This document shows, one piece after another, positions 1-64,000 of a stretch of 64,000 nt of DNA. The notes below the pieces were generated by a model, which worked only from the letters and a program-made list of their open reading frames with translations, had not been told where the DNA came from and ran no database searches. A program made the position numbers and the translations under genes. The stretch is from NCBI RefSeq assembly GCF_021172045.1, contig NZ_CP087164.1:1302001-1366000 (forward strand). The letters run 5' to 3'. How positions within the stretch are numbered: position 1 is the stretch's first letter; each line of letters opens with the position of its first letter. Source of the stretch: Capillimicrobium parvum (GTDB lineage: Bacteria; Actinomycetota; Thermoleophilia; Solirubrobacterales; Solirubrobacteraceae).

Positions 1-762
1 CCCGGCGCAGCCCAGCAGCGCCGCCCGCGCCTCGGCGCGGCCGCGGTCGCCCGGATCCTCGAGCGGGACGCCGGAGACGATGGGCGAGACCGCGACGACC
101 GGCGCGCGGGCGGCGCAGATCGCGTCGCGGACGCCCGGCACCGCCAGCACCGGCGCGATGCTCGCGGGCGGGCTGCTGGGGGCGAGCACGATGAGGTCGG
201 CGCCGGCGATCGCGTCGAGAACGCCGGGCGCCGGCCTGGCGGCGTCCGCGCCGTCGTAGACCACGGCCCGGACCGGCGGCCGGACCTGCTCGCGCACGAG
301 GAACTCCTCGTAGTGCAGCCGCCTCCCGTCGGCGGTCTCGATCGTCGTGACGACCTCCTGCTCGGTCGCCGGCAGCACGCGCGCCGCCACGCCCATCGCC
401 GCGGCCAGGCGCGCCGTCACCTCCGCCAGGCCGGCGCCGTCGCGCAGCAGCTCCGTGCGCAGCAGGTGCGTGGCGAGGTCGCGGTCGCCGAGGTTGAACC
501 AGACCTCCTCGCCGAGCGCTCGCAGCTCCTCCATGCAGCGGAACGTCTCGTCGCGCAGCCCCCACCCGCGCTCCACGTCCTGGCGGTCCGACAGCGCATA
601 GAGCGTCGTGTCGAGGTCCGGGCAGATCCGCAGCCCGCGGTGCCAGATGTCGTCGCCCGTGTTGACGACGAGCGTGAGCCGTGACGGGTCGGTCGCCGCC
701 GCCAGGACCCGCCACAGCCGCGACGCCCCGATGCCGCCGCCGATGCCGACGATCGCCGTCAC
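1..762 (-). CDS. cofD: 2-phospho-L-lactate transferase (F420 biosynthesis), partial
   Basis: CofD/FbiA joins the phospholactate-type moiety to the deazaflavin Fo in cytoplasmic coenzyme F420 synthesis. 254 codons are visible; the gene runs off the left edge, so its C-terminus is missing. The family signatures are all present in order: GIGGGIGASR at the N-terminus, VNTGDD, GLRICPDLDT, GWGLRDET, FNLGDRDLATHLLRT, then APSSPPASI and SPIVSGVPL. I chose the GTG at 762 because the nucleotide-binding glycine motif begins only four residues later and no longer in-frame homologous stretch lies upstream. It is divergent from the operon starting at 876. The other F420 gene in the window is fbiC near 60-62 kb, so the pathway genes are not contiguous. 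Confidence 0.95.
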   Translation of the reverse strand, partial: MTAIVGIGGGIGASRLWRVLAAATDPSRLTLVVNTGDDIWHRGLRICPDLDTTLYALSDRQDVERGWGLRDETFRCMEELRALGEEVWFNLGDRDLATHLLRTELLRDGAGLAEVTARLAAAMGVAARVLPATEQEVVTTIETADGRRLHYEEFLVREQVRPPVRAVVYDGADAARPAPGVLDAIAGADLIVLAPSSPPASIAPVLAVPGVRDAICAARAPVVAVSPIVSGVPLEDPGDRGRAEARAALLGCAG

Positions 763-875
763 GGAGCAAGCATATGGCGCCGCGCAGCGGGCGCCGGACG
801 GCCACTGTGTACTCCTCCAAGCGGCGTCCGCGACGGCCTGTGCGGCCCTCCGGGGCCCTGCGATAGTCGCCCTCC

Positions 876-2459
876 ATGGCGCGCGCACAAGGTCCCATCG
901 AGCAGCTCATCCGCACGCGGGTCGCAGACCATCCGGACGCCACGTGGCTGAAGTGGAAGGACGAGGAGTTCTCCTGGGCGCAGGTGCTCTCGCACAGCCA
1001 GCGCGCGGCCAACGGGCTCCTCGAGCTCGGCGTGCGCCCCGGAGAGCGGGTGGCGCTGATGATGGCCAACCGCCCCGAGTTCCTGTGGGTGCACTTCGGC
1101 ATCCTGCTCATCGGCGCGCACTCCGTGCCGGTGAACATCTCCCAGCGCGGCAGGACGCTCGCCTACATCCTCGCCGACTGCGATGCGACCGCGGTCGTCT
1201 TCCAGGAGGACCTGCGCGAGGCGGTGCTCGGCGTGCGCGACGAGGTGCCGACGCTGCGCCATCTCGTCGTGGCCGACGGGCCGGTGGGCGGCGGCGTCGA
1301 CTGGGACCTCGAGCGGCTGCTGTCGGCCGACGACCGCGAGCCGGACGTCGATGTCGAGGAGGGCGCCACCGGCGGCGTGGGGATGATGTACACCTCGGGC
1401 ACGACGGGCCCGCCGAAGGGCGTCGTCGCCACGAACTACGACCTGACCCCGCTCGTCAAGCTGCTCGAGTCCTCGGGCGTCCAGGCCGGCGAGACGATGT
1501 ACACCGGCCTGCCGCTGTTCCACGGCAACGCGCTGCTGGCGTCCGCGATCGGCTCGATCTTCCTCGACGCGAAGCTCGCCCTCGCCCCGCGCTTCACGGC
1601 GTCAGGACTCTTCGACCAGTGCCGCCGCTACGACGCGGTCGAGTTCAACGCGCTCGGCGGCATGATCTCGATCCTGCTCAAGCAGCCGCCGCGCCCCGAC
1701 GACCGCGACCACCCGGTGCGCACCGTGCTGTCGGCCGGCTGCCCGCCGGACCGCTGGCGCGAGTTCGAGGAGCGCTTCGGCGTGAAGATCATCGAGTGGT
1801 TCGGCATGGTCGACGCGCCGGGCATCCTCCTCAACGACGAGGGCAAGGTCGGCTCGATGGGCAAGTCCGGCATCTCGGGCGTCGAGTTCCGCGTCGTCGG
1901 CGACGACGATCAGCCGCTGCCGCCGGGGCAGATCGGCGAGCTCGTCTTCCGCCACCCGATGGGCCAGCTGACCCACTACCACAAGCTCTCCGAGGCGACC
2001 GAGGCCGCCTACCGCGGCGGCTGGTTTCACTCCGGCGATCTCGCGGAGGTCGACGACGAGGGCTTCTTCTACTACAAGGGCCGCAAGAAGGAGTCGATGC
2101 GGCGGTTGGGCGAGAACATCTCCGCCTGGGAGATCGAGACGGTGCTCAACGCGCACCCCGCCGTGCTCGACAGCGCCGCCCACGCGGTCCAGTCGGAGCT
2201 CGGCGAGGACGAGGTGAAGGTCTGCATCGTCGTGCGGCCCGGCGAGCAGCCGGCGCCCGAGCAGATCCTCGACTTCTGCGTCGACAAGATGGCCCGGCAC
2301 GCCATTCCGCGCTACGTCGAGTTCGTCGACGAGCTGCCGAAGACCGCGACGGAGCGCAACCAGTACGCCACACTGAAGGCACGCGGCCTCACGCCCGAGA
2401 CGTGGGACCGCGAGCAGGTCGGATACCAGCTCAAGCGGCCGGAGAGGACGAAAGCATGA
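876..2459 (+). CDS. acyl-CoA synthetase (class I adenylate-forming, CaiC/FadD-like)
   Basis: 527-residue ATP-dependent acyl-CoA ligase that would activate a carboxylic acid to its CoA thioester. The AMP-binding P-loop MYTSGTTGPPKG lies near residues 170-181, and the hinge/A8 region HSGDLAEVDDEGFF with YKGRKKE lies near residue 385. Two positions are odd. The usual acyl-AMP motif (YGMTE-like) reads WFGMVDA, and the C-terminal A10 segment reads PKTATERNQ, where many relatives have a GK carrying the catalytic lysine. It is first in a tight operon: its TGA overlaps the ATG of the thiolase gene (2456-2459). No good Shine-Dalgarno precedes the ATG. The substrate cannot be told from sequence. Confidence 0.88.
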   Translation: MARAQGPIEQLIRTRVADHPDATWLKWKDEEFSWAQVLSHSQRAANGLLELGVRPGERVALMMANRPEFLWVHFGILLIGAHSVPVNISQRGRTLAYILADCDATAVVFQEDLREAVLGVRDEVPTLRHLVVADGPVGGGVDWDLERLLSADDREPDVDVEEGATGGVGMMYTSGTTGPPKGVVATNYDLTPLVKLLESSGVQAGETMYTGLPLFHGNALLASAIGSIFLDAKLALAPRFTASGLFDQCRRYDAVEFNALGGMISILLKQPPRPDDRDHPVRTVLSAGCPPDRWREFEERFGVKIIEWFGMVDAPGILLNDEGKVGSMGKSGISGVEFRVVGDDDQPLPPGQIGELVFRHPMGQLTHYHKLSEATEAAYRGGWFHSGDLAEVDDEGFFYYKGRKKESMRRLGENISAWEIETVLNAHPAVLDSAAHAVQSELGEDEVKVCIVVRPGEQPAPEQILDFCVDKMARHAIPRYVEFVDELPKTATERNQYATLKARGLTPETWDREQVGYQLKRPERTKA

Positions 2460-3709
2460 CCGACGTCGAGATCATCGGCGCATCGATGACGCGCTTTGGC
2501 AAGTTCCCCGACAGCAACATCCGCACGCTCGCCGAGGAAGCCGTCAGCGGCGCCCTGGCCGACGCCGGCCTGACCGCCCAGGACGTCGAGATGGTGTTCT
2601 TCGCCAATGCCGTCGCGGGCATCCTCACGGGCCAGGAGATGATCCGCGGGCAGGCCGCGCTGCGTCACACCGGCCTGCTGGGGCTGCCGATGGTCAACGT
2701 GGAGAACGCGTGCGCGTCGGCGTCCACCGCGTTCCAGCTCGCGGTCAGCGCGGTGGCCTCCGGGTCGGTCGAGGTGGCCGTCGCGGTCGGCTCCGAGAAG
2801 CTGACGCACGAGGACAAGGCGAAGTCGTTCGCGGCGATCGGCACGGCGGTGGACCTGTTCGAGGTCGACAAGCTGAAGGCGTGGACGCGCACGCCGCAGC
2901 CCGTGGGCGCGGGCTCGTCGGGCTCGCCGCTGCCCGAGGAGGCCGAGGTCGAGCCCGAGGGCAACCGCTCGTTCTTCATGGACATCTACGCGGCGAACAC
3001 GCGCGCGTACATGGAGCGGACGGGGGCGACCCGCGAGGACTTCGCCCAGGTCGCGGTCAAGAGCCACGACCACGCGGCGCTGAACCCCAACGCGCAGTAC
3101 CGCACCCCCGTGACGGTCGAGGAGGTGCTGGGCAGCCGCATGATCGCCGACCCGCTGACGCTGCTGATGTGCTCGCCGATCGGCGACGGCGCCGCCGCCG
3201 TGGTGGTGTGCTCGGCCGAGCGTGCGAAGCGCCTCGAGAACGTCGACCCGGTGCGGGTGCGGTCGTGCATCCTGACGTCGGGCACCGACCGTCTTCTCGG
3301 CGAGCTGCCGAGCGCGACCCGTGCGTCGCAGCGGGCCTACGAGGTCGCCGGCATCGGCCCGGAGGAGGTCGACGTCATCGAGCTGCACGACGCCGCCGCG
3401 CCCGCCGAGCTGATGACCTACGAGGAGATCGGCCTGTGCGCCCCGGGCGACGGGCCGGCGCTCCTGCGCTCGGGCGAGACGCGGCTCGGCGGCAGGCGCG
3501 TGGTGAACCCGAGCGGCGGGCTGCTGTCCAAGGGGCACCCCATCGGCGCGACGGGTTGCGGGCAGCTCGTCGAGCTGGCCGATCAGCTGCGGGGGCGCTG
3601 CGGCGCGCGCCAGGTGGAGGGCGCGCGGATCGCCCTGGCCGAGAACGGCGGCGGCTTCCTCGGAAGCGACGGCGCGGCCATGGTCGTCACGGTGCTGTCG
3701 AAGGACTAG
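2456..3709 (+). CDS. SCP-x-like thiolase / acetyl-CoA acetyltransferase family protein
   Basis: 417 residues of thiolase fold, of the non-decarboxylating SCP-x-like branch that cleaves or handles 3-oxoacyl-CoA or steroid-side-chain-type thioesters. The nucleophilic cysteine sits in NVENACASAS, and the catalytic His is in GGLLSKGHPIGATG. The C-terminal second cysteine of classic thiolases is replaced by an ENGGG stretch, as is common in SCP-x-type members. The ATG at 2456 overlaps the stop of the acyl-CoA ligase gene (ATGA), so the two are translationally coupled and probably act in one pathway: activation, then thiolytic cleavage or condensation. A 27-bp gap with GAGGAG precedes the next gene. 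Confidence 0.9.
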   Translation: MTDVEIIGASMTRFGKFPDSNIRTLAEEAVSGALADAGLTAQDVEMVFFANAVAGILTGQEMIRGQAALRHTGLLGLPMVNVENACASASTAFQLAVSAVASGSVEVAVAVGSEKLTHEDKAKSFAAIGTAVDLFEVDKLKAWTRTPQPVGAGSSGSPLPEEAEVEPEGNRSFFMDIYAANTRAYMERTGATREDFAQVAVKSHDHAALNPNAQYRTPVTVEEVLGSRMIADPLTLLMCSPIGDGAAAVVVCSAERAKRLENVDPVRVRSCILTSGTDRLLGELPSATRASQRAYEVAGIGPEEVDVIELHDAAAPAELMTYEEIGLCAPGDGPALLRSGETRLGGRRVVNPSGGLLSKGHPIGATGCGQLVELADQLRGRCGARQVEGARIALAENGGGFLGSDGAAMVVTVLSKD

Positions 3710-3736
3710 TCAGAGAGCGAACGAGGAGAGACGCAC

Positions 3737-4519
3737 ATGGAGTTCAAGCAGGTCATCGGCGATCGCTCGACGATCCGCTTCTTCGACCCCGACAAGCCGG
3801 TCGAGCCCGAGAAGATCCAGATCATGCTCGAGGCGGCCAACCGCTCGTCACGCGCGGTCAACGCCGACTTCGTCAAGGCCGTCGTGGTGTTCCGCGACGA
3901 CCTCGACGACGAGACCTGGGAGAAGCTCAAGACGCCGACGACGACGGTCCAGCTGGACCTCGCTCCGGTCTCGATCTTCTGGTACGGCGACATGTCCTTC
4001 GCCGAGGGTGGAGCCGCTCGCCTCAAGGAGCTCGTCGATCTCGGCGCGCTGCCGACGACGCACGGCTGGTCGCACACCTACGTCGACGAGGTCGCGTTCG
4101 GCCAGGTCGTCGAGCCGATGTCCAAGGACGTCATGGCCAGCACGTGGGCGGTCTCCGTCGAGTGCGGCCTGGCGATCAACCAGGCGCTGCTCGCGGCGGT
4201 CGACGAGGGGCTCGGGGTCGGGCTGCACGCGTTCGAGTCGGGCACCGCCAAGGAGGCGCTCGGCATCCCGGACCACTGGATCCCGATGTGGCTCATGCTC
4301 GTCGGCTACGCCGCCGAGGATCGCAAGGGCGGCGGCCAGCGCCCGCGCCGGCCGCTGGAGGCCAACTACTACCTCCACAAGTACGGCCAGCCGTGGCAGG
4401 ACATCCCCGGCGTGCAGGACGGCCTGCGCAAGTCGGGCATGCTCCAGGACCCGATGGACCCCGAGAAGCGCCAGCAGGAGATCCGCGAGCTCGCGGAGCG
4501 CTTCGGCCTGCCGCTGTGA
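3737..4519 (+). CDS. nitroreductase family FMN-dependent oxidoreductase
   Basis: 260-residue nitroreductase-fold protein that would bind FMN as a dimer and use NAD(P)H to reduce nitro, quinone or enoyl-type substrates. The N-terminus has the FMN-phosphate-binding pattern RSTIRFFDPDKPV, followed by a typical linker and a long C-terminal extension. A clear GAGGAG Shine-Dalgarno lies 7 nt before the ATG. The stop overlaps the GTG of the next gene (GTGA at 4516-4519). Its position after a ligase and a thiolase suggests a reductive step on a CoA-bound or freed intermediate, but that is inference. F420 dependence cannot be judged from sequence. Confidence 0.85.
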   Translation: MEFKQVIGDRSTIRFFDPDKPVEPEKIQIMLEAANRSSRAVNADFVKAVVVFRDDLDDETWEKLKTPTTTVQLDLAPVSIFWYGDMSFAEGGAARLKELVDLGALPTTHGWSHTYVDEVAFGQVVEPMSKDVMASTWAVSVECGLAINQALLAAVDEGLGVGLHAFESGTAKEALGIPDHWIPMWLMLVGYAAEDRKGGGQRPRRPLEANYYLHKYGQPWQDIPGVQDGLRKSGMLQDPMDPEKRQQEIRELAERFGLPL

Positions 4520-4890
4520 CGACGGCGGCTGACATCCGCGACGCCGACACGGTGCGGCACTGGTTCGCCAGTGCCAAGCACGACGGCGCGCCGGACGACT
4601 ACCAGGAGCGCATCCTCGGGGTGCTCGCCGGCTTCTCGGACCTCACCGGCAAGACGCCGGACGAGCTCGTGGCCTTCTGCTTCCTGCGCAAGAAGGACAC
4701 GGGCAAGCGCTTTCTGAGCGTCAAGCGCCGCGTGCAGATGAACGAGTGGATCGACGAGTACGTCGCCCAGGAGGGCTGGCAGGGCAAGGACGCGGTGGTC
4801 AACGCCAACGTGGTCCGCGGCTTCCTGATCCACAACGGCATCGCGATCGGCGGACAGGTCTGGAGGAAGCGCCCGGCCAAGGACGCATGA
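4516..4890 (+). CDS. small conserved-looking protein resembling an integrase core-binding (SAM-like) domain
   Basis: 124-residue protein of unknown function. The GTG start at 4516 overlaps the preceding stop, and its own TGA overlaps the ATG of the AAA ATPase gene (4887-4890). Residues about 15-115 are predicted all-helical. The pattern GKTPDELVAF, then WIDEYVAQE, then VVRGFLIHNGIAI, recalls the N-terminal SAM-like core-binding domain of archaeal and phage tyrosine recombinases. No recombinase catalytic domain (R-HxxR-Y) is present, so it is not an enzyme of that class. It could be a free DNA- or protein-binding helical domain. Translational coupling on both sides argues that it is a real subunit of this operon's product. 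Confidence 0.8.
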   Translation: MTTAADIRDADTVRHWFASAKHDGAPDDYQERILGVLAGFSDLTGKTPDELVAFCFLRKKDTGKRFLSVKRRVQMNEWIDEYVAQEGWQGKDAVVNANVVRGFLIHNGIAIGGQVWRKRPAKDA

Positions 4891-5903
4891 CGATCCGCGA
4901 CGAGCTGGCGGAGGTCGTCGCCGCGCGCGGCACCGGCCTCATCGGCGACTGGCTCGGCCCGCTGGAGGTCAAGCAGGACGTGCTCGCCGTGCTGCACGCC
5001 GGGCGCAACCTGCTGCTCGAAGGGCCGGTCGGGTCGGGCAAGACGATGCTGGCGGGGGCGGTCGCGGCCGGGCTGCCCCCGATCCGGTTCGCGGGCTGCG
5101 ACTTCGGCTGCCTGCCGGGGGAGTCGGCGTGCCCCCAGTGCCGCAGCGGCGTGGTCCGCGACGAGGAGCACATCGTGTTCGGGGCCCAGCGGCTCATGCG
5201 GGTGCAGGGCTCGCCGGATCTCGTGGCCGAGGACCTCGCCGGCGACGTCGATCCCGTCGCGGCCCTGGAGTACGGGGCGCTCGACGTGCGGGCGCTGCGG
5301 CCCGGCCGGCTGCTGCGCGCGCACCGGCGCATCTGCTTCATCGACGAGCTCAACCGGCTGTCGGAGCGCCTGCAGAACCTGCTCCTCGAGCTGCTCGAGG
5401 AGGGGGCGATGACGATCGGCGGCTACGACGTGCGCTTCGGCGTCGACACCGTGGTGGTGGCGACGATGAACCCGAGCGAGTACGTGGGCGTCGAGCGGCT
5501 GTCGGAGGCGCTGGCCGACCGCTTCGAGCGGGTGCGGCTGGACTATCCGTCCGCCGAGGACGAGGTGCGGATCCTGCGGTCGCGGGCCGCGCGCGACGCC
5601 GGCGACCGGCTCGACGCCGACCCGCCCCCGGAGGCGGCGGCGGCCATCGTGGCGTTCGCCAACGCGCTGCGCGGCGACCCGGACGTGCAGACGCCGCCGA
5701 GCGTGCGGGCGACGATCGCCGCGTACGACCTGGCGCGGTCGCGCCGGGTCTTCGACGGCGCGCGCCCGTGGGGCGACGCCGTCCGCGACGGTCTGCGGCT
5801 GGCGTTCCGCGGGCGCGTCGTGCTCGCGGCGGGGACGGCGGAGGCCGAGCGCGTCGACCGCTGGCTCGACGGGCGGCTGCGGCGGCTCGAGCTCGCGCTG
5901 TGA
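4887..5903 (+). CDS. magnesium-chelatase/MoxR-like AAA+ ATPase with Cys4 cluster
   Basis: 338 residues. Walker A GPVGSGKT is at about 45-52, Walker B ICFIDELN at about 149-156, and sensor-1 region VVVATMNPSEY follows. The region between carries the ChlI/BchI-like stretch (AEDLAGDVDP...LRPGRLLRAH). Unusually, a C-x3-C-x6-C-x2-C set at about residues 71-85 follows Walker A and could bind zinc or an iron-sulfur centre. ATPases of this type work with a VWA partner, as BchI with BchD or MoxR with CoxE-like proteins, to insert metals or remodel enzymes. The VWA protein is the next gene, overlapping by four bases (GTGA). An enzyme encoded in the same operon is a plausible client. Confidence 0.9.
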   Translation: MTIRDELAEVVAARGTGLIGDWLGPLEVKQDVLAVLHAGRNLLLEGPVGSGKTMLAGAVAAGLPPIRFAGCDFGCLPGESACPQCRSGVVRDEEHIVFGAQRLMRVQGSPDLVAEDLAGDVDPVAALEYGALDVRALRPGRLLRAHRRICFIDELNRLSERLQNLLLELLEEGAMTIGGYDVRFGVDTVVVATMNPSEYVGVERLSEALADRFERVRLDYPSAEDEVRILRSRAARDAGDRLDADPPPEAAAAIVAFANALRGDPDVQTPPSVRATIAAYDLARSRRVFDGARPWGDAVRDGLRLAFRGRVVLAAGTAEAERVDRWLDGRLRRLELAL

Positions 5904-7162
5904 CGAGGGCCGACGCCGCGCCGACGCTCGTGCGCGCGGCGGCGTTCCTGCGCGGCCACTCCGACGTCCTGTCGGGCCCGAGCGTGCGCGCGCTGCTCGC
6001 GACGCAGCAGGTCCACGACTCGCTGGCCGCGGTCACCGGGCGCGACGACCTCCTGCGCGCAGCGCTGGTGTGCCTGCCTCACCGGCTGCACGTCCGGCCC
6101 GGCGCCGACGCCGACGCGCTCGTGCGCACCGCGCTGGCGGTGGCCGAGCAGGGCTACGAGGACGAGCCGGGGCCGCGGCCCGACGGCGGCGATGACGACG
6201 ACGTGCGGGTGCCGGTGCCCGGAGCCGTGCTCACCGTGCGGCGCCGGCAGACGTTCTCGCTCGAGGGCGGCGACGCGCGCGAGCGCGGACCCGGGACGGC
6301 GGCGGCGCCGTCGCTGAGCGCCGGCGAGGCGGCCGCGCTGCTCGACGACCTCATCGCGCCGCTCGCCCGCCCGCTCGTGTCCGACGGCGCCACGCCCGAG
6401 CGCCGCGCGCGCTCCTCGGCCAGCGACCGCCTCGCGCCCGCGCGACGGCGGGCCGGCGACCGCACGATCGACCTGTCGGTGCGCGCGACGGTCCGCGCGG
6501 CGGCGCGCTCGGGCCGGCCGCCGGCGCAGGAGCTGCGCACACAGGCGCGCCGGCCGACCGCGACGCTCGACGTCGTGCTCGCGCTCGACGTCAGCGGCTC
6601 GATGCTCGGCGCGCGCACGCGCGGGCTCGCCCAGGCGCTCGCGCACGCACTCGCGCGCAGCGGCCACCGCGTCGCCCTGCTCGCGTTCTCGTCCGCCGTC
6701 ACCGTCGTGTGCCCGCTGACCCGCGACCCGCGGCGGATGCTGTCGGCCGCGGCGGAGATCGAGCCCGCCGACCCGACGAACCTCGAGCTCGTCATCGACG
6801 ACGCCCGCGAGCTGCTGCTGCGCCACAGCCGCCCGTCGCGCAGCCGGCGCCTGCTGCTCGTCACCGACGCGCACCCGACCGTCTGCGGCCGTCGCGAGGA
6901 GGGCGCGGCCTTCGACGCCCGGCTGCCGTTCGCCGCCATCTCGCGGGCCGCGCCGGGCGCGCCCGGTCAGCCGTTCGGCGCGGGCGTGGCGCGGCAGGCG
7001 GCGCTCCGCGCGGCGGCGCGCTGCCGGCGCGAGGGGATCGGCGTGTCCGTCCTGTGCCCGGCGGCGGATCCGGCGGGCGGCGGCGAAGCGGATCTCGCGT
7101 TCGCGGCGCGGCTGGCGCGGGCGGGCGGCGGCCGGGCGCGGCGGGCTCCCGGCGCGCTGTAG
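5900..7162 (+). CDS. VWA (von Willebrand A) domain protein, chelatase D-subunit-like
   Basis: 420 residues. The N-terminal half is a helical and low-complexity acidic/Arg-rich region; the C-terminal half is a VWA domain. The MIDAS metal site is visible as DVSGS near residue 230, the Thr of DPTN, and the Asp of TDAHP. BchD/CoxE-type VWA proteins bind the AAA+ ring and present substrate through the MIDAS. The gene starts at the GTG overlapping the ATPase stop and is last in the six-gene operon. The convergent flavin monooxygenase gene ends 14 bp away. The N-terminal segment is poorly conserved in composition, so domain limits there are uncertain. Confidence 0.87.
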   Translation: MTRADAAPTLVRAAAFLRGHSDVLSGPSVRALLATQQVHDSLAAVTGRDDLLRAALVCLPHRLHVRPGADADALVRTALAVAEQGYEDEPGPRPDGGDDDDVRVPVPGAVLTVRRRQTFSLEGGDARERGPGTAAAPSLSAGEAAALLDDLIAPLARPLVSDGATPERRARSSASDRLAPARRRAGDRTIDLSVRATVRAAARSGRPPAQELRTQARRPTATLDVVLALDVSGSMLGARTRGLAQALAHALARSGHRVALLAFSSAVTVVCPLTRDPRRMLSAAAEIEPADPTNLELVIDDARELLLRHSRPSRSRRLLLVTDAHPTVCGRREEGAAFDARLPFAAISRAAPGAPGQPFGAGVARQAALRAAARCRREGIGVSVLCPAADPAGGGEADLAFAARLARAGGGRARRAPGAL

Positions 7163-7176
7163 GCGCCGGGCCGCCG

Positions 7177-8664
7177 TCACGACGGCTGCGCCGCGGAGGC
7201 GGCCGCGGCCGCGTCCGGCTCCGCGACCTTGGCGGCCAGGGCGGACCAGCCGAACCGGCGCAGCGCCTCGACGTCGAGGGGGTCGACGGGCGCGCGCGGG
7301 GAGGCCTCGAGCTGCCGCGCGAACAGCGCGCCCGCGCCAGGCATCGACCCGGGGCCCGCGAGCCGGTAGCGCGGGGGCAGCAGCGGCCCGAACAGCAGGG
7401 GCTCGGTGAGGTCCGGCCAGTCGAGCGGGGCCGGCGCGACGCCGAGCTCCTCGGAGAGCGTCAGCGCCAGCGCGTTGTGGGCGTCCACCGGCGGGCGGGG
7501 CTGCGCGATCACCTGCCGCATCGCCGGTTGCGGGGGCAGCGCCACCTCGCCGCTCCAGACGCCGGCGATCCACCGCGCCTGGAGCTCCAGCAACGGGAAG
7601 TACGGGCCCTGCGCGAGGAACTGGCCGATGACCCCGAGCCCCGGGAGATCCGGGTGGAAGGTTCGCTGGTAGAGCGCGAGGTCCGGTCCGAGGAGACCGT
7701 GGACGTCGCGGCTGAGGTAGGGCAGGTCGACGTCGTACCCGGTCGCGCAGACCATGGCGTCCACGGTGTGCGTCGAGCCGTCGGAGAACGTGACCAGGCG
7801 GCCGTCGATGGACGCGATCCCGGGCGCGCAAACGATGTTGCCGTCCCGGATGTGCCTCAGGTAGTTCTGGCACAGCGACAGGCCCGCGACGAGCAGGTTC
7901 TCGTCCGGCTCCGGCGCGCCGAAGTCCGCGGGATCGCCCGCCACCCGCAGGACGCGCTCGCGCTGGCGCCGGCCCCACTCGTCCGGGGGCAGCATCCGTC
8001 GCTCGAGCGCGCCGAACAGCGTGTACCACTGCCAGTCCGATGACACGCCGTCGACCAGCTTCTCGATGACGTAGCGCGGCTTGCGGAACGCGGAGACCAC
8101 CCGCGTGTGCGGCGCGAGGTCCGACGCGACCTCCAGGCCGCTGACGCCGTTGCCGTAGACGAGCGTGACGCGGTCGCGGAACGGCTCGGCGCCCGGATAG
8201 TCGAACGCGGGGATGACGTCGCCGCGGAAGCGGTCGGCGATCGGTGGCAGCCACGGCTTGCGGAAGCGACCGGACGCGACGACCACGGCCTCAAACGGCT
8301 CGCCGTCGACCGTCCACCCCGGACGCACGTCCATGACGGGCGCACCGAAGCGGATGCGGCCGGACACGCCGAACGCGTCCGCGTAGCTCACCAGGTAGCG
8401 GTGGATCTGCTCGGCCGCCGGATGCAGCGGGTGGTCGTCCGGCGCCGGGAAGTCAGAGAACGCGGTCATCGCGCGGCTGGTGTTCGTGTGCATCCCCGGC
8501 CACACCCCGCTGTGGGGCGCGGCCGTGTGCCACTGGCCGCCGACGGTGTCGCTCGCCTCGAACACCGTGACGTCGAATCCGGCCTGCAGCGCGTGCTTCG
8601 CGGCCACGAGGCCGGCCGGGCCGGCGCCGATGACGGCGATCCGGGCGCCCTCTCGCAGTCTCAC
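7177..8664 (-). CDS. flavin-containing monooxygenase (FMO/Baeyer-Villiger type)
   Basis: 495-residue FAD/NADPH-dependent monooxygenase that would insert oxygen into a ketone or soft nucleophile. The FAD-binding GAGPAG is at residues 14-19 and GGQW follows. A second dinucleotide fold (VYGNGVSGLEVA) lies near residue 170. The signature FxGxxxHxxx(F/Y) is altered: the sequence is FRGDVIPAFDY, with Pro where His is expected. The ATG at 8664 fits the family, whose FAD fold begins within ten residues. It is convergent with the operon at 876-7162. Homologues commonly oxidise cyclic or aryl ketones; the substrate here is unknown. Confidence 0.87.
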   Translation of the reverse strand: MRLREGARIAVIGAGPAGLVAAKHALQAGFDVTVFEASDTVGGQWHTAAPHSGVWPGMHTNTSRAMTAFSDFPAPDDHPLHPAAEQIHRYLVSYADAFGVSGRIRFGAPVMDVRPGWTVDGEPFEAVVVASGRFRKPWLPPIADRFRGDVIPAFDYPGAEPFRDRVTLVYGNGVSGLEVASDLAPHTRVVSAFRKPRYVIEKLVDGVSSDWQWYTLFGALERRMLPPDEWGRRQRERVLRVAGDPADFGAPEPDENLLVAGLSLCQNYLRHIRDGNIVCAPGIASIDGRLVTFSDGSTHTVDAMVCATGYDVDLPYLSRDVHGLLGPDLALYQRTFHPDLPGLGVIGQFLAQGPYFPLLELQARWIAGVWSGEVALPPQPAMRQVIAQPRPPVDAHNALALTLSEELGVAPAPLDWPDLTEPLLFGPLLPPRYRLAGPGSMPGAGALFARQLEASPRAPVDPLDVEALRRFGWSALAAKVAEPDAAAAASAAQPS

Positions 8665-8800
8665 GATCCGACACTACTTCAACGGGCCAGCCGTGTGAGC
8701 GCGGCGCTCATCAGCCGGCGCGGCTGCGCACGACGCGAGCCGGGTACGCGACGATGACGATCATGCGACGCGTGGCCAGACCTGCCCGGGCGGCTCGGCG

Positions 8801-9280
8801 ATGAGCGAAGCCGGGCTCGTCCTCGTCGGCCTGGCGATCGCCACGGGCATCGTCGGGATCGTCGTTCCGGTGCTCCCCGGCGCGGTGCTGGCGTGGACGG
8901 CGATCCTCGTCTGGGCGCTCGTCGACGGTTCGGCGACCGCCTGGGCGGTGCTGGCCGTCGCGACCGTCGCGATCGGCGGGGCCCAGGTCGTCAAGCTCCT
9001 CGTCCCCGGCCGGCGCCTGCGCGACGCGGGCGTCCCGCGCCAGTCCATCGTCGCCGGCGTGCTGCTCGCCGCCGTCGGCTTCTTCGTCATCCCGGTCGTC
9101 GGGTTCTTCATCGGGTTCCCGCTCGGCGTCTACCTCGAGGAGCGGCGGCGCCTGGGCCGGCACGCGTCCGCCTGGCAGTCCACCCGGGAGGCGCTGCGCG
9201 CGATGGGCCTGTCGATCGTCATCGAGCTGTCGGCCACGCTGATCGCATCCGCCGCGTGGCTGGCGGCGGTGCTGGTCTGA
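8801..9280 (+). CDS. DUF456 family small membrane protein
   Basis: 159 residues with about five hydrophobic helices and the glycine-rich pattern typical of DUF456. These are two GxxGxxxPxxPG-like stretches (GIVGIVVPVLPGAVLAW and a second around GFFVIPVVGFFIGFPLG), then a basic cytosolic loop and a last helix. No enzymatic residues are evident and the family's role is not established. Start ATG at 8801; the gene stands alone between a divergent flavin monooxygenase gene and a convergent hydrolase gene. Confidence 0.85.
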   Translation: MSEAGLVLVGLAIATGIVGIVVPVLPGAVLAWTAILVWALVDGSATAWAVLAVATVAIGGAQVVKLLVPGRRLRDAGVPRQSIVAGVLLAAVGFFVIPVVGFFIGFPLGVYLEERRRLGRHASAWQSTREALRAMGLSIVIELSATLIASAAWLAAVLV

Positions 9281-9418
9281 GCCTGCGCGCGGGCGGGCGG
9301 GACTGCCGTCGCCGTGGCCGAGAGGGTGGCGCTCGTGCGGCGACCGAGCAGCAGGATGGGGGACGGGATCACGACTTCCGGTCGACAGCCATCGATCGAC
9401 CCGCGGAGCCGTGCGCGC

Positions 9419-10309
9419 CTACCGCGCAAGCATGGCCGTCGCCACCTCGCCCGCGGCCGCGTCGGGGATCGCCCTCGCGGCCCGTTCGAGTACGAGCAGC
9501 CGCGCATCGGGGATCTCGCGCGCGAGCGCCTCGGCGTTGCCGACAGGGAAGAAGGGGTCGCGGCGACCGTGCACCACCGATGTCGGGATCGCGAGCTCGC
9601 GCAGGCGCTCGCGCCACCGCGGCCGGCAGTTGAGCTTCGAGAACACCAGGCCCATCTGGTTGGCCATCTGCACCGCGGGATTCGTGCCCGGGGTGCGGTC
9701 CCAGATGCGCCCGGCGGTCCTGCGCGCAGCGGCGGGGTCGTCGCCGAGGATCTCCGCAACCGCGGCGGCGTGCTCCGCCACGGCGGCGCGGTCGGACCAG
9801 TCGGGCATCGAACGCGAGAACAGCCGCTCCATCGTCGCCTTGTCATGGTCGGGCAGGTCGTCGTCGACCCGGCCTGGAGCGACGGGCCGCGTTCCGGCGA
9901 GGGTCAGCGCGGAGAACGCGTCAGGGTGGTCGAGCGCGGCGACCTGGGCGACCATCCCGCCGACGCCGATGCCTGCCAGATGCGCCGGCCGATCGTCGAG
10001 TTCGCGGGCCAGCGCCGCGCAGTCCGCTGCAAGATCGCGCAGCGTGTACGCCGGAGCCTTCGGGTCGAGGGTGGTCGACGCCCCGGAATCGCGCAGGTCG
10101 TACCGCACGACGTGGCGCTCGCCGCGCGCGAGCGCCGCGCAGAGCGCGTCGGGCCAGGAGAGCATCGTCGGGCCGCCCGCGAGCAGGACGAGCGACGCTG
10201 TCGCGTCGCCGAAGCGCTCGACCCCGAGCATGACGCCGTTGGCCTCGACCGTCGTCTGCGTGACCCCGTCGAGCCCGGTGCTCTGGCTGGGAGCGACCTT
10301 CTTTCCCAT
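9419..10309 (-). CDS. alpha/beta-hydrolase fold protein lacking catalytic Ser and His
   Basis: Alpha/beta-hydrolase fold with the HG-like loop LLAGGPTMLSW, strand motif VVRYDLRDSG and acid loop VHGRRDPFFP. The nucleophile elbow reads GIGVGG where GxSxGG is expected, so Ser is replaced by Gly. The usual C-terminal GH is replaced by ERAARAIP. The codons for both sites are unambiguous. The protein is therefore probably a pseudoenzyme or ligand-binding protein unless other residues substitute. I prefer the ATG at 10309 because a GGAG lies six bases before it. In-frame ATGs at 10321 and 10360 are alternatives (up to 313 residues). It is convergent with the DUF456 gene and divergent from the RibD-like gene. 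Confidence 0.82.
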   Translation of the reverse strand: MGKKVAPSQSTGLDGVTQTTVEANGVMLGVERFGDATASLVLLAGGPTMLSWPDALCAALARGERHVVRYDLRDSGASTTLDPKAPAYTLRDLAADCAALARELDDRPAHLAGIGVGGMVAQVAALDHPDAFSALTLAGTRPVAPGRVDDDLPDHDKATMERLFSRSMPDWSDRAAVAEHAAAVAEILGDDPAAARRTAGRIWDRTPGTNPAVQMANQMGLVFSKLNCRPRWRERLRELAIPTSVVHGRRDPFFPVGNAEALAREIPDARLLVLERAARAIPDAAAGEVATAMLAR

Positions 10310-10494
10310 CTGCCTCTCCATCTCCAAGTGGTCATTGTTGTCAGGTCCGTCCTTCGCCAAGAGAGACCGCGGAAACCGCTCGAATTCATCGTGCGGTCGG
10401 CGCGAACGGCACTCCGGGTGGTCATCGCACAGCGACGGCGGCCGCCCGCGACGACGACCGATGACTTCACGCGCGGGGCCGGGTCACTACCGAT

Positions 10495-11052
10495 ATGAGC
10501 GAGAGAAAAGTGGTCCTCAAGATGGTCATGTCCCTCGACGGCTTCGTCACCAGCCCCGACGGGACCCATGACTGGATGTTCGAGTGGTTCGGCGACGACT
10601 CGGGTGAGTGGAACCGCCGCGCGCTCGACGAGGCCGGCGTTCACGCGATGGGCCGCCGCAGCTACGAGATCATGGGACCGCACTGGGCCGCGTCGGAGGG
10701 CCCGATCGCCACCGCGATGAACGAGAAGCCGAAGGCCGTCTTCTCCAGCACGCTGGAAAAGGCGGAATGGGGACCGGCCGAGATCTTCGGCGGAGACCTG
10801 GACGCCGAGATCGCGGACCTGAAGGCGCGGGACGACACGGGGACGGTCCTGGTCCACGGCGGCCCCGACTTCGCCAAGTCGCTGACCCGGCTGGGCCTCG
10901 TCGACGAATACCAGCTGACGACGGTCCCGATTGCGATCGGCGCGGGGCGCAGTCCGTTCGCCGATCTGGACGAGCACCTGAGATTCGACGTCGTCGAGGA
11001 GCAACGCTTCCGGAGCGGAGCCCTCGCGCAGATCCTCGTGCCGAAGCGATGA
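10495..11052 (+). CDS. dihydrofolate reductase family protein (RibD C-terminal domain)
   Basis: 185 residues of the RibD C-terminal/DHFR-like fold, which binds NADPH and reduces pterin- or flavin-precursor-like substrates. The N-terminus has KMVMSLDGFVTSPDG, the family's first strand and loop, then GRRSYEIM, VFSSTL, the central VHGGPDFAKSL nucleotide-binding segment and TVPIAIGAGRSPF. In Actinobacteria such stand-alone proteins are common and mostly uncharacterised. A second member of the family lies at 33021-33584, sharing the architecture but not obviously a recent duplicate. The ATG at 10495 is preceded by a long intergenic stretch shared with the divergent hydrolase gene. Confidence 0.88.
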   Translation: MSERKVVLKMVMSLDGFVTSPDGTHDWMFEWFGDDSGEWNRRALDEAGVHAMGRRSYEIMGPHWAASEGPIATAMNEKPKAVFSSTLEKAEWGPAEIFGGDLDAEIADLKARDDTGTVLVHGGPDFAKSLTRLGLVDEYQLTTVPIAIGAGRSPFADLDEHLRFDVVEEQRFRSGALAQILVPKR

Positions 11053-11287
11053 GCGTCGGTGCGCGGTGATCGTGCCGGGACGGAACTCGTGGTCTCGATG
11101 CGAGCCCTGGGGACTCGCGTCTCGCGCAAAGCGACACCCTTCTTAGCGCGTGGACGGCCTTGTGTGGCGTCAGGCGATAGGCGAAGCGCGACCGCGACCG
11201 GCGCGCGACGGTTGACCGTGCCGGTGGGTCCCGCGGGCGCTTGTCTCAGTGGGTGCGTGCGAGCACAGCGTTGTTGCATCGGCGTGG

Positions 11288-12268
11288 TCAGTGGCCGCGG
11301 GGCATCAACGCGTCGATCACTCGCAAGGTGCCACGCTTGAGTGCCGTAGCGCCGGATCGCGCCACCGCGACGGTGGCCGACGGCGCAGCGGACGGCTCGA
11401 GCTCGAGCGGGTCGCCCTCCGCCAGCGTCCCTGCTGTGGCGACGTTGGCGTAGACCCCGAGGCAGTGGTCGGCGTGAGCGTTGATGGTCCTCAGGACGTC
11501 AGGGTCGGCTGGGAGGTCGCCCTGCCGGCGCGTCGGGATCGAGCAACGCAGAGCGGGGATCTCCGTGTCGAAGGCGACACTCGGTGCTCGGAGGCGTCCC
11601 CCGCACCAGGCGAACTCCGCAAGCTCGGCGCCATCAACGTCGATCAGGACGTTGGGCCTGAAGCGGCGGACGTCGAACTGCGAGCTGGGGGAGCGCTCGG
11701 CCATCGCGCGCAGGCTCGCTCGGGTCATCAGCAGGATCGGGTAGGCGTCGTAGAGCGCACCGACCGGAGTGGCATAGCGTGCCAGCTCGGCGAGCTTGCG
11801 GACGGGGAACATCGAGAAGTCGGGAAGCGGCTCGTCGTCTGCCAGCGCGAACTGGCGGCGTATGTCGGCCTTGGTGGCTTGAGGCGTGCGATAGCGCCCC
11901 TTCTCCGAGAGCGCCGGAAGCGGCTCCAGGGTCGCCGGCTTCCCGATCAGTTCCGATAGGCGGTCGTGGATCGCCGGATCGGAGCTGCGGACCTCACTTC
12001 CGTCCGGGAAGACGACGATCACCTCGAGCACGTCCCCCGGCCCGGCCGACCGGCCGGCCGGATCCTGCGCGAACCGGGCGCTGCACCGCAGGAGGATCGG
12101 CCATCGACGCGCGGTGGTGAATGTGTTGAGCTCCACGTCGCGTACGGCCCACATCCGGTCTGCGTGCAGGCCGCGGGTGGCGACAGCCGACTGAGCGAGG
12201 CGTTCCCCACCCATGGACTTGACCGGGTAGCGCCAGATCTCCGCGACGGTGCCGACAACGGGGTTCAT
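11288..12268 (-). CDS. MOSC domain-containing protein
   Basis: 326 residues. The N-terminal MOSC_N beta barrel (VAEIWRYPVKSMGGERL) is followed by a MOSC domain with the conserved Arg-Cys pair in LRCSIPT and the closing pattern LGVYANVATAGTLAEGDPLEL. MOSC proteins transfer or handle sulfur on the molybdenum cofactor, or form N-hydroxylated-substrate reductases (YcbX/mARC type) that need redox partners. No ferredoxin domain is fused here. The gene stands alone; the start is the first ATG of the conserved N-terminus, with no strong ribosome-binding site. Confidence 0.88.
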   Translation of the reverse strand: MNPVVGTVAEIWRYPVKSMGGERLAQSAVATRGLHADRMWAVRDVELNTFTTARRWPILLRCSARFAQDPAGRSAGPGDVLEVIVVFPDGSEVRSSDPAIHDRLSELIGKPATLEPLPALSEKGRYRTPQATKADIRRQFALADDEPLPDFSMFPVRKLAELARYATPVGALYDAYPILLMTRASLRAMAERSPSSQFDVRRFRPNVLIDVDGAELAEFAWCGGRLRAPSVAFDTEIPALRCSIPTRRQGDLPADPDVLRTINAHADHCLGVYANVATAGTLAEGDPLELEPSAAPSATVAVARSGATALKRGTLRVIDALMPRGH

Positions 12269-12501
12269 TGCAGTGCGGAGCGCCGTGTCGGCGACCGATC
12301 TGCGTGCCCAGGCGGATCGGGTGGCACACGGCCTCCTGACAGTCGTGTTGCGTGGCGAGAGGAGCCTCTCGGAAACCTCGTCGGCGTGTCAAGACTCCGG
12401 ACCGTTTGAACGGGGGTGCGTCGCCGCATCCTCGCTCACGTACGTGGTCCGGGCGTTTACGAGCGGCCGCGAGAGTCGCGCCTCGTGGGGGATCCCCGTC
12501 G

Positions 12502-13389
12502 CTAACCGTCGAGCTGGTAGGTGAGGTTAAGGAACGTCAGGCTGATCGCCTGCGGGGTCGGGGTGATGAGGCAGGCCAGGAAGGTCACGCCCAGGCGCGG
12601 GCTCTCCGCCCCGTAGAGGGCCTTCATCTGGTCGCGGGTCATGGTGGCGCCCGGACTGACCGGGATGGTGGCCGACGGATCGCCGCACTCCGTGGTGGAG
12701 TGGTTCGGGCGCACGAACAGCAGCGTCGCTGTCGAATTGGCGTTCTGCACGCTGAGCAGCTTGCCCTGCGTGCCGGCGCCGAACGCGCCGGCGTAGGGCA
12801 CCCATCCCTGCGTGACGGCCTGGGCGCTCAGGCCCACGCTGGCCGACTGCACCGGCGGGGGACCGGTCAGCCAGCCCAGGTTGATGCCGTAGTTCTTGGA
12901 CTGGTAGACGAGAAACCGGTCGACGCGGTCGTTGAACAGCGCGAACCCGGCGCCGTGCTGGCCTTGGACCTGCCACTCGTACGTCGGCGTTCTCGACCAG
13001 TCCAGCTCGGCCTTCGTCTCGCCGCGCGACTTGAAGATGAGATAGCGGCGCGACTTGGAGTTGTAGATCGCCACGTCCTCGTCCTCGGCGATCGGCCCGC
13101 GGCGATGATCACGCACCCCGGGCGGCGCCTTGCGCATGAACTCGAAGGTGCCGCCCGAGTGCCCGACCCAGCCGAGGTCGACCCCGAACGTGCGGTTGTC
13201 GTATCCGAGCTGACCGCCGGTGCGGTTGTGCAACTCGTAGTCGACGCCGGTCTGGACGCTGGAGGTATTGGCGACCGACCACTGATCGGCACCCGAAGGC
13301 ACATCAGCGGCACCGGCCACCGCGGCGGGCGCGACCGCCAACGCGGCGAGCGCGGACAACAGGGCTACGGCGCGACGGGAACGGCTCAT
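12502..13389 (-). CDS. secreted protein of unknown function with repeated G(V/I)(D/N)LGW motif
   Basis: 295 residues starting at the ATG at 13389, which has an AAGGAG seven bases upstream and a Sec signal peptide (Arg-rich start, then a hydrophobic Ala/Leu core ending near AVAGAA). The mature part contains two similar blocks. One has YDNRTFGVDLGWVG and the second has YQSKNYGINLGWLTG, each preceded by a strand such as RYLIFKS or DRFLVYQ. This suggests a repeated beta structure such as a trefoil or lectin-like fold. No catalytic motif is visible and I do not recognise the family. It lies downstream of, and in the same direction as, the MFS gene, with a 28-bp gap. Confidence 0.75.
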   Translation of the reverse strand: MSRSRRAVALLSALAALAVAPAAVAGAADVPSGADQWSVANTSSVQTGVDYELHNRTGGQLGYDNRTFGVDLGWVGHSGGTFEFMRKAPPGVRDHRRGPIAEDEDVAIYNSKSRRYLIFKSRGETKAELDWSRTPTYEWQVQGQHGAGFALFNDRVDRFLVYQSKNYGINLGWLTGPPPVQSASVGLSAQAVTQGWVPYAGAFGAGTQGKLLSVQNANSTATLLFVRPNHSTTECGDPSATIPVSPGATMTRDQMKALYGAESPRLGVTFLACLITPTPQAISLTFLNLTYQLDG

Positions 13390-13417
13390 GGTTTCTGCTC
13401 CTTGCTGGTTGAGCGTG

Positions 13418-14683
13418 TCACCCGCGAACTGCGGGAACGACGATGTGGTCGATGGGCTCTGCGCGCGGGCCATCGGCACACGCCGCCAGGCTCAACGCCG
13501 GGCGGGCGTTCTGAAAGCCGCCGCCTCTGCGGCCGTGTGCGCTGCGCATGACGCGCGGCGACAGGTGGACGAGCACAGCCGCCCCGAACATCCCGGCGAG
13601 GACGAAGCCCAGCCCTGCGAACCCCGCGACGGTGAGCGCCAGCCCGCCGGCCGCAGCCCCGAGCAGGTAGCCGAACTGGTTGGCGGCGGCGCGCATCGAC
13701 ATCACCGCGACCTTGTCCTCGGGTGCGGTGCCCATGCCGACCGAGCTGGCCACCATCGAGCGCCAGCCGTTGACGAACGCCATCGCCGCGAGCACCGCAA
13801 GCGTCAGCGCCGCGGTCGGACGGATGGCGCCGAGCACGAGGACCGCGGCGGCCTGGATCGCCGTCAGGGCGACGAGGAGCCCGGGCGTCGCGCGGGCCGC
13901 ATGGCGGCGGGCGCCGAAGGTCCCGGGCAGCATCGCGACCGCCATGGCGCCGAGCCCGAGCGCGACCGTGGCCGGCGAGAGGCCGTAGCTGTCCAGAAGG
14001 AGCACGCCCGCGTAGGTCAACACTCCCGCCCAGGCCGCGTTGGCCATCAGCTCACCGCCGGCGAAGCGCGCCACGTCGGGGCGTCGCCAGGCCTGCATCG
14101 CGTCGCCGGCGCGCCGTGTTGCGACGTCGGCCGGCCTCAGCCGGACGAGCACACAGGCGACGAGCGCGACCACGGTGGGGACCGCGATCCAGGTCAAGCG
14201 CCAGCTGATTTCGGCGACCGCGCCGACGACGGGCATGCCGGTGATCCAGGCGGCCGGCATCCCGACGATCGCCCACGCGAGGACGTGCGGGCGCTGCGCG
14301 GGAGCCGGCCATTCCCCGGCGGCCGCGATCCCGACCGAGACGAGCAGGCCGATCCCGACACCGAGAACACCCTGGGCGGCGGCCAGCACCGCGAACGTCG
14401 GCGCCGTCGCGCTCGACGCTGAACCGAGCGCGACGAGGACGGCGCCGGCAGCGAGCAGCTCCCGGAGCCCCGGACGCCGGGCCGCCATCGCCAGGAGCAG
14501 GGCGGTCACGCCGCCGGTTGCCCCTGAGATGGAGCGCAGCTGGCCTGCCGTCGCGGCGGAGACGTGGAACTCGCGTGCGACGTCGGCGAGGATCGGCGAC
14601 AGCACGAGCAGCCCCGCCTGCGAGGCGAACATGCAGAGGAAGAGCACGAGGCTCGGTCGGTTGAGGAGACTGCGAGCTGTCAT
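13418..14683 (-). CDS. MFS transporter (drug/metabolite efflux type)
   Basis: 421-residue integral membrane protein with about 12 hydrophobic segments, in the arabinose/drug efflux branch of the major facilitator superfamily. The start is placed at the ATG at 14683 because the first helix (LVLFLCMFASQAGLLVLSP) follows directly. The upstream in-frame extension is Ala/Pro-rich and unlike the family. It is divergent from the OsmC/acyl-CoA dehydrogenase/flavoprotein operon, and the 146-bp intergenic region holds two inverted copies of a GGTAAACG element. This arrangement suggests shared regulation of a pump with a small oxidative gene set. Confidence 0.86.
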   Translation of the reverse strand: MTARSLLNRPSLVLFLCMFASQAGLLVLSPILADVAREFHVSAATAGQLRSISGATGGVTALLLAMAARRPGLRELLAAGAVLVALGSASSATAPTFAVLAAAQGVLGVGIGLLVSVGIAAAGEWPAPAQRPHVLAWAIVGMPAAWITGMPVVGAVAEISWRLTWIAVPTVVALVACVLVRLRPADVATRRAGDAMQAWRRPDVARFAGGELMANAAWAGVLTYAGVLLLDSYGLSPATVALGLGAMAVAMLPGTFGARRHAARATPGLLVALTAIQAAAVLVLGAIRPTAALTLAVLAAMAFVNGWRSMVASSVGMGTAPEDKVAVMSMRAAANQFGYLLGAAAGGLALTVAGFAGLGFVLAGMFGAAVLVHLSPRVMRSAHGRRGGGFQNARPALSLAACADGPRAEPIDHIVVPAVRG

Positions 14684-14715
14684 GCCCCCATCTGACGCGC
14701 CGGCGCCTGCAGCCG

Positions 14716-14797
14716 GGTAAACGGCTGGTAGGACGGCGGCCCGCGGCGACGCGCACGGCGCCACCTCCGTCTCACCCGGGTTTGCCTGTCGTTTACC
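14716..14797. promoter_or_regulatory. paired inverted GGTAAACG elements between MFS and OsmC genes
   Basis: GGTAAACG at 14716-14723 recurs in inverted form as CGTTTACC at 14790-14797. The flanks also match (about 15 of 20 positions when the second copy is reversed). The elements lie between the divergent starts at 14683 and 14830 and could be a two-site operator. No regulator gene is immediately adjacent, so the binding protein is unknown. Confidence 0.45.
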
Positions 14798-14829
14798 GGC
14801 CTACAACCGGGAGCGGTGACCGTCGGCCC

Positions 14830-15399
14830 ATGACGATCACCACCTCACCCATCCGCAACGGCATCGACACGGCCCAGATGTACGGGACGCTCGACGCCGT
14901 CAAGGCCAACCCCGGCCTCGCGCCCTTCGAGTTCCGGGTCCGCAACCAGTGGATCGCCGGCACGCACAGCCGCTCGACGATCCACGACTTCTGGGGCGCC
15001 GGCGCGGAAGACGCCTCTCGCGAGACGGCGTTCGAAGTCGACGCCAGCGAGCCGCCCGTCCTGCTCGGCCACAACGAGGCCCCCAACCCCGCCGAGTTCC
15101 TCCTGCACGCCCTCGCCGGCTGCCTGACGCTGACGATCGTCAACGTCGCCGCGGCGCGCAAGGTGACGCTGACGGAGGTCAGCTCGACCCTCACAGGCGT
15201 CCTGGACGCCCGCGGCGCGCTCGGCCTCGACGACGACTACCGCAACGGCTTCACGCAGATTCGCGTGACCTACAAGGTCAAGGGCGAGGCGCCGCCGGAG
15301 AAGCTGCAGGAGATCGTCGACCGCGCGCAGGCACGGTCGGTCGTCTACGACATGGTGACCAACGGCGTGCCGGTCGAGCTGCAGGCGGAGGTCGGCTAG
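14830..15399 (+). CDS. OsmC family protein
   Basis: 189-residue OsmC/Ohr-fold protein. OsmC members reduce organic hydroperoxides with two cysteines. Here the first is present in HALAGCLTLTI, but the second position (usually CPV-like) reads SVVYDMV, so only one conserved cysteine remains, as in the detoxification or YhfA-type branch. The ATG at 14830 follows a GGCCC-rich leader with no clear Shine-Dalgarno; an in-frame ATG at 14782 would add 16 non-conserved residues. It is followed after 2 bp by an acyl-CoA dehydrogenase gene, so the set is probably one operon. Confidence 0.85.
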   Translation: MTITTSPIRNGIDTAQMYGTLDAVKANPGLAPFEFRVRNQWIAGTHSRSTIHDFWGAGAEDASRETAFEVDASEPPVLLGHNEAPNPAEFLLHALAGCLTLTIVNVAAARKVTLTEVSSTLTGVLDARGALGLDDDYRNGFTQIRVTYKVKGEAPPEKLQEIVDRAQARSVVYDMVTNGVPVELQAEVG

Positions 15400-15401
15400 C
15401 C

Positions 15402-16613
15402 ATGTCGATGGAGCTCACAGCCAAGACGCCTGCCGGCCGAGACCTGGTCGCCATCGCCGAGCGGCTCGCCGGGGACCTCTCCGAGCGGGCCGGCGTCCAC
15501 GACCGCGAGGGCAGCTACCCGTTCGAGAGCATCGATGCCCTGCGGCGCGCCGGCTACTTCTCCGCTCCGGTACCCGTCGAGCTCGGCGGCCTGGGCGTGA
15601 GCTCCGTCCACGACGTCATCGTCGCCTCGGGCCGCCTGGCCCGAGGCGACGCGTCGGTCGCGATCGGCGTCAACATGCACCTCGTCGTCGTCCTCAACCT
15701 CGAGCGACGATGGTCGATGGCGCGCGCGTCGGACAACGCCGCGCGCGAACGCGCGTTCGCCGGCTCGCTGAAGGCGATCGCCGCGGAGCACGTCGTGCTG
15801 GCCGCCGCCATGAGCGAGCCCGGCCAGGACCTCACGCGGCCCAGCACCCGTGCGATCCGCACCCAGACCGGATGGCGCATCGACGGTCACAAGATCTTCT
15901 GCACGATGTCACCGGCGGCGACCGCGCTGCTGACCTCGGTGGCATTCGAAACCGACGACGGCGTCGAGCGCTATGGCTACGTCCAGATCCCCGCCGCCAC
16001 CCCGGGCCTGCGGATCAACGACGACTGGGACGCGCTGGGCATGCGCGCCTCGGGCAGCCACTCGGTCACCCTCGAGAACGTCGAGCTGCCGGCCTCCGCG
16101 CTGCGCGGCGGCTTCCCGGCCGGCGACGCGGTGCCGTACCTCGAACGCAACCTGCCCTCCGGGCTCTTCCACGCCTCGGCATCGCTCGGCATCGCCGAGG
16201 CCGCATTCGCCCGGGCGGCCCGGCCGGACCGCGTCGGCGACGACCCGCGGGCGCGCATGCTCGTCGCCGAGTCCGTGATCGACCTGTCGGCGTCGCGCGC
16301 GGTCCTCTCGCGCGCCGCGACGCTGATCGACGAGCACCACGCCGCGAATCCCGCCCGGGACGGCAGCGACGAGGAGATCACCGCGCTGTTCGCCGAGGGT
16401 CAGGCCGCCAAGACCTTCATCAACGAGGCGGCGACGCGTGTCGTCGATCGGTCGCTCGCCCTGTCCGGCGGCGCCGGGTACACCAACGGATCGCCGCTCG
16501 CGCGAGCCTACCGCGACGTGCGGGCGGGCGCGTTCATGCACCCGCTCGGCGCCAACCGCGCGTACAGCTTCCTCGGCGACGTTGCGCTCGGGCGCGCGCA
16601 TGCCCTGCACTGA
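15402..16613 (+). CDS. acyl-CoA dehydrogenase family protein
   Basis: 403-residue FAD-dependent acyl-CoA dehydrogenase/monooxygenase-fold protein. It has an N-terminal helical domain, a middle beta domain with TGWRIDGHKIFCTMSP and DDWDALGMRASGSHSV, and a C-terminal four-helix domain ending in LSGGAGYTNGSPLARAYRDVRAG. The canonical catalytic glutamate is not obvious. The protein could equally be a DszC/hydroxylase-like flavin monooxygenase. It sits between OsmC (2-bp gap) and an FMO-like gene whose start overlaps its end by 14 bp, supporting a common oxidative pathway. Confidence 0.86.
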   Translation: MSMELTAKTPAGRDLVAIAERLAGDLSERAGVHDREGSYPFESIDALRRAGYFSAPVPVELGGLGVSSVHDVIVASGRLARGDASVAIGVNMHLVVVLNLERRWSMARASDNAARERAFAGSLKAIAAEHVVLAAAMSEPGQDLTRPSTRAIRTQTGWRIDGHKIFCTMSPAATALLTSVAFETDDGVERYGYVQIPAATPGLRINDDWDALGMRASGSHSVTLENVELPASALRGGFPAGDAVPYLERNLPSGLFHASASLGIAEAAFARAARPDRVGDDPRARMLVAESVIDLSASRAVLSRAATLIDEHHAANPARDGSDEEITALFAEGQAAKTFINEAATRVVDRSLALSGGAGYTNGSPLARAYRDVRAGAFMHPLGANRAYSFLGDVALGRAHALH

Positions 16614-17844
16614 GATGCGCACGGAGACGGTCATCATTGGCGCGGGCCAGGCGGGCCTCGCACTCAGCCGCCACCTCACCGCCCGAGGGCACGACCACGT
16701 TGTGCTCGAGCGCGGACGGGTCGGCGAGCGCTGGCGCTCCGAGCGCTGGGACTCCCTGAGCCTGCTGACCCCGAACTGGCTCAACCGGCTGCCCTACGCC
16801 GTACCGCTCGCCCATCCGGACGGCTTCCTCGACCGAGAGGGCGTCATCGCGTACCTGGAGTCCTATAGCGCCGGAGCGCCGGTGCGCGAGCGCACGGCGG
16901 TGGTGCGCGTCTCGCCCACGCCCGACGGCTACCACGTCGCCACCGACCGCGGCGACTGGGCGGCGCGCAACGTCGTGATCGCCACCGGCGACTGCGACGT
17001 GCCGCGCATCCCCGACGCGGCAGCCACCGCGCCGCCATCGGTGCACCAGCTGCACGCATCACGGTATCGGCGCCCCGAGCAGCTCCCCGACGGCGGCGTC
17101 TTGGTCGTGGGAGCCGGGCCGTCCGGGCAGCAGCTCGCCGCCGAGCTGCGGCGCGCCGGCCGAGACGTCGCCCTCGCCGTCGGACGCCACGCGCGCACGC
17201 CTCGCACCTACCGGGGACGCGACATCTTCGCCTGGCTGCACGCCCTCGGGCAGCTCGACGTCCACGCCGACGACGTGCCCGATCTCGCGGCCGCGCGGCG
17301 CGCACCGAGCCTCCCCGTGAGCGGGGCGGCCGGCGGCGAGTCGCTCGGGCTCGACCATCTCGCCCGCCTCGGCGTCGTCGTGACCGGCCGCTTCCTGCGA
17401 TTCACGGAGCGCACGGCACTCCTCGCCGACGACCTTGAACACCAGCTGCGCGAGGCCGACCGGCGCCTGTACCGCACGCTGGCCCGGATCGACGATCACA
17501 TCGAGCGCACCGGCGCCCCCGCCGAGCCGGCCGAGACGCTGCCATCGGTCTCGATCCGACCCGGTCCGGAGCGTCTGGCGCTCGGCACCGAGCTTCGCAC
17601 TGTGCTCTGGGCCACGGGGTACGGGCGCGCGTATCCCTGGCTCGACGTTCCGGTGCTCGACGCCGCCGGCGAGCTGGCGCATCGCGAGGGGATCACCGCC
17701 GCTCCCGGCCTCTTCGCGGTCGGCCTGCGCTTCCAACGCACCCGCAAGTCACACTTCCTCGGCGGCGTCGGAGACGACGCCGCCCACATCGCCGCGGCGA
17801 TCGCCGAAGCGCGGTGCGAGTCTCGGCTGGCGCGCGCAGCGTGA
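16600..17844 (+). CDS. FAD-dependent oxidoreductase (CzcO/FMO-like)
   Basis: 414 residues (409 from the next ATG at 16615). Two Rossmann motifs are visible, ETVIIGAGQAGLALSRHL at the N-terminus and VLVVGAGPSGQQLAAEL in the middle, then LWATGYGRAYPWLDVP, the family's ATG-type segment. The early WRSERWDSLSLLTPNW segment is shared with putative flavoprotein monooxygenases near transporters. The start at 16600 overlaps the acyl-CoA dehydrogenase gene, so translation is probably coupled. It is convergent with the large regulator gene ending at 17857. Confidence 0.86.
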   Translation: MPCTEMRTETVIIGAGQAGLALSRHLTARGHDHVVLERGRVGERWRSERWDSLSLLTPNWLNRLPYAVPLAHPDGFLDREGVIAYLESYSAGAPVRERTAVVRVSPTPDGYHVATDRGDWAARNVVIATGDCDVPRIPDAAATAPPSVHQLHASRYRRPEQLPDGGVLVVGAGPSGQQLAAELRRAGRDVALAVGRHARTPRTYRGRDIFAWLHALGQLDVHADDVPDLAAARRAPSLPVSGAAGGESLGLDHLARLGVVVTGRFLRFTERTALLADDLEHQLREADRRLYRTLARIDDHIERTGAPAEPAETLPSVSIRPGPERLALGTELRTVLWATGYGRAYPWLDVPVLDAAGELAHREGITAAPGLFAVGLRFQRTRKSHFLGGVGDDAAHIAAAIAEARCESRLARAA

Positions 17845-17856
17845 GCCAGGCCGGTC

Positions 17857-20800
17857 TCAGCCTTCGAGCGCCTGCCTGAGGTCGGGCAGTCCGCCGGTGA
17901 TGTTGCGGCGCAGCCGCTGCGCGGCCTCGAGGTGATCCTGGCGCTCGAGCGCCTCGACGATGCCGTCGTGCTGCGCCGCCGAGCGCTCGATCCGCGCCGG
18001 ATCGAGCATGTAGGTCTGCTCGTAGCGCAGGAGCGCCTTCTTGAGCGGCCGCAGCGCGTCGAGCAACGGCTCGTTGCCGCATCGAGCTGTGAGCTGCATA
18101 TGGAAGTCGTCGTCCGCGAGAATGGCGGCCGAGGGATCGTGCCGCGCGGCGCGAAGGCGCTGGTTCGCGCTTCGCAGGACGGCGATCGCGCCTTCATCGA
18201 ACGGCGGCGCCTGCCGGACCGCGATGGTCTCCAGCACGAGAACGAGCGGATAGAGCTCCCGGGCCTCGGACATCGCAAGCCGCGCCCGGCGGAACACGCC
18301 GTCGCCCGCCCGCTCGAGAAGCCCGCCACGGGCGAGCGCGTCGAGGGTCTGCGCCGCCGCCTCGGTCGTCACGTCGATCTGGGCAGCGACGGTGGGAGCG
18401 TCGGCCGTGTCGCCGGCCGCCCTGAGCACGCCAGCGAGCGATCGCGCGTCGATGTCGTAGCAGCATCGCGCGGCGCCGGCCAGTTGCGTCATCCAGTCGA
18501 GCACGGCCGGCAGCGCGACACCGGCAACCTGCTCGGCGTGGGGGACGTCCTCCCAGAGGTCGAGGACGCGCTCGAGATGGCGCAGAGCCTCGCTCAGGCC
18601 GGACACCGCCTCGGCCTCCTGCGCCGCGCGAAGCGAGGCGGTGAGCGCCTCCACCGGCCGCCCGGCCGCGATCCAGTGCTCTGACATCTCGGCGGCGACC
18701 GTGCGACGGCACGCCGCCAGCGCCGGCTTCTCGCTGAGAGCGTTCGCGAGGCGCTCATGGACCTCCTCGCGCTCGCCCGGCAGTAGCGTGGCGTATGCCG
18801 CCTCGGCCAGGAGCGCGTGACGGAAGCGGTAGGTGCCGCTCGCGCGATCCGGGACCATCAAGTCGTGGTCGACGGCCTGGCGCAGCGCCTCGATGACCAC
18901 CCGATCGGGCAGGTCCAGCGCAGCGCTCAGCAGCGCGTGGGAAGCCTGCCTGCGCACGGCGGCGGCCGCGCGGAGGACCGACCTGCTCGTCGCGTCGAGC
19001 CGCACAAAGCCGGTCAGCAAGACGTCGCGGAGCAGGCGCGGAAGGGTCTGCTCGCCGCGCAGCGCCGCCGCGAGGAGCTCTTGGGCGAAGAACGGGTTGC
19101 CCTGTGCACGGGCGCAGACGCCCTGGGTCACTTCGGCCGGAACCGGGCTGTCGCTGTTGCGGGCGAGCAGGGTCTCCAGCTCGTCGTCGCTGAGCGGCCC
19201 GAGCTCGATGGCCTCCACGAGGCCGGCGCGCCGGAGCTCCGTCCACAGCCGAGTCGCGGAGTCGTGGGCCTGAACGGTGTCAGAGCGCCAGCTCGCCAGC
19301 AGCATGATCGGCCGGTCGCGGACCGCGTGGGCCAGAAACGTGAGGAGATCGAGCGTCGAGCCGTCGGCCCAGTGAAGGTCCTCGATCACGAGAACGACGG
19401 GCGCGGTGGCGCTGAGGCGACCGAGCAGCACGGTGATCTCCTCGAAGAGCTGCAGCCTCGACTCTCCGGCGTGGCGCTCTGCGGGCACGGCGGACGGCGC
19501 TTCGGACGTCGCCGGAACCAGGCGACGCAGCTCGTGCAGGCCGTCGATCTTCGCGGAGTCCCGCAAGGGCCGCAGCGCCTCGATAAGTGGGACGTAGGGC
19601 AGCGCGGCACCGAGGAGGTCGATGCAGCGCCCGGTGAGCACCGTCGCGCCCCGGGCACGGGCCCGCTCGGCCAGCTCGGCGGCGAGGCGAGTCTTGCCGA
19701 TGCCGGCCGGGCCGGCGATCAGCATCGCGGTACCCCGCCCGGCGGCGGCGGCGGAGAGCGCGCGCTCGAGTCGCGCCAGCTCCTCCTCGCGGCCCACGAG
19801 GCATTCCGGAGCGGGAGCGGGGAGCGGACGAGCAGGCCGAGCGGCTGAGTACCGCTCGCGCGCCGGCGCCTCGACCGGAGCGATCTCCAGCGCGGGATCC
19901 TGGTTGAGGATCTGGTACTCGAGCTCGCTCAAAGCCGCGGGCGGATCGATTCCGAGCTCGTCCTGCAGCCCGCGGCGGAACTCGCGATAGACGGTGAGCG
20001 CCTCGGCGTGGCGTCCGGCGCGGTAGAGCGCCAGCATGAGCTGGCCGCAGAGGCGCTGGCGAAGCGGGTGGCTCAGGACGAGCGACCGCAACTCGCCGAC
20101 CACGTCGCCGTGCTGCCCCAGCGCGAGCTCGGCCTCGATGCGATCCTCGACGGTGGCAAGGCGCAACTCCTCGATGTGCGCAGCCTCCACGACGGCGAAC
20201 GGCTGCGAGAACTCGGCCAACGCCGGCCCGCGCCAGAGAGCCAGCGCGGCGCGAAGCCGATCGGCGGCGGCCGCGGCATCACCCTCGGCGAGCGCGGTCC
20301 GGGCCTCCGCCCGAAGCCGCTTGAAGTGCAGGAGATCGACCGCCTCAGGCGCGACCTCGAGGGCGTAGCCGGGCGGCCGCGTGCGGAGCACATCGCTCGG
20401 CAGGACCTTGCGAAGCTGGGACACGTAGATGTGCACCATCTTCACCGCCGTTGACGGGACGTCCTCGCCCCAGAGGGCGTCCACCAGCACATCGACGGGG
20501 ACGGTGCGATTGGGCTCGAGCAGCAGCCGAGCCAGCAGGGCCCGCCGCTGGTTACCGCCCGTGGCGACGGACGCGCCTCGTTGGAGCACGTCGAGCGGAC
20601 CGAGGATGCGGAACTCCGTCCGGTGGCTGGCCAGGTCCACCGACGTCGCCGCCGCCAAGCGCCCTGGCGGCGGGCCCGACTCCGCCGGTGGCGCCTGCGC
20701 CGTGCGGATGGCGGAGAGGGTCACGCCGCCACGTTCCCGCCTCGAACGCGAGACATCCAGGGGGCTGGCTCGCGTGACGACAAGTTGCTGTCCGCCTCCC

Positions 20801-20859
20801 CACGGTGCGGGTAGCCGCACCGTGACCGGCACGCGCACGCAAGCCGACACCCCGGACAC
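17857..20859 (-). CDS. SARP/BTAD regulator - AAA ATPase - GntR-type FCD fusion protein
   Basis: One uninterrupted 1000-codon frame. Residues about 82-170 are an OmpR/SARP winged helix (FRILGPLDVLQRG...GYALEVAP), about 175-325 a BTAD tetratricopeptide domain, and about 353-720 a LuxR/MalT-type ATPase (Walker A GPAGIGKT at 383-390, Walker B VVLVIEDLHWAD near 490). The usual TPR tail is cut short. From about 800 a winged-helix-like segment (VTTEAAAQTLDALARGGLLERA) leads into an FCD domain, normally the ligand domain of FadR-type GntR repressors. Its metal-site residues fit as Asp916, His920, His964 and Asn986 (normally His). The start is uncertain; a GTG at 20724 would remove 45 unconserved residues. 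It lies convergent with the OsmC operon and may sense an acyl or carboxylate ligand. Confidence 0.85.
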   Translation of the reverse strand: MSGVSACVRVPVTVRLPAPWGGGQQLVVTRASPLDVSRSRRERGGVTLSAIRTAQAPPAESGPPPGRLAAATSVDLASHRTEFRILGPLDVLQRGASVATGGNQRRALLARLLLEPNRTVPVDVLVDALWGEDVPSTAVKMVHIYVSQLRKVLPSDVLRTRPPGYALEVAPEAVDLLHFKRLRAEARTALAEGDAAAAADRLRAALALWRGPALAEFSQPFAVVEAAHIEELRLATVEDRIEAELALGQHGDVVGELRSLVLSHPLRQRLCGQLMLALYRAGRHAEALTVYREFRRGLQDELGIDPPAALSELEYQILNQDPALEIAPVEAPARERYSAARPARPLPAPAPECLVGREEELARLERALSAAAAGRGTAMLIAGPAGIGKTRLAAELAERARARGATVLTGRCIDLLGAALPYVPLIEALRPLRDSAKIDGLHELRRLVPATSEAPSAVPAERHAGESRLQLFEEITVLLGRLSATAPVVLVIEDLHWADGSTLDLLTFLAHAVRDRPIMLLASWRSDTVQAHDSATRLWTELRRAGLVEAIELGPLSDDELETLLARNSDSPVPAEVTQGVCARAQGNPFFAQELLAAALRGEQTLPRLLRDVLLTGFVRLDATSRSVLRAAAAVRRQASHALLSAALDLPDRVVIEALRQAVDHDLMVPDRASGTYRFRHALLAEAAYATLLPGEREEVHERLANALSEKPALAACRRTVAAEMSEHWIAAGRPVEALTASLRAAQEAEAVSGLSEALRHLERVLDLWEDVPHAEQVAGVALPAVLDWMTQLAGAARCCYDIDARSLAGVLRAAGDTADAPTVAAQIDVTTEAAAQTLDALARGGLLERAGDGVFRRARLAMSEARELYPLVLVLETIAVRQAPPFDEGAIAVLRSANQRLRAARHDPSAAILADDDFHMQLTARCGNEPLLDALRPLKKALLRYEQTYMLDPARIERSAAQHDGIVEALERQDHLEAAQRLRRNITGGLPDLRQALEG

Positions 20860-21072
20860 GCCAGTTCGCGATGCTCAGTCGATGAACAGCGGCCTGTCGT
20901 CGCCGACGCCGGGCCTGCGCTGCATGAGCCTGCACCGTACGTGAGCATCGTCATAGGGCGACCGATGCCGCGCAACGCATGGGTAGCGACAGCGCGGACG
21001 AACTCCCTCGCGCCGCTCCTGACAGGCGAAAGCGGAAGCGTGCTCGATCGGAGCACACCGGATCGCGATCGA

Positions 21073-21621
21073 CTAGCGCCGGCCTGGTGTCAGCATCTCG
21101 ATGCCGTATTCCGGCGCCTTCGCTGCCGCGCGCTCCAGTCGGTTTCGGCGCTCGACGTCACTGAGCTCGGGCGCCGGCGAGGTCCGGGTCGAAACTGGGT
21201 CGCCGAACTCGGCGAAGAAGCTCTCAAGGCCGGCGGGCGCGACCGTGCACAGCAGTCTCGCCGCCGCGTCCGCAGTGTTGCGGAAGGCGTGGGGTGCGTT
21301 GGCCGGGATGTTCGCTGAATCCCCAGCCTCCAATCTCATTGGTGGAAGGTCGCGCAGCTGCACCTCGATCGAGCCCGCCAACACCCGGAAGCATTCCTCG
21401 AAGTTGTGACGGTGCGGCGGAGGCCCGCCACCCGGCGGAATGAGCATGTCGAGCATCGCGAAGCGGCCGGCAGTCTGCTCACCCGCGAGCAGCACGGTGT
21501 AGGTGTCGCCGACCACCGCGAGGTGGACGAGCGCCTCGTCGTCGGAACGCGCGATCGCGAGCTCGCGCGTCAGATCATCGGCCGTCAGGGGCGACGTGGC
21601 TCGAACTGGAGGGTTGTTCAT
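21073..21621 (-). CDS. cupin domain-containing protein
   Basis: 182 residues with a single conserved cupin barrel. Motif 1 is PPGGGPPPHRHNFEECFRV and motif 2 is ANIPANAPHAFRN, giving the usual two His, one Glu and a second-motif His for a metal. The ATG at 21621 has an AAGGA eight bases upstream; longer in-frame starts add Arg-rich non-conserved sequence. Small cupins like this are often quercetinase-like or sensor proteins; no substrate can be assigned. It is followed by about 210 bp of non-coding DNA before the large regulator gene, read in the same direction. Confidence 0.85.
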   Translation of the reverse strand: MNNPPVRATSPLTADDLTRELAIARSDDEALVHLAVVGDTYTVLLAGEQTAGRFAMLDMLIPPGGGPPPHRHNFEECFRVLAGSIEVQLRDLPPMRLEAGDSANIPANAPHAFRNTADAAARLLCTVAPAGLESFFAEFGDPVSTRTSPAPELSDVERRNRLERAAAKAPEYGIEMLTPGRR

Positions 21622-21706
21622 GTTGTTCCTTCCTGTCGACAATCGGACGATCCGGCGTCGCGATGAGTGCTCGCGATGCCGGCGAGGACTTCGATGAGCG
21701 TGCGCA

Positions 21707-22138
21707 TCAACGGGCTCCTTGTCGCCGAACAAGCGAGTGCCGTCCATGCGTCATCCGATCATCGGCTGGGTCGTTCATGTCAGCGCGAGGACGAGGCCCG
21801 CAGCGACGAGCAGTGCCGCGGTGACCCCGTGGACACCCAAATGCCTTTGCGAGCTTCCCGCCGTTCGTGAGGACGATCAGCGCGTCCGCGGTCGGGGTGA
21901 TCGCCGCGGCGACGAGCACCCAGCCGAGCGTCGTGCGACCCGCGGACGCCCAGGCCACGAGCGGCACCACCCCGGAGGTGATGTCGCGGGCCCCCTTGAT
22001 CTCGGTCAGACCGCGGAAATTGTCTGCGGCGATACCGAAGTCGAGGGTCGCCTGCCGGGGCTGAAGGATGAAGCGAGCGCCGAGGACGATGATCGCGATA
22101 CATGCGATGAGTCCGACTGATAGCGCGGCGAGATGCAT
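21707..22138 (-). CDS. DUF4267-like small membrane protein with apparent 3' frameshift
   Basis: Starts at the ATG at 22138 with AAGGA upstream. The first 100 residues fit the four-helix DUF4267 family (LGARFILQP, then GIADNFRGLTEIKGARDITSGVV-like region, then WVLVAAAITPTADALIVLTNGGKLAKAFG). After AFG the frame turns into Arg/Pro-rich sequence to 21707. Removing one G from the GGG at 21836-21838 gives a natural end, VHGVTAALLVAAGLVLALT, with a stop at 21775-21777. So there is a one-base insertion, either real or a sequencing error. It is divergent from the TetR gene across a strong palindrome and is probably its target. Confidence 0.75.
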   Translation of the reverse strand: MHLAALSVGLIACIAIIVLGARFILQPRQATLDFGIAADNFRGLTEIKGARDITSGVVPLVAWASAGRTTLGWVLVAAAITPTADALIVLTNGGKLAKAFGCPRGHRGTARRCGPRPRADMNDPADDRMTHGRHSLVRRQGAR

Positions 22139-22169
22139 GAGCGTGCGTCCTTTCGGGCCTCGTGGCGGA

Positions 22170-22192
22170 TTACGGCTACAGTGTAGCCGTAA
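22170..22192. promoter_or_regulatory. TetR-type operator palindrome
   Basis: Perfect 10-bp inverted arms TTACGGCTAC and GTAGCCGTAA separated by AGT. The site lies 32 bp before the DUF4267 gene start and 51 bp before the TetR gene start, between two divergent genes. Size and symmetry fit a TetR dimer site, so I infer autoregulation plus control of the membrane-protein gene. Confidence 0.75.
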
Positions 22193-22242
22193 ATCGAACG
22201 ACGTCAAGCCTATGCCGGTGACCCGGCGATACGATCGACGTG

Positions 22243-22989
22243 ATGGCCGCGCCCGCACGTCGTCCCAAAGACGCCGCTCCGGCTCCCGGGAGCGCGGCCT
22301 GGTGGAGCGCGCGGGCGGTGCCGCCGACTGATCGTGGGCGAGGCCGCCCGCCCCGCAGCTTCGAGAACATCGTCTCCGTCGCCGCCGACCTTGTCGACGA
22401 GTTCGGAGTCGACGGCGTGAACATGCGTCTGCTGGCCGAACGGCTGGAGACCGGCACGGCCACCCTCTACCGCCATGTCACCGGCAAGGACGAGCTGATG
22501 GTCTACGTGCTCGACTCGCGGATGGGCGAGATCGTGGGCGCCTACGACGCGGAGGCGGCTCGCCCGCGAACCTGGCGGGAGGCGCTTGAGCGGATCGCCT
22601 TCGCGTATCGCGGGTTCCTCATCGCCCATCCCAACGTGCTTCCGCTCCTCGTCGGCCGGCTGCCGGTCGGGCCGCACGCACTGACCATCCGGGAGCGCAG
22701 CCTCGCCGCGCTCACCGAGCGCGGCTTCTCCCAGGAGCTGGCTGCTCGGGCGTTCACCACGCTCCTGCAATACGTCGTCGGCTCTGCCGTGACGCAGGCC
22801 GGCTCTCCCGCTCCCGACGAGGCGGCCGCCATCCGGCACTATTACCGCTCTCTGGACGTGGCCGTGTATCCGCACGTCGCAGCGGCGGCCGAGGCGCTCA
22901 CGCACACCCCGCGCGAGGCGGGATTCGTCGAGGGCCTGGAGATCGTGCTCGATGGCATCGATCGCACCCGCCGGCGCAGCGCGCGTTAG
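22243..22989 (+). CDS. TetR/AcrR family transcriptional regulator
   Basis: 248-residue TetR-family repressor. After a 35-residue Pro/Arg-rich tail, the helix-turn-helix spans about residues 40-85: [16 protein letters not shown], then [26 protein letters not shown] TetR_C-type ligand domain follows ([16 protein letters not shown]). The ATG at 22243 is preceded in frame by a GTG at 22240, either of which could be used. The gene is divergent from a DUF4267 membrane-protein gene with a palindrome between them. The inducer is unknown. Confidence 0.88.
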
Positions 22990-23099
22990 CCGGCGACCGT
23001 CGTGACCGGTGCGGCCCGGACAAGGACGGGATCGCCTGTCGCGGCATCGCTCATGGCGGTGGCAGACTCCCATGCGGAGTGCGGCGAACACGGAGGCGT

Positions 23100-23997
23100 T
23101 CGACCACTCGGATGCGGCACGCGCCGCGCCGACCGCGCTTCCGCTTCGAGGCAAGTCCGGTAGCGACGAAAGACGCGTAGCCGCAGAGCACCGCGATGCC
23201 CAGCGTGAGCGCCGTCGCGGCGTTGTCGAGCGCTGCGTCCTTGGGGGCGCTTGTCGTTTTGGGCCTTCTCCCAGAGGCCGTGGCCGATAATCAGCCATGC
23301 GACCATCGTGGTGACGGCGCACACCATGATCGCGCCGAGTCGCGGCCAGCCCAGTCGGCCGCTTGAGCTGCCAGATCGACACGCTCAGGAGCGCGTACGC
23401 GCCCGTTCCGAAGGCCGCCACGACCGCGCTAAACAGCCCGCTGAACGCGCGCCACGGGCGGTTGGTCCGCACCATCCCGCTCAGCAAGCGGACATGCCCG
23501 AGGCCTGCGGGCATGACGTAGCGGACTTCCGCGCGCGCGTGGGGGACCGTCTCGCGGCGGACGGGCGTGAGAACCTCCGTGGGCCGGCGCCCCCGAGCTG
23601 GTTGCGCCCCTCGAGCGCCTCCTCGGCGATGTCGCCGATCAGTGCGATGGCCGCCTTGCGCACGCGGGGCTTCAGGAGCGTCGCACCGAACGCGGGAATG
23701 TTCACGACGCCGACCTTGTCGTGTCTGTCGACGGCGGCGACGAGCGGGCGCGCCCCGTCACGCAGCGGGGACGTCGGTGAGGCAGATCGCGACGTCCCAG
23801 CCTTCCGCGCTCCGCGCCTGGCAACCCGCGTCGAGGATGGCCTCGACGCTCTCACGGCGGGCGAGCAACGGCTCATCGGCGAGCGCTACGAGCCAACTGC
23901 CGTCGTGTTGGCGGTCGAGCAGCTCCGGCAGCTGCTCGGCGAGGTCGACAGCGATCCGCGCCGGCAGCTCAGGCGCTGCAAACAGCCCGACGCGCAT
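23100..23997 (-). pseudogene. frameshifted paralogue of the membrane protein encoded at 24315-25475
   Basis: On the minus strand, pieces in different frames line up in order with the intact neighbour. These are MRVGLFAAPELP...GWDVAICLTDVP (start ATG 23997), then [11 protein letters not shown]...[19 protein letters not shown], then [19 protein letters not shown] with RTNRPWR, then [16 protein letters not shown], then [19 protein letters not shown]. At least three frame changes are needed. One is a single extra C in the run at 23767-23770. The copy points away from the intact gene, so the two form an inverted divergent pair. The end near 23100 is approximate; the C-terminal part seems lost. Confidence 0.75.
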
Positions 23998-24314
23998 CGT
24001 TCGCGCACGGTCGCTGGGGCTCGCCGGCGATCGATCCAGGACCCTCATGACCCTGACCCCGGTTCTCGCCCCTGTAAGGGCGGCGCGGTGTGAAGCCTGC
24101 GCCGGGGTCGGCGCATCGGCATACGGGCGCCACTGGCGCATGGTCGACCCGGGCACGGTGAACGGCTCGCGGGGCAGCTCGTCGAGCACCTGCCGACGCG
24201 CGCTGGCCGAGCGGCTCCGCCTTCTCGGCGCATCGCCATTCCGCACGAAGGTCAGCAGCATTGCTCCTCGCGCGGAGGAACAGCCATCGGCGGTAGGGCA
24301 TCGGACAGGTAACG

Positions 24315-25475
24315 TTGCGGATCGTGGGGTTGTCGGATCGCGACGAGCTGGTGTTGGGCCTGCTGGGCGCTCCGGGGTGGCCTACGGAGATCGCGGAAGC
24401 GCTGGCTGAAGACCTGCCCGGACTGCTGGCGGAGCGCGTGTCCGACGCGGTCTCGTGGCGCATCCCGGTCCGGACCGACCCCGCGGTGGCGGACATGAGT
24501 CACGGTGTCGAGGCCATCGACTTCGCGCGTGCGCGCTTGCTCCGCGACGGTTGGGATATGGCCGTCTGCATCACTGACGCTCCGTTGCGCATCGGAACGC
24601 GTCCTGTCGTCGCGGACGCCAGTGCCACGCATGGGGTGGCACTGATCTCGCTGCCCGCGCTCGGGGCGGTACAGACGCGCCGTCGCGCGCGCGACGCGGT
24701 CATCCGGCTCGTCGACGGACTGGCCGGCGAGAGCCTCGAGCTCGGCGAGCGTGGCCCGAGGCGACGCGCGCGGGTCAGCAATCGCATCGCCTCTTTGGCG
24801 GCACCGATCCGCGCGGTCGAACCGCCCGACGACGACGTCGATCTCCGGTTCGTCGCTGCGGTGGTGCGCGGGAACGTGCGGCTTTTGGCCGGCATGGTCC
24901 GTGCCAACAGGCCCTGGCGCCTGATCGTTCGACTCTCGCGGGCGCTGGCGGCCGCCACAGCGGCGGTCGTCTTCGCGCTCGTCACCTCGGACCTTTGGGT
25001 GCTGGCGGATGCCCTGAATTGGCTTCGCCTCCTGGTCCTCACCGTGCTGTCGGTCGGCGCGACGGTCGTCTGGCTGATCGTCTCGCACCGCCTGTGGGAG
25101 GCGCGGCAGGGGCGAGGGAGCCGTCAGCAGACAGTCCTTTTCAACGCGGCTACGACGCTGACCCTGCTCCTCGGAGCCGCGTCGCTGTATGCGGCGCTGT
25201 TTGCGCTCACCCTCGCGGCGGCTGCGGTGGTAATAGACGCCGGGGTGCTGGGCGAAGCGCTCGGCCACGACGCCGGCTTCGGCGACTACGCGGCCCTGGC
25301 CTGGATGGCAAGCTCGCTCGCGACGATCGCTGGTGGGCTGGGCGCGGGCCTTGAGAGCGACGAAACCGTGCGCGAGGCCGCTTACGGCTACCGCGTCGAG
25401 CGGGCCAGCGAGCGCGACAGCCGGAGCATCGAGTCCCCGGTAGGCGAGTCCAGCAGACAGGGTTTCGTGGCGTAG
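24315..25475 (+). CDS. conserved actinobacterial-type protein with C-terminal membrane helices, function unknown
   Basis: 386 residues from a TTG start at 24315, with AGG five bases upstream and a start matching the MRVG of its broken paralogue (GTG at 24324 is an alternative). Residues 1-160 are soluble: WRIPVRTD, RDGWDMAVCITDAPLR, VALISLPALGA. Then VRLLAGMVRANRPWR leads into four to five hydrophobic helices (about 205-350). I do not know the function. The intact copy is followed after 62 bp by a ClpC-like ATPase gene in the same direction, so the two may be co-transcribed. Confidence 0.8.
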   Translation: MRIVGLSDRDELVLGLLGAPGWPTEIAEALAEDLPGLLAERVSDAVSWRIPVRTDPAVADMSHGVEAIDFARARLLRDGWDMAVCITDAPLRIGTRPVVADASATHGVALISLPALGAVQTRRRARDAVIRLVDGLAGESLELGERGPRRRARVSNRIASLAAPIRAVEPPDDDVDLRFVAAVVRGNVRLLAGMVRANRPWRLIVRLSRALAAATAAVVFALVTSDLWVLADALNWLRLLVLTVLSVGATVVWLIVSHRLWEARQGRGSRQQTVLFNAATTLTLLLGAASLYAALFALTLAAAAVVIDAGVLGEALGHDAGFGDYAALAWMASSLATIAGGLGAGLESDETVREAAYGYRVERASERDSRSIESPVGESSRQGFVA

Positions 25476-25537
25476 GTTCGGGGTAGGGCAGCCATCGGCC
25501 GAATCACGGCACCAACGCGCGCGCCAGGAGGTCTGAC

Positions 25538-28117
25538 ATGGCGACGAACGATCCTCTCGGCGACTTTCGCCGCCGCCGGGGCAGCCTGTTCGACGAGTTC
25601 TTCTCGGAGTTCGTCGACCGGCCATTCGGCATCGAGGGGGCCACGAGACCTACCGGCACGCGAACCTCCGCGCCGGCTGCGCGCCGGCCGGTCGAGCAGG
25701 TCGACATCACGCAGTTCTTCTCGGATGCGACGCGCGAGCTTCTGCAGCGCGCGGCGCAGCTGGCGCTCGACTGGGGCTCCCTGGATCTCGACACCGAGCA
25801 CCTGCTGTGGGCGGCGATGCAGGACGACCTCGTCGCGCAGATAGTCCGCCACGCCGACGGTGATCCCGCCGCGATCGCGGCGCAGATCGAAGACGAGGCG
25901 GAGCGCGGGGGACGGACGGACGTGGCGCCGTCGCTCTCGCCCGCGGCCAAGGCCGCACTGCTCCGGGCGTACGACGAGATGCGCGAGCTGAACTCGTCGT
26001 ATCTCGGACCCGAGCACGTGCTGCTGGCGCTGGCGCGGGACACGGAGTCCGACGCCGGGCGTCTGCTGGCGCGCTTCGGCCTGTCGCACACGGCGCTCCG
26101 CGCAGCCGTGATCCGCGGTGTGACGCGTACTGACGAGGGCGGGAGGCCCGCGAGCCAGACGAAGACGCTCGACGAGTACAGCCGCGACCTCACACAAGCG
26201 GCCCGCCAGGGCAAGCTGGATCCGGTGATCGGGCGCGCCGACGAGATCGAGGAGACGATCGAGATCCTCTCCCGGCGCACGAAGAACAACCCCGTGCTGA
26301 TCGGCGACCCCGGCGTGGGAAAGACGGCGATCGCGGAGGGCATCGCCCAGCGGATCGTCAACGATGAGGTGCCTGAAACGCTCGCGGGCAAGCGGCTGGT
26401 CGTCCTCGACCTGGCCGGCATGGTCGCCGGCACGAAGTACCGCGGCGAGTTCGAGGACCGCCTCAAGTCGGTGATCGATGAGGTGACCGACCACGGCGAC
26501 GACCTCATCCTGTTCATCGACGAGCTGCACACGGTCGTGGGAGCAGGGGCGGCCGAAGGCTCGATGGACGCTTCCAACATGTTGAAGCCAGCGCTGGCAC
26601 GCGGCGACCTTCGCGTGATCGGCGCCACGACAATCGACGAATACAGGCGCAACATCGAGAAGGACGCCGCGCTCGAGCGCCGCTTCCAGCCCGTGCTGAT
26701 CGACGAGCCGTCGGTCGAGGAGACGATCGAGATCCTCAACGGACTGCGCGACCGCTACGAGGCCTACCACCGCGTCCGGATCAGCCCGGAGGCCCTGGTC
26801 GCGGCGGCCGAGCTGTCGGACCGCTACATCACGAACCGCTTCCTTCCGGACAAGGCGATCGACCTGATCGACCAGGCCGCGGCGCGGGTGCGTCTCCGCG
26901 CGAAGACCAAGCCGGCGGACCGCCGCGCACTCGAGGAGGACATCGCGCGCAACGAGCGTGAGCGCGATCAGGCCGTCGCGGCGGAGGACTACGAGCGGGC
27001 AAACACGCTCAAGACGCAGATCGAAGGGCAACGAGAGGAGTTGGACGAGAGCCGTTCCGGCGGACACGAGCGTGCCGCCGAGGTGCTCGCCGACGACATC
27101 GCGGAGGTCGTGTCGCGCCGAACCGGGATCCCGGTCTCACAGCTGACCCAGGAGGAGCGCGAGCGGCTGCTCGGCCTCGAGGCGCAGATCCACGAGCGCA
27201 TCGTCGGGCAGGACGAGGCCGTCGAGGCGGTCGCCCGCGCGGTCCGGCGCGCGCGCGCCGGGCTCGGCGATCCGAACCGGCCCGTCGGCTCGTTCCTCTT
27301 CCTCGGCCCGACCGGGGTCGGCAAGACCGAGCTCGCACGAGCGCTCGCCGAAACGCTGTTCGGCGACCAGGACGCGATGGTCCGCTTCGACATGAGCGAG
27401 TTCCAGGAGCGCCACACCGTCTCGCGCCTGGTCGGCGCGCCCCCGGGCTACATCGGCTACGAGGATGCCGGTCAGCTCACCGAGACCGTGCGCCGGCGTC
27501 CCTACTCGGTGCTGCTGCTCGACGAGATCGAGAAGGCGCATGCCGACGTCTTCAACATCCTCCTGCAGCTGCTCGATGACGGACGCCTCACGGACGGCCA
27601 GGGCCGCACCGTAGACTTCCGGCACACGATCGTCATCATGACCTCGAACCTGGGGGCCGACCGCATCCAGGCGCACGCACGGCGCAACGAGTCCTTCGAG
27701 GAACTGAAGGACGAGCTGATGGACGTGCTGCGCCAGAGCTTCAGGCCCGAGCTGCTCAACCGGATCGACGAGATCATCGTGTTCCGCTCGCTTGACCGAG
27801 ATCAGCTGGCCCAGATCACGCGGCTGCTGCTCGACCGGGTCGCGCGCCGAATGCACGCCCAGGGCGTCGAGCTAGAGGTGTCCGACGAGGCGGTCCAGTA
27901 TCTGGCGAACGCCGGCTTCGACCCACAGTACGGGGCGCGCCCGCTGCGCAGAGCCATCCAGCGACTATTGGAGGACGAGCTCTCGGAACGGCTGCTCGCG
28001 GGCGAGATCGAGCCCGGCCAGCGCGTGCGGGTCGACCTGCTAGACGGCCGGCTCAACGCGGAGACAGCGCCCGCGGCGGAGGCGGTGAGAGAGGCGACGG
28101 AAACCGGACGCACCTGA
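25538..28117 (+). CDS. Clp ATPase (ClpC-like, Hsp100 family)
   Basis: 859-residue Hsp100 unfoldase/disaggregase. An N-terminal linker is followed by two Clp_N repeats (about 55-190). D1 has Walker A GDPGVGKT and Walker [11 protein letters not shown] short middle region has a UVR-like [15 protein letters not shown] helix. D2 has Walker A GPTGVGKT and [10 protein letters not shown], and the C-terminus is the ClpB_D2-small domain. The short middle segment fits ClpC rather than ClpB. The loop after [10 protein letters not shown], where ClpC proteins carry an IGF/VGF tripeptide that docks on ClpP, reads AHARRNESF, so proteolytic partnership is doubtful. SD-like GGAGG precedes the ATG. It follows the membrane-protein gene. 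Confidence 0.92.
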
Positions 28118-28340
28118 CGAGCCGGCCGCACCTGTGCCGTATCAGTCGGCTGCTGATGGCGGCGGTTCTGGAGCATCCAGGAGGTCCGCGACCTCGGTCG
28201 CTTTGTGCTGGTGACGATCGTCGCTCAGGGCCTGTACGCCGAGCTCGGTTTCGTCGAGCTCGGTGACGCGCACAAATGGCTGCAGCGGCGGTCGGGCTGA
28301 AGCGGCGATCAGCGGAAGGTTTTCCGTTCTCGGCGGAGTG

Positions 28341-29156
28341 TCAGTCGTGTGTGCGGAAGATCGGGCAGCCGATCTCCGTGTCCCACTCGCCGGTGTCGTC
28401 CGTTTCGGTGATGCCGCGTAGATAGTTCTCTCGCAGCGGCCCGTCCACGCTGATCTCGTGATTGATCACGTAGGCGCCCAGCTGGCCATAGGTGAGATCG
28501 ATGTCGCTCGGGGAGCCGTGGTGTCGTGCGATCGCGAGCTCTGCTGCGGGGATGATCAGCGACACGACGCGCCCGATCGTCTTGACGCTGCCGTCGGTCG
28601 GGGTGAACACCGTCGCCTCGCCGCGGCCGTGCTGGAAGAGCTCGCTCGCGTACAGGCCGCCGGTCGAGCCGGTCGTGGTCAGTCCTTGCGCGCGGACGGT
28701 CGCGTGCAGCTCGCCGAGGGCTCCCTGCCACCAGCCGAAGATGTCGTCGCGATCGACGGTCTCCCGGATGCCCATGGCAGGGGTCGGCGGGACGGTCCGG
28801 TGCTCGATCGGGTGCGGCGTTTCGGGCTCGAGCAGGCTGCGCAGCTCCCCGACCGCCTCGCGAGTCTGGGCGAGTTCGAGCTCGAGCCGGTCGAGGTGCT
28901 CGACGATCAACCGGTTGCGTGCGTCCGTGTCGGGCGCGGTCAGGACGGATCTGACGTCGGCGACGGGCATGTGCAGGCCACGCAGTCGGCGGATGACCTG
29001 GGCGATCGGGATCTGGGCTTGGGAGTAGTAGCGATAGCCGTTGGCGGGATCGACCTCGCTGGGTTCGAGCAGCCCGACCTCGTGGTAGTGGCGCAGCGTC
29101 TTGACGCTCAGGTGTGACGCGCGGGAGAAGTCGCCGATCGTGACGCGCGTTCCCAT
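28341..29156 (-). CDS. MerR family transcriptional regulator with GyrI-like effector domain
   Basis: 271 residues. The N-terminal MerR winged helix (TIGDFSRASHLSVKTLRHYHEVGLL and GYRYYS) is followed by a coiled-coil dimerisation helix and a C-terminal GyrI/effector-binding domain (about 145-271), as in BmrR/TipA-type regulators that bind hydrophobic drugs. The ATG at 29156 lies about 7 bp from a GATACT -10-like element, so the message may be leaderless. It is divergent from a SnoaL-like gene and the intergenic region has a MerR-type operator for each direction. Confidence 0.9.
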   Translation of the reverse strand: MGTRVTIGDFSRASHLSVKTLRHYHEVGLLEPSEVDPANGYRYYSQAQIPIAQVIRRLRGLHMPVADVRSVLTAPDTDARNRLIVEHLDRLELELAQTREAVGELRSLLEPETPHPIEHRTVPPTPAMGIRETVDRDDIFGWWQGALGELHATVRAQGLTTTGSTGGLYASELFQHGRGEATVFTPTDGSVKTIGRVVSLIIPAAELAIARHHGSPSDIDLTYGQLGAYVINHEISVDGPLRENYLRGITETDDTGEWDTEIGCPIFRTHD

Positions 29157-29161
29157 CGGCC

Positions 29162-29239
29162 CAGTATCGCCCCTCCCCCTGCCGGAGGGTCAACGCGCGA
29201 TCGGGCCCTTGACCCTCCCGCACGCGGAGGACGCAACCT
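29162..29239. promoter_or_regulatory. divergent MerR-type promoters with 19-bp spacers
   Basis: A perfect inverted repeat GGAGGGTCAA (29184-29193) and TTGACCCTCC (29209-29218) places a TTGACC -35 on each strand. Rightward, a 19-bp spacer holding the dyad CCTCC-N7-GGAGG leads to CAACCT (29234-29239). Leftward, a 19-bp spacer with a CCCTCC/GGGAGGG dyad leads to GATACT (29163-29168 on the complement). Long spacers with an internal dyad are the hallmark of MerR-activated promoters, here controlling the regulator and the SnoaL-SDR genes together. Confidence 0.75.
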
Positions 29240-29277
29240 GTGCCCGTCGCCATCCGAACGACAAGAGGGAGCCTCCG

Positions 29278-29619
29278 ATGACCAACGCCGCGATTGCCCC
29301 TGCCGCCCTCATCCGGCGCTACTTCGAGCTCGATGCCGACCGCGACATCGACGCGATCGTCGCTCTGTTCAGCGCTGACGCGACGGTCGTCGACGAAGGC
29401 CAAACGCGTCACGGGGTCGCCCAGATCCGCGCTTGGCAGATCGGCCCAGCGTCGAAGTACACATACACCACGCAGATCCTCGACACCGTGGCACTCGAGC
29501 CGGACCGGTACGTGGTCACGGGCCGCCTGACGGGCGACTTCCCCGGCGGCAGCGCCGATCTGAAGTGGGACTTCACCGTCGCCGGCGGCCGGATAGCCCG
29601 GCTCGTCATCGCACCGTGA
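29278..29619 (+). CDS. SnoaL-like / NTF2-fold protein
   Basis: 113-residue NTF2-like alpha+beta barrel: IRRYFELDADRDIDAIVALFSADATVVDEG, then GVAQIRAW, and a C-terminal sheet ending in DFTVAGGRIARLVI. Members are cyclases, isomerases or ligand-binding proteins; no catalytic set can be assigned. GAGGGAG lies nine bases before the ATG. It is the first gene under the rightward MerR-type promoter and overlaps the GTG of a broken SDR gene (GTGA at 29616-29619). Confidence 0.85.
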   Translation: MTNAAIAPAALIRRYFELDADRDIDAIVALFSADATVVDEGQTRHGVAQIRAWQIGPASKYTYTTQILDTVALEPDRYVVTGRLTGDFPGGSADLKWDFTVAGGRIARLVIAP

Positions 29620-29828
29620 ACGCCGCGGCGCCCATCGCCACCGAGGGGCTGACCGGGAAGCGGGCGCTCGTCAGCGGCGGCACCCGCGGGATCGGCGCCG
29701 CCATCGCGGCACGTCTGAAGAGCGCCGGGGCACACGTGACCGCGACCGCCCGCAACGCTCCTGATGACATCGCCGCCGAGCACTTCATCGCCGCAGACGT
29801 CGCGACCGTCGGGGGACCGACGCACGTG
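29616..29828 (+). pseudogene. 5' remnant of a short-chain dehydrogenase/reductase gene
   Basis: The GTG at 29616 overlaps the stop of the SnoaL-like gene. It opens a clear SDR N-terminus: GKRALVSGGTRGIGAAIAARL (TGxxxGIG-type cofactor loop with Ser for Thr), then AHVTATARN and HFIAADVAT. Homology stops near 29825 and the frame runs on into unrelated Arg-rich sequence. The NNAG, Ser-Tyr-Lys and C-terminal parts are missing, so the product cannot be an active SDR. The breakpoint coincides with the truncated end of a minus-strand gene, indicating a deletion or recombination junction. Confidence 0.7.
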
Positions 29829-30242
29829 ACCCTGGACCGCGGCGAAGCGTCCCAACTCGTTCATGACCGGCGCCTCGTCGTAGATCTCACGGGCGAGCGC
29901 GCGATGGGCAGGCCCGTCCTGGCGGATCCGATCGGGCCGGCGCAGGATCAGCGCCAGGTTCATGAACGTCAACTCCGACGGCAGGCGCGACAGGACCGCG
30001 GCGACGCCCGCCGTCCCGAGCGTCTGGAGACCGACATCCGCCTCTGTGACGTACGCGAGCATCCCGTCGCGCACCACGGGCCTGAACGGCAACACCAGGG
30101 CCGGCCCCGGCGGCGGCTCCGGCCGGGTGACGATCAGCCCAAGCGGGTGGGGAGGTCCCGACGAGTCGCTCTCGGCTACCCACAGGCCGGAGTCGGTGAG
30201 CGAGACGCTGAAGGTGCCCAGCGGCTCTTGCGGCGCTGTCAT
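29825..30242 (-). pseudogene. truncated gene of unknown function facing the SDR remnant
   Basis: Starts at the ATG at 30242 with GAGG six bases upstream. Its first about 138 residues look like a genuine globular protein (SVSLTDSGLWVAES, LVLPFRPVVRDGMLAYV, SELTFMNLALILRRPD, REIYDEAPVMNELGRFAAV). I do not recognise the family. Past about 29825 the frame stays open to 29409 only because it is antisense to the SDR and SnoaL-like genes, so the natural C-terminus is lost. It is joined tail to tail with the SDR remnant. Confidence 0.55.
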
Positions 30243-30511
30243 CGAGCGCCTCGGCGGCGGCGCTCAGCCGGAGAACTCATACCGACAGGCGTAAGGAGCA
30301 GCCCGACGGACGATGGAAGTCCGAGTGCCGAGCCGCATGGAATGCGGAACGGGTCTAGGCGGGGCCGTCCTCGCTCGCAGCTGGCATGTGCCAGGGCGCA
30401 GGCGCTCATCGATGGCTGGCCGCCGTCCCATCACCCGAATCGGGTGATGCTCGCCTCGGAGCCGTATAACACGCTCCCGAGGCCGTCGTAGGCGAACGAA
30501 GGAGTGCCGCT

Positions 30512-31693
30512 ATGGCCGTCACGGCCACCAGCCGCCCGTTCCGGATCGAGGTTCCGGAGGAGCAGCTCGCTGAGCTGCGCCGTCGACTCGCCGCGACGCG
30601 CTGGCCCTCCAGTGAGCTCGTCGCCGATCGGTCGCAGGGCGTGCAACTGGCGACGATCCAGGCGCTCGCCCGCTACTGGGCGACGGACTACGACTTGGGA
30701 CGGGTCGAAGCGAGGCTGAACGCACTCCCGCAGTTCACGACGGAGATCGAGCGGGTGAACATCCACTTCATCCACGTGCGCTCGCCGCACGAGAACGCGC
30801 TGCCGCTGATCATGACGCACGGCTGGCCGGGCTCCGTCATGGAGATGATCGACTCCGTCGGCCCGCTGACGGACCCGACCGCGCACGGCGGCAGCGCCGA
30901 GGATGCCTTCCACCTCGTGCTGCCCTCCCTGCCCGGGTACGGCTTCTCGGGTGAGCCGGTCGAAGTCGGCTGGGACCTGGGCCGGGCCGCACGAGCCTGG
31001 GCGGAGCTCATGCGCCGCCTCGGCTACACCCGCTACGTGGCCCAGGGCGGCGACGTGGGCGCTGGCGTCACCGACGCGATGGGCCGCCAGGCCCCGGAGG
31101 GGCTGATCGGCATCCACACGAACCTGCTCGTGCCGGCGCTTGGCGGCGCCATGCCGACGGACACCGACGAGGAACGCGCCGCGGCCGCGCAGATCGCGTC
31201 TTTCCAGCAGTCCGGAAACGGCTACTTCGTCGAGATGGCCACCCGGCCGCAGACAATCGGCTACGCCCTGCTGGATTCACCCGTCGCCCTCGCGGCCTGG
31301 ATGGTCGATCACGACACGGACAGTTACAACAAGATCTCCGGCGCCTTCGTCGACAGGCAGCCAGCGGGCAACCTCACCCGGGACAACGTCCTGGACAACA
31401 TCACGGTGTACTGGCTGACCGGCACCGGCGCCTCCGCGGCCCGATCGTACTGGGAGGCCTACGGGCCGGACGCACCGGCCGCGGGCCGCGAGCCTCTGCC
31501 GCCGCCGTCGATCCCGGTGGGGTTCACCACCTTCCCCGGCGAGATCTGGCGGACGCCGCGCAGCTGGGCCGAGAAGGCCTATCCCAACCTCACGTACTTC
31601 AACGAGGTCGACAGGGGCGGCCACTTCGCCGCCTGGGAGGAGCCGGAGCTCTTCTCCGAGGAACTACGCGCCGCGTTCGCGTCGCTTCGCTGA
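30512..31693 (+). CDS. epoxide hydrolase (microsomal-type, EHN domain)
   Basis: 393-residue epoxide hydrolase that opens epoxides to diols through an ester intermediate. An N-terminal EHN lid domain (FRIEVPEEQLAELRRRLAATRWP) precedes the alpha/beta-hydrolase core. The oxyanion hole is HGWPG, the nucleophilic Asp is in GGDVGAGV (usually GGDWG), and the His is in RGGHFAAWEEPELF. AAGGAG lies eight bases before the ATG. A second epoxide-hydrolase gene, interrupted by a stop codon, follows 32 bp downstream in the same direction, so this was a two-hydrolase cluster. Confidence 0.92.
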   Translation: MAVTATSRPFRIEVPEEQLAELRRRLAATRWPSSELVADRSQGVQLATIQALARYWATDYDLGRVEARLNALPQFTTEIERVNIHFIHVRSPHENALPLIMTHGWPGSVMEMIDSVGPLTDPTAHGGSAEDAFHLVLPSLPGYGFSGEPVEVGWDLGRAARAWAELMRRLGYTRYVAQGGDVGAGVTDAMGRQAPEGLIGIHTNLLVPALGGAMPTDTDEERAAAAQIASFQQSGNGYFVEMATRPQTIGYALLDSPVALAAWMVDHDTDSYNKISGAFVDRQPAGNLTRDNVLDNITVYWLTGTGASAARSYWEAYGPDAPAAGREPLPPPSIPVGFTTFPGEIWRTPRSWAEKAYPNLTYFNEVDRGGHFAAWEEPELFSEELRAAFASLR

Positions 31694-31725
31694 GTGCCCA
31701 AGTCCCTCTACCCACGGAGGTCCTC

Positions 31726-32619
31726 ATGACTGCCGCCAGCAGGCTGCCTGACGTCGGGATCGAGCTTCAGGAGGCTTACGCCGAAGTCGGCGACGTGAAC
31801 TTGCATTACGTCGAGGCAGGTGACGGGCCGCTGGTCGTCCTGCTGCATGGCTTCCCGGAGTTCTGGTAAGGCTGGCGGCTGCAGATCGCGCCGCTCGCGG
31901 CGGCCGGTTTCCGCGTGGTCGCGCCCGACCTGCGCGGCTACAACCTGTCGTCGAAGCCCGACGGCCTCGCGGCTTACACCGCCGGCAAGCTGGCCGACGA
32001 CGTGCGCGATCTCATCCGCCAGCGCGGCGCCGAGTCCGCGCTGCTGGTCGGCCACGACTGGGGCGGAACCGCCGCATGGACCGCGGCGATGAACCACCCC
32101 GAGGTCGTGGACCGGCTGGCCATCCTCAACGCGGCCCATCCGCGCAAGCTCAACGAGGGACTGCGCCACCCCAGCCAGCTCGCGCGGTCCTGGTACTTCT
32201 TCTACTTCGCGCTGCCGAACCTGCCCGAGCACCACGTGCGCGCGAAGGACTGGGAATTCTTCCGGCACTTCCTACACGACGCCCAGCCGCCCTACACCGA
32301 GCAGGAGACCGATCGCTACATCAAGGCGTGGTCGCAGGAAGGCGCGGCGGCCGCGATGATCGACTACTACCGCGCCGCGGTGCGCCCGCCGAAGGGCACC
32401 AAGACGGAGGTTCACCCGATCTCGGCGCCCACCCTGGTCATCTGGGGCGAGAAGGATCGCTACCTCGGACAAAATCTAGCCGAGCCCCACCACGAGGACG
32501 TCCCCAACCTCGACCGCGTCCAGCGCCTGCCCGACGCGTCGCATTGGGTCCACCACGACGAGGCCGAGCGCGTCACCCAACTGCTCATCGACTTCTTCGC
32601 GCCCGCCCGCCCAACCTAA
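31726..32619 (+). pseudogene. second epoxide hydrolase (alpha/beta fold), interrupted by in-frame TAA
   Basis: ATG at 31726 with GGAGG upstream; 297 codons aligned with soluble epoxide hydrolases: HGFPEFW, RVVAPDLRGYNLSSKP, nucleophile Asp in GHDWGG, and a C-terminal His in DASHWVHHDE. Codon 48 is TAA (31867-31869), directly after HGFPEFW, where relatives have Tyr (TAC/TAT). A single C-to-A or T-to-A change explains it. The downstream part alone (for example from the GTG at 31915) would lack the oxyanion loop, so the gene is probably inactive unless the stop is a sequencing error or read through. Confidence 0.8.
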
Positions 32620-32650
32620 CACCGCCGAACGTCGACGCCGTCTGGCGAAC

Positions 32651-32935
32651 ATGCGATACCCCGCCGATCCGCCGGCCGTCGAAGAGATCGGGGCCGTCAT
32701 GCGTGTCGCGGGCGAAACCGGGCACGGCCTGAGAACGCGAGCGCTCATCGTCGTGCTATGGCGCGCCGGCGTGCGGATCAGTGAAGCGCTGGCGCTCGCC
32801 GAGAGCGACCTCGACCGCTCGCGCGGCAGCGTCCTCGTTCGCCGCGGCAAGGGCGGCGCTCCCTCGCCGCTCGCGCGGGCATCCGCAGGCGATTCGCGCC
32901 GCACCAGCTTCGACACGCGCACGCCGTCGTGGTCA
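32651..32935 (+). pseudogene. tyrosine recombinase (phage-type integrase) relic
   Basis: Starts at an ATG at 32651 with a stretch typical of the recombinase catalytic domain: TRALIVVLWRAGVRISEALAL (with the first catalytic Arg in GVRISE), then RGSVLVRRGKGG. After that there is an internal deletion with frameshift. In another frame, AGIRRRFAPHQLRHAHAV carries the HxLRH motif near 32870-32925. The tyrosine nucleophile and intervening residues are missing. It may mark the end of a former integrative element; no att site can be defined. Confidence 0.6.
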
Positions 32936-33020
32936 ACTGGCCCTCGGTGGGCCTGACCGATGATCTTTGCGCGCCGTGCTGGTCTGTACGCCGAATACCG
33001 ACTCACGGGAGGCTGACGCC

Positions 33021-33584
33021 ATGCGAAAACTGACCTTCGCCATGAACCTGAGCCTGGACGGCTACATCGCCGCGCCCGGCGACGACCTCGGCTGGAGCGT
33101 GCCGAGCGACGAACTGTTCCAGTGGTGGTCCGACCGGGTGGGGGCGACGGGCCTGGCGTTGTACGGGCGCAAGCTGTGGGAGACGATGAGCTCCCACTGG
33201 CCGACCGCCGACCAGCAGCCGGGCGCCACACCGGCGGAGATCGAGTTCGCCCGCCGCTGGCGGGACATGCCGAAGGTGGTGTTCTCCTCGACGACCAGCA
33301 CGGTCGACTGGAACACCCGTCTGGTCACCGGCGACGCGGTCACCGAGATCACCAGGCTCAAGGCCGACGACGGCGGCCCCATGGACGTCGGCGGTGCCAC
33401 CCTCGCCGCGGCGGCCATGCGGGCCGGGCTGATCGACGAGTACGCGATCGTCACCCATCCGGTCCTGGTGGGCGGCGGCACGCCGTTCTTCACGGCCCTG
33501 GACAACTGGGTGAACCTGAGCCTGGTGGAGACCCGGACGTTTCCCGACGGCGTGGTTCTGACCAGGTACGAGACCAGGCGCTGA
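33021..33584 (+). CDS. dihydrofolate reductase family protein (RibD C-terminal domain)
   Basis: 187 residues starting at the ATG at 33021 behind GGGAGG. The DHFR-like fold shows MNLSLDGYIAAPGDD, LYGRKLWETM, VVFSSTTS, the VGGATLAAAAMRAGLIDEY nucleotide-binding strand-helix and HPVLVGGGTPFF. It is a stand-alone RibD C-terminal-type reductase and a paralogue of the protein encoded at 10495-11052. Neighbours on both sides are relics, so nothing in the context suggests a pathway. Confidence 0.88.
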   Translation: MRKLTFAMNLSLDGYIAAPGDDLGWSVPSDELFQWWSDRVGATGLALYGRKLWETMSSHWPTADQQPGATPAEIEFARRWRDMPKVVFSSTTSTVDWNTRLVTGDAVTEITRLKADDGGPMDVGGATLAAAAMRAGLIDEYAIVTHPVLVGGGTPFFTALDNWVNLSLVETRTFPDGVVLTRYETRR

Positions 33585-34031
33585 GTGCCCGACGTCGGAT
33601 CAGCGCGGGCTTCGGGCCACCCAAGGCTCTCGCGGCGCTGTGTTCCGAGGCGATCGTGACGTCCCTGCCGGATCCTGTTCTTCATCGCAGAAGATCCGTC
33701 CGGATAGGGATCCGCTTACGGCATTCCGCGCCCCGCTCTCTCCTGAATGCGGGCGTCCTGCGGCGGTGCCGACGAGGTGCTCGCTTGGCGACGATCCCCG
33801 GAAGCGCCACTTGGCGGACGCGTTGCGTCCCGTGCATAGGCACAATGAGGGCGCGCGTGAGCTGCCGATCGGATGGGAGGTCGAGCACCATCGCTGTCGC
33901 CTTGAGGCAAGTCCGGCGCACCCTCATGATTCGGCAGTACGGAAATCTCTGATGGCGATGACGAGGCGCGTTGGGTGGTCGCGATCGGTCGTCCGCACGA
34001 GACATGAAGGGACCAGCCAGGGGGGTCCAGG
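33585..34031. other. 447-bp intergenic region, nothing recognised
   Basis: Between the RibD-like gene and the oxidoreductase gene. Open frames exist on both strands but all have shadow-like Arg/Ser/Pro composition. A minus-strand frame around 33720-33960 has a slightly more protein-like stretch (VLDLPSDRQLTRALIVPMHG) that I cannot match to any family. No promoter-like pair or hairpin stands out. Confidence 0.4.
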
Positions 34032-34949
34032 GTGAAAGCGATTGTGGTGACGGACGAGGCTGCGGGAACGGCCGGGATGACGCTGGTGGAGCGGCCCGAG
34101 CCGGAACCGGCGATAAACGACGTCCTCGTTCAGATTCATGCGTCGGGCTTCGTCCCGACCGAGATGGCGTGGCCCTCGACCTGGACGGATCGCCGCAACC
34201 GGGACCGAACACCGTCGATCCCTGGGCACGAAATGGCCGGAGTGGTCACCACCCTCGGGTACGGCACGACGGGGGTGTCGGTGGGACAGCGGGTGTTCGG
34301 CCTCGCGGACTGGCATCGCGACGGCACGCTGGCGGAGTATGTCGCGATCGAGGCACGCAACCTCGCGCCGCTGCCGGGCGACATCGAGTTCACCGTGGGC
34401 GCGAGCCTGCCGATCTCGGGCCTGACCGCGTGGCAGGGACTGTTCGATCACGGCCACCTCCAGGCGGGGCAGAGCGTCCTCGCGCACGGCGCGGCCGGCG
34501 CAGTCGGATCGATGGTGACGCAACTCGCACGTGAGGCGGGCGCCCACGTCATCGGGACCGGGCGCGCCGCCGACCGCCAGACGGCGCTCGACTTCGGCGT
34601 GCACGAGTTCATCGACCTCGACAACGACGCCCTGGAAGACGTCGGCGCCGTCGACCTGGTGTTCGACGTCATCGGCGCAGACATCCAGAAGCGGTCCGCA
34701 AGCCTGATCCGGGCCGGAGGCACCCTGGTGAGCGTCGTAGGGCCGCCGGAGGCGCGGCCCGCCGACGGCCTGGCGATCGACTTCGTCGTCGAGTCCGATC
34801 GTGCTCAACTGGGTGAGATCGTCCAGCGGGTGCGCGACGGACGGCTGCGGACCAACATCGGCACCGTCGCGACCCTCGACGATGCCGTCGCCGCCCTCAA
34901 CCCGACCGAGCGGATCACGGGGAAGACCATCATCCGCGTTCGCCCATGA
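34032..34949 (+). CDS. zinc-free medium-chain dehydrogenase (quinone oxidoreductase-like)
   Basis: 305-residue MDR-superfamily protein using NADPH. The GroES-like N-terminal domain (VLVQIHASGFVPTE, IPGHEMAGVV) lacks the catalytic-zinc Cys/His set. The Rossmann domain has AHGAAGAVGSMVTQLAREAG, the AxxGxxG pattern of quinone oxidoreductases. GTG at 34032 follows AGGGG. It stands between an empty intergenic region and a set of relics; the final codons lie against a VOC-family remnant on the other strand. Confidence 0.88.
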   Translation: MKAIVVTDEAAGTAGMTLVERPEPEPAINDVLVQIHASGFVPTEMAWPSTWTDRRNRDRTPSIPGHEMAGVVTTLGYGTTGVSVGQRVFGLADWHRDGTLAEYVAIEARNLAPLPGDIEFTVGASLPISGLTAWQGLFDHGHLQAGQSVLAHGAAGAVGSMVTQLAREAGAHVIGTGRAADRQTALDFGVHEFIDLDNDALEDVGAVDLVFDVIGADIQKRSASLIRAGGTLVSVVGPPEARPADGLAIDFVVESDRAQLGEIVQRVRDGRLRTNIGTVATLDDAVAALNPTERITGKTIIRVRP

Positions 34950-34950
34950 C

Positions 34951-35165
34951 GACTCGGGGACGCCGAGCCGTTCGATGATGATGCCCTCGCGGCCACGCAT
35001 GAAGCAGAGCCGGTAGAAGTCCTCGCACTGCGCGCCCACGAGCTTGGCACCGTGACTGCGCAGCGGGGACGACGTCGTCGACCATGAGGATGTGGCGGCG
35101 CATGCCCGGCGCGTTCGCCGGCGCGCTTTCCGGCGCGAACTGCCGGGCGTGGACCGAGGCGGGGG
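34951..35165 (-). pseudogene. VOC (glyoxalase/bleomycin-resistance) family relic
   Basis: Minus-strand coding remnant corresponding to the second half of a VOC protein: APANAPGMRRHILMVDDVV, then, after a one-base shift in a CCCC run near 35065-35072, PLRSHGAKLVGAQCEDFYRL and CFMRGREGIIIERLG. The REGIII segment includes the usual C-terminal metal-ligand Glu. The N-terminal half and a stop codon are missing. Confidence 0.5.
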
Positions 35166-35179
35166 AATGCCGCGGTGAT

Positions 35180-35365
35180 ACGGGTATGCGAACCGCGACT
35201 GGGATCCCGAGGACGCCGGCGCGGGCCTGGCGCTCGGCCGCCTGTTCCGCACGGGCCAGACGTACGCGGTCTCCCAAGGCACGCTGGTCGCGAAGCAGGG
35301 CTCGCGGGCTCTCAGTGCGGTGACCGCCCTCAACTTCAAGGGAGCGCCTGCCGATACAGGCACTG
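35180..35365 (+). pseudogene. possible hotdog-fold thioesterase C-terminal relic
   Basis: A plus-strand stretch reading DAGAGLALGRLFRTGQTYAV, SQGTLVAKQGSRALSAVTAL resembles the last three strands of PaaI-like thioesterases. It has no start codon context and ends against the kelch gene. Identification is tentative. Confidence 0.25.
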
Positions 35366-35383
35366 GATGCTCACGGGCCCACG

Positions 35384-38300
35384 ATGACCGCGCTCGGCGC
35401 GGGGACGCAGCAGGGCGAGCAGAAAAGCACCGGCCGCCGCCGCCGCACCGCGATAGCCGTGGCACTCGCGCTCGTTGCGATGCTCGTGGCATGGGCTGCG
35501 CCGGCCGGCGCGGACGGCTGGAGCGCCGCCGGCTCGCTCGGCAGTGCGCGGTGGGCCCAGACGGCGACCCCGCTCAAGGACGGCCGGGTGCTGGTCGCGG
35601 GAGGGCGCGACGCGAGCGGCACCGCGACGGCGAGTGCCGAGATCTACGACCCGGCGAGCGACAGCTGGAGCGCCGCCGACTCGCTCGACACGGGGCGCTA
35701 CGACCACACCGCGACCCTGCTCGAAGACGGGCGCGTGCTGGTTGCGGCCGGGGTCGACGCGAACTTCAACGTCTTGGCGAGCGCCGAGATCTACAACCCC
35801 GCAACCGACAGCTGGAGCGCCGCCGACTCACTCGACACCGGGCACTACGACCACACCGCGACCCTGCTCGACAACGGCCGGGTCCTGGTCGCGGGGGGAG
35901 CCGGCCCGACCAGCTACCCCTCCGCCAGCGCCGAGATCTACGACCCCGCGACCAACAGCTGGAGCACCGCCGACTCACTCGACACGCCGCGCCAGCGCCA
36001 CACGGCGACCCCGCTCGAAGACGGGCGGGTGCTGGTCGCGGGCGGGATCGACTCGAGCTTCAGCGTCTTGGCGAGCGCCGAGATCTACGACCCCGCGACC
36101 AACAGCTGGAGCGCCGCCGACTCGCTCGACACCGAGCGCTACGAGCACACCGCCACCGCGCTCGACAACGGCCGGGTCCTGGTCGCCGGGGGGCGCGAGG
36201 AGGGAGGCAACCCGACGGTCAGCGCCGAGATCTACAACCCCGCGACCGACAGCTGGAGCGCCGCCGACTCGCTCGACACCGCGCGCAGGGAGCACACCGC
36301 GACCCTGCTCGACAACGGCCGGGTCCTGGTCGCCGGCGGAGCTGACTCAAGCGGCGCCGCCTTCGCCAGCGCCGAGATCTACAACCCCACATCCAACAGC
36401 TGGAGCGCCGCCGACTCGCTCGCCACGGCGCGCTACGACCACACCGCGACGCTGCTCGGCAACGGCCGGGTGCTGGTCGCGGGAGGGCGCGATTCGGGCG
36501 GCGCCCTGGCCAGCGCCGAGATCTACCTTCCTCCTGAGAGCTGGAGCGCCGCCGACTCGCTCGCCACGGCACGCAACGACCACACCGCGACCCGGCTCGA
36601 AGACGGCCGGGTCCTGGTCGCCGGGGGAGCCGGCCCGAGCGGCTTCCCCTCCGCCGGCGCCGAGATCTACGACCCCGCGAGCGCCGGCTGGAGCGCCGCC
36701 CAGTCGCTCGCCAGGGCGCGCTCGCAGTACACCGCGACCCTGCTCGACGACGGCCGGGTCCTGGTCGCCGCAGGATTCTCGGGCGGGGCCACAGGCAGCG
36801 CCGAGATCTACGACCCGGCGAGCGGCAGCTGGAGCGCAGCCCACTCGCTCGCCACTGCGCGCGGCGCGCACACCGCGACCCTGCTCGAAGACGGCCGGGT
36901 GCTCGTCGCGGGCGGGGAGGACACGAGCTTCCAACCGACGGCGAGCGTCGAGATCTACGACCCGGCGAGCGACAGCTGGAGCGCCGCCGACTCCCTCACC
37001 ACGGCGCGCAGGTACCACACCGCGACCCTGCTCGAGGACGGCCGGGTCCTGGTCGCGGGGGGATTCTCGGGCGGCGCCGCCTCCGCCAGCGCGGAGATCT
37101 ACGACCCGGCGAGCGACAGCTGGAGCGCCGCCGGCTCGCTCGTCACGGCGCGCTACCACCACACCGCGACCCCGCTCGCCGACGGCCGGGTCCTGGTCGC
37201 GGGAGGATTCTCGGGCGTGCCGCCTCCGCCAGCGCGGAGATCTACGACCCGGCGAGCGACGACTGGAGCGCCGCCGGCTCGCTCGCCACGGCGCGCTACC
37301 ACCACACCGCGACCCCGCTCGCCGACGGCCGGGTGCTGGTCGCCGGGGGAATCGGCTCGGGCGGCGCCGCCTCCGCCAGCGCCGAGGTCTACAACGCCGC
37401 CACCGGCGACTGGAGCGCCACCGACTCGCTCGCCACCGCGCGCAGCGACCACACCGCGACCCTGCTCGAGGACGGCCGGGTGCTCGCCGCGGGGGGACTC
37501 AGCGGCGGCGCAGCCCTCACGGCGACGGAGCTGTACGACTACCACGGCCCCGCCGCCCGCCTCACCCCGACCACCCGCGGCTTCGGCTCGCAGTCGATCG
37601 GCGTCGGCCCGACCGCCGAGCAGGACCTCGAGCTCGAGAATGCCGGTACCGCTGAGCTCGCGATCGACTCGATCGCGCTCGGCGGCGCCGACCCTGGAGA
37701 CTTCGCCCTCGACGACTCCGACTGCGCCGGCTCCGGTCCGGGTCAGCACGCCGGGACGCTCGCCGCCGGCGACAGCTGCACCGTCACGGCGAGCTTCGAT
37801 CCTTCGACGACCGGTGACAAGCGGGCCCGGCTCCTGGTCGAGAGCGACGGAGGGCAGGACTCGAGCGTGCTCATCGGTACCGGCACCGAGGATCCGCCCT
37901 CAGTTCTGACGGCGCCCACCATCCCCAACGGCGCGGCCCCGATGATGGGACAGCGCCTGGACGCCGCGCGCGGGCGCTGGACCAACCAGCCGACGTCCTA
38001 CGCCTTCCAATGGGTGCGCTGCAACGCGGACGGCGTCACGGGCTGCACCGACCTCGCGGGCGCGACGCGCAACCGCTACGTGCCGGGCGCGGCGGACGTC
38101 GGGGGAACCCTGGTCGTGCGAGTGGTGGCGCACAACCAGTTCGGCGACAGCGCCCCGGCCGCGAGCGCACCGACCGGCGTGGTGCAGCCGTCGGTGCCCG
38201 TGCTGCGTACGGCGCCGATGGTGCCAGCGGGCACGCCGCGCGTGGGCGTCAAGATCGGTGGCCGCGCCGGCGCCTGGTACGCGGGGCCCACGGGCTACCG

Positions 38301-38817
38301 CTACCAGTGGTTGCGCTGCGATGCGGCGGGCGACAACTGCGTCGCGGCGGCCGCGGAGCGCACCAGCACCCGCGACGTCAACCCCTACGTCCCCACCGCG
38401 CTGGATGCGGGGGGCACGCTGCGCCTGCGCGTGGTCGCGGTCAACCAATTCGGCGACAGCGCACCGGCCACGACCGCGCCGACCGGGGTCGTCGCGCACA
38501 CCGCCCCCGAGATGCTTGTGGCCCCGCGCGTGCCGAGTGGTTCGCCGCAGGTGGGGGTCAAGGTCGCCGGCCGGTCGGGATCATGGACCGATCTCCCGAC
38601 GTCCTACCGCTACCAGTGGCTGCGCTGCGATGCCGCGGGCGACAACTGCGTCGCGGCGGCCGCGGAGCGCACGAGCACCCGCGACTTCAACAACTACGTC
38701 CCCACCGCGCTCGACGCGACGCGCACGCTGCGCCTGCGCGTCGTGGCGGTCAACGAGCTTGGGGAGAGCGCACCGGCCACGACCGCGCCGACCGGGGTCG
38801 TCGACGGAGGTACCTGA
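35384..38817 (+). CDS. secreted kelch-repeat protein with Ig-like tail, one internal frameshift
   Basis: ATG at 35384, Sec signal (RRRRTAIAVALALVAM...APAGADG), then 14 kelch-type repeats of about 47-50 residues (HTATLLEDGRVLVAGG...SAEIYDPASDSWSAADSL). Then comes a choice-of-anchor-D/HYDIN-like domain (GFGSQSIGVGPTAEQDLELE) and three about 90-residue Ig-like repeats (SYRYQWLRCDAAGDNC). The frame breaks in repeat 12 at about 37215. There GGGCGTGCC stands where the sister repeat has GGGCGGCGCC, a net loss of one base. The first frame runs on in nonsense to 37909 and the second, correct, frame ends at 38817. Restored length would be about 1144 residues. Probably an extracellular or surface protein; function unknown. 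Confidence 0.8.
35530..37540 (+). repeat. 14 tandem kelch repeats (about 141-150 bp each)
   Basis: In-gene tandem repeats that are highly similar at DNA level, for example CACACCGCGACCCTGCTCGA and GAGATCTACGACCCGGCGAG recurring with small changes. Such near-identity makes slippage, recombination or assembly error likely here. Confidence 0.9.
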
Positions 38818-38960
38818 GGCCGGGCCGAGCCGCTTCGTCGGACGATGCCGGCCTCGGGGATCGGCGTGATTGCAGTGGACCTACGGTAAGGCCGACGGAT
38901 CGACAGACAGCAAGGGCAGGAGGGGAAGCATGCGGGGCCACGACCAGCGCACGGTGCTCT

Positions 38961-40037
38961 CTAACCCCGCGCGATGATGTGCTTCACGACGTGTTCGGCG
39001 TCCCGGCCGGCTCCGAGGATCAGCATCGAGCTGAACGCGTACTGGAACGCCAGCCCCGTGAAGTAGAGGCCCGGCGCCGACGGCATGACGCCTCGCTCCT
39101 CCTGAGGCCACCCGTCTTCGCCCGTGACCGGCAGCTCGATCCAGCCAAAGTCCTGCTTGAAGCCGGTGCACCAGATCACGTTCGCCACGTCGAGGGCGCG
39201 ACCATCGTCGAGCAGCGGCAGGCCGTCGCGAACCCCGATTGCCCTCGAGGTCACGCGCTCGACTCCGGCGGCGGCGAGATCGGCGCGCTTGTAGCGCAGC
39301 AGGGGGCCGCCGTGCGAGCGGGTCTCGGACCGCATCTTCCGCCCGACGGGCGTCCGTGTCGTTAGGACGCGGCGCGCGAGGAACGAGAGCACACGCCAGA
39401 CCGCCCTCTCGGGTCGACCCTCGATGTCGAACGGGACCTGTCCGGTATCGCGACCACATAGCACCGTTTGGTGATCGCGCGACGTGTCCATCGCGACATC
39501 CGCGCCCGAATGTGCGGCGCCGACGACGAGGACCGGGCCCTCTCGAAGGCTGTCCGGATTCTTGTACTCGCTCGAGTGAAGCTGCCGGATCCCGGGATCG
39601 AGTCCGGCGGCAAACGCGGGGGTGTGGGGACGCCCGAACGTTCCCGTCGCCACGACCACATTCTCGGCTTCGAGTTGGCGGTCGGCGCATGCGACGACGT
39701 AGCCGTGTTCGTTCTTTGAGATCGCTTCCACCCGGATACCGCTGCGGATCGGCAACTCGAACCGGGTCGCGTACTCCTCGAGGTAGTCCGCGGTCTCGTC
39801 CTTCGTCGGGAAGCTCCAGGCGGGCGCCGGGAACGGCATGCCCGGCAGCCCGTCGAGGCAGGCGGGGCTGTAGAGGCGTAAGGAGTCCCAGTGCCTGCGC
39901 CAGTTGTCGCCGACGCGCTGGTTCGCGTCCACGATCAGGAAGGGTCGATTCCGGTTGGCCAGATGATGGCCGACCGCGAGCCCGGCCTGCCCGGCGCCGA
40001 CGACTACCGTCTCGAGACGTTCGGTTGCGGAGGTCAT
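38961..40037 (-). CDS. FAD-dependent oxidoreductase (FMO/CzcO-like)
   Basis: 358 residues with the FAD motif VVVGAGQAGLAVGHHL at the N-terminus and a second fold VLVVGAAHSGADVAMD. NVIWCTGFKQDFGWIELPV marks the family's ATG-like region. The early WRRHWDSLRLYSPACLDGLPG segment is shared with the protein encoded at 16600-17844, so the two are paralogues. Its ATG overlaps the stop of the upstream cupin gene (40034-40037), so both are made from one transcript. Confidence 0.88.
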   Translation of the reverse strand: MTSATERLETVVVGAGQAGLAVGHHLANRNRPFLIVDANQRVGDNWRRHWDSLRLYSPACLDGLPGMPFPAPAWSFPTKDETADYLEEYATRFELPIRSGIRVEAISKNEHGYVVACADRQLEAENVVVATGTFGRPHTPAFAAGLDPGIRQLHSSEYKNPDSLREGPVLVVGAAHSGADVAMDTSRDHQTVLCGRDTGQVPFDIEGRPERAVWRVLSFLARRVLTTRTPVGRKMRSETRSHGGPLLRYKRADLAAAGVERVTSRAIGVRDGLPLLDDGRALDVANVIWCTGFKQDFGWIELPVTGEDGWPQEERGVMPSAPGLYFTGLAFQYAFSSMLILGAGRDAEHVVKHIIARG

Positions 40038-40417
40038 CGCGCGGCCCCGGCCGACTTGAGGTTCCCAATGACCACGGCAATCGTCTCGCGGAGTCCCTCG
40101 GTCGGGCTGAACTCGACGATCTCCGCGCCGGCGTAGTGGACCGGGGTGTGCCCGGGAGGTACGTAATACGCATCGCCGGCGACGTATGTCTCCTCGCCGT
40201 CCGCGAACCTGAACGCGATCATCCCCTCGAGGACGTAGCCCCAGCGCGGGACCTGGCAGCGGTCGTCCGGCAGGCCCTTGAACAGCCCGGCGATATCAGC
40301 GTCGGCGGAATGCGATTCGAAGCAGACCGAGTACCCGCCCTCGAGATGCTCCGTGCGAACGTCGAGGCCCTCCAGCGACACCGCCTCGGACGCTGTTTCT
40401 CTGGATACCTTGGGCAT
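40034..40417 (-). CDS. cupin-fold protein
   Basis: 127-residue small cupin: RWGYVLEGMIAFRFADGEE (motif 1, with Trp-Gly replacing the usual HxH), GDAYYVPPGHTPVHYAG (motif 2). The loss of the HxH pair suggests it does not bind a catalytic metal in the usual way. It overlaps the following flavoprotein gene by ATGA, so it may act as a partner or sensor for that oxidoreductase. Confidence 0.82.
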   Translation of the reverse strand: MPKVSRETASEAVSLEGLDVRTEHLEGGYSVCFESHSADADIAGLFKGLPDDRCQVPRWGYVLEGMIAFRFADGEETYVAGDAYYVPPGHTPVHYAGAEIVEFSPTEGLRETIAVVIGNLKSAGAAR

Positions 40418-40520
40418 GTCTGCCTCCGCTCGTTCGTGGCCGGAAACGGCCTCGGAGCGAGGCTATGCGCGACCGATCAGTTGCGCATCGGGCTAAACAC
40501 CCAACTTCAGTCGTGGCCGT

Positions 40521-40540
40521 GGTGGGTGATTCCACCCACC
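40521..40540. promoter_or_regulatory. perfect 8-bp inverted repeat between LuxR and cupin genes
   Basis: GGTGGGTG and CACCCACC separated by ATTC, eight bases after the LuxR-type stop and about 100 bp before the cupin start. It could be a hairpin ending the regulator transcript, though no T-run follows, or an operator for the cupin-flavoprotein operon. Confidence 0.45.
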
Positions 40541-40547
40541 GCCGCGC

Positions 40548-42185
40548 TCACAGGATCTTGTGCTCGTAGGCGAACGCGGTGGCCGCCGCGCGCGATGAGA
40601 CGTCGAGCTTGGCGAAGATGTTGCTCACGTGGCGCTCGACGGTCCGCTCGCTCAGGACAAGCCTGGCCCCGATCGACTTGTTCGTCTGACCGGCGGCGAC
40701 GAGGCGGAGCACCTCCAGCTCTCGAGCGGTCAGTCCGTGCGGCGCGCGGGAGCCGGCACGCCCGGTTCGCGCGTCGATCGAAGCGACGTTCGGCGCGGCG
40801 CCGAGGCTCGCGAAGGCGCCGCGCGCGGCCTCCCGCTCCATCATCGCCGCCTCGTCGTCACCGAGCGCGAGGCACGCCTGCGCGATCAGGACTCGCGCGC
40901 GAGCGGCTTCGTATGGCGCGCCGAGCTCCTGCCATGCCTCCCATGCGCGCCGCAGCAACACCAGTGCTGGCTCGGGATCCCCTTGAGCGAGGTCCACGGC
41001 GCCCTTGGCGTAGAGCACGGCCGCATCGAGCATCCCGGCCTCGTAGTCAGCCGCGATCTCCGCGAGTTCCAGGCAGGCGCTCCGCGCCGCCTCCATGTCG
41101 TCGACCGCCAGCGCGATCTCGATCACCGCGGGCAGCAGCGCGGCACGCCCCGGGCGATCTCGCGTCTCTCCGAGCGCGCGCTGGATCGCCGCGGCCGCGG
41201 CGTCGGTGTTCCCCTGCGCGAGCCGCAGGAGAGCGAAACCCGGCTGGGGCTCACGCCCGTGACCGCTCGCCTCCCGGTATGCCTGCTCGGCCGCGGCAAA
41301 GCTCCCCCGTAACCGATGTAGGTCTCCCTGTAGGTAGGCGGCTTGGCCCGCCGCCCGCCGGTTCTGTGCCTCGAGACATCGCTCGACCGCCCGTCTCGCC
41401 TCCCTCAGGGCCTCCATCCAGGCGCCCCGCAGACCAAGGATCTCCGTCCGGTGCACGAGGCAGCGGCCCGAGAAGGCCACCATGTCGGACTGCTCGCGAC
41501 ACCATGCCGCCAGCGCCGCGGTCCACTCCTGCGCCCGGCGGAGATCGAAAGCCGCCTGACACCCCATGATCACCCCGCAATAGACGATGCCGCTGACGAT
41601 CGGCGAGAGCTCTCCAGTGGTGACGGCGACCATCGACTCATCGAGCAGCGCAAGACCATCCTTGACCTGGCCGGCGCAGACGAGGAGATGCCCCTGCGAA
41701 TGAACGGCCAAGGCCAGTAGATCGGCATCGCCGAATCGCTCGGCAACGGCGGCCGCCTCGGCGGCCGTCGCGATCGCCGCACTCAGATCGCCGGTGGCCT
41801 CCTGCTCGAACATCCGCGGTATCAAGAGGTAGCCCTGCTCGACGCAGTCGCAAGGCTCGCGCTCGATGAGCCGTCGCGCCCGGCCCAGCCACCCACTCGC
41901 GCGACCCATCTCGCCCCGCTGGGCGAGGTTCATGCCGACCCAGAGCGCGCAGCGGGCGGCGCGCAGCGCCTCCCCAGCATTGAGGTGTGCCCGATGCGCG
42001 CGGCTCAGCGCCCCGAAGTACTCGTCTTCGCGACCGACCATGTAGGCGGCCGTTGCCAGCAGCTCGAGGTCGTCGGCCGGCAGCGCCGCTTCGCGATCGG
42101 CGCCCGAAAGGGCCGCGTAGGCATCGGCCCATGCGCGATCTGCGTAGAACTCGCGGCCCTGTTCAACCTCGGCGACGGCGTCCAC
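40548..42185 (-). CDS. LuxR family transcriptional regulator with TPR-like N-terminal region
   Basis: 545 residues. A long helical repeat region resembling the TPR/BTAD part of MalT/LAL regulators (WLGRARRLIEREPCDCVEQGY, RAAGQAAYLQGDLHRLRG, ALVLLRRAWEAWQELG) precedes a C-terminal GerE/LuxR helix-turn-helix (LTARELEVLRLVAAGQTNKSIGARL, VERHVSNIFAKL). No P-loop ATPase is present, so it is a short LAL type. It could control the adjacent cupin-flavoprotein operon or the divergent aromatic monooxygenase gene at 42563. Confidence 0.87.
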   Translation of the reverse strand: MDAVAEVEQGREFYADRAWADAYAALSGADREAALPADDLELLATAAYMVGREDEYFGALSRAHRAHLNAGEALRAARCALWVGMNLAQRGEMGRASGWLGRARRLIEREPCDCVEQGYLLIPRMFEQEATGDLSAAIATAAEAAAVAERFGDADLLALAVHSQGHLLVCAGQVKDGLALLDESMVAVTTGELSPIVSGIVYCGVIMGCQAAFDLRRAQEWTAALAAWCREQSDMVAFSGRCLVHRTEILGLRGAWMEALREARRAVERCLEAQNRRAAGQAAYLQGDLHRLRGSFAAAEQAYREASGHGREPQPGFALLRLAQGNTDAAAAAIQRALGETRDRPGRAALLPAVIEIALAVDDMEAARSACLELAEIAADYEAGMLDAAVLYAKGAVDLAQGDPEPALVLLRRAWEAWQELGAPYEAARARVLIAQACLALGDDEAAMMEREAARGAFASLGAAPNVASIDARTGRAGSRAPHGLTARELEVLRLVAAGQTNKSIGARLVLSERTVERHVSNIFAKLDVSSRAAATAFAYEHKIL

Positions 42186-42562
42186 CTTCGGTCACAATTG
42201 TCGCCGAGCGAGGTCGAGCCGTCAACGGGCGGCAACCCGCGGAGCTCTGCTCGGAAGATGCGGCCGATCATCTTGCGCGCGCCAGCGGTCGTCCCACCGA
42301 GTGTCGCCGAGCGACTGTTTGCGTGACCGCACACTCCGCGCGCTTTTGCACTGTCGCTACTCGCGCAATGGAGGGCGGGCGGCGGGACACACGCGGTGGC
42401 GGCGGCGAGGCGGACGCCATCGGCGGCGAAGGCCGCATCGCGCTTAAGCACGCTGAGATCCCTCTTGGAATCGGTGTGGACCAGAGGGGACAGCGCGCGC
42501 ACGGCGCTCGTGCGGTCGCGATGTAGGGTGCCGCGAGCACTTAGGCGAGCGAGGAGCTGGAG
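42186..42562. other. 377-bp divergent intergenic region
   Basis: Separates the LuxR-type gene and the aromatic monooxygenase gene. It should contain both promoters. I see an 8-bp palindrome ACAATTGT at 42194-42201, close to the regulator start, but no convincing -35/-10 pair. No coding remnant recognised. Confidence 0.4.
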
Positions 42563-44203
42563 ATGGTCAGCGAGACTCCGGTGTTGATCGTTGGCGGCGG
42601 GCCGGCAGGGCTGGCGGCGTCGTTGACGCTCTCGCACCTCGGCATCGGGTCGATGCTCGTCAACAAGTACCCGGGCACGCTCGAACACCCGAAGGCGGTC
42701 GGGCTCATGCAACGCACCGCGGAGCTCTTGCGCTTGTGGGGAGCGGAAGACGAGATGCGCAGCCGGGGTGTCCCACGCGAGTTCTGCGATCGCATGGTCT
42801 GGACGACGACGCTGTCCGCCGACGAGCTGGGCCGCACCGAGACGGTAGAGCCCGATGACACCGCGTCGGAGCCGCAGAGTCCGACGATGGGGCTGCGCTG
42901 CCCGCAGAACATCACGGAGTCGGTGCTGCGCGATCGCGCCCAGAGTCACGACCTCGCCGACCTGCATTACGGGTTCGAGATGACTGGCTTCGAGCAGGAC
43001 GCCGACGGGGTGACTGCGACGATCGTCGCCCGCGACGGCGGCGCCCCGAGCACCGTCCAGGCCCGGTACATGATCGCGGCGGATGGCAACGACAGCGCGG
43101 TGCGCCGCGCGTGCGGGATCGGTCGGGCCGGCGATGCCGACATGGGCCACTTCGTCAACATCTTCCATCGCGCCCCGCTTGGCCCGCTCGTGCGCGACCG
43201 GCCCGGCTGGTCCTACGCCGTGATCACGCCCGAGCTCACCGGCTCGTTCGTGACGATCAACGGCGACGACGTCTGGCTGTTTCACGTCAACCTCGCAGCG
43301 GGCGAGACCGTGGAGGACTTCACGCAGCAGCGCTGCGTGGACACGGTCCGTCATGCCGCCGGGATCAACGATCTTGACGTGGACCTCATCAGCATCAAGT
43401 CGTGGATCCTGGGCGCCGAGCTGTCCACAGCCTTTCGCGATCGGCGGGTGCTGCTCACCGGTGATGCGGCGCATCGCACGACGCCCGACGGCGGGGTGGG
43501 GATGAACACCGGCCTGCACTCCGCGCACAACCTGGCGTGGAAGGTGGGCGCGGTGGTCTCCGGATGGGCGGGCGCCGGCCTTCTGGACACCTACGAGATC
43601 GAACGCCGGTCGGTGGCCGAGACGAACGTCGCCTACAGCGCCAACCGCGGCAGCGGCATCATGAAGATGATCGAGGCTGTGCGGGCCGGTGATCTGGACA
43701 CGGTTCGCGCGGGCATCGCCGCCCGGCCGCCAGGTGGGAGGCAAGGCATGGACCTCGGGTTCCGCTACGAGGCGGGTGCCGTGGCACCCGACGGCACCGC
43801 GCCGCCCCAGGTCGAGAACCCTGTGGCCGACTACGTGCAGAACGCATGCCCTGGCGGCCGCGCGCCGCATCTGTGGGTGAAGCGCGACGGGGCGCGGATG
43901 TCGACTCTGGACGCTTTCGGCGGCGGGCTGGTGCTGCTGGCCGCGTCCGACGGCGCAGCAGCGTGGCGGGCTGCGGCGGATCACGCCGCCGTGGGCAGCA
44001 AGGTGCCGGTCGAGGTGCTCAGCGTGGGGGCCGCCGGAGAGCTGCAGGTGCCCGCCGGCCGCTTCGAGACGCTCTACGGCGTTGAGCCCGACGGCGCGGT
44101 GCTGGTGCGCCCGGATGGTTTCGTCGGCTGGCGCGCGCAACACGCAGGCGATGCGCCGGCCGAGGCCCTCGACAGCGCATTGGCGACGATCCTCAAGCTC
44201 TGA
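42563..44203 (+). CDS. FAD-dependent aromatic monooxygenase (PheA/TfdB class)
   Basis: 546-residue class A flavoprotein hydroxylase. VLIVGGGPAGLAASLTLSHLG is the FAD fold, MIAADGNDSAVRRACGI the DG motif, and RVLLTGDAAHRTTPDGGVGMN the GD motif. A C-terminal thioredoxin-like domain (about 430-546) ends in VLVRPDGFVGWRAQ, as in phenol and polyketide hydroxylases. It would hydroxylate a phenol or polyketide-like ring with NAD(P)H and oxygen. The ATG at 42563 follows GAGGAG. It is divergent from the LuxR-type gene. Confidence 0.92.
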   Translation: MVSETPVLIVGGGPAGLAASLTLSHLGIGSMLVNKYPGTLEHPKAVGLMQRTAELLRLWGAEDEMRSRGVPREFCDRMVWTTTLSADELGRTETVEPDDTASEPQSPTMGLRCPQNITESVLRDRAQSHDLADLHYGFEMTGFEQDADGVTATIVARDGGAPSTVQARYMIAADGNDSAVRRACGIGRAGDADMGHFVNIFHRAPLGPLVRDRPGWSYAVITPELTGSFVTINGDDVWLFHVNLAAGETVEDFTQQRCVDTVRHAAGINDLDVDLISIKSWILGAELSTAFRDRRVLLTGDAAHRTTPDGGVGMNTGLHSAHNLAWKVGAVVSGWAGAGLLDTYEIERRSVAETNVAYSANRGSGIMKMIEAVRAGDLDTVRAGIAARPPGGRQGMDLGFRYEAGAVAPDGTAPPQVENPVADYVQNACPGGRAPHLWVKRDGARMSTLDAFGGGLVLLAASDGAAAWRAAADHAAVGSKVPVEVLSVGAAGELQVPAGRFETLYGVEPDGAVLVRPDGFVGWRAQHAGDAPAEALDSALATILKL

Positions 44204-44401
44204 GGCGATCCGCGCCGTGTGCCGCGCCGGGCGCGCTGCGTCTCGGGCGAGAGCAGCGTGCCTCGGCCCAGCGCGCGCGTCCAGGTGTGCAGGTCTCAGA
44301 GCGTGGAGATCATCTGGCCGGCGGTGGCGACGAACGCCGGACTCCAGGACGTCGCGTCGAGCGCGGCGCCGTGCTGCTCATCCGCCCTGGGGAAACGCCC
44401 G

Positions 44402-44902
44402 CTATCCACCGTCTCGCGGACGGATCCCGAGGCCGTTCGCGGCAACGAACAAGGCAAGGAGGCCGATGGTGGCGACCTCGAGCACGATCGAGAACACGAT
44501 CGCTTCGCGGTAGCCCTGCTCCGTGAAGCCGAACAGGCCGCTGTTCTCGCTGACCAGGAGTCCCGCCAGCGAGCCCGCCGCCAGCCCGATGCCCCCGAGC
44601 GCGAGCAGCGCCAACACCGCCGGGGCACGGCGACCGGTGAACCGCTCGACGGGCGCCAGGAGTCCGAGGGTCACGAGAGTCGCCGACGCGAAGTTCAGCA
44701 CGAACAGCACGCCAATCGTTGGAATCTCCGCATAGAAGTCGACGTAGTACTGCTCGATGTGATCGACTCCCACCCCGAGCAGCGCGAGGGCGCCGAGGTA
44801 GCGCCCCAGCCGCGCCACCGTGGCGCGACTGGGGGGCGGCCCGAACCAGCCCGTCTGGCGATGTCCCCGGCGGGAGGGCGCTGTGCCGGCCCGGCTAGTC
44901 AT
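44402..44902 (-). CDS. small integral membrane protein, unknown function
   Basis: 166 residues with four predicted membrane helices: GRYLGALALLGVGVDHIEQYY, IGVLFVLNFASATLVTLGLLA, PAVLALLALGGIGLAAGSLAG and IVLEVATIGLLALFVAANG. A charged first loop carries His-Glu-Tyr residues. The start overlaps the 3' end of the upstream lipoprotein gene by 8 bp, so they form an operon. Family not recognised with certainty. Confidence 0.7.
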   Translation of the reverse strand: MTSRAGTAPSRRGHRQTGWFGPPPSRATVARLGRYLGALALLGVGVDHIEQYYVDFYAEIPTIGVLFVLNFASATLVTLGLLAPVERFTGRRAPAVLALLALGGIGLAAGSLAGLLVSENSGLFGFTEQGYREAIVFSIVLEVATIGLLALFVAANGLGIRPRDGG

Positions 44903-45398
44903 TGTCGATCCCGTTGCCGGTCGTGGCGACCACGTCCCAGGCTGCGCCGAACTGATCGAGGCCCTCGCCGGTGGTGTCCCCAGGCTTCCGGTCGCCGGCG
45001 TAGTAGTAGAGCGGATGGCCGTTGTAGGCCACTTCGGTCTGGCCGTCTTTGCGCTTGGTCGTCGCGAGCTTCGAGGCGACGATGCCCGCGCTGGCCTTGG
45101 GGCTGCCCGACACGGTCAGCGGCGGCCAGAGGCTGGCGCAGGCGCCGTAGCAGGTGCTGGCCGTGCCCGTGTCCTTCTCGAACAGATAGAGCGAGCGGCC
45201 CTGCGAGTCGACCAGGATGCGCCCGAGCTTGGTCGTCCTGATCTGAACCGTGCCGGAGGCCGACGGCGCGGCCGTCCCCTGGCTGGCGCCCGCTGGGGCG
45301 GACGTATGGTTGGCGTCGTGGTTGGCGCCGCCGCCACCGCAGCCGGCGATTACGATCGCGAGCACGGCAGGGATCAGCGCGAGCAGTGAGCGTCTCAT
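44895..45398 (-). CDS. secreted lipoprotein with Y-x4-D repeats (COG4315-like)
   Basis: 167 residues. Lipobox VIAGC at about residues 16-20 after a short signal peptide, a Ser/Ala/Gly linker, then two repeats of the secreted-repeat family: LGRILVDSQGRSLYLFEKD with CYGACASLWPPL, and VAYNGHPLYYYAGD ending in FGAAWDVV. Such proteins are attached to the outer leaflet; a role in electron transfer or envelope stress has been suggested for relatives but is not established. AAGGAG precedes the ATG. It is co-transcribed with the membrane protein at 44402. Confidence 0.87.
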   Translation of the reverse strand: MRRSLLALIPAVLAIVIAGCGGGGANHDANHTSAPAGASQGTAAPSASGTVQIRTTKLGRILVDSQGRSLYLFEKDTGTASTCYGACASLWPPLTVSGSPKASAGIVASKLATTKRKDGQTEVAYNGHPLYYYAGDRKPGDTTGEGLDQFGAAWDVVATTGNGIDND

Positions 45399-45839
45399 GC
45401 GCGTTCGAACTCCTTGTCTAGACGGGAGCGCGGCGGTCGAGCGGCCGCTCGGGCGGCCAATCCGCGGCGTCCTGTGTCAAACACTCAAGACACCACCCCT
45501 GGTCGTTTCCTTCCCGCTGGGCGCTGCAATGGGCCGCACCCCGTCAATCCGGCCGCCCCCGAGGCGAGAGCATTTACCCCGTCGACCCGTCGAAGGTGTT
45601 GACGCTCAGATACCCCCGACGGCCCCGCCTAGCGCCAGGAACAAGTGCCGCAATGCCTGCGGGTAGATCCAGAGCAGCCAACGCCGGCTCTCGAGGTCGA
45701 GCATGCGCGCTTCGGTGGCGTCGGAGCGGGGACGCCTGCGCGCGACGGTCCAGGTACGGGACTGGGGGCGACGACGGATGCGCGGCGCGGGGCTCGTGAG
45801 CGATCATCGACGTCTTCAACAACAACAGGCGAGGACACC
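45399..45839. other. 441-bp intergenic region with a possible short C-terminal coding remnant
   Basis: Divergent promoters for the lipoprotein and NmrA-like genes must lie here. A minus-strand frame ending near 45602 reads LDLESRRWLLWIYPQALRHL and then a hydrophobic tail, which looks like a real C-terminus, but no start or family can be named. A GTCTAGAC palindrome lies at 45416-45423. Confidence 0.35.
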
Positions 45840-46598
45840 ATGAAGATCGTGGTCATCGGTGGGAGCGGGCGCGTAGGCGGCAACGTCGTGCGCCGACTGG
45901 CAGCGCAGGGCCATGACCCGGTGCCGGCCTCACCCGCGACGGGCGTCGACACCATCACCGGGGAGGGCCTTGCCGACGTGATGCTGGGTGCTGACGTCGT
46001 CGTCGACGTGTCCAACGCGCCGGTCTGGGACGACGATGCGGTGCGGGAGTTCTTCACCACCTCGACGCGCAACATGCTGGCGGCGGAGCGCGACGCCGGC
46101 GTCGGTCACCATCTCGCGTTGACGATCGTCGGGGCCGACCGCCTGCCCGACAGCGGCTACCTGCGCGCCAAGGTCGCCCAGGAGGCCGAGATCGAATCCC
46201 GGGCCATCCCCTACACCATCCTGCGCGCCACGCAGTTCTTCGACTTCCTGGCCCAGATCGTCGAGGCCGGCGCCGAAGGCGACAGCGTCCGGCTCTCGGC
46301 CGGGCTGATGCAGCTCGTCGCCGTAGATGATGTCGCGGCGACGCTGGCCGAGCTCGCGATCGGCGCGCCGGTCGGTGGCCGCGTCGAGCTCGGCGGGCCC
46401 GAGGCGCTGGGCATCGACGCGTGGGCGCGGCGCCTGTTCGCCGCCACCGGGGACGCGCGGACGGTCGTTCCCGACTCGCACGCGCGCTACTTCGGAACCG
46501 AGCTCAAGGCCGGCGAGCTGACGCCCGGCGCGGGCGCCCGCATCGGGAAGGTCGACTTCGATACGTGGTTCGCCGCAAACCAGCAGGAGGCCAGCTGA
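45840..46598 (+). CDS. NAD(P)-binding protein, NmrA/SDR-a type
   Basis: 252-residue atypical short-chain dehydrogenase: MKIVVIGGSGRVGGNVVRRLAAQGH cofactor loop (GGxGxxG), VVVDVSNAP, GVGHHLALTIVGADR, YLRAKVAQEAEIE in place of the YxxxK site, and YTILRATQFFDF. Proteins of this type bind NADPH as redox sensors or reduce quinone- or flavonoid-like substrates. The ATG at 45840 follows GAGG. The gene stands alone with about 210 bp before the next SDR gene. Confidence 0.88.
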   Translation: MKIVVIGGSGRVGGNVVRRLAAQGHDPVPASPATGVDTITGEGLADVMLGADVVVDVSNAPVWDDDAVREFFTTSTRNMLAAERDAGVGHHLALTIVGADRLPDSGYLRAKVAQEAEIESRAIPYTILRATQFFDFLAQIVEAGAEGDSVRLSAGLMQLVAVDDVAATLAELAIGAPVGGRVELGGPEALGIDAWARRLFAATGDARTVVPDSHARYFGTELKAGELTPGAGARIGKVDFDTWFAANQQEAS

Positions 46599-46811
46599 GA
46601 TCACGCTCGACTGAGAGCGCGGCCCTGATCGCCGAGCGGCAGTGCGTCAACTCAGCGCGGGTCACGGACGTCTGGCCGCTGAGCTGATCCTGGCGTCGCC
46701 GTGGCGGCGAGCGCGCGCGCTCATTCCGTGCGCGGGCACGGGACGGTGTAATCGCGCCGGACGACAGGCGACCGCTTGGCGAACCCTGCGACGAGGGAGG
46801 ATGATGCGCCG

Positions 46812-47555
46812 ATGTCTGCGAGCCTGAGACCCCGACGCGTCCTGGTCACGGGCGCCGCGTCGGGCATCGGCGCGAGCACGGCCGCCCGATTTCGCGCAGC
46901 GGGCGATCGCGTCGCGGGCGTGGACCGCGATGCCGAGGCGTTGCAGATGGTCGAGCTCGACGTGCGCGCGACGGGCGATGTCAGCGACGAGGGGTCCGTG
47001 CGAGCCGCCGTCGACGAGACGGCCCGCGCGCTCGGGGGACTCGACGTCCTCGTGAGCGCGGCCGGCGTGGCCGGCCGGGGCAACGTGGCTGACCTCGACG
47101 CCGCGGAGTGGGATCGCGTGTTCGCTATTAACGTTCGTGGGCTCTTCCTCACCGCCAAGCACGCCATCCCCCATCTGCGCAACGCCGGCGGCGGCTCGAT
47201 CATCAACCTCGCCTCCCAGTTGGGACTGGTGGCCGCGCCCGACGCCGCCGCGTATTGCGCCTCCAAGGGGGCCGCCATCCAACTCACCCGGGCCATGGCC
47301 ATCGACCACGCCACCGACGGGATCACGGTCAACGCCATCTGTCCCGGACCGACCGCCACGCCCATGCTCGACGCCTACTTCGACGGCAGCGACGACCCGG
47401 ATGCCGAGCGCGCCGACTTTGAGGCCACGATGCTCACCGGCCGCTTCGTGCAGCCGGAGGAGATCGCCGAGGCCGCCTTCTATCTCGCCCATCCGGCCGC
47501 GCGCTCGACGACCGGCGCAGTGTTGGTGGTGGACGCCGGCTACGTGATCCGCTGA
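46812..47555 (+). CDS. short-chain dehydrogenase/reductase (classical SDR)
   Basis: 247 residues: VLVTGAASGIGAST (TGxxxGIG), VSAAGVAG, catalytic Ser in INLASQ, YCASKGAA (Tyr-x3-Lys), and C-terminal TGAVLVVDAGYVIR. All catalytic residues of a classical NAD(P)-dependent alcohol or ketone oxidoreductase are there. The start is the ATG at 46812, preceded by GGGAGG; an upstream TTG would add 12 unconserved residues. It is monocistronic. Confidence 0.9.
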   Translation: MSASLRPRRVLVTGAASGIGASTAARFRAAGDRVAGVDRDAEALQMVELDVRATGDVSDEGSVRAAVDETARALGGLDVLVSAAGVAGRGNVADLDAAEWDRVFAINVRGLFLTAKHAIPHLRNAGGGSIINLASQLGLVAAPDAAAYCASKGAAIQLTRAMAIDHATDGITVNAICPGPTATPMLDAYFDGSDDPDAERADFEATMLTGRFVQPEEIAEAAFYLAHPAARSTTGAVLVVDAGYVIR

Positions 47556-48190
47556 ACGCCGCGCCGCACCGGCGCCATCAGGTGCTTATCGAGTGGGCCG
47601 ATCAGGAGGACGTGGCCCCTGGCAGGCCGCCAGCAGCCACCGCCACCGCCGGCGCGGCCAGCCCCGAGAACAACGACGGCGACGGCACCGCGGCGGCGAC
47701 GACGAGCGACAGTCATGGTGCGGACGTCTATCAGCCCAACAGCGTCGCGGGGCGATCGACCAGCATCGCTCGCACCTCGTTGAGCGTGAGGCCCTCGCCG
47801 ACCAGATCCCGCGCGAAGCGCGCCAGCCGGTCCGGGTAGTCGCCGTTGGCCGGTTGGCCGAGCGGCCAGACCGTCTTCATCAACGGCGGCTTCACCAGCC
47901 GCGAACCGATGACCGAGGGCTCCCAGCTGGTGGGACCACGCGCTCGTTCGGCGGTCGCCACCCCGAACGAGCGCGTCGTTCGCGGTTCGCGACTCCGCAC
48001 CACAGCTTGACTGTTCGCAGATGAGCCGCCGACAGTCTTGCCACCGGACGAGGATCATCCGCGCGGCCAAGCGTTCTACTGGCCGGACTTGCATAGGCAG
48101 AGCATGGTCCGTCGTAGCGCCCTGTTCGCGGGAGGTCGGCATCATCACTCGAGCTATGTGGCGGATGTACCGCCGGAGGACGTGAAGCTC
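47556..48190. other. 635-bp region with no intact gene
   Basis: Apart from an amidohydrolase-like relic on the minus strand (47731-48003) this stretch shows only Arg/Pro-rich shadow frames. The right end contains GGAGG at about 48175-48180, serving the lipoprotein gene at 48191. Confidence 0.4.
47731..48003 (-). pseudogene. C-terminal relic resembling an amidohydrolase/phosphotriesterase-type protein
   Basis: The 90-codon frame becomes protein-like in its second half: VKPPLMKTVWPLG, then DRLARFARDLVGEGLTLNEV and RAMLVDRPATLLG. The last element is like the end of amidohydrolase-2 and PTE-type TIM barrels (metal-site strands would lie upstream and are missing). Probably a decayed fragment; family assignment is tentative. 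Confidence 0.3.
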
Positions 48191-49021
48191 ATGGTCCGCC
48201 CTTGCGCCGACCGCTCCCCGAGTCCTGTCCTGCTCGTCGCGGCGGTGGGTTGTGCCCTCGTTCTCGCGTTGACGGGCTGTCGCAGATCCTCGGACATGCG
48301 CGCCGCCGTGGCGTCGCCCGCGGGCTCGACGTACACGTTGATGCAGATGAACCTGTGTCTGTCCGGTCTGGCCGTGTGCTACACCAAGGTGGCATACCCG
48401 GCGGTGGTGGAGGAGGCAGTGGCGCGCATCCGCAAAGCGCACCCGGACGCGGTCACGTTCAACGAGGCCTGCCGGGGTGACGTCGCGCTGATCGCCCGGC
48501 GGACCGGTTACCACCTGCGCTTCGCGAGGGTGATCTACCTCGGCAAGCCCTTGACCTGCATCCAGCCGGGGGGCCGCGGACTCTTCGGTGACGCGGTTCT
48601 CACCAAGGCAGCCATCGAGAGCACGGGCAGCAGGCCTTTCGAAGCACAGGCGGGCATCGAGCGGCGCGGGTGGCTATGCGTGACCACCCGGGTCGACGTC
48701 GACGTGTGCACCGCCCACCTCGCCAGCGGCGAGATCGAGGAGGTGGCTGCAAACGACCCGCAGTGCAACGAGCTCGGGTCGCTCCTCGCACGTCGCGCGG
48801 TCGCCCGCACAGTCATCTTCGCGGGAGACGTCAACCGTCGCTCGTCCTGCGCCCCCGGGGGCTTCTGGACACGTACCGACGCGTTGGCCGAGCAGGACAG
48901 CGGGCGTCAGCACGTCTATGGAACGGGCGCGCTCCGCTCGCCGTCGGCCCAGGTGTTGCACACCACCCACACGGACCATGAAATCCTGCTCGTCCGCGCG
49001 CACCTCGCCGCACCGCCATGA
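48191..49021 (+). CDS. lipoprotein of the endonuclease/exonuclease/phosphatase superfamily
   Basis: 276 residues. After a signal peptide with lipobox LALTGC (about residues 26-31), the EEP fold is visible: TYTLMQMNLC (Asn), AVTFNEAC (metal Glu), TAHLAS, VIFAGDVN (Asp-x-Asn) and the final HTDHEIL (Asp-His). All main metal and catalytic positions of DNase-I-like phosphodiesterases are present, so a secreted, membrane-anchored nuclease or phosphatase is likely. The ATG at 48191 has GGAGG 11 bases upstream. Confidence 0.82.
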   Translation: MVRPCADRSPSPVLLVAAVGCALVLALTGCRRSSDMRAAVASPAGSTYTLMQMNLCLSGLAVCYTKVAYPAVVEEAVARIRKAHPDAVTFNEACRGDVALIARRTGYHLRFARVIYLGKPLTCIQPGGRGLFGDAVLTKAAIESTGSRPFEAQAGIERRGWLCVTTRVDVDVCTAHLASGEIEEVAANDPQCNELGSLLARRAVARTVIFAGDVNRRSSCAPGGFWTRTDALAEQDSGRQHVYGTGALRSPSAQVLHTTHTDHEILLVRAHLAAPP

Positions 49022-49126
49022 AATGCAAGGCCTCGCGCAGCGGCGCCCGACGGGCCCGAGGGTGCTCATCGCCGCCTACCGCGACGGTACCGTCGGCGAT
49101 GGCGGTCATCGAGCGGGACCTCGGCA

Positions 49127-49276
49127 GAGTTGACGCTGATGTGCGCCCTCTTCAACATGTGGAACCGCTTCCCGCTCGAGTACGAGGGGGCGCTCGCAGC
49201 GGGGGTCGGTATCGAGAGGATGATGATCTCGACGTGGCCGCGGCTGAGGCGCTCGAGCGGGGTGACGACGCGCTAG
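49127..49276 (+). pseudogene. carboxymuconolactone-decarboxylase-like C-terminal relic
   Basis: Within the 317-bp gap after the lipoprotein gene, a 50-codon frame begins ELTLMCALFNMWNRF, the C-terminal helix pattern of the CMD/AhpD family, and then degenerates. No Cys-x-x-Cys half is found upstream. The rest of the gap holds nothing recognisable. Confidence 0.35.
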
Positions 49277-49338
49277 GAGCCGGGCGCCCGCGAGACGGCG
49301 ATCCTCATCGCCGCGATCCTACGCCGAGGCCATCTTGA

Positions 49339-49812
49339 CTATGCCCGGCGCGACGCGGTGATCTCTTCCAGGCGCTGCGCGGACGCGACGAGCCACGCCT
49401 TGATGGCAGCGATCTCATCCGAAGCAAGGTCCTCTTCGATGGCGTCCTCGAGTCCTCGCACAACCGGCGTGGCTGCCGCCAATCGCTGCTCCCCTTCGGA
49501 CGTCAGCATGACTTCGAGGATGCGGCCGTGCGTCGGGTGCGGGCGTCGCTCGACAAGGCCGGCCCGCTCGAGGGTCGCGAGCACGCCGTTCATCGCCTGA
49601 GGCGTCGTGTTGCAGGCCCGGGCGAGGTCGGCGCCGGACACACCGGGGTCTCTGGCCAGCACGCTGAGCACCGCATATTGAGCCCCGTTCAATCCATGGG
49701 CGCGCAGGGCCGTCTCCATGGCGATGCGAAAGGCCTGCCACGCCTGCCGCAATAGGTAGCCGCTGCGGCCGTCGACTCCCCGATAGCGCTCTCCGATCCG
49801 TGGACTGCTCAC
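49339..49812 (-). CDS. MarR family transcriptional regulator
   Basis: 157-residue winged-helix repressor: GLNGAQYAVLSVLARDPG, DLARACNTTPQAMNGVLATLERAGLVERRPHP (recognition helix and wing), and dimerisation helices at both ends. GTG start at 49812. It is divergent from a SnoaL-like gene, with an inverted repeat overlapping that gene's promoter, so it most likely represses the pair and responds to a small phenolic or oxidant. Confidence 0.9.
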   Translation of the reverse strand: MSSPRIGERYRGVDGRSGYLLRQAWQAFRIAMETALRAHGLNGAQYAVLSVLARDPGVSGADLARACNTTPQAMNGVLATLERAGLVERRPHPTHGRILEVMLTSEGEQRLAAATPVVRGLEDAIEEDLASDEIAAIKAWLVASAQRLEEITASRRA

Positions 49813-49830
49813 CCAGCGAGTGTATCAAGC

Positions 49831-49861
49831 CCTTGACAACATGTCAGGTCCCTGCCATGAT
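49831..49861 (+). promoter_or_regulatory. promoter of the SnoaL-like gene with overlapping MarR-type operator
   Basis: TTGACA (49833-49838), 17-bp spacer and CATGAT (49856-49861) form a sigma-70-like promoter. The -35 and spacer contain the inverted repeat TGACA-ACA-TGTCA (49834-49846), a plausible MarR dimer site between the divergent genes. Confidence 0.6.
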
Positions 49862-49918
49862 CGCAGGGACTTTACATCCGAAGGATGGTCCGCTCCGGAC
49901 CCCGAGAAGGGAGCAGCG

Positions 49919-50359
49919 ATGACCGCTCAGCCAACGACCACAGCACGGATGACGCGAGCGCAGATGGACGCGCTCGTGGATGGCCACTACCGCGCCGAGG
50001 AGAGCGGCGACCTGGAGGCCATCGTCGACGGATTCACCGCCGACGCGCAGCACGATGTCGTCGGACGCCCCGGTGACGCCCTTCACGGCGGCGATCAGAT
50101 CGCAGGTTTCTATCGAGCTCTGTTCGAGGAGATGCGCATCGACCGCTTCGAGCCCGTTCGACGCTGGTATGGCGATGACCACGTCGTCGACGAGTCGATA
50201 TTGCACGCGACCGCGAATGGCCACCCTTTCGGACTCGAGGGTCGCGGACGACCGGTGCGGTCGCGGTTCCTGCATATCTTCGACTTCACCGACGGCCTGA
50301 TCAGCCGGGAAAGCGCCTGGATCGACCTCGCCGCGATCCAGCAGCAGCTCTCTGACTGA
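49919..50359 (+). CDS. SnoaL-like nuclear transport factor 2 family protein
   Basis: 146-residue NTF2-fold protein: HYRAEESGDLEAIVDGFTADA, QIAGFYRALFEEM, RSRFLHIFDFTDGLISRES. It is of the ketosteroid-isomerase/SnoaL type, but catalytic Asp/His positions cannot be assigned. GAGAAGGGAG lies just before the ATG. Probably regulated by the divergent MarR protein. Confidence 0.87.
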   Translation: MTAQPTTTARMTRAQMDALVDGHYRAEESGDLEAIVDGFTADAQHDVVGRPGDALHGGDQIAGFYRALFEEMRIDRFEPVRRWYGDDHVVDESILHATANGHPFGLEGRGRPVRSRFLHIFDFTDGLISRESAWIDLAAIQQQLSD

Positions 50360-50506
50360 TCGCCCGGCGCGGGTGCCCAGGTCGCCGGTCAGGAGGTGTA
50401 CGACGCGGGCGCGGCGGCAAGTGCCGGCCCCACCACTTCCATGCCCTGGGTCTCGCACGCGATCCGCGCGACCGCAACCCCGGTGCCCGTGCCGCCAGCG
50501 GCACGA

Positions 50507-51838
50507 TCAGCCTGGTCCTGGGTCGACCGTGGCTGAGTTGTTGGCGGGCTGAGGGTCGGGGGTGCTGCTCGTAACGACGGCGGTGTTGGTCGCGCTCGGT
50601 CGGTGGGGGCCGCCGGGAGAAACCACCGTGATCTCCGCGGCCACGGAGCCGTGGGGGTACATGAATCCGGCTCGGCACGAGATCGTGCCGCCGTGCCCTC
50701 GTCGCGGCGGTGCGCAGACCATGTGATCCGGCCGGGTTCGGAGCGACAGGAACTTCGCCCCGGCGGGGAGTGAGTCCGTGATGACGACGTTCTCGGCTCC
50801 CGACGGACCCGCGTTGGTCGCCCCGACGGTGTAGGTCAGCAACCCCCCGGGCCCACCGGAGTGTGCGCGGGCGACGATGCTCGCGGCGAGATCGGCCGAA
50901 GGGATGGTCTGCCAATCCGGCGCTGAGGCTGCTTCATGCCCCAGATTGGTGACCGCCGACCCGTCGACGTTCATGGACATCAACCTGGCGCCGTGCGGTC
51001 CGGGCGCGTCATCCGAGTTGATGAACACGATCGTGCGGCCGTCGGGGGACCACGACGGCGCGACGTCGTTCGAGAGGTTGGCGCGGACAAGCGCGACCCC
51101 TGATCCGTCGGCGTTAGCGACGTACAGGTCCTCGGGGAAGAACATGCCGGGCGGCGGAGGGAAGTAGCCGCGGGCGCTGGAGAACACCAGCCGGCGGCCA
51201 TCCGGCGACCACGCTGGATAGGAGTCGCCGGCCGGGTGATCGGTGAGCCGGGTTTCGCCGGTGCCGTCGGCGCGGATCGCGTAGATGTCCGTGTTGCGGT
51301 TGCGATCGCGCGCGAAGGCGATGGTGGTGCCATCGGGCGACCACGCCGGCCCGAAATCGGGTGCCGCGTTGGTCGTCAGTCGCCGCAGCTCGCCGCCGCC
51401 GGCGCTCACGACCCAGATGTCGGTGTTCCGGTCGCGCGTGCTCGTGAAGGCGATACGCGTGCCATCCGGCGACCACGTTGGCTCGGTCGACTCCTGGTTC
51501 GTCAGCGGCGTGACCCCCGACCCGTCCGCGTTCATGACGTAGAGGGTCGAGCGGGGGTAGACCACGGACCTCGCGAACGCGATCTTCGAGCCGTTCGGCG
51601 ACCAGGCCGGATCGCCGTTCCTCGCTCCGCTGGTGAGGATCACCACGTCCGAGCCGTCGGCGTTCATGGTCGAGATCTGACCGAACAGCGCGACGGCGAT
51701 CCTGCCGTTCGCTCCCGGGAACGCCGCGCCTGCCGTTGGCGCCCAGGTGAGCAGCGTCAGGACCGCGAGCGCGCTTGCCCAGGCCGCCGGCCACCGCGCA
51801 CGTCGCAGCAGGTGCGTCGGCCAACCCGCGATCTCCAT
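50507..51838 (-). CDS. secreted PD40/TolB-like beta-propeller protein with DUF11 domain
   Basis: 443 residues. A signal peptide (about 1-39) is followed by six to seven PD40 repeats of the TolB type (PAWSPDGTTIAFAR, TLYVMNADGSGVTPLT, EPTWSPDGTRIAFTS). Then comes a DUF11 domain (LTYTVGATNAGPSGAENVVITDSLPAGAKF), a bacterial surface adhesin-like Ig fold. No LPXTG or membrane anchor is seen. Probably an exported binding protein. The C-terminus ends in a repeat-like tail. Confidence 0.88.
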   Translation of the reverse strand: MEIAGWPTHLLRRARWPAAWASALAVLTLLTWAPTAGAAFPGANGRIAVALFGQISTMNADGSDVVILTSGARNGDPAWSPNGSKIAFARSVVYPRSTLYVMNADGSGVTPLTNQESTEPTWSPDGTRIAFTSTRDRNTDIWVVSAGGGELRRLTTNAAPDFGPAWSPDGTTIAFARDRNRNTDIYAIRADGTGETRLTDHPAGDSYPAWSPDGRRLVFSSARGYFPPPPGMFFPEDLYVANADGSGVALVRANLSNDVAPSWSPDGRTIVFINSDDAPGPHGARLMSMNVDGSAVTNLGHEAASAPDWQTIPSADLAASIVARAHSGGPGGLLTYTVGATNAGPSGAENVVITDSLPAGAKFLSLRTRPDHMVCAPPRRGHGGTISCRAGFMYPHGSVAAEITVVSPGGPHRPSATNTAVVTSSTPDPQPANNSATVDPGPG

Positions 51839-52457
51839 CGCCGGTCACTACGCGCGGCAAGTCGAGACTCTGACGCGCGAGCCGAGCCGAGCTCGTGGCA
51901 CCGCTGTCCGCCTCCGCCGCGCCCCAGTCGCGGGTCTACCGGGCTCATGCACCTGCAGCCGGTTGCCGCATCACCGCCGATCCGCTCGTCGTGGCGGACG
52001 ACGGATCGAACGGCGGCCGGGTCACCGTCTGCCCGGTCATCCCGCCGCGGCCGGCGACGGCGTCCAGCGTGATGTCGGCGTAGTCGGACTCGCAGAACAG
52101 CACCGGAAGCCCTGATGATCGCCCGGCGCGTCAATCTTCGAGTTGGCCAGACCAAACGCGAGATACGGCTCATCGATGAGCCATCACTCCTCGACCCAGG
52201 TGCCTACTGGCCATTGATGCGTCGGTTCACGAGCAGGGCCATCTGGGCGGAGAGCCGCCTATCCCTGCTCGCGGAAGTCGAGGCCGGTGAGTTCCGAGAT
52301 TCGCGCGAAGCTCTAGTGCGAGACGGCGTTCGGCACGATTGCAGGCAGGCGGAAGCAGAAGCGCGGTCGAGGCGAAGCAGAGATCCGCCGATGAGTTCTG
52401 GCGACTGTGCCGGTCTATCAGGACGTACGCCATCGAGCCGCCGACTGGAGACCCACC
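51839..52457. other. 619-bp region with no intact gene
   Basis: Holds a TetR-like relic (51945-52110, minus). A plus frame near 52130-52330 reads REIRLIDEPSLLDPGAYWPL and looks mildly protein-like, but I cannot place it. The last 20 bases carry the ribosome-binding site (GGAG) of the VOC gene. Confidence 0.4.
51945..52110 (-). pseudogene. TetR regulator helix-turn-helix relic
   Basis: A minus-strand frame reads YADITLDAVAGRGGMTGQTV, closely matching the TetR recognition helix pattern (TTLDAVAxRAGVTxQTV). It then diverges and ends at a TGA (51945-51947) after about 25 unrelated residues. The ligand domain and N-terminal arm are gone. Confidence 0.35.
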
Positions 52458-52928
52458 ATGACCAATCCCGGACATCCCGGCCGCATGCTGTTCGTGACCA
52501 TCCCCGTCGCGGACCTCGAGCGCAGCAAGGCGTTCTTCGCGAAGCTCGGGTTCAGCTTCAACCCGCTGTTCAGCGACGAGACGGGCGCCTGCATGTTGGT
52601 CGGCGAGCAGGCCTTCGTCATGCTGTGCAGCCGCGAGAAGTTCGCGGAGCTCGCGAAGCTGCCGATCGCCGATCCGACGACCCACACGCTGGCGCTGTAC
52701 TGCTTCAGCGTGTCATCTCGCGATGAGGTCGATGCGGTCAGCGCCGCTGCGCTTGCAGCGGGCGGCATCGAGGCGGATGGCGCGGAGGACTATGGCTTCA
52801 TGTATTCGCGCAGCTTCTTCGACCTCGACGGTCACGGCTGGCAGGTGATGTGGATGGACCCGGCGGCGGTGGAGCAGGGCCCCGAGGCGTTCGCGGCGTC
52901 CGTGCAGGAGGCCGACGCCCCGGCCTGA
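52458..52928 (+). CDS. VOC family protein (glyoxalase/extradiol-type fold)
   Basis: 156 residues: MLFVTIPVADLERSKAFFAKLGF, then CMLVGEQAFVMLCS, and a second half with RSFFDLDGHGWQVMWMDPAAVEQ. The FxDxDGHxW(Q)V pattern is typical of the PhnB/VOC branch common in Actinobacteria. The function of this branch is generally unassigned. The ATG at 52458 is preceded by GGAG. It is monocistronic. Confidence 0.88.
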   Translation: MTNPGHPGRMLFVTIPVADLERSKAFFAKLGFSFNPLFSDETGACMLVGEQAFVMLCSREKFAELAKLPIADPTTHTLALYCFSVSSRDEVDAVSAAALAAGGIEADGAEDYGFMYSRSFFDLDGHGWQVMWMDPAAVEQGPEAFAASVQEADAPA

Positions 52929-53118
52929 CCCACCATCACGTCCCGTACGACGCTCAGCTGGCGGCTCTCGCACGGACGAGCACCGGTACTGAGCTGGGCC
53001 ACCACACCCCTCCGTCGCTTCGGGGCAGATCGAATCGTCAAGCCAATGCCGCGCCGCCTCTCCCAATTCGCGCCGAGCAGCAGTCGCCGCTCGAGCATTG
53101 CCACTGCCGCTCCTCGTC

Positions 53119-54709
53119 GAGGGTGTCGCACAAACCGGGGTGATGTCCGGTGGCGTCGGGACGATTTCGGGCATGGCGCAGAACTTCTTGTCGTGCGATC
53201 GCGAGCAGGAGTTGTTGCTACCGCCGAGCCTGCGTGAGTGGTTGCCGGAGGAGCACCTTGCGTGGTTCGTTCTCGACGCGGTGGCAGAGATGGACCTGGC
53301 GGCGTTCTACGCGGGCTATCGCGACGACGGGTGGGGCCGGGCGGCGCATGACCCGGCGATGATGGTGGCGTTGTTCGTCTACGCCTACGCGATCGGGGTT
53401 CGGTCGGCGCGGGCGATCGAGCAGCGCTGCCACGATGACGTTGCGTTTCGCGTGATCACGGCCAATCGGGTACCCGATCACGCGACCATCGCCAGGTTCC
53501 GTGTCCGGCACGAGGCGGCAATCGCCGGTTTGTTCGGTGAGGTGTTGGCGCTGTGCGCGCGCAGCGACCTGGTCAAGGTCGGCGTCGTTGCCGTCGATGG
53601 CACGAAGATCGCGGCGGCGGCCACGCATCACGCGACGCGCACCTACGAGCAGATCGCCCGCGAGATCCTCGAGGAGGCGGCGCGCATCGACGCGGCCGAA
53701 GACGAACTGTTCGGCGAGGCGCGCGGTGACGAGTTGCCGGAGGGCTTGCGCACCAGCGGCGACCGGCGCAAGGTGTTGCGCGAGGCCAAGCAGGCGCTGG
53801 AGGCCGAGCGCGCAGCGCAGGCCAAGAAGATCCCCCGCGACCGCGCCGAGCGGCTGGTCGAGTGCCGGCGCCGGCTGCGCCAGGACTGGGAGCTCGAGCG
53901 TCACGTCGTCTCAGAGCACGCGGCGTGGCATGCGGCCGGCATCGCCAGCGACGGCTCGCGGCGGATGACCGGGGCGCGCCACAACATCAAGCCTTATCCG
54001 CTCCCTGCCGAGCCGGCGGGCAAGATCAACGTCACCGACCCCGACTCGCGCAATCTCAAGACGACGCGCGGGTGGGTGCAGGGTTACAACGCCCAAGGCG
54101 TCGTCGGCGAAGGCCAGATCGTGCTCGCGGCCGAGATCAGCATCGAGTCACTCGACACCGCCAGCCTGCAGCCGATGGTCGAGACCACGCTGCACGAGCT
54201 GGCTGGCGCCGGGGTCAGCGAGACGCCCGGGGTGGTGTTGGCCGACGCCGGCTATTGGAAGAACGACGCGATCGACGCCATCGTCGCCCAGGGCATGCAG
54301 GTCCTCGTCGCCCCGGACGCCGATCGTCGCAAAGAGCCCCGCCCCGGACGGCGCGGCGGTCTCTATGACTTCACCCGCCGCGTCCTGGCGACCGACTTCG
54401 GCAAACAGCTCTACCTCAGACGCCAAGGCATCGTCGAACCCGTCTTCGGACAGATCAAAAGCAACCGCGGCGCCCGCCAGTTCTCCCGCCGCGGCCGGTC
54501 CGCCGTCAGATCCGAATGGCGGCTGCTGACGGCCACCCACAACCTCCTCAAGCTCCACCAACACCACCTCGCGGCCGCCTGAACGGCCGCGCACGCCGAT
54601 CAGCGACATCATCGGCCGTCCGGGCCGATTGGCACTCACCGAAGTCGCGCCGACCGCCACCCTCACCGCCGCCGCACCGGACAGACTCGCGAGTTTCCGC
54701 GACACCCTC
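53119..54709 (+). mobile_element. complete IS1182-family-type insertion sequence
   Basis: Left end GAGGGTGTCGCACAAACC (53119-53136) and right end, reversed, GAGGGTGTCGCGGAAACT (54692-54709) match at 15 of 18 positions. The element is 1591 bp and flanked by a direct 4-bp repeat CGTC (53115-53118 and 54710-54713), the likely target duplication. One transposase gene fills it. Intact ends, intact gene and an intact duplication suggest recent insertion. Confidence 0.85.
53173..54582 (+). CDS. IS1182-family-type DDE transposase
   Basis: 469 residues: an N-terminal DUF772-like domain (FLSCDREQELLLPPSLREWL, ARAIEQRCHDDVAFRVITAN, DHATIARFR), a long coiled helical insertion (about 180-290), and a DDE catalytic core. 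The core Asp residues are in VVAVDGTKIAAAA and VVLADAGYW, and the Glu is in GIVEPVFGQIKSNRG. The frame is intact. The start is taken at the ATG at 53173 beginning MAQNF, the usual family start; upstream in-frame codons overlap the terminal repeat. Confidence 0.93.
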   Translation: MAQNFLSCDREQELLLPPSLREWLPEEHLAWFVLDAVAEMDLAAFYAGYRDDGWGRAAHDPAMMVALFVYAYAIGVRSARAIEQRCHDDVAFRVITANRVPDHATIARFRVRHEAAIAGLFGEVLALCARSDLVKVGVVAVDGTKIAAAATHHATRTYEQIAREILEEAARIDAAEDELFGEARGDELPEGLRTSGDRRKVLREAKQALEAERAAQAKKIPRDRAERLVECRRRLRQDWELERHVVSEHAAWHAAGIASDGSRRMTGARHNIKPYPLPAEPAGKINVTDPDSRNLKTTRGWVQGYNAQGVVGEGQIVLAAEISIESLDTASLQPMVETTLHELAGAGVSETPGVVLADAGYWKNDAIDAIVAQGMQVLVAPDADRRKEPRPGRRGGLYDFTRRVLATDFGKQLYLRRQGIVEPVFGQIKSNRGARQFSRRGRSAVRSEWRLLTATHNLLKLHQHHLAAA

Positions 54710-54858
54710 CGTCCAAAGCAGCAGTGAGCCGGCGCGGCACTCACGTGCAGGCTGACGCGCCCGGTTGGACGCCGTTCAGCTCATCGGCGTCGGTGAGTCG
54801 CTTCGTCGCGGCGCCGAAGCGCCTCTCGGTCGTCGCATCGTTGCGTCGTCATCGCCGT

Positions 54859-55848
54859 CTACCGTGCCGCGACGCGCTGCGTGCCCTTATGGTCTGCGGT
54901 GGAGGACGCGACCTCTTGCGCGCGGTACCACCGCACGGTTTGGTCGACGGCGTCGGTGAGGGGCGTGGCGCGCAGGCCGAGTTCGGTTTCGGCGCGGGAG
55001 GCGTCGACGATGAACGGTTCGTCGAACTCGTAGCGCATCTCGTTGATCTCGCGGATCGTTCGGTTGACGAGGCCGAGCGCGCGCATCTGCCACGCGGGCG
55101 TGACCTTCAGCCGCGGCCGGGTGCCGGCGGCCTGGTAGACGAGTGCGACCACGTCGCGAGTGGTGCGCGTCTCGGGGCTGGGTAGGTGCCAGACGCGTCC
55201 GAGCGCGTCGTCGTGTTCGCCGAGGCGGACGAGGTTTTCGCCGATGTCGGGGATGAAGGTGTAGGTGTGGGGCATGTCCGGGTCGCCCATCACCGAAGCG
55301 GTTTTGTCGGCGAGCGCCGGAGGGATCACCCAGTCGCCGATCAGCGACTGCTGGCCGGCGCGCGGCCCGAAGAAGTCCGACGCCCGGCCGACGGTGACCT
55401 GGACGCGCCCGGCATCGTGGGCGGCCATGAGGTCGCGGGCCATCTGGGCGCGGACGCGGCCCTTGCGGGTGTGGGCGTCGTAGCCGCGGTCCTCGGTGAA
55501 CGGCCGTCCGTCGGCGCGCCCGTACATGTAGACGTTGTCCATCGCGACCAGGCGCGCATCGGTGGCCTGGGCGGCGGTGATCGCCGCTGCTTGCAGGCCG
55601 GGGAACTCCTGCGCCCAGCGGTGATAGGGCGGGTTCAGTGCCTGGTAGATGACGCGAGCGCCGTGCGTCGCCGACGCCGCGAAGGCGGGGTCGGCGACGT
55701 CCCCGGCCACGGACTGAACGTCCGCCACCGGTTCGCGCAGCCCGGAACGGTTGACGATGCGCACCGACTCGCCGCGTCGGGCCAGCGCCTCGGCGATGGC
55801 CATCCCGACGGCGCCGGCGCCGAGCACGACATGGTCGACGATCTCCAT
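54859..55848 (-). CDS. NAD-dependent epimerase/dehydratase family protein
   Basis: 329-residue extended SDR: HVVLGAGAVGMAIAEALARRG cofactor motif (GAGxVG), a region replacing YxxxK (NVYMYGRADGRPFTED), and substrate-domain segments GRASDFFGPRAGQQSLIGD and HTYTFIPDIGENLVRLG. It resembles actinobacterial NAD(P)-binding epimerase-like proteins of unknown substrate. The ATG at 55848 overlaps the stop of the upstream membrane-protein gene (ATGA), so translation is coupled. The IS element lies 150 bp downstream of its stop. Confidence 0.87.
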   Translation of the reverse strand: MEIVDHVVLGAGAVGMAIAEALARRGESVRIVNRSGLREPVADVQSVAGDVADPAFAASATHGARVIYQALNPPYHRWAQEFPGLQAAAITAAQATDARLVAMDNVYMYGRADGRPFTEDRGYDAHTRKGRVRAQMARDLMAAHDAGRVQVTVGRASDFFGPRAGQQSLIGDWVIPPALADKTASVMGDPDMPHTYTFIPDIGENLVRLGEHDDALGRVWHLPSPETRTTRDVVALVYQAAGTRPRLKVTPAWQMRALGLVNRTIREINEMRYEFDEPFIVDASRAETELGLRATPLTDAVDQTVRWYRAQEVASSTADHKGTQRVAAR

Positions 55849-56468
55849 CAGCCGGCCTGGGTGCGGGCGGGGGTAAAGCGCGCGAGGAGGAGGCCGCTGA
55901 GCAGCGTGAACATGAGCGCGCCGCCGGCGCCGAACACGGTGAACTGGTCGTCGACGCCGATGCCGGTGACCGATGCCACGGACCAGCCGAGCGCGAAGAG
56001 GACCGGCATCGCAAGTGCCCACGGCAGCGCGAGCGCGCGGCGTCCCTGTCGCGCGAGGACGAGCCCTTGGGCGGCGCCGAGCGCCGCGCCGCTGACCAGT
56101 CCCATCACGGCCAGAGAGCCGAGGTCGGTGTCGTAACCGACCAGCGCGGCACCGGCCGCGAGCCCGACGGCGTAGCCGACGGCGCTGGCGCCGATCCACG
56201 CTGCCGCGCGCCCAAGCGCGCCCTTGGCGGCCCACCACTGGACGGCGCCCAGGCCGGCGGCGGTGAGCGCGCCTCCGACCAGCGCGGCGTCGATCGCGTC
56301 TACGCGTCCCCCGATCTTCCAGCCGATGTACCCGGCGATCGGGAAGGCGGGCCAGACGGCCATCCACCGCCAGCCAGGGAAGCGCGGCCGCTCGCGAGTA
56401 GCCGGAGCGGTGTCGAGTTCTGCGGGGGCGGCGCGCTGCGGGCGCGGCAGGGTCTGAGGGGTGGCCAT
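55848..56468 (-). CDS. multi-pass membrane protein, unknown function
   Basis: 206 residues starting at the ATG at 56468 behind AAGGAA. After a Pro-rich cytosolic tail come about six short hydrophobic, Gly/Ala-rich segments (AVWPAFPIAGYIGWKIGG, VGGALTAAGLGAVQWW, AVGYAVGLAAGAALVGY, VSGAALGAAQGLVLARQG, and two more), like actinobacterial small membrane proteins with repeated Gly-Gln motifs. The coupled epimerase gene follows. Function unknown. Confidence 0.75.
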   Translation of the reverse strand: MATPQTLPRPQRAAPAELDTAPATRERPRFPGWRWMAVWPAFPIAGYIGWKIGGRVDAIDAALVGGALTAAGLGAVQWWAAKGALGRAAAWIGASAVGYAVGLAAGAALVGYDTDLGSLAVMGLVSGAALGAAQGLVLARQGRRALALPWALAMPVLFALGWSVASVTGIGVDDQFTVFGAGGALMFTLLSGLLLARFTPARTQAG

Positions 56469-56523
56469 GTCAGCTTTCCTTGGTGGTCGCGACGGGGGTC
56501 GGGCGGAGCCGGTGACGTCTCGG

Positions 56524-56742
56524 TCAGTACGCCGTCGCCGGTGTATTGGCGGGGCAGCAGGTTGCAGCGGCGCGGGCCGCGGTCCTTCGACCTGCACGTT
56601 GGGCAGCCAGGTCAGAGGTCAGGCCCGAGCCCAGCAGCGTCCCCGTCAAGCCCAGTGACACGAGCACTACCACGCCCCACACGGCCAGGACCCGCCAGGG
56701 CCGGCGGGTAGCGAACTGCGCGAGGCGCTGCGGGCCGAACCG
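56524..56742 (-). pseudogene. N-terminal relic of an MMPL-family transporter gene
   Basis: In the 305-bp gap before the DUF4389 gene's 3' end, a minus-strand frame reads FGPQRLAQFATRRPWRVLAV, then WGVVVLVSLGLTGTLLGSGL, the first helix of MMPL/RND-type lipid exporters. It soon turns into Arg/Ala-rich sequence and stops at 56524-56526. No start codon is in that frame, since an upstream ATG (56777) is out of phase. Confidence 0.5.
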
Positions 56743-56773
56743 GGATCCCGAACCCGGCGATCCCCAACCTTGG

Positions 56774-57505
56774 TCATGAGAGCCCCGTTCCCGGCTTCGG
56801 CGTCACCACGTTGCTTTCGGCGGTGTCGGGCGCCGACTCCTGGCCGCCCATGTCCAGGCGGAAGGGCGGGTACTTGTCAGTCATCAGCGCCGCGTAGGCG
56901 GCGACGCGGTAGCACCAGCGGTTCATCCCCATCACGAAGTCGAAGATGGCCTTGGGGTAGCGCCCGGTGAACAGCAACACCACACCGGCGATGCAGACCA
57001 GCAGGCCGATCAGGCCGCCGCCGGACGTCCATCCCCCGTTGTCGCTCATCGCGTTGAAGCCGGCCCACGCGCCCCCGGCGAACACGCCGACGATGAGGTA
57101 CTGCGGTATCGCGAGCAGCCACCACTTGACGAGGGCCAGGCCGCGTGAGAGCTCCTGCGGGTACTCGACGTTTAGCCGCGCCGGGTAGTCCGGGACGTCG
57201 GCGAGCGTGAACGGCGGGTAGCGGTCGGTGCCGAGCGCGCTATAGGAGTAGAAGCCCACACGCCAGGACCAGCGCAGTACGCCGACGTTGAAATCGAAGA
57301 TCGCGCGCGGGTAGCGGCCCGTGAACAGGATCGCGACGAGCGCGACCAACCACAACACGATGAACGCGATCCAGAGGAACACGAGCACGATGACGTGCGG
57401 GATCACCAGGACCCACTTAACCAGCCACTGCCAGCGGCTCAAGTGGCTATCAAGCTCGCCCTCTACCCGCAGTGGATACACCGATGTGTCGGCGTGCCCG
57501 TTCAT
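56774..57505 (-). CDS. DUF4389 domain membrane protein (two repeats)
   Basis: 243 residues with two DUF4389 units, each a membrane-helix pair followed by a FTGRYP(R/K)AIFDF motif and a DRYPPF/DKYPPF motif. The first spans about residues 25-115 ([20 protein letters not shown]) and the second about 130-225. Start ATG at 57505 with AGGAG seven bases upstream. The family is widespread in Actinobacteria and its role is unknown. Confidence 0.9.
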
Positions 57506-58051
57506 GGCGCACTCCTCTCGAAACAGCATATGGGCGCCGAGCGGCGCCGTCGTTTTATAGGTCTCCCGAGGGCCACCTACGCTGCTGCTAGGAGCGCGAG
57601 CGTCGATCGAGGCGGGGCGGAATTGAGCCGTTCGTCGAGCTCCAGAAGTGCCGCGCACTGATCTGCTTCTACGACCTACCCTACTCCCTTGTGCGGGACC
57701 GCGCCAAAACCTAAACATTGCGGCGACTACTGCTTTCCATGCGTTGCGAGAGAGTCGCCCCCAGCTGCGCAGCGCTGCTGCTTTCGCGTGAAAGCAGGAG
57801 CAACCAGGTCGCCGCTCGTACATACGCCGCCGCTGGTCGTGTGGTGCGGGCCACGTAGGAGCACCATGAGCCGACCGCGCCGCCCGCCCAGCCGCCGCAA
57901 CACGGTCACTCGTCAGCCTCCGCTGGGGAGCACTCGTTTGTCCTTGCCCTGTCCACCCGCCGAGCGGCGTCGGCTGTCGTGGGGAGAGATCGCGCGGCCC
58001 CGTGGTGACGTCGTCTCGTACGGGCCGCCGGGCTGATCGACTCGACTCGAC
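57506..58051. other. 546-bp non-coding region, locally lower GC
   Basis: Between the DUF4389 gene start and the hydrolase gene's 3' end. The part around 57550-57780 is visibly less GC-rich than its surroundings (ACCTACCCTACTCCCTTGTG; AACCTAAACATTG), which can mark regulatory DNA or a foreign remnant. A plus-strand stretch [19 protein letters not shown] is short and unidentified. No repeats or RNA gene seen. Confidence 0.4.
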
Positions 58052-58819
58052 CTAACCCCGGTCGCCGGTCTCGCGCAGGTAGTCGAGGAGCAACACACGG
58101 AAGGCGTCGGGCTGCTCGAGCGGCGCGAGGTGCCCGGCCTTGGGCAGGACCACGAGCCGCGCCCCGCGGAGTTGCTGCACAAGCGCTTCGGCGCCCACGC
58201 GGAAGTCCGCCATGTCGAGCTCTCCGACCGCGACCAGCGTCGGGATGTCGAGCGTCGAGAGCGCTGACGAATCGGGTTCCAGCGGATCCTCTGCGGGCGG
58301 AACGTCGTCGGCGCGGGCCGCCAGCTCGAAGGCGCGGCGCTGCATCGCCGCGATGCGATCACGCAGGGCGGGTGGCGCATCGGGCAGCGTCCAGGTGTCG
58401 ACGACCGCGGCGACCGCGGCGGCGATGTCGCCGCGCGCGAAGGCGGATTCCTCCGCCTCCCAGGCCGCTTCGAGCTCAGCCGACGGTTCGACGCCGGGAG
58501 CGGGCGCAGAGATCAGCGCCAGAGCCGCGACACGCTGCGCAGCCACGGCGGCGACCCTCAGGGCGACGGCGCCACCGAACGAGTTGCCGACGAGCACCGC
58601 CCGGTCGACGTCCAGGGCGTCCATCGTGTCGAGAACCGCCGAATGGGGCGCGGCGCCGACGGCGGGTGCATCGCCGTGACCCGGGAGGTCCATCGCGATC
58701 GCGCGGTACCCAGCCTCGGCGATCGCCGGGAGCAGATCGGCCCACATCCCGCGATCCGCCACGCCGGCGTGCAGCAGCACCACCGGCGGCCCGGCGCCGA
58801 CGTCGTCATGGGGCAGCAT
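58052..58819 (-). CDS. alpha/beta-hydrolase
   Basis: 255 residues with a full catalytic set: HG-like LLHAG oxyanion loop, nucleophile Ser in GNSFGG, acid Asp near VAVGELDMADF, and His in KAGHLAPLEQP. Homologues include 3-oxoadipate enol-lactonase-like and haloperoxidase-like hydrolases; the substrate cannot be named. The start is the ATG at 58819. It is divergent from the RNase H-like gene with about 75 bp between. Confidence 0.9.
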   Translation of the reverse strand: MLPHDDVGAGPPVVLLHAGVADRGMWADLLPAIAEAGYRAIAMDLPGHGDAPAVGAAPHSAVLDTMDALDVDRAVLVGNSFGGAVALRVAAVAAQRVAALALISAPAPGVEPSAELEAAWEAEESAFARGDIAAAVAAVVDTWTLPDAPPALRDRIAAMQRRAFELAARADDVPPAEDPLEPDSSALSTLDIPTLVAVGELDMADFRVGAEALVQQLRGARLVVLPKAGHLAPLEQPDAFRVLLLDYLRETGDRG

Positions 58820-58894
58820 GCGTCGATCATCTCGCACCTGGGCCGGCGCGCTTGCCGGCCGCGGTCGTCGCGGCGCAGGCGTAGGGTTGTCGGC

Positions 58895-59473
58895 GTGGCC
58901 GCCCCTCAGCGCCGCCGACCCCCGCGCCGTCGCGGCCGTGCCAACAGCGACGCCGAGCGGCGTGCCCTGGCCAAGGCCGGCGGACGGCGGACGGGTCCGC
59001 CGCCGCGCGCACCGCGCCCCGGGTTCGCGGTCCTGTCGAGCGACGGCGGCTCTCGCGGCAACCCGGGCCCGGCGGCGATCGGCTACGTGCTCGTCGCCGC
59101 CGACGGCGGGCTGCTCGCCGCGCACGGCGAGGCGATCGGCGTCGCGGGGGCGACCGTCGCCGAGTACCGCGCGCTGCTGGCCGGCCTCGAGCACGCGCGC
59201 GGCCTCGGACTGGACCGCGTCGACGCGCGCTGCGACGCGCGCCTCGTCGTCGAGCAGGTCAGCGGGCGTCACGAGCCGGCCAACCCGCGCCTGCGCGAGC
59301 TGTGTCGCGCGGTTCGCGAGGCGGCGGAGCGCATCGGCACGGTGGCGTTCACATGGGTGCCGGCCGAAGCGAACGGTCGCGCTCACGCGCTGGTCGCCGA
59401 CGCGCTCGCTCCCCGGCGCCATCGCTGGCCTCGGCGCTGTCTCGATCCGATCGGCGCCATCGCACAGTTGTAG
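58895..59473 (+). CDS. RNase H-like protein
   Basis: 192 residues from the GTG at 58895. After an Arg/Pro-rich 40-residue tail, an RNase HI-type fold carries all acidic catalytic residues: Asp in LSSDGGSRGNPGPAA, Glu in VAEYRALLAGLE, Asp in RCDARLVVEQ and Asp in LVADAL. This matches the N-terminal half of the actinobacterial RNase H/acid-phosphatase fusions, here without the phosphatase. It would cleave RNA in RNA-DNA hybrids. The basic tail may bind nucleic acid. Confidence 0.88.
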   Translation: MAAPQRRRPPRRRGRANSDAERRALAKAGGRRTGPPPRAPRPGFAVLSSDGGSRGNPGPAAIGYVLVAADGGLLAAHGEAIGVAGATVAEYRALLAGLEHARGLGLDRVDARCDARLVVEQVSGRHEPANPRLRELCRAVREAAERIGTVAFTWVPAEANGRAHALVADALAPRRHRWPRRCLDPIGAIAQL

Positions 59474-59493
59474 GGGGGATCTGGGGCCGGCGA

Positions 59494-59883
59494 TCAGACC
59501 GCCGAGTCGAGCAGTTCGGCGTGATGGTCCTCGGGCGGCCAGCCGTGGGCGTAGACGACCAGGTCCTCGTCGCCGTGGTTGACGCTCTGCAGGGGCGTGC
59601 CCGCCGTGACGTGGACGAGGCTGCCGGCCGGCACGTCCCGGCGCTCGGGCGGCTCGCCGAGGTAGATCGACAGCGTGCCCTCGAGGACGACGAACGTCTC
59701 GTCCTGGGTGGAATGCCGATGCCGCCTTCCTGCCGCGCCCGGCTCGTAGCGCCAGACGTTGGCCCGCACGTGCCGCATTCCCGCGACCTCGCTGAGCTCC
59801 GTGACGTGCCGGGCCGGCTCGCCGTCGGCGTGGGGGCGCGTCTGCCACGCCTGCTCGCGCGGCGTGATGACCCGGTGGCCCAT
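59494..59883 (-). CDS. cupin domain-containing protein
   Basis: 129 residues: RHRHSTQDETFVVLEGTLSIYLG (motif 1 with His/His/Glu) and PAGSLVHVTAGTPLQSVNHGDED (motif 2, His replaced by Gln/Asn). The last metal ligand position is unclear. It is 15 bp after the fbiC stop in the same direction, so it may be in the same transcript, but no link to F420 is known to me. Confidence 0.85.
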   Translation of the reverse strand: MGHRVITPREQAWQTRPHADGEPARHVTELSEVAGMRHVRANVWRYEPGAAGRRHRHSTQDETFVVLEGTLSIYLGEPPERRDVPAGSLVHVTAGTPLQSVNHGDEDLVVYAHGWPPEDHHAELLDSAV

Positions 59884-59898
59884 GCCCGCCCGCGCGGC

Positions 59899-62109
59899 CT
59901 ACGCCGCGGCGGCGGCCGGCAGCTCGTAGCGCCGGCGGATCTCGTAGAGCGTCGTGCGCTCGGCGGCGGCGCGCCCGGCCGCGTGGGCGGCGGCGATGAG
60001 CTCCGGCGGGTCGAGGCGGGTGCCGTGGTAGCTGCCGGCGAGGCGGCTGATGGACTCCTCCATGAGCGTCCCGCCGAGGTCGTTGACGCCCCAGCGCAGC
60101 GACTCGGTGGCGGTCTCGAGGCCCATCTTCACCCAGGACGCCTGGAGGTTGGTGATCGTCTTTCCGAGCGCGAGGCGGAAGACCGCGGTGTGCTTGAGGT
60201 TCTCCTCGCGGGAGATCTCCTCGACGCCGTGGGTGCGGCCGAGCAGCGTCTGGAACGGGATGAACGACAGCGGGACGAACTCGGTGAAGCCGCCGGTGCG
60301 CTCCTGCAGCGTGCGGATGACGCGCATGTGCTCGGCGAGCTCCCATGGCTCCTCGATGTGGCCGAACATCACGGTCGAGGTCGAGCGCAGCCCGGAGCGG
60401 TGCGACGCCTCGATGACCTCGATCCAGCGCGCGACCGGCAGCTTGTTCGGGCTGATGCGCTCCCGGACGCCGTCGTGCAGGACCTCGGCGGCGGTGCCCG
60501 GGGTGGACCCGAGACCGGCCTCGCGCAGCCGGGCGAAGATCTCCGGCAGCGGGCGGCCCGAGATGTCGGCGATGTGGGCGATCTCCATCGGGCTGTAGGC
60601 GTGCAGGTGCAGCTGCGCCGCCTCGTCCTTGGCGATGCGCAGGTACGCCAGGTAGTCGTCGAAGGACCAGTCGGGGTGGATGCCGGACTGGATGCACAGC
60701 TCGGTCGCGCCGTAGTCGACCGCGTCGCGGATGCGGCCCCGGAACTCGTCCTCGGGATGCTGATAGGCGTCCGGCGAGCGCTTGCCCTGGCCGAAGCCGC
60801 AGAACGCGCAGCCCACGATGCAGACGTTGGAGACGTTGATGTTGCGGTTGACGACGAACGTCACCGTGTCGCCCGCCAGCTCGGCGCGCAGCTCGTCGGC
60901 GGCCTGGCGCATGTCCTCGATCGCCTCCGGCCGGTTCTCGGCGAACAGCGCGGTCAGCTCGTCCTCGCTCAGCCAGTCCCCGTCGCGGCCCTTGGCGATC
61001 GCGGCGGGCACCAGGTCGCGCCGGATGACGCGTTCCTCGCGCCGGCCCGACGCCCCGCGCGGGATGAAGCTCCAGTACTTCGTCTTGACCACGTCGAGCA
61101 CGCCCTGGGCCATCCACTCGCGGTCGAGGTACTGCGGGTAGACGCACAGCCGCTCGGTCAGCGCGTAGCCGAGCGGCGCCAGGGTCTTGCGGACCTTGTG
61201 CGGCGACGGGAACGGATGCTCGGGGCTGATGTGGTCGCCGTTGGCGCTCAGCCCGCCGAGGTCGGTCGCGCCGGCGGCGATCAGCTGCGGCCACCAGTCC
61301 GCGAGGTTCGGCGGGATCTGCACGCCGACGTCGGGCATCAGCCGCCGCGACTCCCCGACCAGCTCGAGCATGTCCTCGATGGTGATCTCGCACGCCCAGT
61401 CGGGCAGCGGCATCTGCGGGTGGGTCCCCAGGCCGGTGCGCCAGTACTCCTCGGCCGCCTCGGTGGCGATGTCGGCCGGCTCCTCGCCGTAGTAGCGGCG
61501 ATGGGGGACGAAGTTCTGGAGGATGACCTCCTGCAGATGCCCATGCTCGGCGTGGACGCCGGCCAGCGCGGCGAGCGCGTCGAAGCGGTCCTGGCGCGAC
61601 TCGCCGATGCCGACGAGGATGCCGCTGGTGAACGGGATGCGCAGCTCGCCGGCCGCGCGGATCGTGCCGAGCCGCAGCTGCGGGTCCTTCGTCGGGGAGC
61701 CCTGATGGGCGACCAGGTCCGGGCGCAGCGACTCGAGCATCAGCCCCTGCGACGCGGTCACCTCGCGCAGCCGCCCGAGATCCTCGCGCGACAGCGCCCC
61801 GAGGTTCGTGTGCGGCAGCACCCCGCGCTCCAGCGCCCGCTCGCACGCCCACGCCACGTAGCCGACGAAGTCGTCGAACCCGAGCTCGGCCAGCCGCTCG
61901 CGCACGCCGGCGTGGTAGCCGGGCTCGTCGCCGGTCAGCACGAGCAGCTCCTTGATGCCGCGGCGCGCCGCGCGGTCGATGAGCTGCTCGACCTCCTCGG
62001 GCGTGTGCAGGTGCGCGCGGTGCGTCGAGAACGCGCAGTACTTGCAGTGCGACACGCACGTCCGCGACAGCGACAGCGTCACGTTGCGGGAGAAGGTGAC
62101 ACGCCTCAT
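59899..62109 (-). CDS. fbiC: 7,8-didemethyl-8-hydroxy-5-deazariboflavin (Fo) synthase, CofG-CofH fusion
   Basis: 736-residue bifunctional radical-SAM enzyme making Fo, the chromophore of F420, from tyrosine and a pyrimidine intermediate. The N-terminal CofG half has the cluster motif CVSHCKYC (Cys-x3-Cys-x2-Cys) near residue 20. The C-terminal CofH half has CIVGCAFCGF near residue 435, followed by LCIQSGIHPDWSFDDYL and STSTVMFGHIE. Length and order match actinobacterial FbiC. I start at the ATG at 62109 (MRRVTFSRNV), which begins the CofG fold; a start 39 bp upstream would add an unconserved tail. The partial cofD gene lies about 60 kb away. Confidence 0.97.
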   Translation of the reverse strand: MRRVTFSRNVTLSLSRTCVSHCKYCAFSTHRAHLHTPEEVEQLIDRAARRGIKELLVLTGDEPGYHAGVRERLAELGFDDFVGYVAWACERALERGVLPHTNLGALSREDLGRLREVTASQGLMLESLRPDLVAHQGSPTKDPQLRLGTIRAAGELRIPFTSGILVGIGESRQDRFDALAALAGVHAEHGHLQEVILQNFVPHRRYYGEEPADIATEAAEEYWRTGLGTHPQMPLPDWACEITIEDMLELVGESRRLMPDVGVQIPPNLADWWPQLIAAGATDLGGLSANGDHISPEHPFPSPHKVRKTLAPLGYALTERLCVYPQYLDREWMAQGVLDVVKTKYWSFIPRGASGRREERVIRRDLVPAAIAKGRDGDWLSEDELTALFAENRPEAIEDMRQAADELRAELAGDTVTFVVNRNINVSNVCIVGCAFCGFGQGKRSPDAYQHPEDEFRGRIRDAVDYGATELCIQSGIHPDWSFDDYLAYLRIAKDEAAQLHLHAYSPMEIAHIADISGRPLPEIFARLREAGLGSTPGTAAEVLHDGVRERISPNKLPVARWIEVIEASHRSGLRSTSTVMFGHIEEPWELAEHMRVIRTLQERTGGFTEFVPLSFIPFQTLLGRTHGVEEISREENLKHTAVFRLALGKTITNLQASWVKMGLETATESLRWGVNDLGGTLMEESISRLAGSYHGTRLDPPELIAAAHAAGRAAAERTTLYEIRRRYELPAAAAA

Positions 62110-62175
62110 GGCCGGAACGGTATCGGTCCGGCTTCCCCGGCCCGGCACCGTCGCGCCGGGCGCTCGTGAAAACCC

Positions 62176-62943
62176 CTACCGGGGCGCCATGCGCAGCGCG
62201 CCGTCGAGCCGGATCACCTCGCCGTTGAGCATCGGGTTCTCGGCGATGTGCGCGGCGAGGGCGGCGTACTCGGACGGCTGGCCCAGCCTCGAGGGGAAGG
62301 GCATCGACGCCCCGAGCGCCGCGCGCGCCTCCTCGGGCAGCGACGCGAGCAGCGGCGTGTCGAACAGCCCGGGGGCGATCGTGCAGACCCGGATGCCGAA
62401 GCGCGACAGGTCGCGCGCCGCCGGCAGCGTCAGGCCGACGACGCCGCCCTTGGAGGCCGAGTAGGCGACCTGGCCGATCTGGCCGTCGTAGGCGGCGATC
62501 GACGCGGTGTTCACGCAGACGCCGCGCTCGCCGCCCGCGTCGGGCTCGTTGGCGATCATCGCGGCGGAGGCGAGGCGCAGCGCGTTGAACGTGCCGACGA
62601 GGTTGACGGCGATCACCCGCTCGAACGGCTCGAGGGCGTGGGCGCCGCGCTGCGTGGCGATCCGCTCGGCGGAGCCGATGCCGGCGCAGTGCACCGAGAT
62701 GCGCAGGCCCCCCGGCGCGTCCGCCGCGGCGGCGACCGCGGCCTCGAGCGTGTCGGGGCGCGTGACGTCGGCGGGGCGGAAGGCCGCGTCGCCGCCGAGC
62801 TCGGAGGCGAGCGCGCTGCCGCGCGCCTCGTCGATGTCGGCGATCACCACGCGCGCGCCCCGGGCGGCCAGCTCGCGCGCGGTCGCCTCGCCGAGTCCCG
62901 ACGCGCCGCCCACGACGAGCGCCCCGCTGTCTTCGATTCGCAT
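62176..62943 (-). CDS. short-chain dehydrogenase (HSD10/3-hydroxyacyl-CoA dehydrogenase type)
   Basis: 255 residues: [18 protein letters not shown] cofactor loop, [29 protein letters not shown] (catalytic Ser then Tyr-Ser-Ala-Ser-Lys), and [20 protein letters not shown], the last typical of type II 3-hydroxyacyl-CoA dehydrogenases. It would oxidise 3-hydroxyacyl-CoA or hydroxysteroid substrates. It ends 66 bp before the fbiC start, in the same direction. Confidence 0.92.
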
Positions 62944-62982
62944 GGCGCGTCACGCTATCGGTGCACGGGTAGGGTCCGGCCC

Positions 62983-63315
62983 ATGGAAACCTGGGACCTC
63001 ACGCAGCTTGGTGTCGAGGCACATCAGCCGAAGGTGCTGCGCTCCGACGACGGCGCCGCACGTGCGATCGCGATCAACCTCCCCGCCGGCGAGATGCTGC
63101 AGGACCACGAGGTGTACGAACACGCGTGGGTGCACGTCCACCACGGCGAGGTGGAGATCGAGCAGGACGGCTCGACGACCACCGCGTCGGCCGGCTTCCT
63201 GGCCCACTTCGATCCGCACGAGCGCCACGAGGTCCGCGCGACGCAGGACGCCACCCTGCTGCTCATCCTCGCCCCCTGGCCGGGCGAGGGGCGCGACAAG
63301 AACTTCAACGCGTAG
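62983..63315 (+). CDS. small cupin-like protein
   Basis: 110 residues: QDHEVYEHAWVHVHHGEVEIEQ (motif 1), AHFDPHERHEVRA (motif 2). Enough His residues remain for a metal site. The ATG at 62983 lies 39 bp from the divergent SDR start. It is convergent with egtD. Function unassigned. Confidence 0.87.
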   Translation: METWDLTQLGVEAHQPKVLRSDDGAARAIAINLPAGEMLQDHEVYEHAWVHVHHGEVEIEQDGSTTTASAGFLAHFDPHERHEVRATQDATLLLILAPWPGEGRDKNFNA

Positions 63316-63330
63316 CGCGCGGCCCCGGCG

Positions 63331-64000
63331 CTACGCCCGCTCCGCCACCGTCACCGCGAACCACCCGCGCGGGTCGGTGGCGAGCTTGCGCAGCGTCAGG
63401 CCGGCCGCGGCGAGGTCCGCGGCGATCCGCTCGCTCGTGAACTTCGCACTGATCTCGGTGCGCAGCTCCTCGCGGTGGGCGAAGTCGACCTCCAGCCCGA
63501 GCGCGCCGATCGTCACCACCTGAGGCTCGAGGGCGCGCAGGCGCATCTCGACCCACTCGCGCCGGCGGTCGAAGAACGCGACGTGCTCGAACGCGCCGAG
63601 GTCGAAGTCGCCCCCCAGCTCGCGGTTGACGACCGCGAGCACGTTGCGGTTGAACTCGGCGGTGACGCCCGCGGCGTCGTTGTAGGCGGCCTCGATGATC
63701 GCCGGGTCCTTGACGAGGTCGGTGCCGAGCAGCAGCCGGTCGCCGGGGGCGAGCAGGCTGCCGATCAGCCGCAGGAACCGCCGCCGCGAGCCGGGTGGGA
63801 AGTTGCCGATGGTCCCGCCGAGGAACGCGACGGCGCGCCGCCCCGACGGCGCCGGCAGCCGGTCGAGGTGGCGCTCGATGTCGCCGACGACGCCGTGGAC
63901 GTCGACGTCGAGGTCGGCCAGCTCGTCAGCCGCCGCGCGCACGACGGTCTCCGACACGTCGACCGGGATGTAGCGCGCGGCCTGACCCGCCTCGAGCAGG
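63331..64000 (-). CDS. egtD: L-histidine N-alpha-methyltransferase (ergothioneine biosynthesis), partial
   Basis: The C-terminal 222 residues are visible; the gene enters from the right edge. EgtD makes hercynine from histidine and three SAM molecules. The EgtD signatures are GQAARYIPVDVSETV, FLGGTIGNFPPGSRRRFL, LLLGTDLVKDPAIIEAAYND, TAEFNRNVLAVVNRELGGDF and the C-terminal ISAKFTSERI. Other egt genes are presumably outside the window. It is convergent with the small cupin gene (15 bp between stops). Confidence 0.95.
   Translation of the reverse strand, partial: LLEAGQAARYIPVDVSETVVRAAADELADLDVDVHGVVGDIERHLDRLPAPSGRRAVAFLGGTIGNFPPGSRRRFLRLIGSLLAPGDRLLLGTDLVKDPAIIEAAYNDAAGVTAEFNRNVLAVVNRELGGDFDLGAFEHVAFFDRRREWVEMRLRALEPQVVTIGALGLEVDFAHREELRTEISAKFTSERIAADLAAAGLTLRKLATDPRGWFAVTVAERA

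What the first reader, a model, noticed from the sequence alone, without database searches (positions are those of the whole stretch)
17857..20859. SARP-BTAD / ATPase / GntR-FCD triple fusion regulator
One uninterrupted 1000-codon frame joins a SARP DNA-binding and BTAD half, an LAL-type ATPase and a C-terminal winged-helix-like segment plus FCD ligand domain with Asp916, His920, His964 and Asn986 in the metal-site positions. FCD domains normally sit in small GntR repressors. Having them at the end of a SARP-ATPase would give a regulator with two DNA-binding modules and a metabolite sensor.
Basis: partly seen in the sequence, partly recalled or inferred. Interest (0 to 1): 0.75.

Follow-up and report, generated by a model that had tools for sequence, protein, structure and literature searches.

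The report
SARP-ATPase regulator with metabolite-sensor tail
A soil-type actinobacterium carries a genuine three-part gene switch in which a small-molecule-sensing domain, normally found in compact repressors, has been attached to a large ATP-driven activator, while the sensor's old DNA-binding part is fading away.

Summary
The fusion is real. The gene is on the minus strand, 20724-17857 (955 aa; the 1000-codon frame includes about 45 probably untranslated codons). It encodes SARP wHTH-BTAD, an AAA_16 ATPase of LuxR-LAL ancestry, then wHTH-FCD (FCD E=2.4e-16; the AlphaFold model matches full-length GntR-FCD structures, Z about 19). An assembly artefact is excluded: an orthologue from another genus of the same family (67-70% identity, split over two contigs at one codon) has the ATPase tail running in frame into the FCD, and all modules show dN/dS 0.29-0.43. 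The FCD keeps D916/H920/H964 (the DgoR-type metal triad) but lacks the usual ligand-binding Arg. Most likely mechanism: a SARP-ATPase activator gated by an FCD sensor, acting on the linked MFS transporter and OsmC operon, whose shared 146-bp promoter region holds three GTTTRCC heptamers, two spaced as SARP half-sites. New variant of the SARP-LAL kind, seen in two genomes.

The parts
17857..20724 (-). SARP-BTAD / LAL-type ATPase / wHTH-FCD regulator gene, probable GTG start at 20724 (codon 46 of the 1000-codon frame)
   Evidence: Open frame; start by codon-position GC and by the aligned GTG of the orthologue
20365..20619 (-). SARP (OmpR-type) winged-helix DNA-binding domain, residues 81-165
   Evidence: Trans_reg_C hit; AfsR structures match 77-424; 18 of 18 conserved columns kept
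19906..20340 (-). BTAD, residues 174-318
   Evidence: Pfam BTAD E=3.4e-45
18445..19803 (-). ATPase and helical extension, residues 353-805; Walker A GPAGIGKT 383-390, Walker B VVLVIED 488-494
   Evidence: AAA_16 E=5.6e-31; groups with non-SARP LAL ATPases in the tree; Walker residues kept
18286..18420 (-). Degenerate GntR-type wHTH, residues 814-858
   Evidence: Fold predicted and matched; 6 of 19 conserved positions kept; deleted in the orthologue
17860..18276 (-). FCD domain, residues 862-1000
   Evidence: Pfam FCD E=2.4e-16; Foldseek and VIA matches; dN/dS 0.33
18100..18114 (-). Metal-site residues D916 and H920
   Evidence: Alignment columns D/N and H
17968..17970 (-). Metal-site residue H964
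   Evidence: His in 64 of 70 rows
17902..17904 (-). N986 in place of the usual fourth His
   Evidence: His in 52, Asn in 6 of 70 rows; Asn also in both G281 homologues
13418..14683 (-). MFS transporter, conserved neighbour of the regulator
   Evidence: MFS_1 E=3.2e-24; 73% identical gene 49 bp after the orthologue
14716..14797 (+). Three GTTTRCC heptamers in the MFS/OsmC intergenic region; GTTTGCC-N4-GTTTACC at 14780-14797 is a candidate SARP operator
   Evidence: chosen after looking, so only a candidate
14830..17844 (+). OsmC - acyl-CoA-dehydrogenase-like - flavin-monooxygenase-like genes, convergent with the regulator and possible targets
   Evidence: Pfam and NCBIfam; paralogous triad elsewhere in the genome

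Best explanation
It is a SARP-type transcriptional activator whose ATPase is gated by a C-terminal FCD sensor. The SARP wHTH and BTAD bind heptameric direct repeats and recruit RNA polymerase, as in AfsR. The LAL-type ATPase is the ATP-dependent switch. The FCD domain, which stands where LAL proteins have their TPR-LuxR half, binds a small ligand at a D916/H920/H964 metal site and relays its state to the ATPase rather than to its own wHTH, which has become redundant. Its most likely targets are the linked MFS transporter and the divergent OsmC operon. Shown: domain order, an orthologue with the same order, selection on every part, wHTH degeneration and loss, intact Walker and metal-triad residues. 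Inferred: metal and ligand binding, gating of the ATPase, the operator, the targets, and activation rather than repression.
For: Domain hits; orthologue with ATPase tail and FCD in one frame and with dN/dS 0.29-0.43 in all modules; wHTH keeps 6 of 19 conserved positions while FCD keeps 14 of 17 and the SARP domain 18 of 18; wHTH deleted in the orthologue; D/H/H triad as in DgoR; conserved MFS neighbour; heptamer cluster between MFS and OsmC; AfsR and SARP-LAL precedents (PMC10972967).
Against: No ligand, metal or DNA binding was measured. The conserved ligand-binding Arg is absent (Val873). The heptamer site was picked after looking and has no counterpart upstream of the G281 regulator. Only two genomes have the fusion, and in G281 it is split over two contigs.
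Confidence: 0.6

Rival explanations
1. One reading: the C-terminal wHTH is a working second DNA-binding module, so one protein reads two kinds of DNA site and a metabolite.
For: A complete winged helix is predicted with good confidence and matches full-length GntR structures over wHTH and FCD.
Against: SxTPVREAL reads TTEAAAQTL, 6 of 19 conserved positions kept; no Pfam GntR hit; 41-residue in-frame deletion of the wHTH in the orthologue.
Confidence: 0.1
2. The FCD tail is only a dimerisation module; it neither binds a ligand nor senses anything, and the ATPase answers to some other signal.
For: FCD domains pair in GntR regulators (general knowledge); the ligand-binding Arg is lost here and in both homologues, and the fourth metal His is Asn.
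Against: D916, H920 and H964 are kept in the orthologue and in the standalone homologue, and the same three residues suffice for a metal site in DgoR (PMC7674646).
Confidence: 0.25
3. Assembly error or chance frame joining a SARP-LAL gene to a GntR-FCD gene.
For: No second fusion in sampled class genomes or among the 80 best database relatives.
Against: An independent MAG of another genus has ATPase tail and FCD in one frame on one contig; purifying selection on all modules; flat codon-position GC at the junction.
Confidence: 0.02

Closest known systems
SARP-LAL regulators (PimR, SanG, PolR, FilR)
   Same: N-terminal SARP and BTAD followed by a LAL-type ATPase half without a LuxR HTH (PMC10972967)
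   Different: None is described with a GntR-type wHTH-FCD tail; no TPR hit after the ATPase here
AfsR
   Same: SARP-BTAD-ATPase order; residues 77-424 match the solved AfsR chains 8k60 and 8jke
   Different: C-terminal half unrelated; NCBIfam AfsR scores 240 bits against a cut-off of 1430
LuxR-type LAL proteins
   Same: Closest relatives of the ATPase, 42% identity
   Different: They lack SARP and end in TPR and GerE
GntR/FadR-subfamily FCD regulators (VanR, McbR, PmiR, TM0439, DgoR)
   Same: wHTH-FCD fold over residues 799-1000, Z 16-20; D/H/H metal triad as in DgoR
   Different: Here at the end of a SARP-ATPase, with a degenerate wHTH and no ligand-binding Arg
Standalone wHTH-FCD protein of G281 (L266:9516-10148)
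   Same: 46-49% identical, D/H/H/N metal set, no GntR contact signature; its Met aligns near residue 806 of the fusion
   Different: Not fused; keeps more of the wHTH core

Membership tests
SARP-LAL regulators | N-terminal SARP DNA-binding domain and BTAD | tested here: met
   Pfam Trans_reg_C and BTAD; 18 of 18 conserved DNA-binding-domain columns
SARP-LAL regulators | LAL-type ATP-binding half with Walker motifs | tested here: met
   AAA_16; tree position among LAL ATPases
SARP-LAL regulators | No LuxR HTH at the C-terminus | tested here: met
   No GerE hit
SARP-LAL regulators | Binding to heptameric direct repeats | not testable with these tools
   A candidate GTTTGCC-N4-GTTTACC site exists; binding needs an experiment
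LuxR-type LAL | C-terminal LuxR/GerE HTH after a TPR region | tested here: not met
   Absent here, present in the ATPase's closest relatives
GntR superfamily, FadR (FCD) subfamily | FCD domain | tested here: met
   Pfam E=2.4e-16 over cut-off; fold matches
GntR superfamily, FadR (FCD) subfamily | GntR-type DNA-binding wHTH with its conserved signature | tested here: not met
   No Pfam GntR hit; 6 of 19 conserved positions
Metal-binding FCD | Asp/Asn-His-His-(His) metal ligands | tested here: met
   D916, H920, H964 present, fourth is Asn; metal binding itself not testable here

The most novel reading that the evidence does not exclude
An FCD sensor has been transplanted from small repressors onto a SARP-ATPase activator and now passes its metal/ligand state in cis to the ATPase instead of to a wHTH. 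The wHTH is caught in stages of loss: intact in GntR-FCD proteins, signature lost in a standalone homologue, decayed in this fusion, deleted in the orthologue.
Probability: 0.5. Interest if true: 0.62.

Novelty: new variant of a known kind. Interest (0 to 1): 0.5.

Why it matters
What SARP-LAL and LAL regulators sense is mostly unknown, because their TPR halves give few clues. Here the sensor slot holds a domain family with defined ligand pockets, so the signal input to a SARP-ATPase becomes testable with purified FCD and candidate metabolites. The two orthologues and the standalone homologue also show how a DNA-binding repressor can turn into a pure sensor module.

Tried and rejected
Assembly chimera: rejected by the G281 orthologue, selection and flat codon usage. 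Second working DNA-binding domain: weakened. A widespread family: not found in 249 class genomes, in all 232 genomes of the order (only G000 and G281), or in two phylum samples. G059, whose match reached residue 995, has no FCD hit; G561, the best full-length SARP-ATPase relative, has none either. The G032 FCD-only protein (L032, 36%) lacks a wHTH match and the first metal His; a distant relative only. The first genome-contig scan found no relative. Plasmid tblastn gave only ordinary GntR proteins. Full-length alignment A2 misplaced the FCD rows and was not used. Sigma-70 scans found nothing in the two promoter regions. No paper in the library holds SARP, BTAD and FCD domain together.

Full report
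OBSERVATION. The frame at 17857-20859 is open on the minus strand. Pfam finds BTAD, AAA_16 and FCD far above their cut-offs, and Trans_reg_C at the N-terminus. The start is probably GTG at 20724: codons 1-50 have atypical codon-position GC, and the orthologue is similar only from about codon 46 onward and has an aligned GTG there.

ONE GENE, NOT AN ARTEFACT. Codon-position GC is flat across the ATPase/FCD junction. Searching all 232 available genomes of the order with the C-terminal 219 residues gave close matches in only one genome beside the window's own: G281, a MAG from another genus of the same family. G281 holds residues 42-703 at 67% identity on contig C284, up to the contig edge, and residues 704-999 at 68-70% starting at the edge of contig C214, with ATPase tail and FCD in one frame. 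I infer one gene cut by a contig break; reads joining the contigs were not available. Pairwise dN/dS is 0.29 (SARP), 0.43 (AAA), 0.33 (ATPase tail) and 0.33 (FCD), with dS about 0.6, so every part is under purifying selection.

MOSAIC ORIGIN. The SARP half is about 50% identical to the SARP halves of SARP-ATPase proteins, while the ATPase is about 42% identical to LAL proteins that have no SARP and end in TPR-LuxR, against about 32% for SARP-linked ATPases. A maximum-likelihood tree puts the ATPase beside 40 non-SARP LAL ATPases (support 85/98). Similarity to LALs stops at residues 780-820, where the wHTH-FCD begins. In G281 a standalone wHTH-FCD protein (46-49%) has a Met aligned near residue 806, which suggests that a small gene was joined near its start to a truncated LAL (inference).

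THE C-TERMINAL wHTH IS FADING. The predicted structure is a winged helix followed by an all-helical FCD, mostly at pLDDT 88-98, best matched by full-length GntR-FCD structures (Foldseek; VIA Z 19.6, 2.5 A over 197 residues of 7u5q). Of 19 wHTH positions conserved in 70 aligned rows the protein keeps 6 (median 16), while it keeps 14 of 17 conserved FCD positions (median 13). The recognition-helix signature S-R-T-P-V-R-E-A-L reads TTEAAAQTL here, Pfam GntR is not matched, and the orthologue lacks 41 residues here, in frame. By contrast the SARP DNA-binding domain keeps 18 of 18 conserved columns. The idea of two DNA-binding modules therefore loses most of its support.

THE SENSOR. D916, H920 and H964 correspond to the three metal ligands D146, H150 and H195 of DgoR (PMC7674646; correspondence by the alignment of the D-x3-H motif and the second His). 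The fourth usual His is Asn here, in the orthologue and in the standalone homologue; Asn occurs in 6 of 70 rows. The Arg four residues before the conserved Glu, equivalent to HypR Arg92 and CitO Arg97 (PMC6608401), is Val here and Ala in both homologues. A metal site is plausible; the ligand class is unknown.

CONTEXT AND TARGETS. In G281 an MFS transporter 73% identical to the one at 13418-14683 lies about 49 bp downstream of the regulator on the same strand. In the window these two genes also share a strand, but an OsmC / acyl-CoA-dehydrogenase-like / flavin-monooxygenase-like triad on the other strand lies between them. The genome has a second copy of the triad (55-60%) flanked by a SARP-ATPase-alpha/beta-hydrolase protein and a SARP-ATPase-TPR protein, and G014 has a LuxR LAL beside FMO-OsmC. 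The 146-bp MFS/OsmC promoter region holds three of the six GTTTRCC sites in 64 kb, two of them as a direct repeat with a 4-nt spacer, the layout described for the SARP-LAL PimR (PMC10972967). The repeat occurs once in the genome at up to one mismatch, but it was chosen after looking, and no counterpart was found upstream of the G281 regulator.

MECHANISM. The best reading is a SARP activator whose ATPase switch takes its input from an FCD domain. AfsR supplies the precedent for ATPase-dependent activation (PMC10972967). Direct evidence stops at architecture, conservation and synteny; ligand, metal, ATPase gating, operator and sign of regulation are inferred.

NOVELTY. SARP-LAL is a known kind; a wHTH-FCD tail on it was not found in the papers searched or in any other genome examined. 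It is a new variant, narrow in distribution (two genomes of one family).

Noticed in passing
L237:5746-7851 (G000:C1, about 1617.7-1619.9 kb): A 701-aa SARP-BTAD / AAA_16 / alpha-beta-hydrolase fusion convergent with a second OsmC-AcDH-FMO triad; another exotic C-terminal module on a SARP-ATPase in the same genome.
   Followed up: partly
L119:784-2766 (G000:C1:2116079-2117152 and flanks): One 661-aa frame holding two wHTH-FCD units in tandem, a possible double GntR-FCD regulator.
   Followed up: partly
window 14830-17844 and L237 about 7811-10895: Two paralogous OsmC / acyl-CoA-dehydrogenase-like / flavin-monooxygenase triads (55-60% identical) in one genome, both next to SARP-ATPase genes.
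   Followed up: partly
L032:1261-1953 (G032): FCD-only protein without a recognisable wHTH and with the first metal His lost, beside an OmpR-type gene.
   Followed up: partly
window 57730-57797: Clustered AAAGCAG-type heptamers, the only other tight triple of a rare heptamer found in the window.
   Followed up: no

Follow-up and report, generated by a model that had tools for sequence, protein, structure and literature searches.

Computational analysis of a stretch of 64,000 nucleotides of the Capillimicrobium parvum genome, here called the window and numbered from its first letter, identified a gene with fourteen kelch units in which the strands and the loops contrast, and whose reading frame is broken once, with coding signal on both sides of the break. 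The genome (G000) consists of a single contig of 5.95 Mb, of which the window covers positions 1302001-1366000. We consider it likely that this gene specifies a secreted, two-propeller kelch binder whose units derive from one blade, and that its break is a recent mutation or a one-base error rather than a programmed or phase-variable switch. The product would be a probably secreted, putative binding protein (adhesin- or lectin-like) comprising a signal peptide, two tandem seven-bladed kelch propellers, a choice-of-anchor D domain and three Ig-like repeats. We infer that the units arose from a single blade via repeated inter-blade recombination, after which selection may have maintained the strands while diversifying the loops on one face, the putative ligand-binding side; the break in unit 12 would represent a very recent mutation removing the second propeller and the tail, or a one-base assembly error.

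Layout of the kelch array and its frame break

The kelch array spans 35519-37557 and is composed of 14 units; its reading frame breaks once, in unit 12 near position 37217. The motif TGGAGC opens each of the 14 units, whose starts run from 35519 to 37411, and the units measure 141, 144 or 147 nt from W to W. Unit 12, at 143 nt, is the exception, and unit 14 was taken to end at 37557 on the basis of the modal unit length. The upstream frame extends from an ATG at 35384 through units 1-11 and most of unit 12, past which it would continue out of frame until it meets a stop codon that ends at 37909. The end of unit 12 together with units 13 and 14 lies in the downstream frame, whose open stretch spans 37219-38817, and a codon-phase scan placed the frame change at 37217-37219. 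The original prediction had described fourteen kelch repeats with a single-base break in repeat 12, and both elements are confirmed by the unit table, the frame change and the Kelch_4 matches (3.4e-90 for the first part of the gene, 5e-12 for the second). The features of the gene are as follows:

35384-35518, plus strand: gene start and signal-peptide-like N-terminus (basic residues, hydrophobic stretch, Ala-rich end), from the translation, by eye
35519-36541, plus strand: kelch units 1-7, proposed first seven-bladed propeller with irregular unit 7 end, from profiles, the unit table, and a model of 35513-36541 and its matches
36542-37557, plus strand: kelch units 8-14, the second of the proposed seven-bladed propellers, with the interruption in unit 12, from profiles and the unit table
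37121-37263, plus strand: unit 12, 143 nt, with the frame break at about 37217, from the unit table and codon-phase scan
37217-37909, plus strand: out-of-frame stretch of the upstream frame up to its stop, from the open reading frame list; coding log-odds of that frame negative
37549-37848, plus strand: choice-of-anchor D domain (NF012200), 60.8 bits against a cut-off of 45
37911-38817, plus strand: three Ig-like repeats of about 100 residues each, and the stop codon; repeats by eye, Pfam matches below their cut-offs

Pairwise DNA identity between units averages 78% and ranges from 67 to 90%, the upper value being reached by pairs 11/12 and 12/13 only, and the earlier description of the units as near-identical was thus too strong. 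The two sister-repeat strings quoted in the original prediction are both present, in units 11 and 12, and they differ by one substitution in addition to their length. Tandem Repeats Finder returned the array with a score of 1992, a period of 147, 13.6 copies and 79% matches, and because of this score the array is more than a chance occurrence. The end of unit 7 is irregular, exactly at the expected border between two propellers.

Blade number and predicted fold

The first part of the gene has relatives (E up to 1e-20) in 48 of the 145 other family genomes. Units were counted in 47 arrays including that of the window, 46 of them away from contig ends; these derive mostly from this family, with two loci from other families of the order and one paralogue in this genome. 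Groups with fewer than 4 units or less than 100 bits summed, repeat copies of one array, control stretches and loci L001, L003, L004 and L026 were excluded, and in the same count the window yielded 15 fragments, corresponding to 14 units of which one is split. Among the 45 other arrays away from contig ends the commonest unit number is seven (29 arrays), and a further two, L032 and L036, hold fourteen, as does the window. Against a seven-fold reading, 14 of these 45 arrays count six (eleven), five (two) or eight (one) units, although such counts may miss weak blades. Two other loci, L006 and L035, present two sevens each, separated by a gap.

A single-sequence model of units 1-7 (35513-36541; pTM 0.72) contains 28 strands in seven units, and it aligns over its full length to seven-bladed galactose oxidases, with a mean pLDDT of only 69.9. 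The best Foldseek matches by E-value were mostly designed SAKe6 proteins and human kelch domains (TM-score by query 0.61-0.67), which we take to be six-bladed. A second look at the Foldseek list using VIA-align placed the model on a seven-bladed galactose oxidase homologue (Z 33.1, rmsd 2.7, 339 residues). A model of 611 residues (pTM 0.55) showed no strand in residues 1-58 and gave no indication of how the blades are divided between propellers. Two seven-bladed propellers thus represent the most likely reading of the 14 units, as judged from sequence and model, and this suggestion of the original prediction draws support from the unit counts of relatives, from the units 1-7 model and from the irregularity at the end of unit 7.

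Origin of the units

A tree, computed without support values, was constructed from 100 units of 20 proteins, retaining units above 14 bits that cover most of the profile, 13 of which came from the window. The 13 window units form one pure clade, revealing their common descent within this lineage. For eight of the eleven other proteins with at least four units there is no pure clade; L035 and L006 each have one that comprises two units, and L043 has one that holds all five. Identity between units points in the same direction: it averages 0.67 among the 13 units of the window protein, with a best value of 0.75 within the protein and 0.59 to units of other proteins. As the window units form one clade, whereas the blades of most relatives mix across proteins, the array is, by its sequence, a young, lineage-specific amplification. 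The five scored units of L043 (from genome G097; six units counted) are probably another, independent young amplification.

The most alike pairs of units are near neighbours or irregularly spaced (11/12, 12/13, 3/8, 2/4 and 9/11) and are not separated by seven positions, and the pattern of similarity therefore fits repeated exchange between blades. Duplication of a finished seven-bladed propeller was also considered and was rejected, since units i and i+7 are 72-80% identical and so do not stand above other pairs (mean 78%). Of the gain or loss of repeats proposed earlier, the unit tree bears out that units were gained by recombination in the course of evolution.

Possible selection on strands and loops

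The pN/pS ratio was computed over 12 units, units 12 and 14 being omitted. Across all sites it equals 0.77, and the median pairwise dN/dS is 0.73 (unit 12 omitted), so overall constraint on the units is mild. This average conceals a contrast: the strands have a pN/pS of 0.24, as compared to 1.46 for the loop preceding the first strand and 1.60 for the one that links strands two and three, and the remaining two loops have values of 0.84 and 0.73. Using rounded column values, the placement of the variable blocks ranked first of 49 circular shifts and was reached by none of 20,000 random column sets. GC content at third positions is 0.92-0.94, indicating strong codon bias. The strands are conserved and two loop classes appear diversified, a pattern that is suggestive only, because the blocks were chosen post hoc, unit pairs are not independent and codon bias is strong. 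In kelch propellers the loop before strand one and the loop between strands two and three share one face, which is the partner-binding face in Keap1. The combination of conserved strands and diversified loops can serve to illustrate the way in which a new binding face might take form.

A more far-reaching and improbable version would regard the protein as a blade-shuffling binder, in which inter-blade recombination continually reassorts the diversified loops on one face of the propeller, frame breaks are by-products that exchange with a neighbouring unit can reverse, and the population holds a changing set of binding surfaces. The favoured account of a two-propeller binder built from one blade involves past recombination followed by selection on the loops.

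Domain composition, localisation and neighbouring genes

The upstream piece matches Kelch_4 (296 bits), Kelch_1 (239) and Kelch_6 (233), far above the Pfam cut-offs of 20-25, and so has a significant match to the kelch profiles; the downstream piece matches Kelch_4 followed by the choice-of-anchor D domain. A HYDIN-type Ig match, just above its cut-off, overlaps the latter domain, and Pfam SCAB-Ig and IG_AIR9 match one of the Ig-like repeats below their cut-offs. No membrane or wall anchor was seen by eye at the C-terminus. The kelch protein is probably secreted, based on its predicted domains and N-terminus; the earlier description of a surface protein is retained as surface or secreted, given the signal-like N-terminus (by eye) and the choice-of-anchor D domain, though by eye no C-terminal membrane or wall anchor accompanies them. 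The tail has relatives (E up to 1e-15) in 46 of the 145 other genomes of the family, and a contig scan with the tail as query, from which the array was omitted, found a single locus, L028.

The upstream neighbour encodes a zinc-type dehydrogenase, and the downstream neighbours encode an FAD oxidoreductase, a protein with a weak, sub-cut-off cupin match and a LuxR-type regulator; inspection of these flanks by profile found nothing that links them to the kelch gene. The dehydrogenase gene adjoining the array (34032-34946) has relatives of 87% and 81% identity located side by side at approximately 3.709-3.711 Mb of the same genome, and a further relative, at 86%, in genome G002. At 32651-32953 of the window lies a short open reading frame that resembles the start of a phage integrase domain (Pfam 26.9 bits against a cut-off of 27.1) and is perhaps a remnant. 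Three genomes of the same genus, each in approximately 440 contigs, gave no kelch match and no match to the downstream oxidoreductase.

Nature of the frame break

The coding log-odds per codon amount to +0.27 to +0.28 before the break and +0.22 to +0.32 after it, each in its own frame, and are negative in the other two forward frames. The full coding signal continues past the break; coding constraint acted on the second frame until very recently, if it has ceased at all. By kelch topology, the break presumably separates strand two from strand three in blade 12. As deposited, the product would keep the first propeller, lose the end of the second together with the tail, and gain an out-of-frame end extending to 37909. 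Switching is less likely than either a recent disruption or a one-base error, and these two fit the same facts; on a consensus sequence the frame break carries little weight.

The codon-phase scan covered 459 of the 5,953 kb of this genome, in stretches picked by position except for the window and L068, the surroundings of the paralogue. Over 410,783 coding bases of the genome it identified three frame breaks, counting that of the kelch gene; six relatives had one over 432,231 coding bases, and the two counts do not differ significantly (Fisher p 0.36). On this count, within the stretches scanned, the idea of a broadly error-ridden assembly was rejected. Breaks do occur elsewhere in this sequence, since two others were found in the 459 kb. 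At L065:3811-5683 (G000 C1, approximately 3.704-3.706 Mb), a frame change cuts in two the gene for an NhaA-type Na+/H+ antiporter that also has a thioredoxin-like part, the pieces matching adjoining positions of Pfam Na_H_antiport_1 (2-232 and 235-373). At L059:4936-5944 (G000 C1, approximately 1.905 Mb), a candidate frame change immediately precedes a phage integrase domain, the upstream piece being without a Pfam match. From a broader candidate list, ten junctions were scanned against Pfam, of which six had different families on each side, three a match on one side and one, L065, a single split profile.

To a real and recent mutation, by which decay of the gene has begun as in other young propellers, we assign an even chance. 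It is favoured by the two further breaks in this genome, one of which splits the antiporter gene, and by the disrupted repetitive propellers, one of them a kelch protein, reported in sections of PMC9218822. It has to accommodate 1.6 kb of downstream sequence without a stop or loss of codon bias, facts that fit an error equally. A sequencing or assembly error, with the gene intact in the cell, is entertained more tentatively, at somewhat under even. The undiminished coding signal past the break speaks for it, repeats are hard to polish in assembly, and the excess of breaks over the six relatives leans the same way, but without significance; the assembly is not broadly error-ridden by that count, however, and the break lies outside any homopolymer.

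The original prediction had further proposed that frameshift switching could vary the protein between cells, and this claim is unsupported. Inspection of 37200-37230 by eye revealed no homopolymer or short-repeat tract, Tandem Repeats Finder (minimum score 50) reported only the 147-nt array in the kelch gene, and none of the 46 other arrays changes frame; the hypermutable short-repeat tract that marks the switch of phase-variable genes is thus not found. One of these arrays, the seven-unit L030 (G049), has one in-frame stop and is the only such case among the 46. A switch in which inter-blade recombination or slippage toggles the full protein is very unlikely: the adjacent units 11, 12 and 13, about 90% alike pairwise, would make conversion possible, but the mean identity of 78% and the period of 147 nt are not those of a usual substrate for slipped-strand switching. 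Programmed ribosomal frameshifting that joins the two frames is hardly credible, for although both frames carry coding signal, no zero-frame X XXY YYZ heptamer was seen by eye in about ten codons around the break, and the lack of frame change in the 46 other arrays applies here also.

Comparison with known systems

A limited literature search, which says little about print at large, returned no paper on kelch proteins with Thermoleophilia, nor on phase-variable or frameshifted bacterial kelch repeats. The kelch proteins of the same and neighbouring families, such as L032 and L036, resemble the window protein in that several have signal-like N-termini and seven or fourteen units in one frame. 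They differ from it in that their blades, save those of L043, mix across proteins, and several carry other tails, e.g., collagen-like Gly-Pro stretches (by eye). The window protein is predicted to share the seven-bladed kelch fold of galactose oxidase and of the GlxA kelch domain, the best VIA-align match, yet with 166.9 bits against a cut-off of 800 for the NCBIfam GlxA model it falls outside that family.

Sections of Pereira and Lupas 2022 (PMC9218822) describe propellers whose blades are more than 60% alike, occurring across most major families and among these in the kelch superfamily, and blade numbers of WD40 forms that peak at 7 and 14. For example, WRAP of Npun_R6612 from Nostoc punctiforme has, as presented there, 14 blades in a row that make up two seven-bladed propellers, comparable to the arrangement proposed here; WRAP is, however, a WD40 protein and part of a STAND ATPase, whereas the present protein is of the kelch type, has units of 78% DNA identity and looks secreted. 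The same sections report that a non-trivial number of such propellers are disrupted by frameshifts or stops, among them a seven-bladed kelch protein, the frameshifted Kelch-like PYL67592.1 from a Verrucomicrobia bacterium. In that protein a single seven-bladed propeller carries a large deletion as well as a stop, in contrast to the 14 units, one-base break and subsequent open frame of the window gene.

With the globally highly repetitive propellers of that paper, as its sections describe them, the window gene has in common a recent amplification of one blade, blades more than 60% alike (mean 0.67 over 13 units, where the paper uses the median), blades closer within the protein than to those elsewhere (best 0.75 as compared to 0.59) and a break inside the array. 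In the points tested the kelch gene therefore agrees with the picture drawn in those sections, and it extends, by a clear kelch case of 14 units, the published view that propellers are built anew from single blades and are often soon broken.
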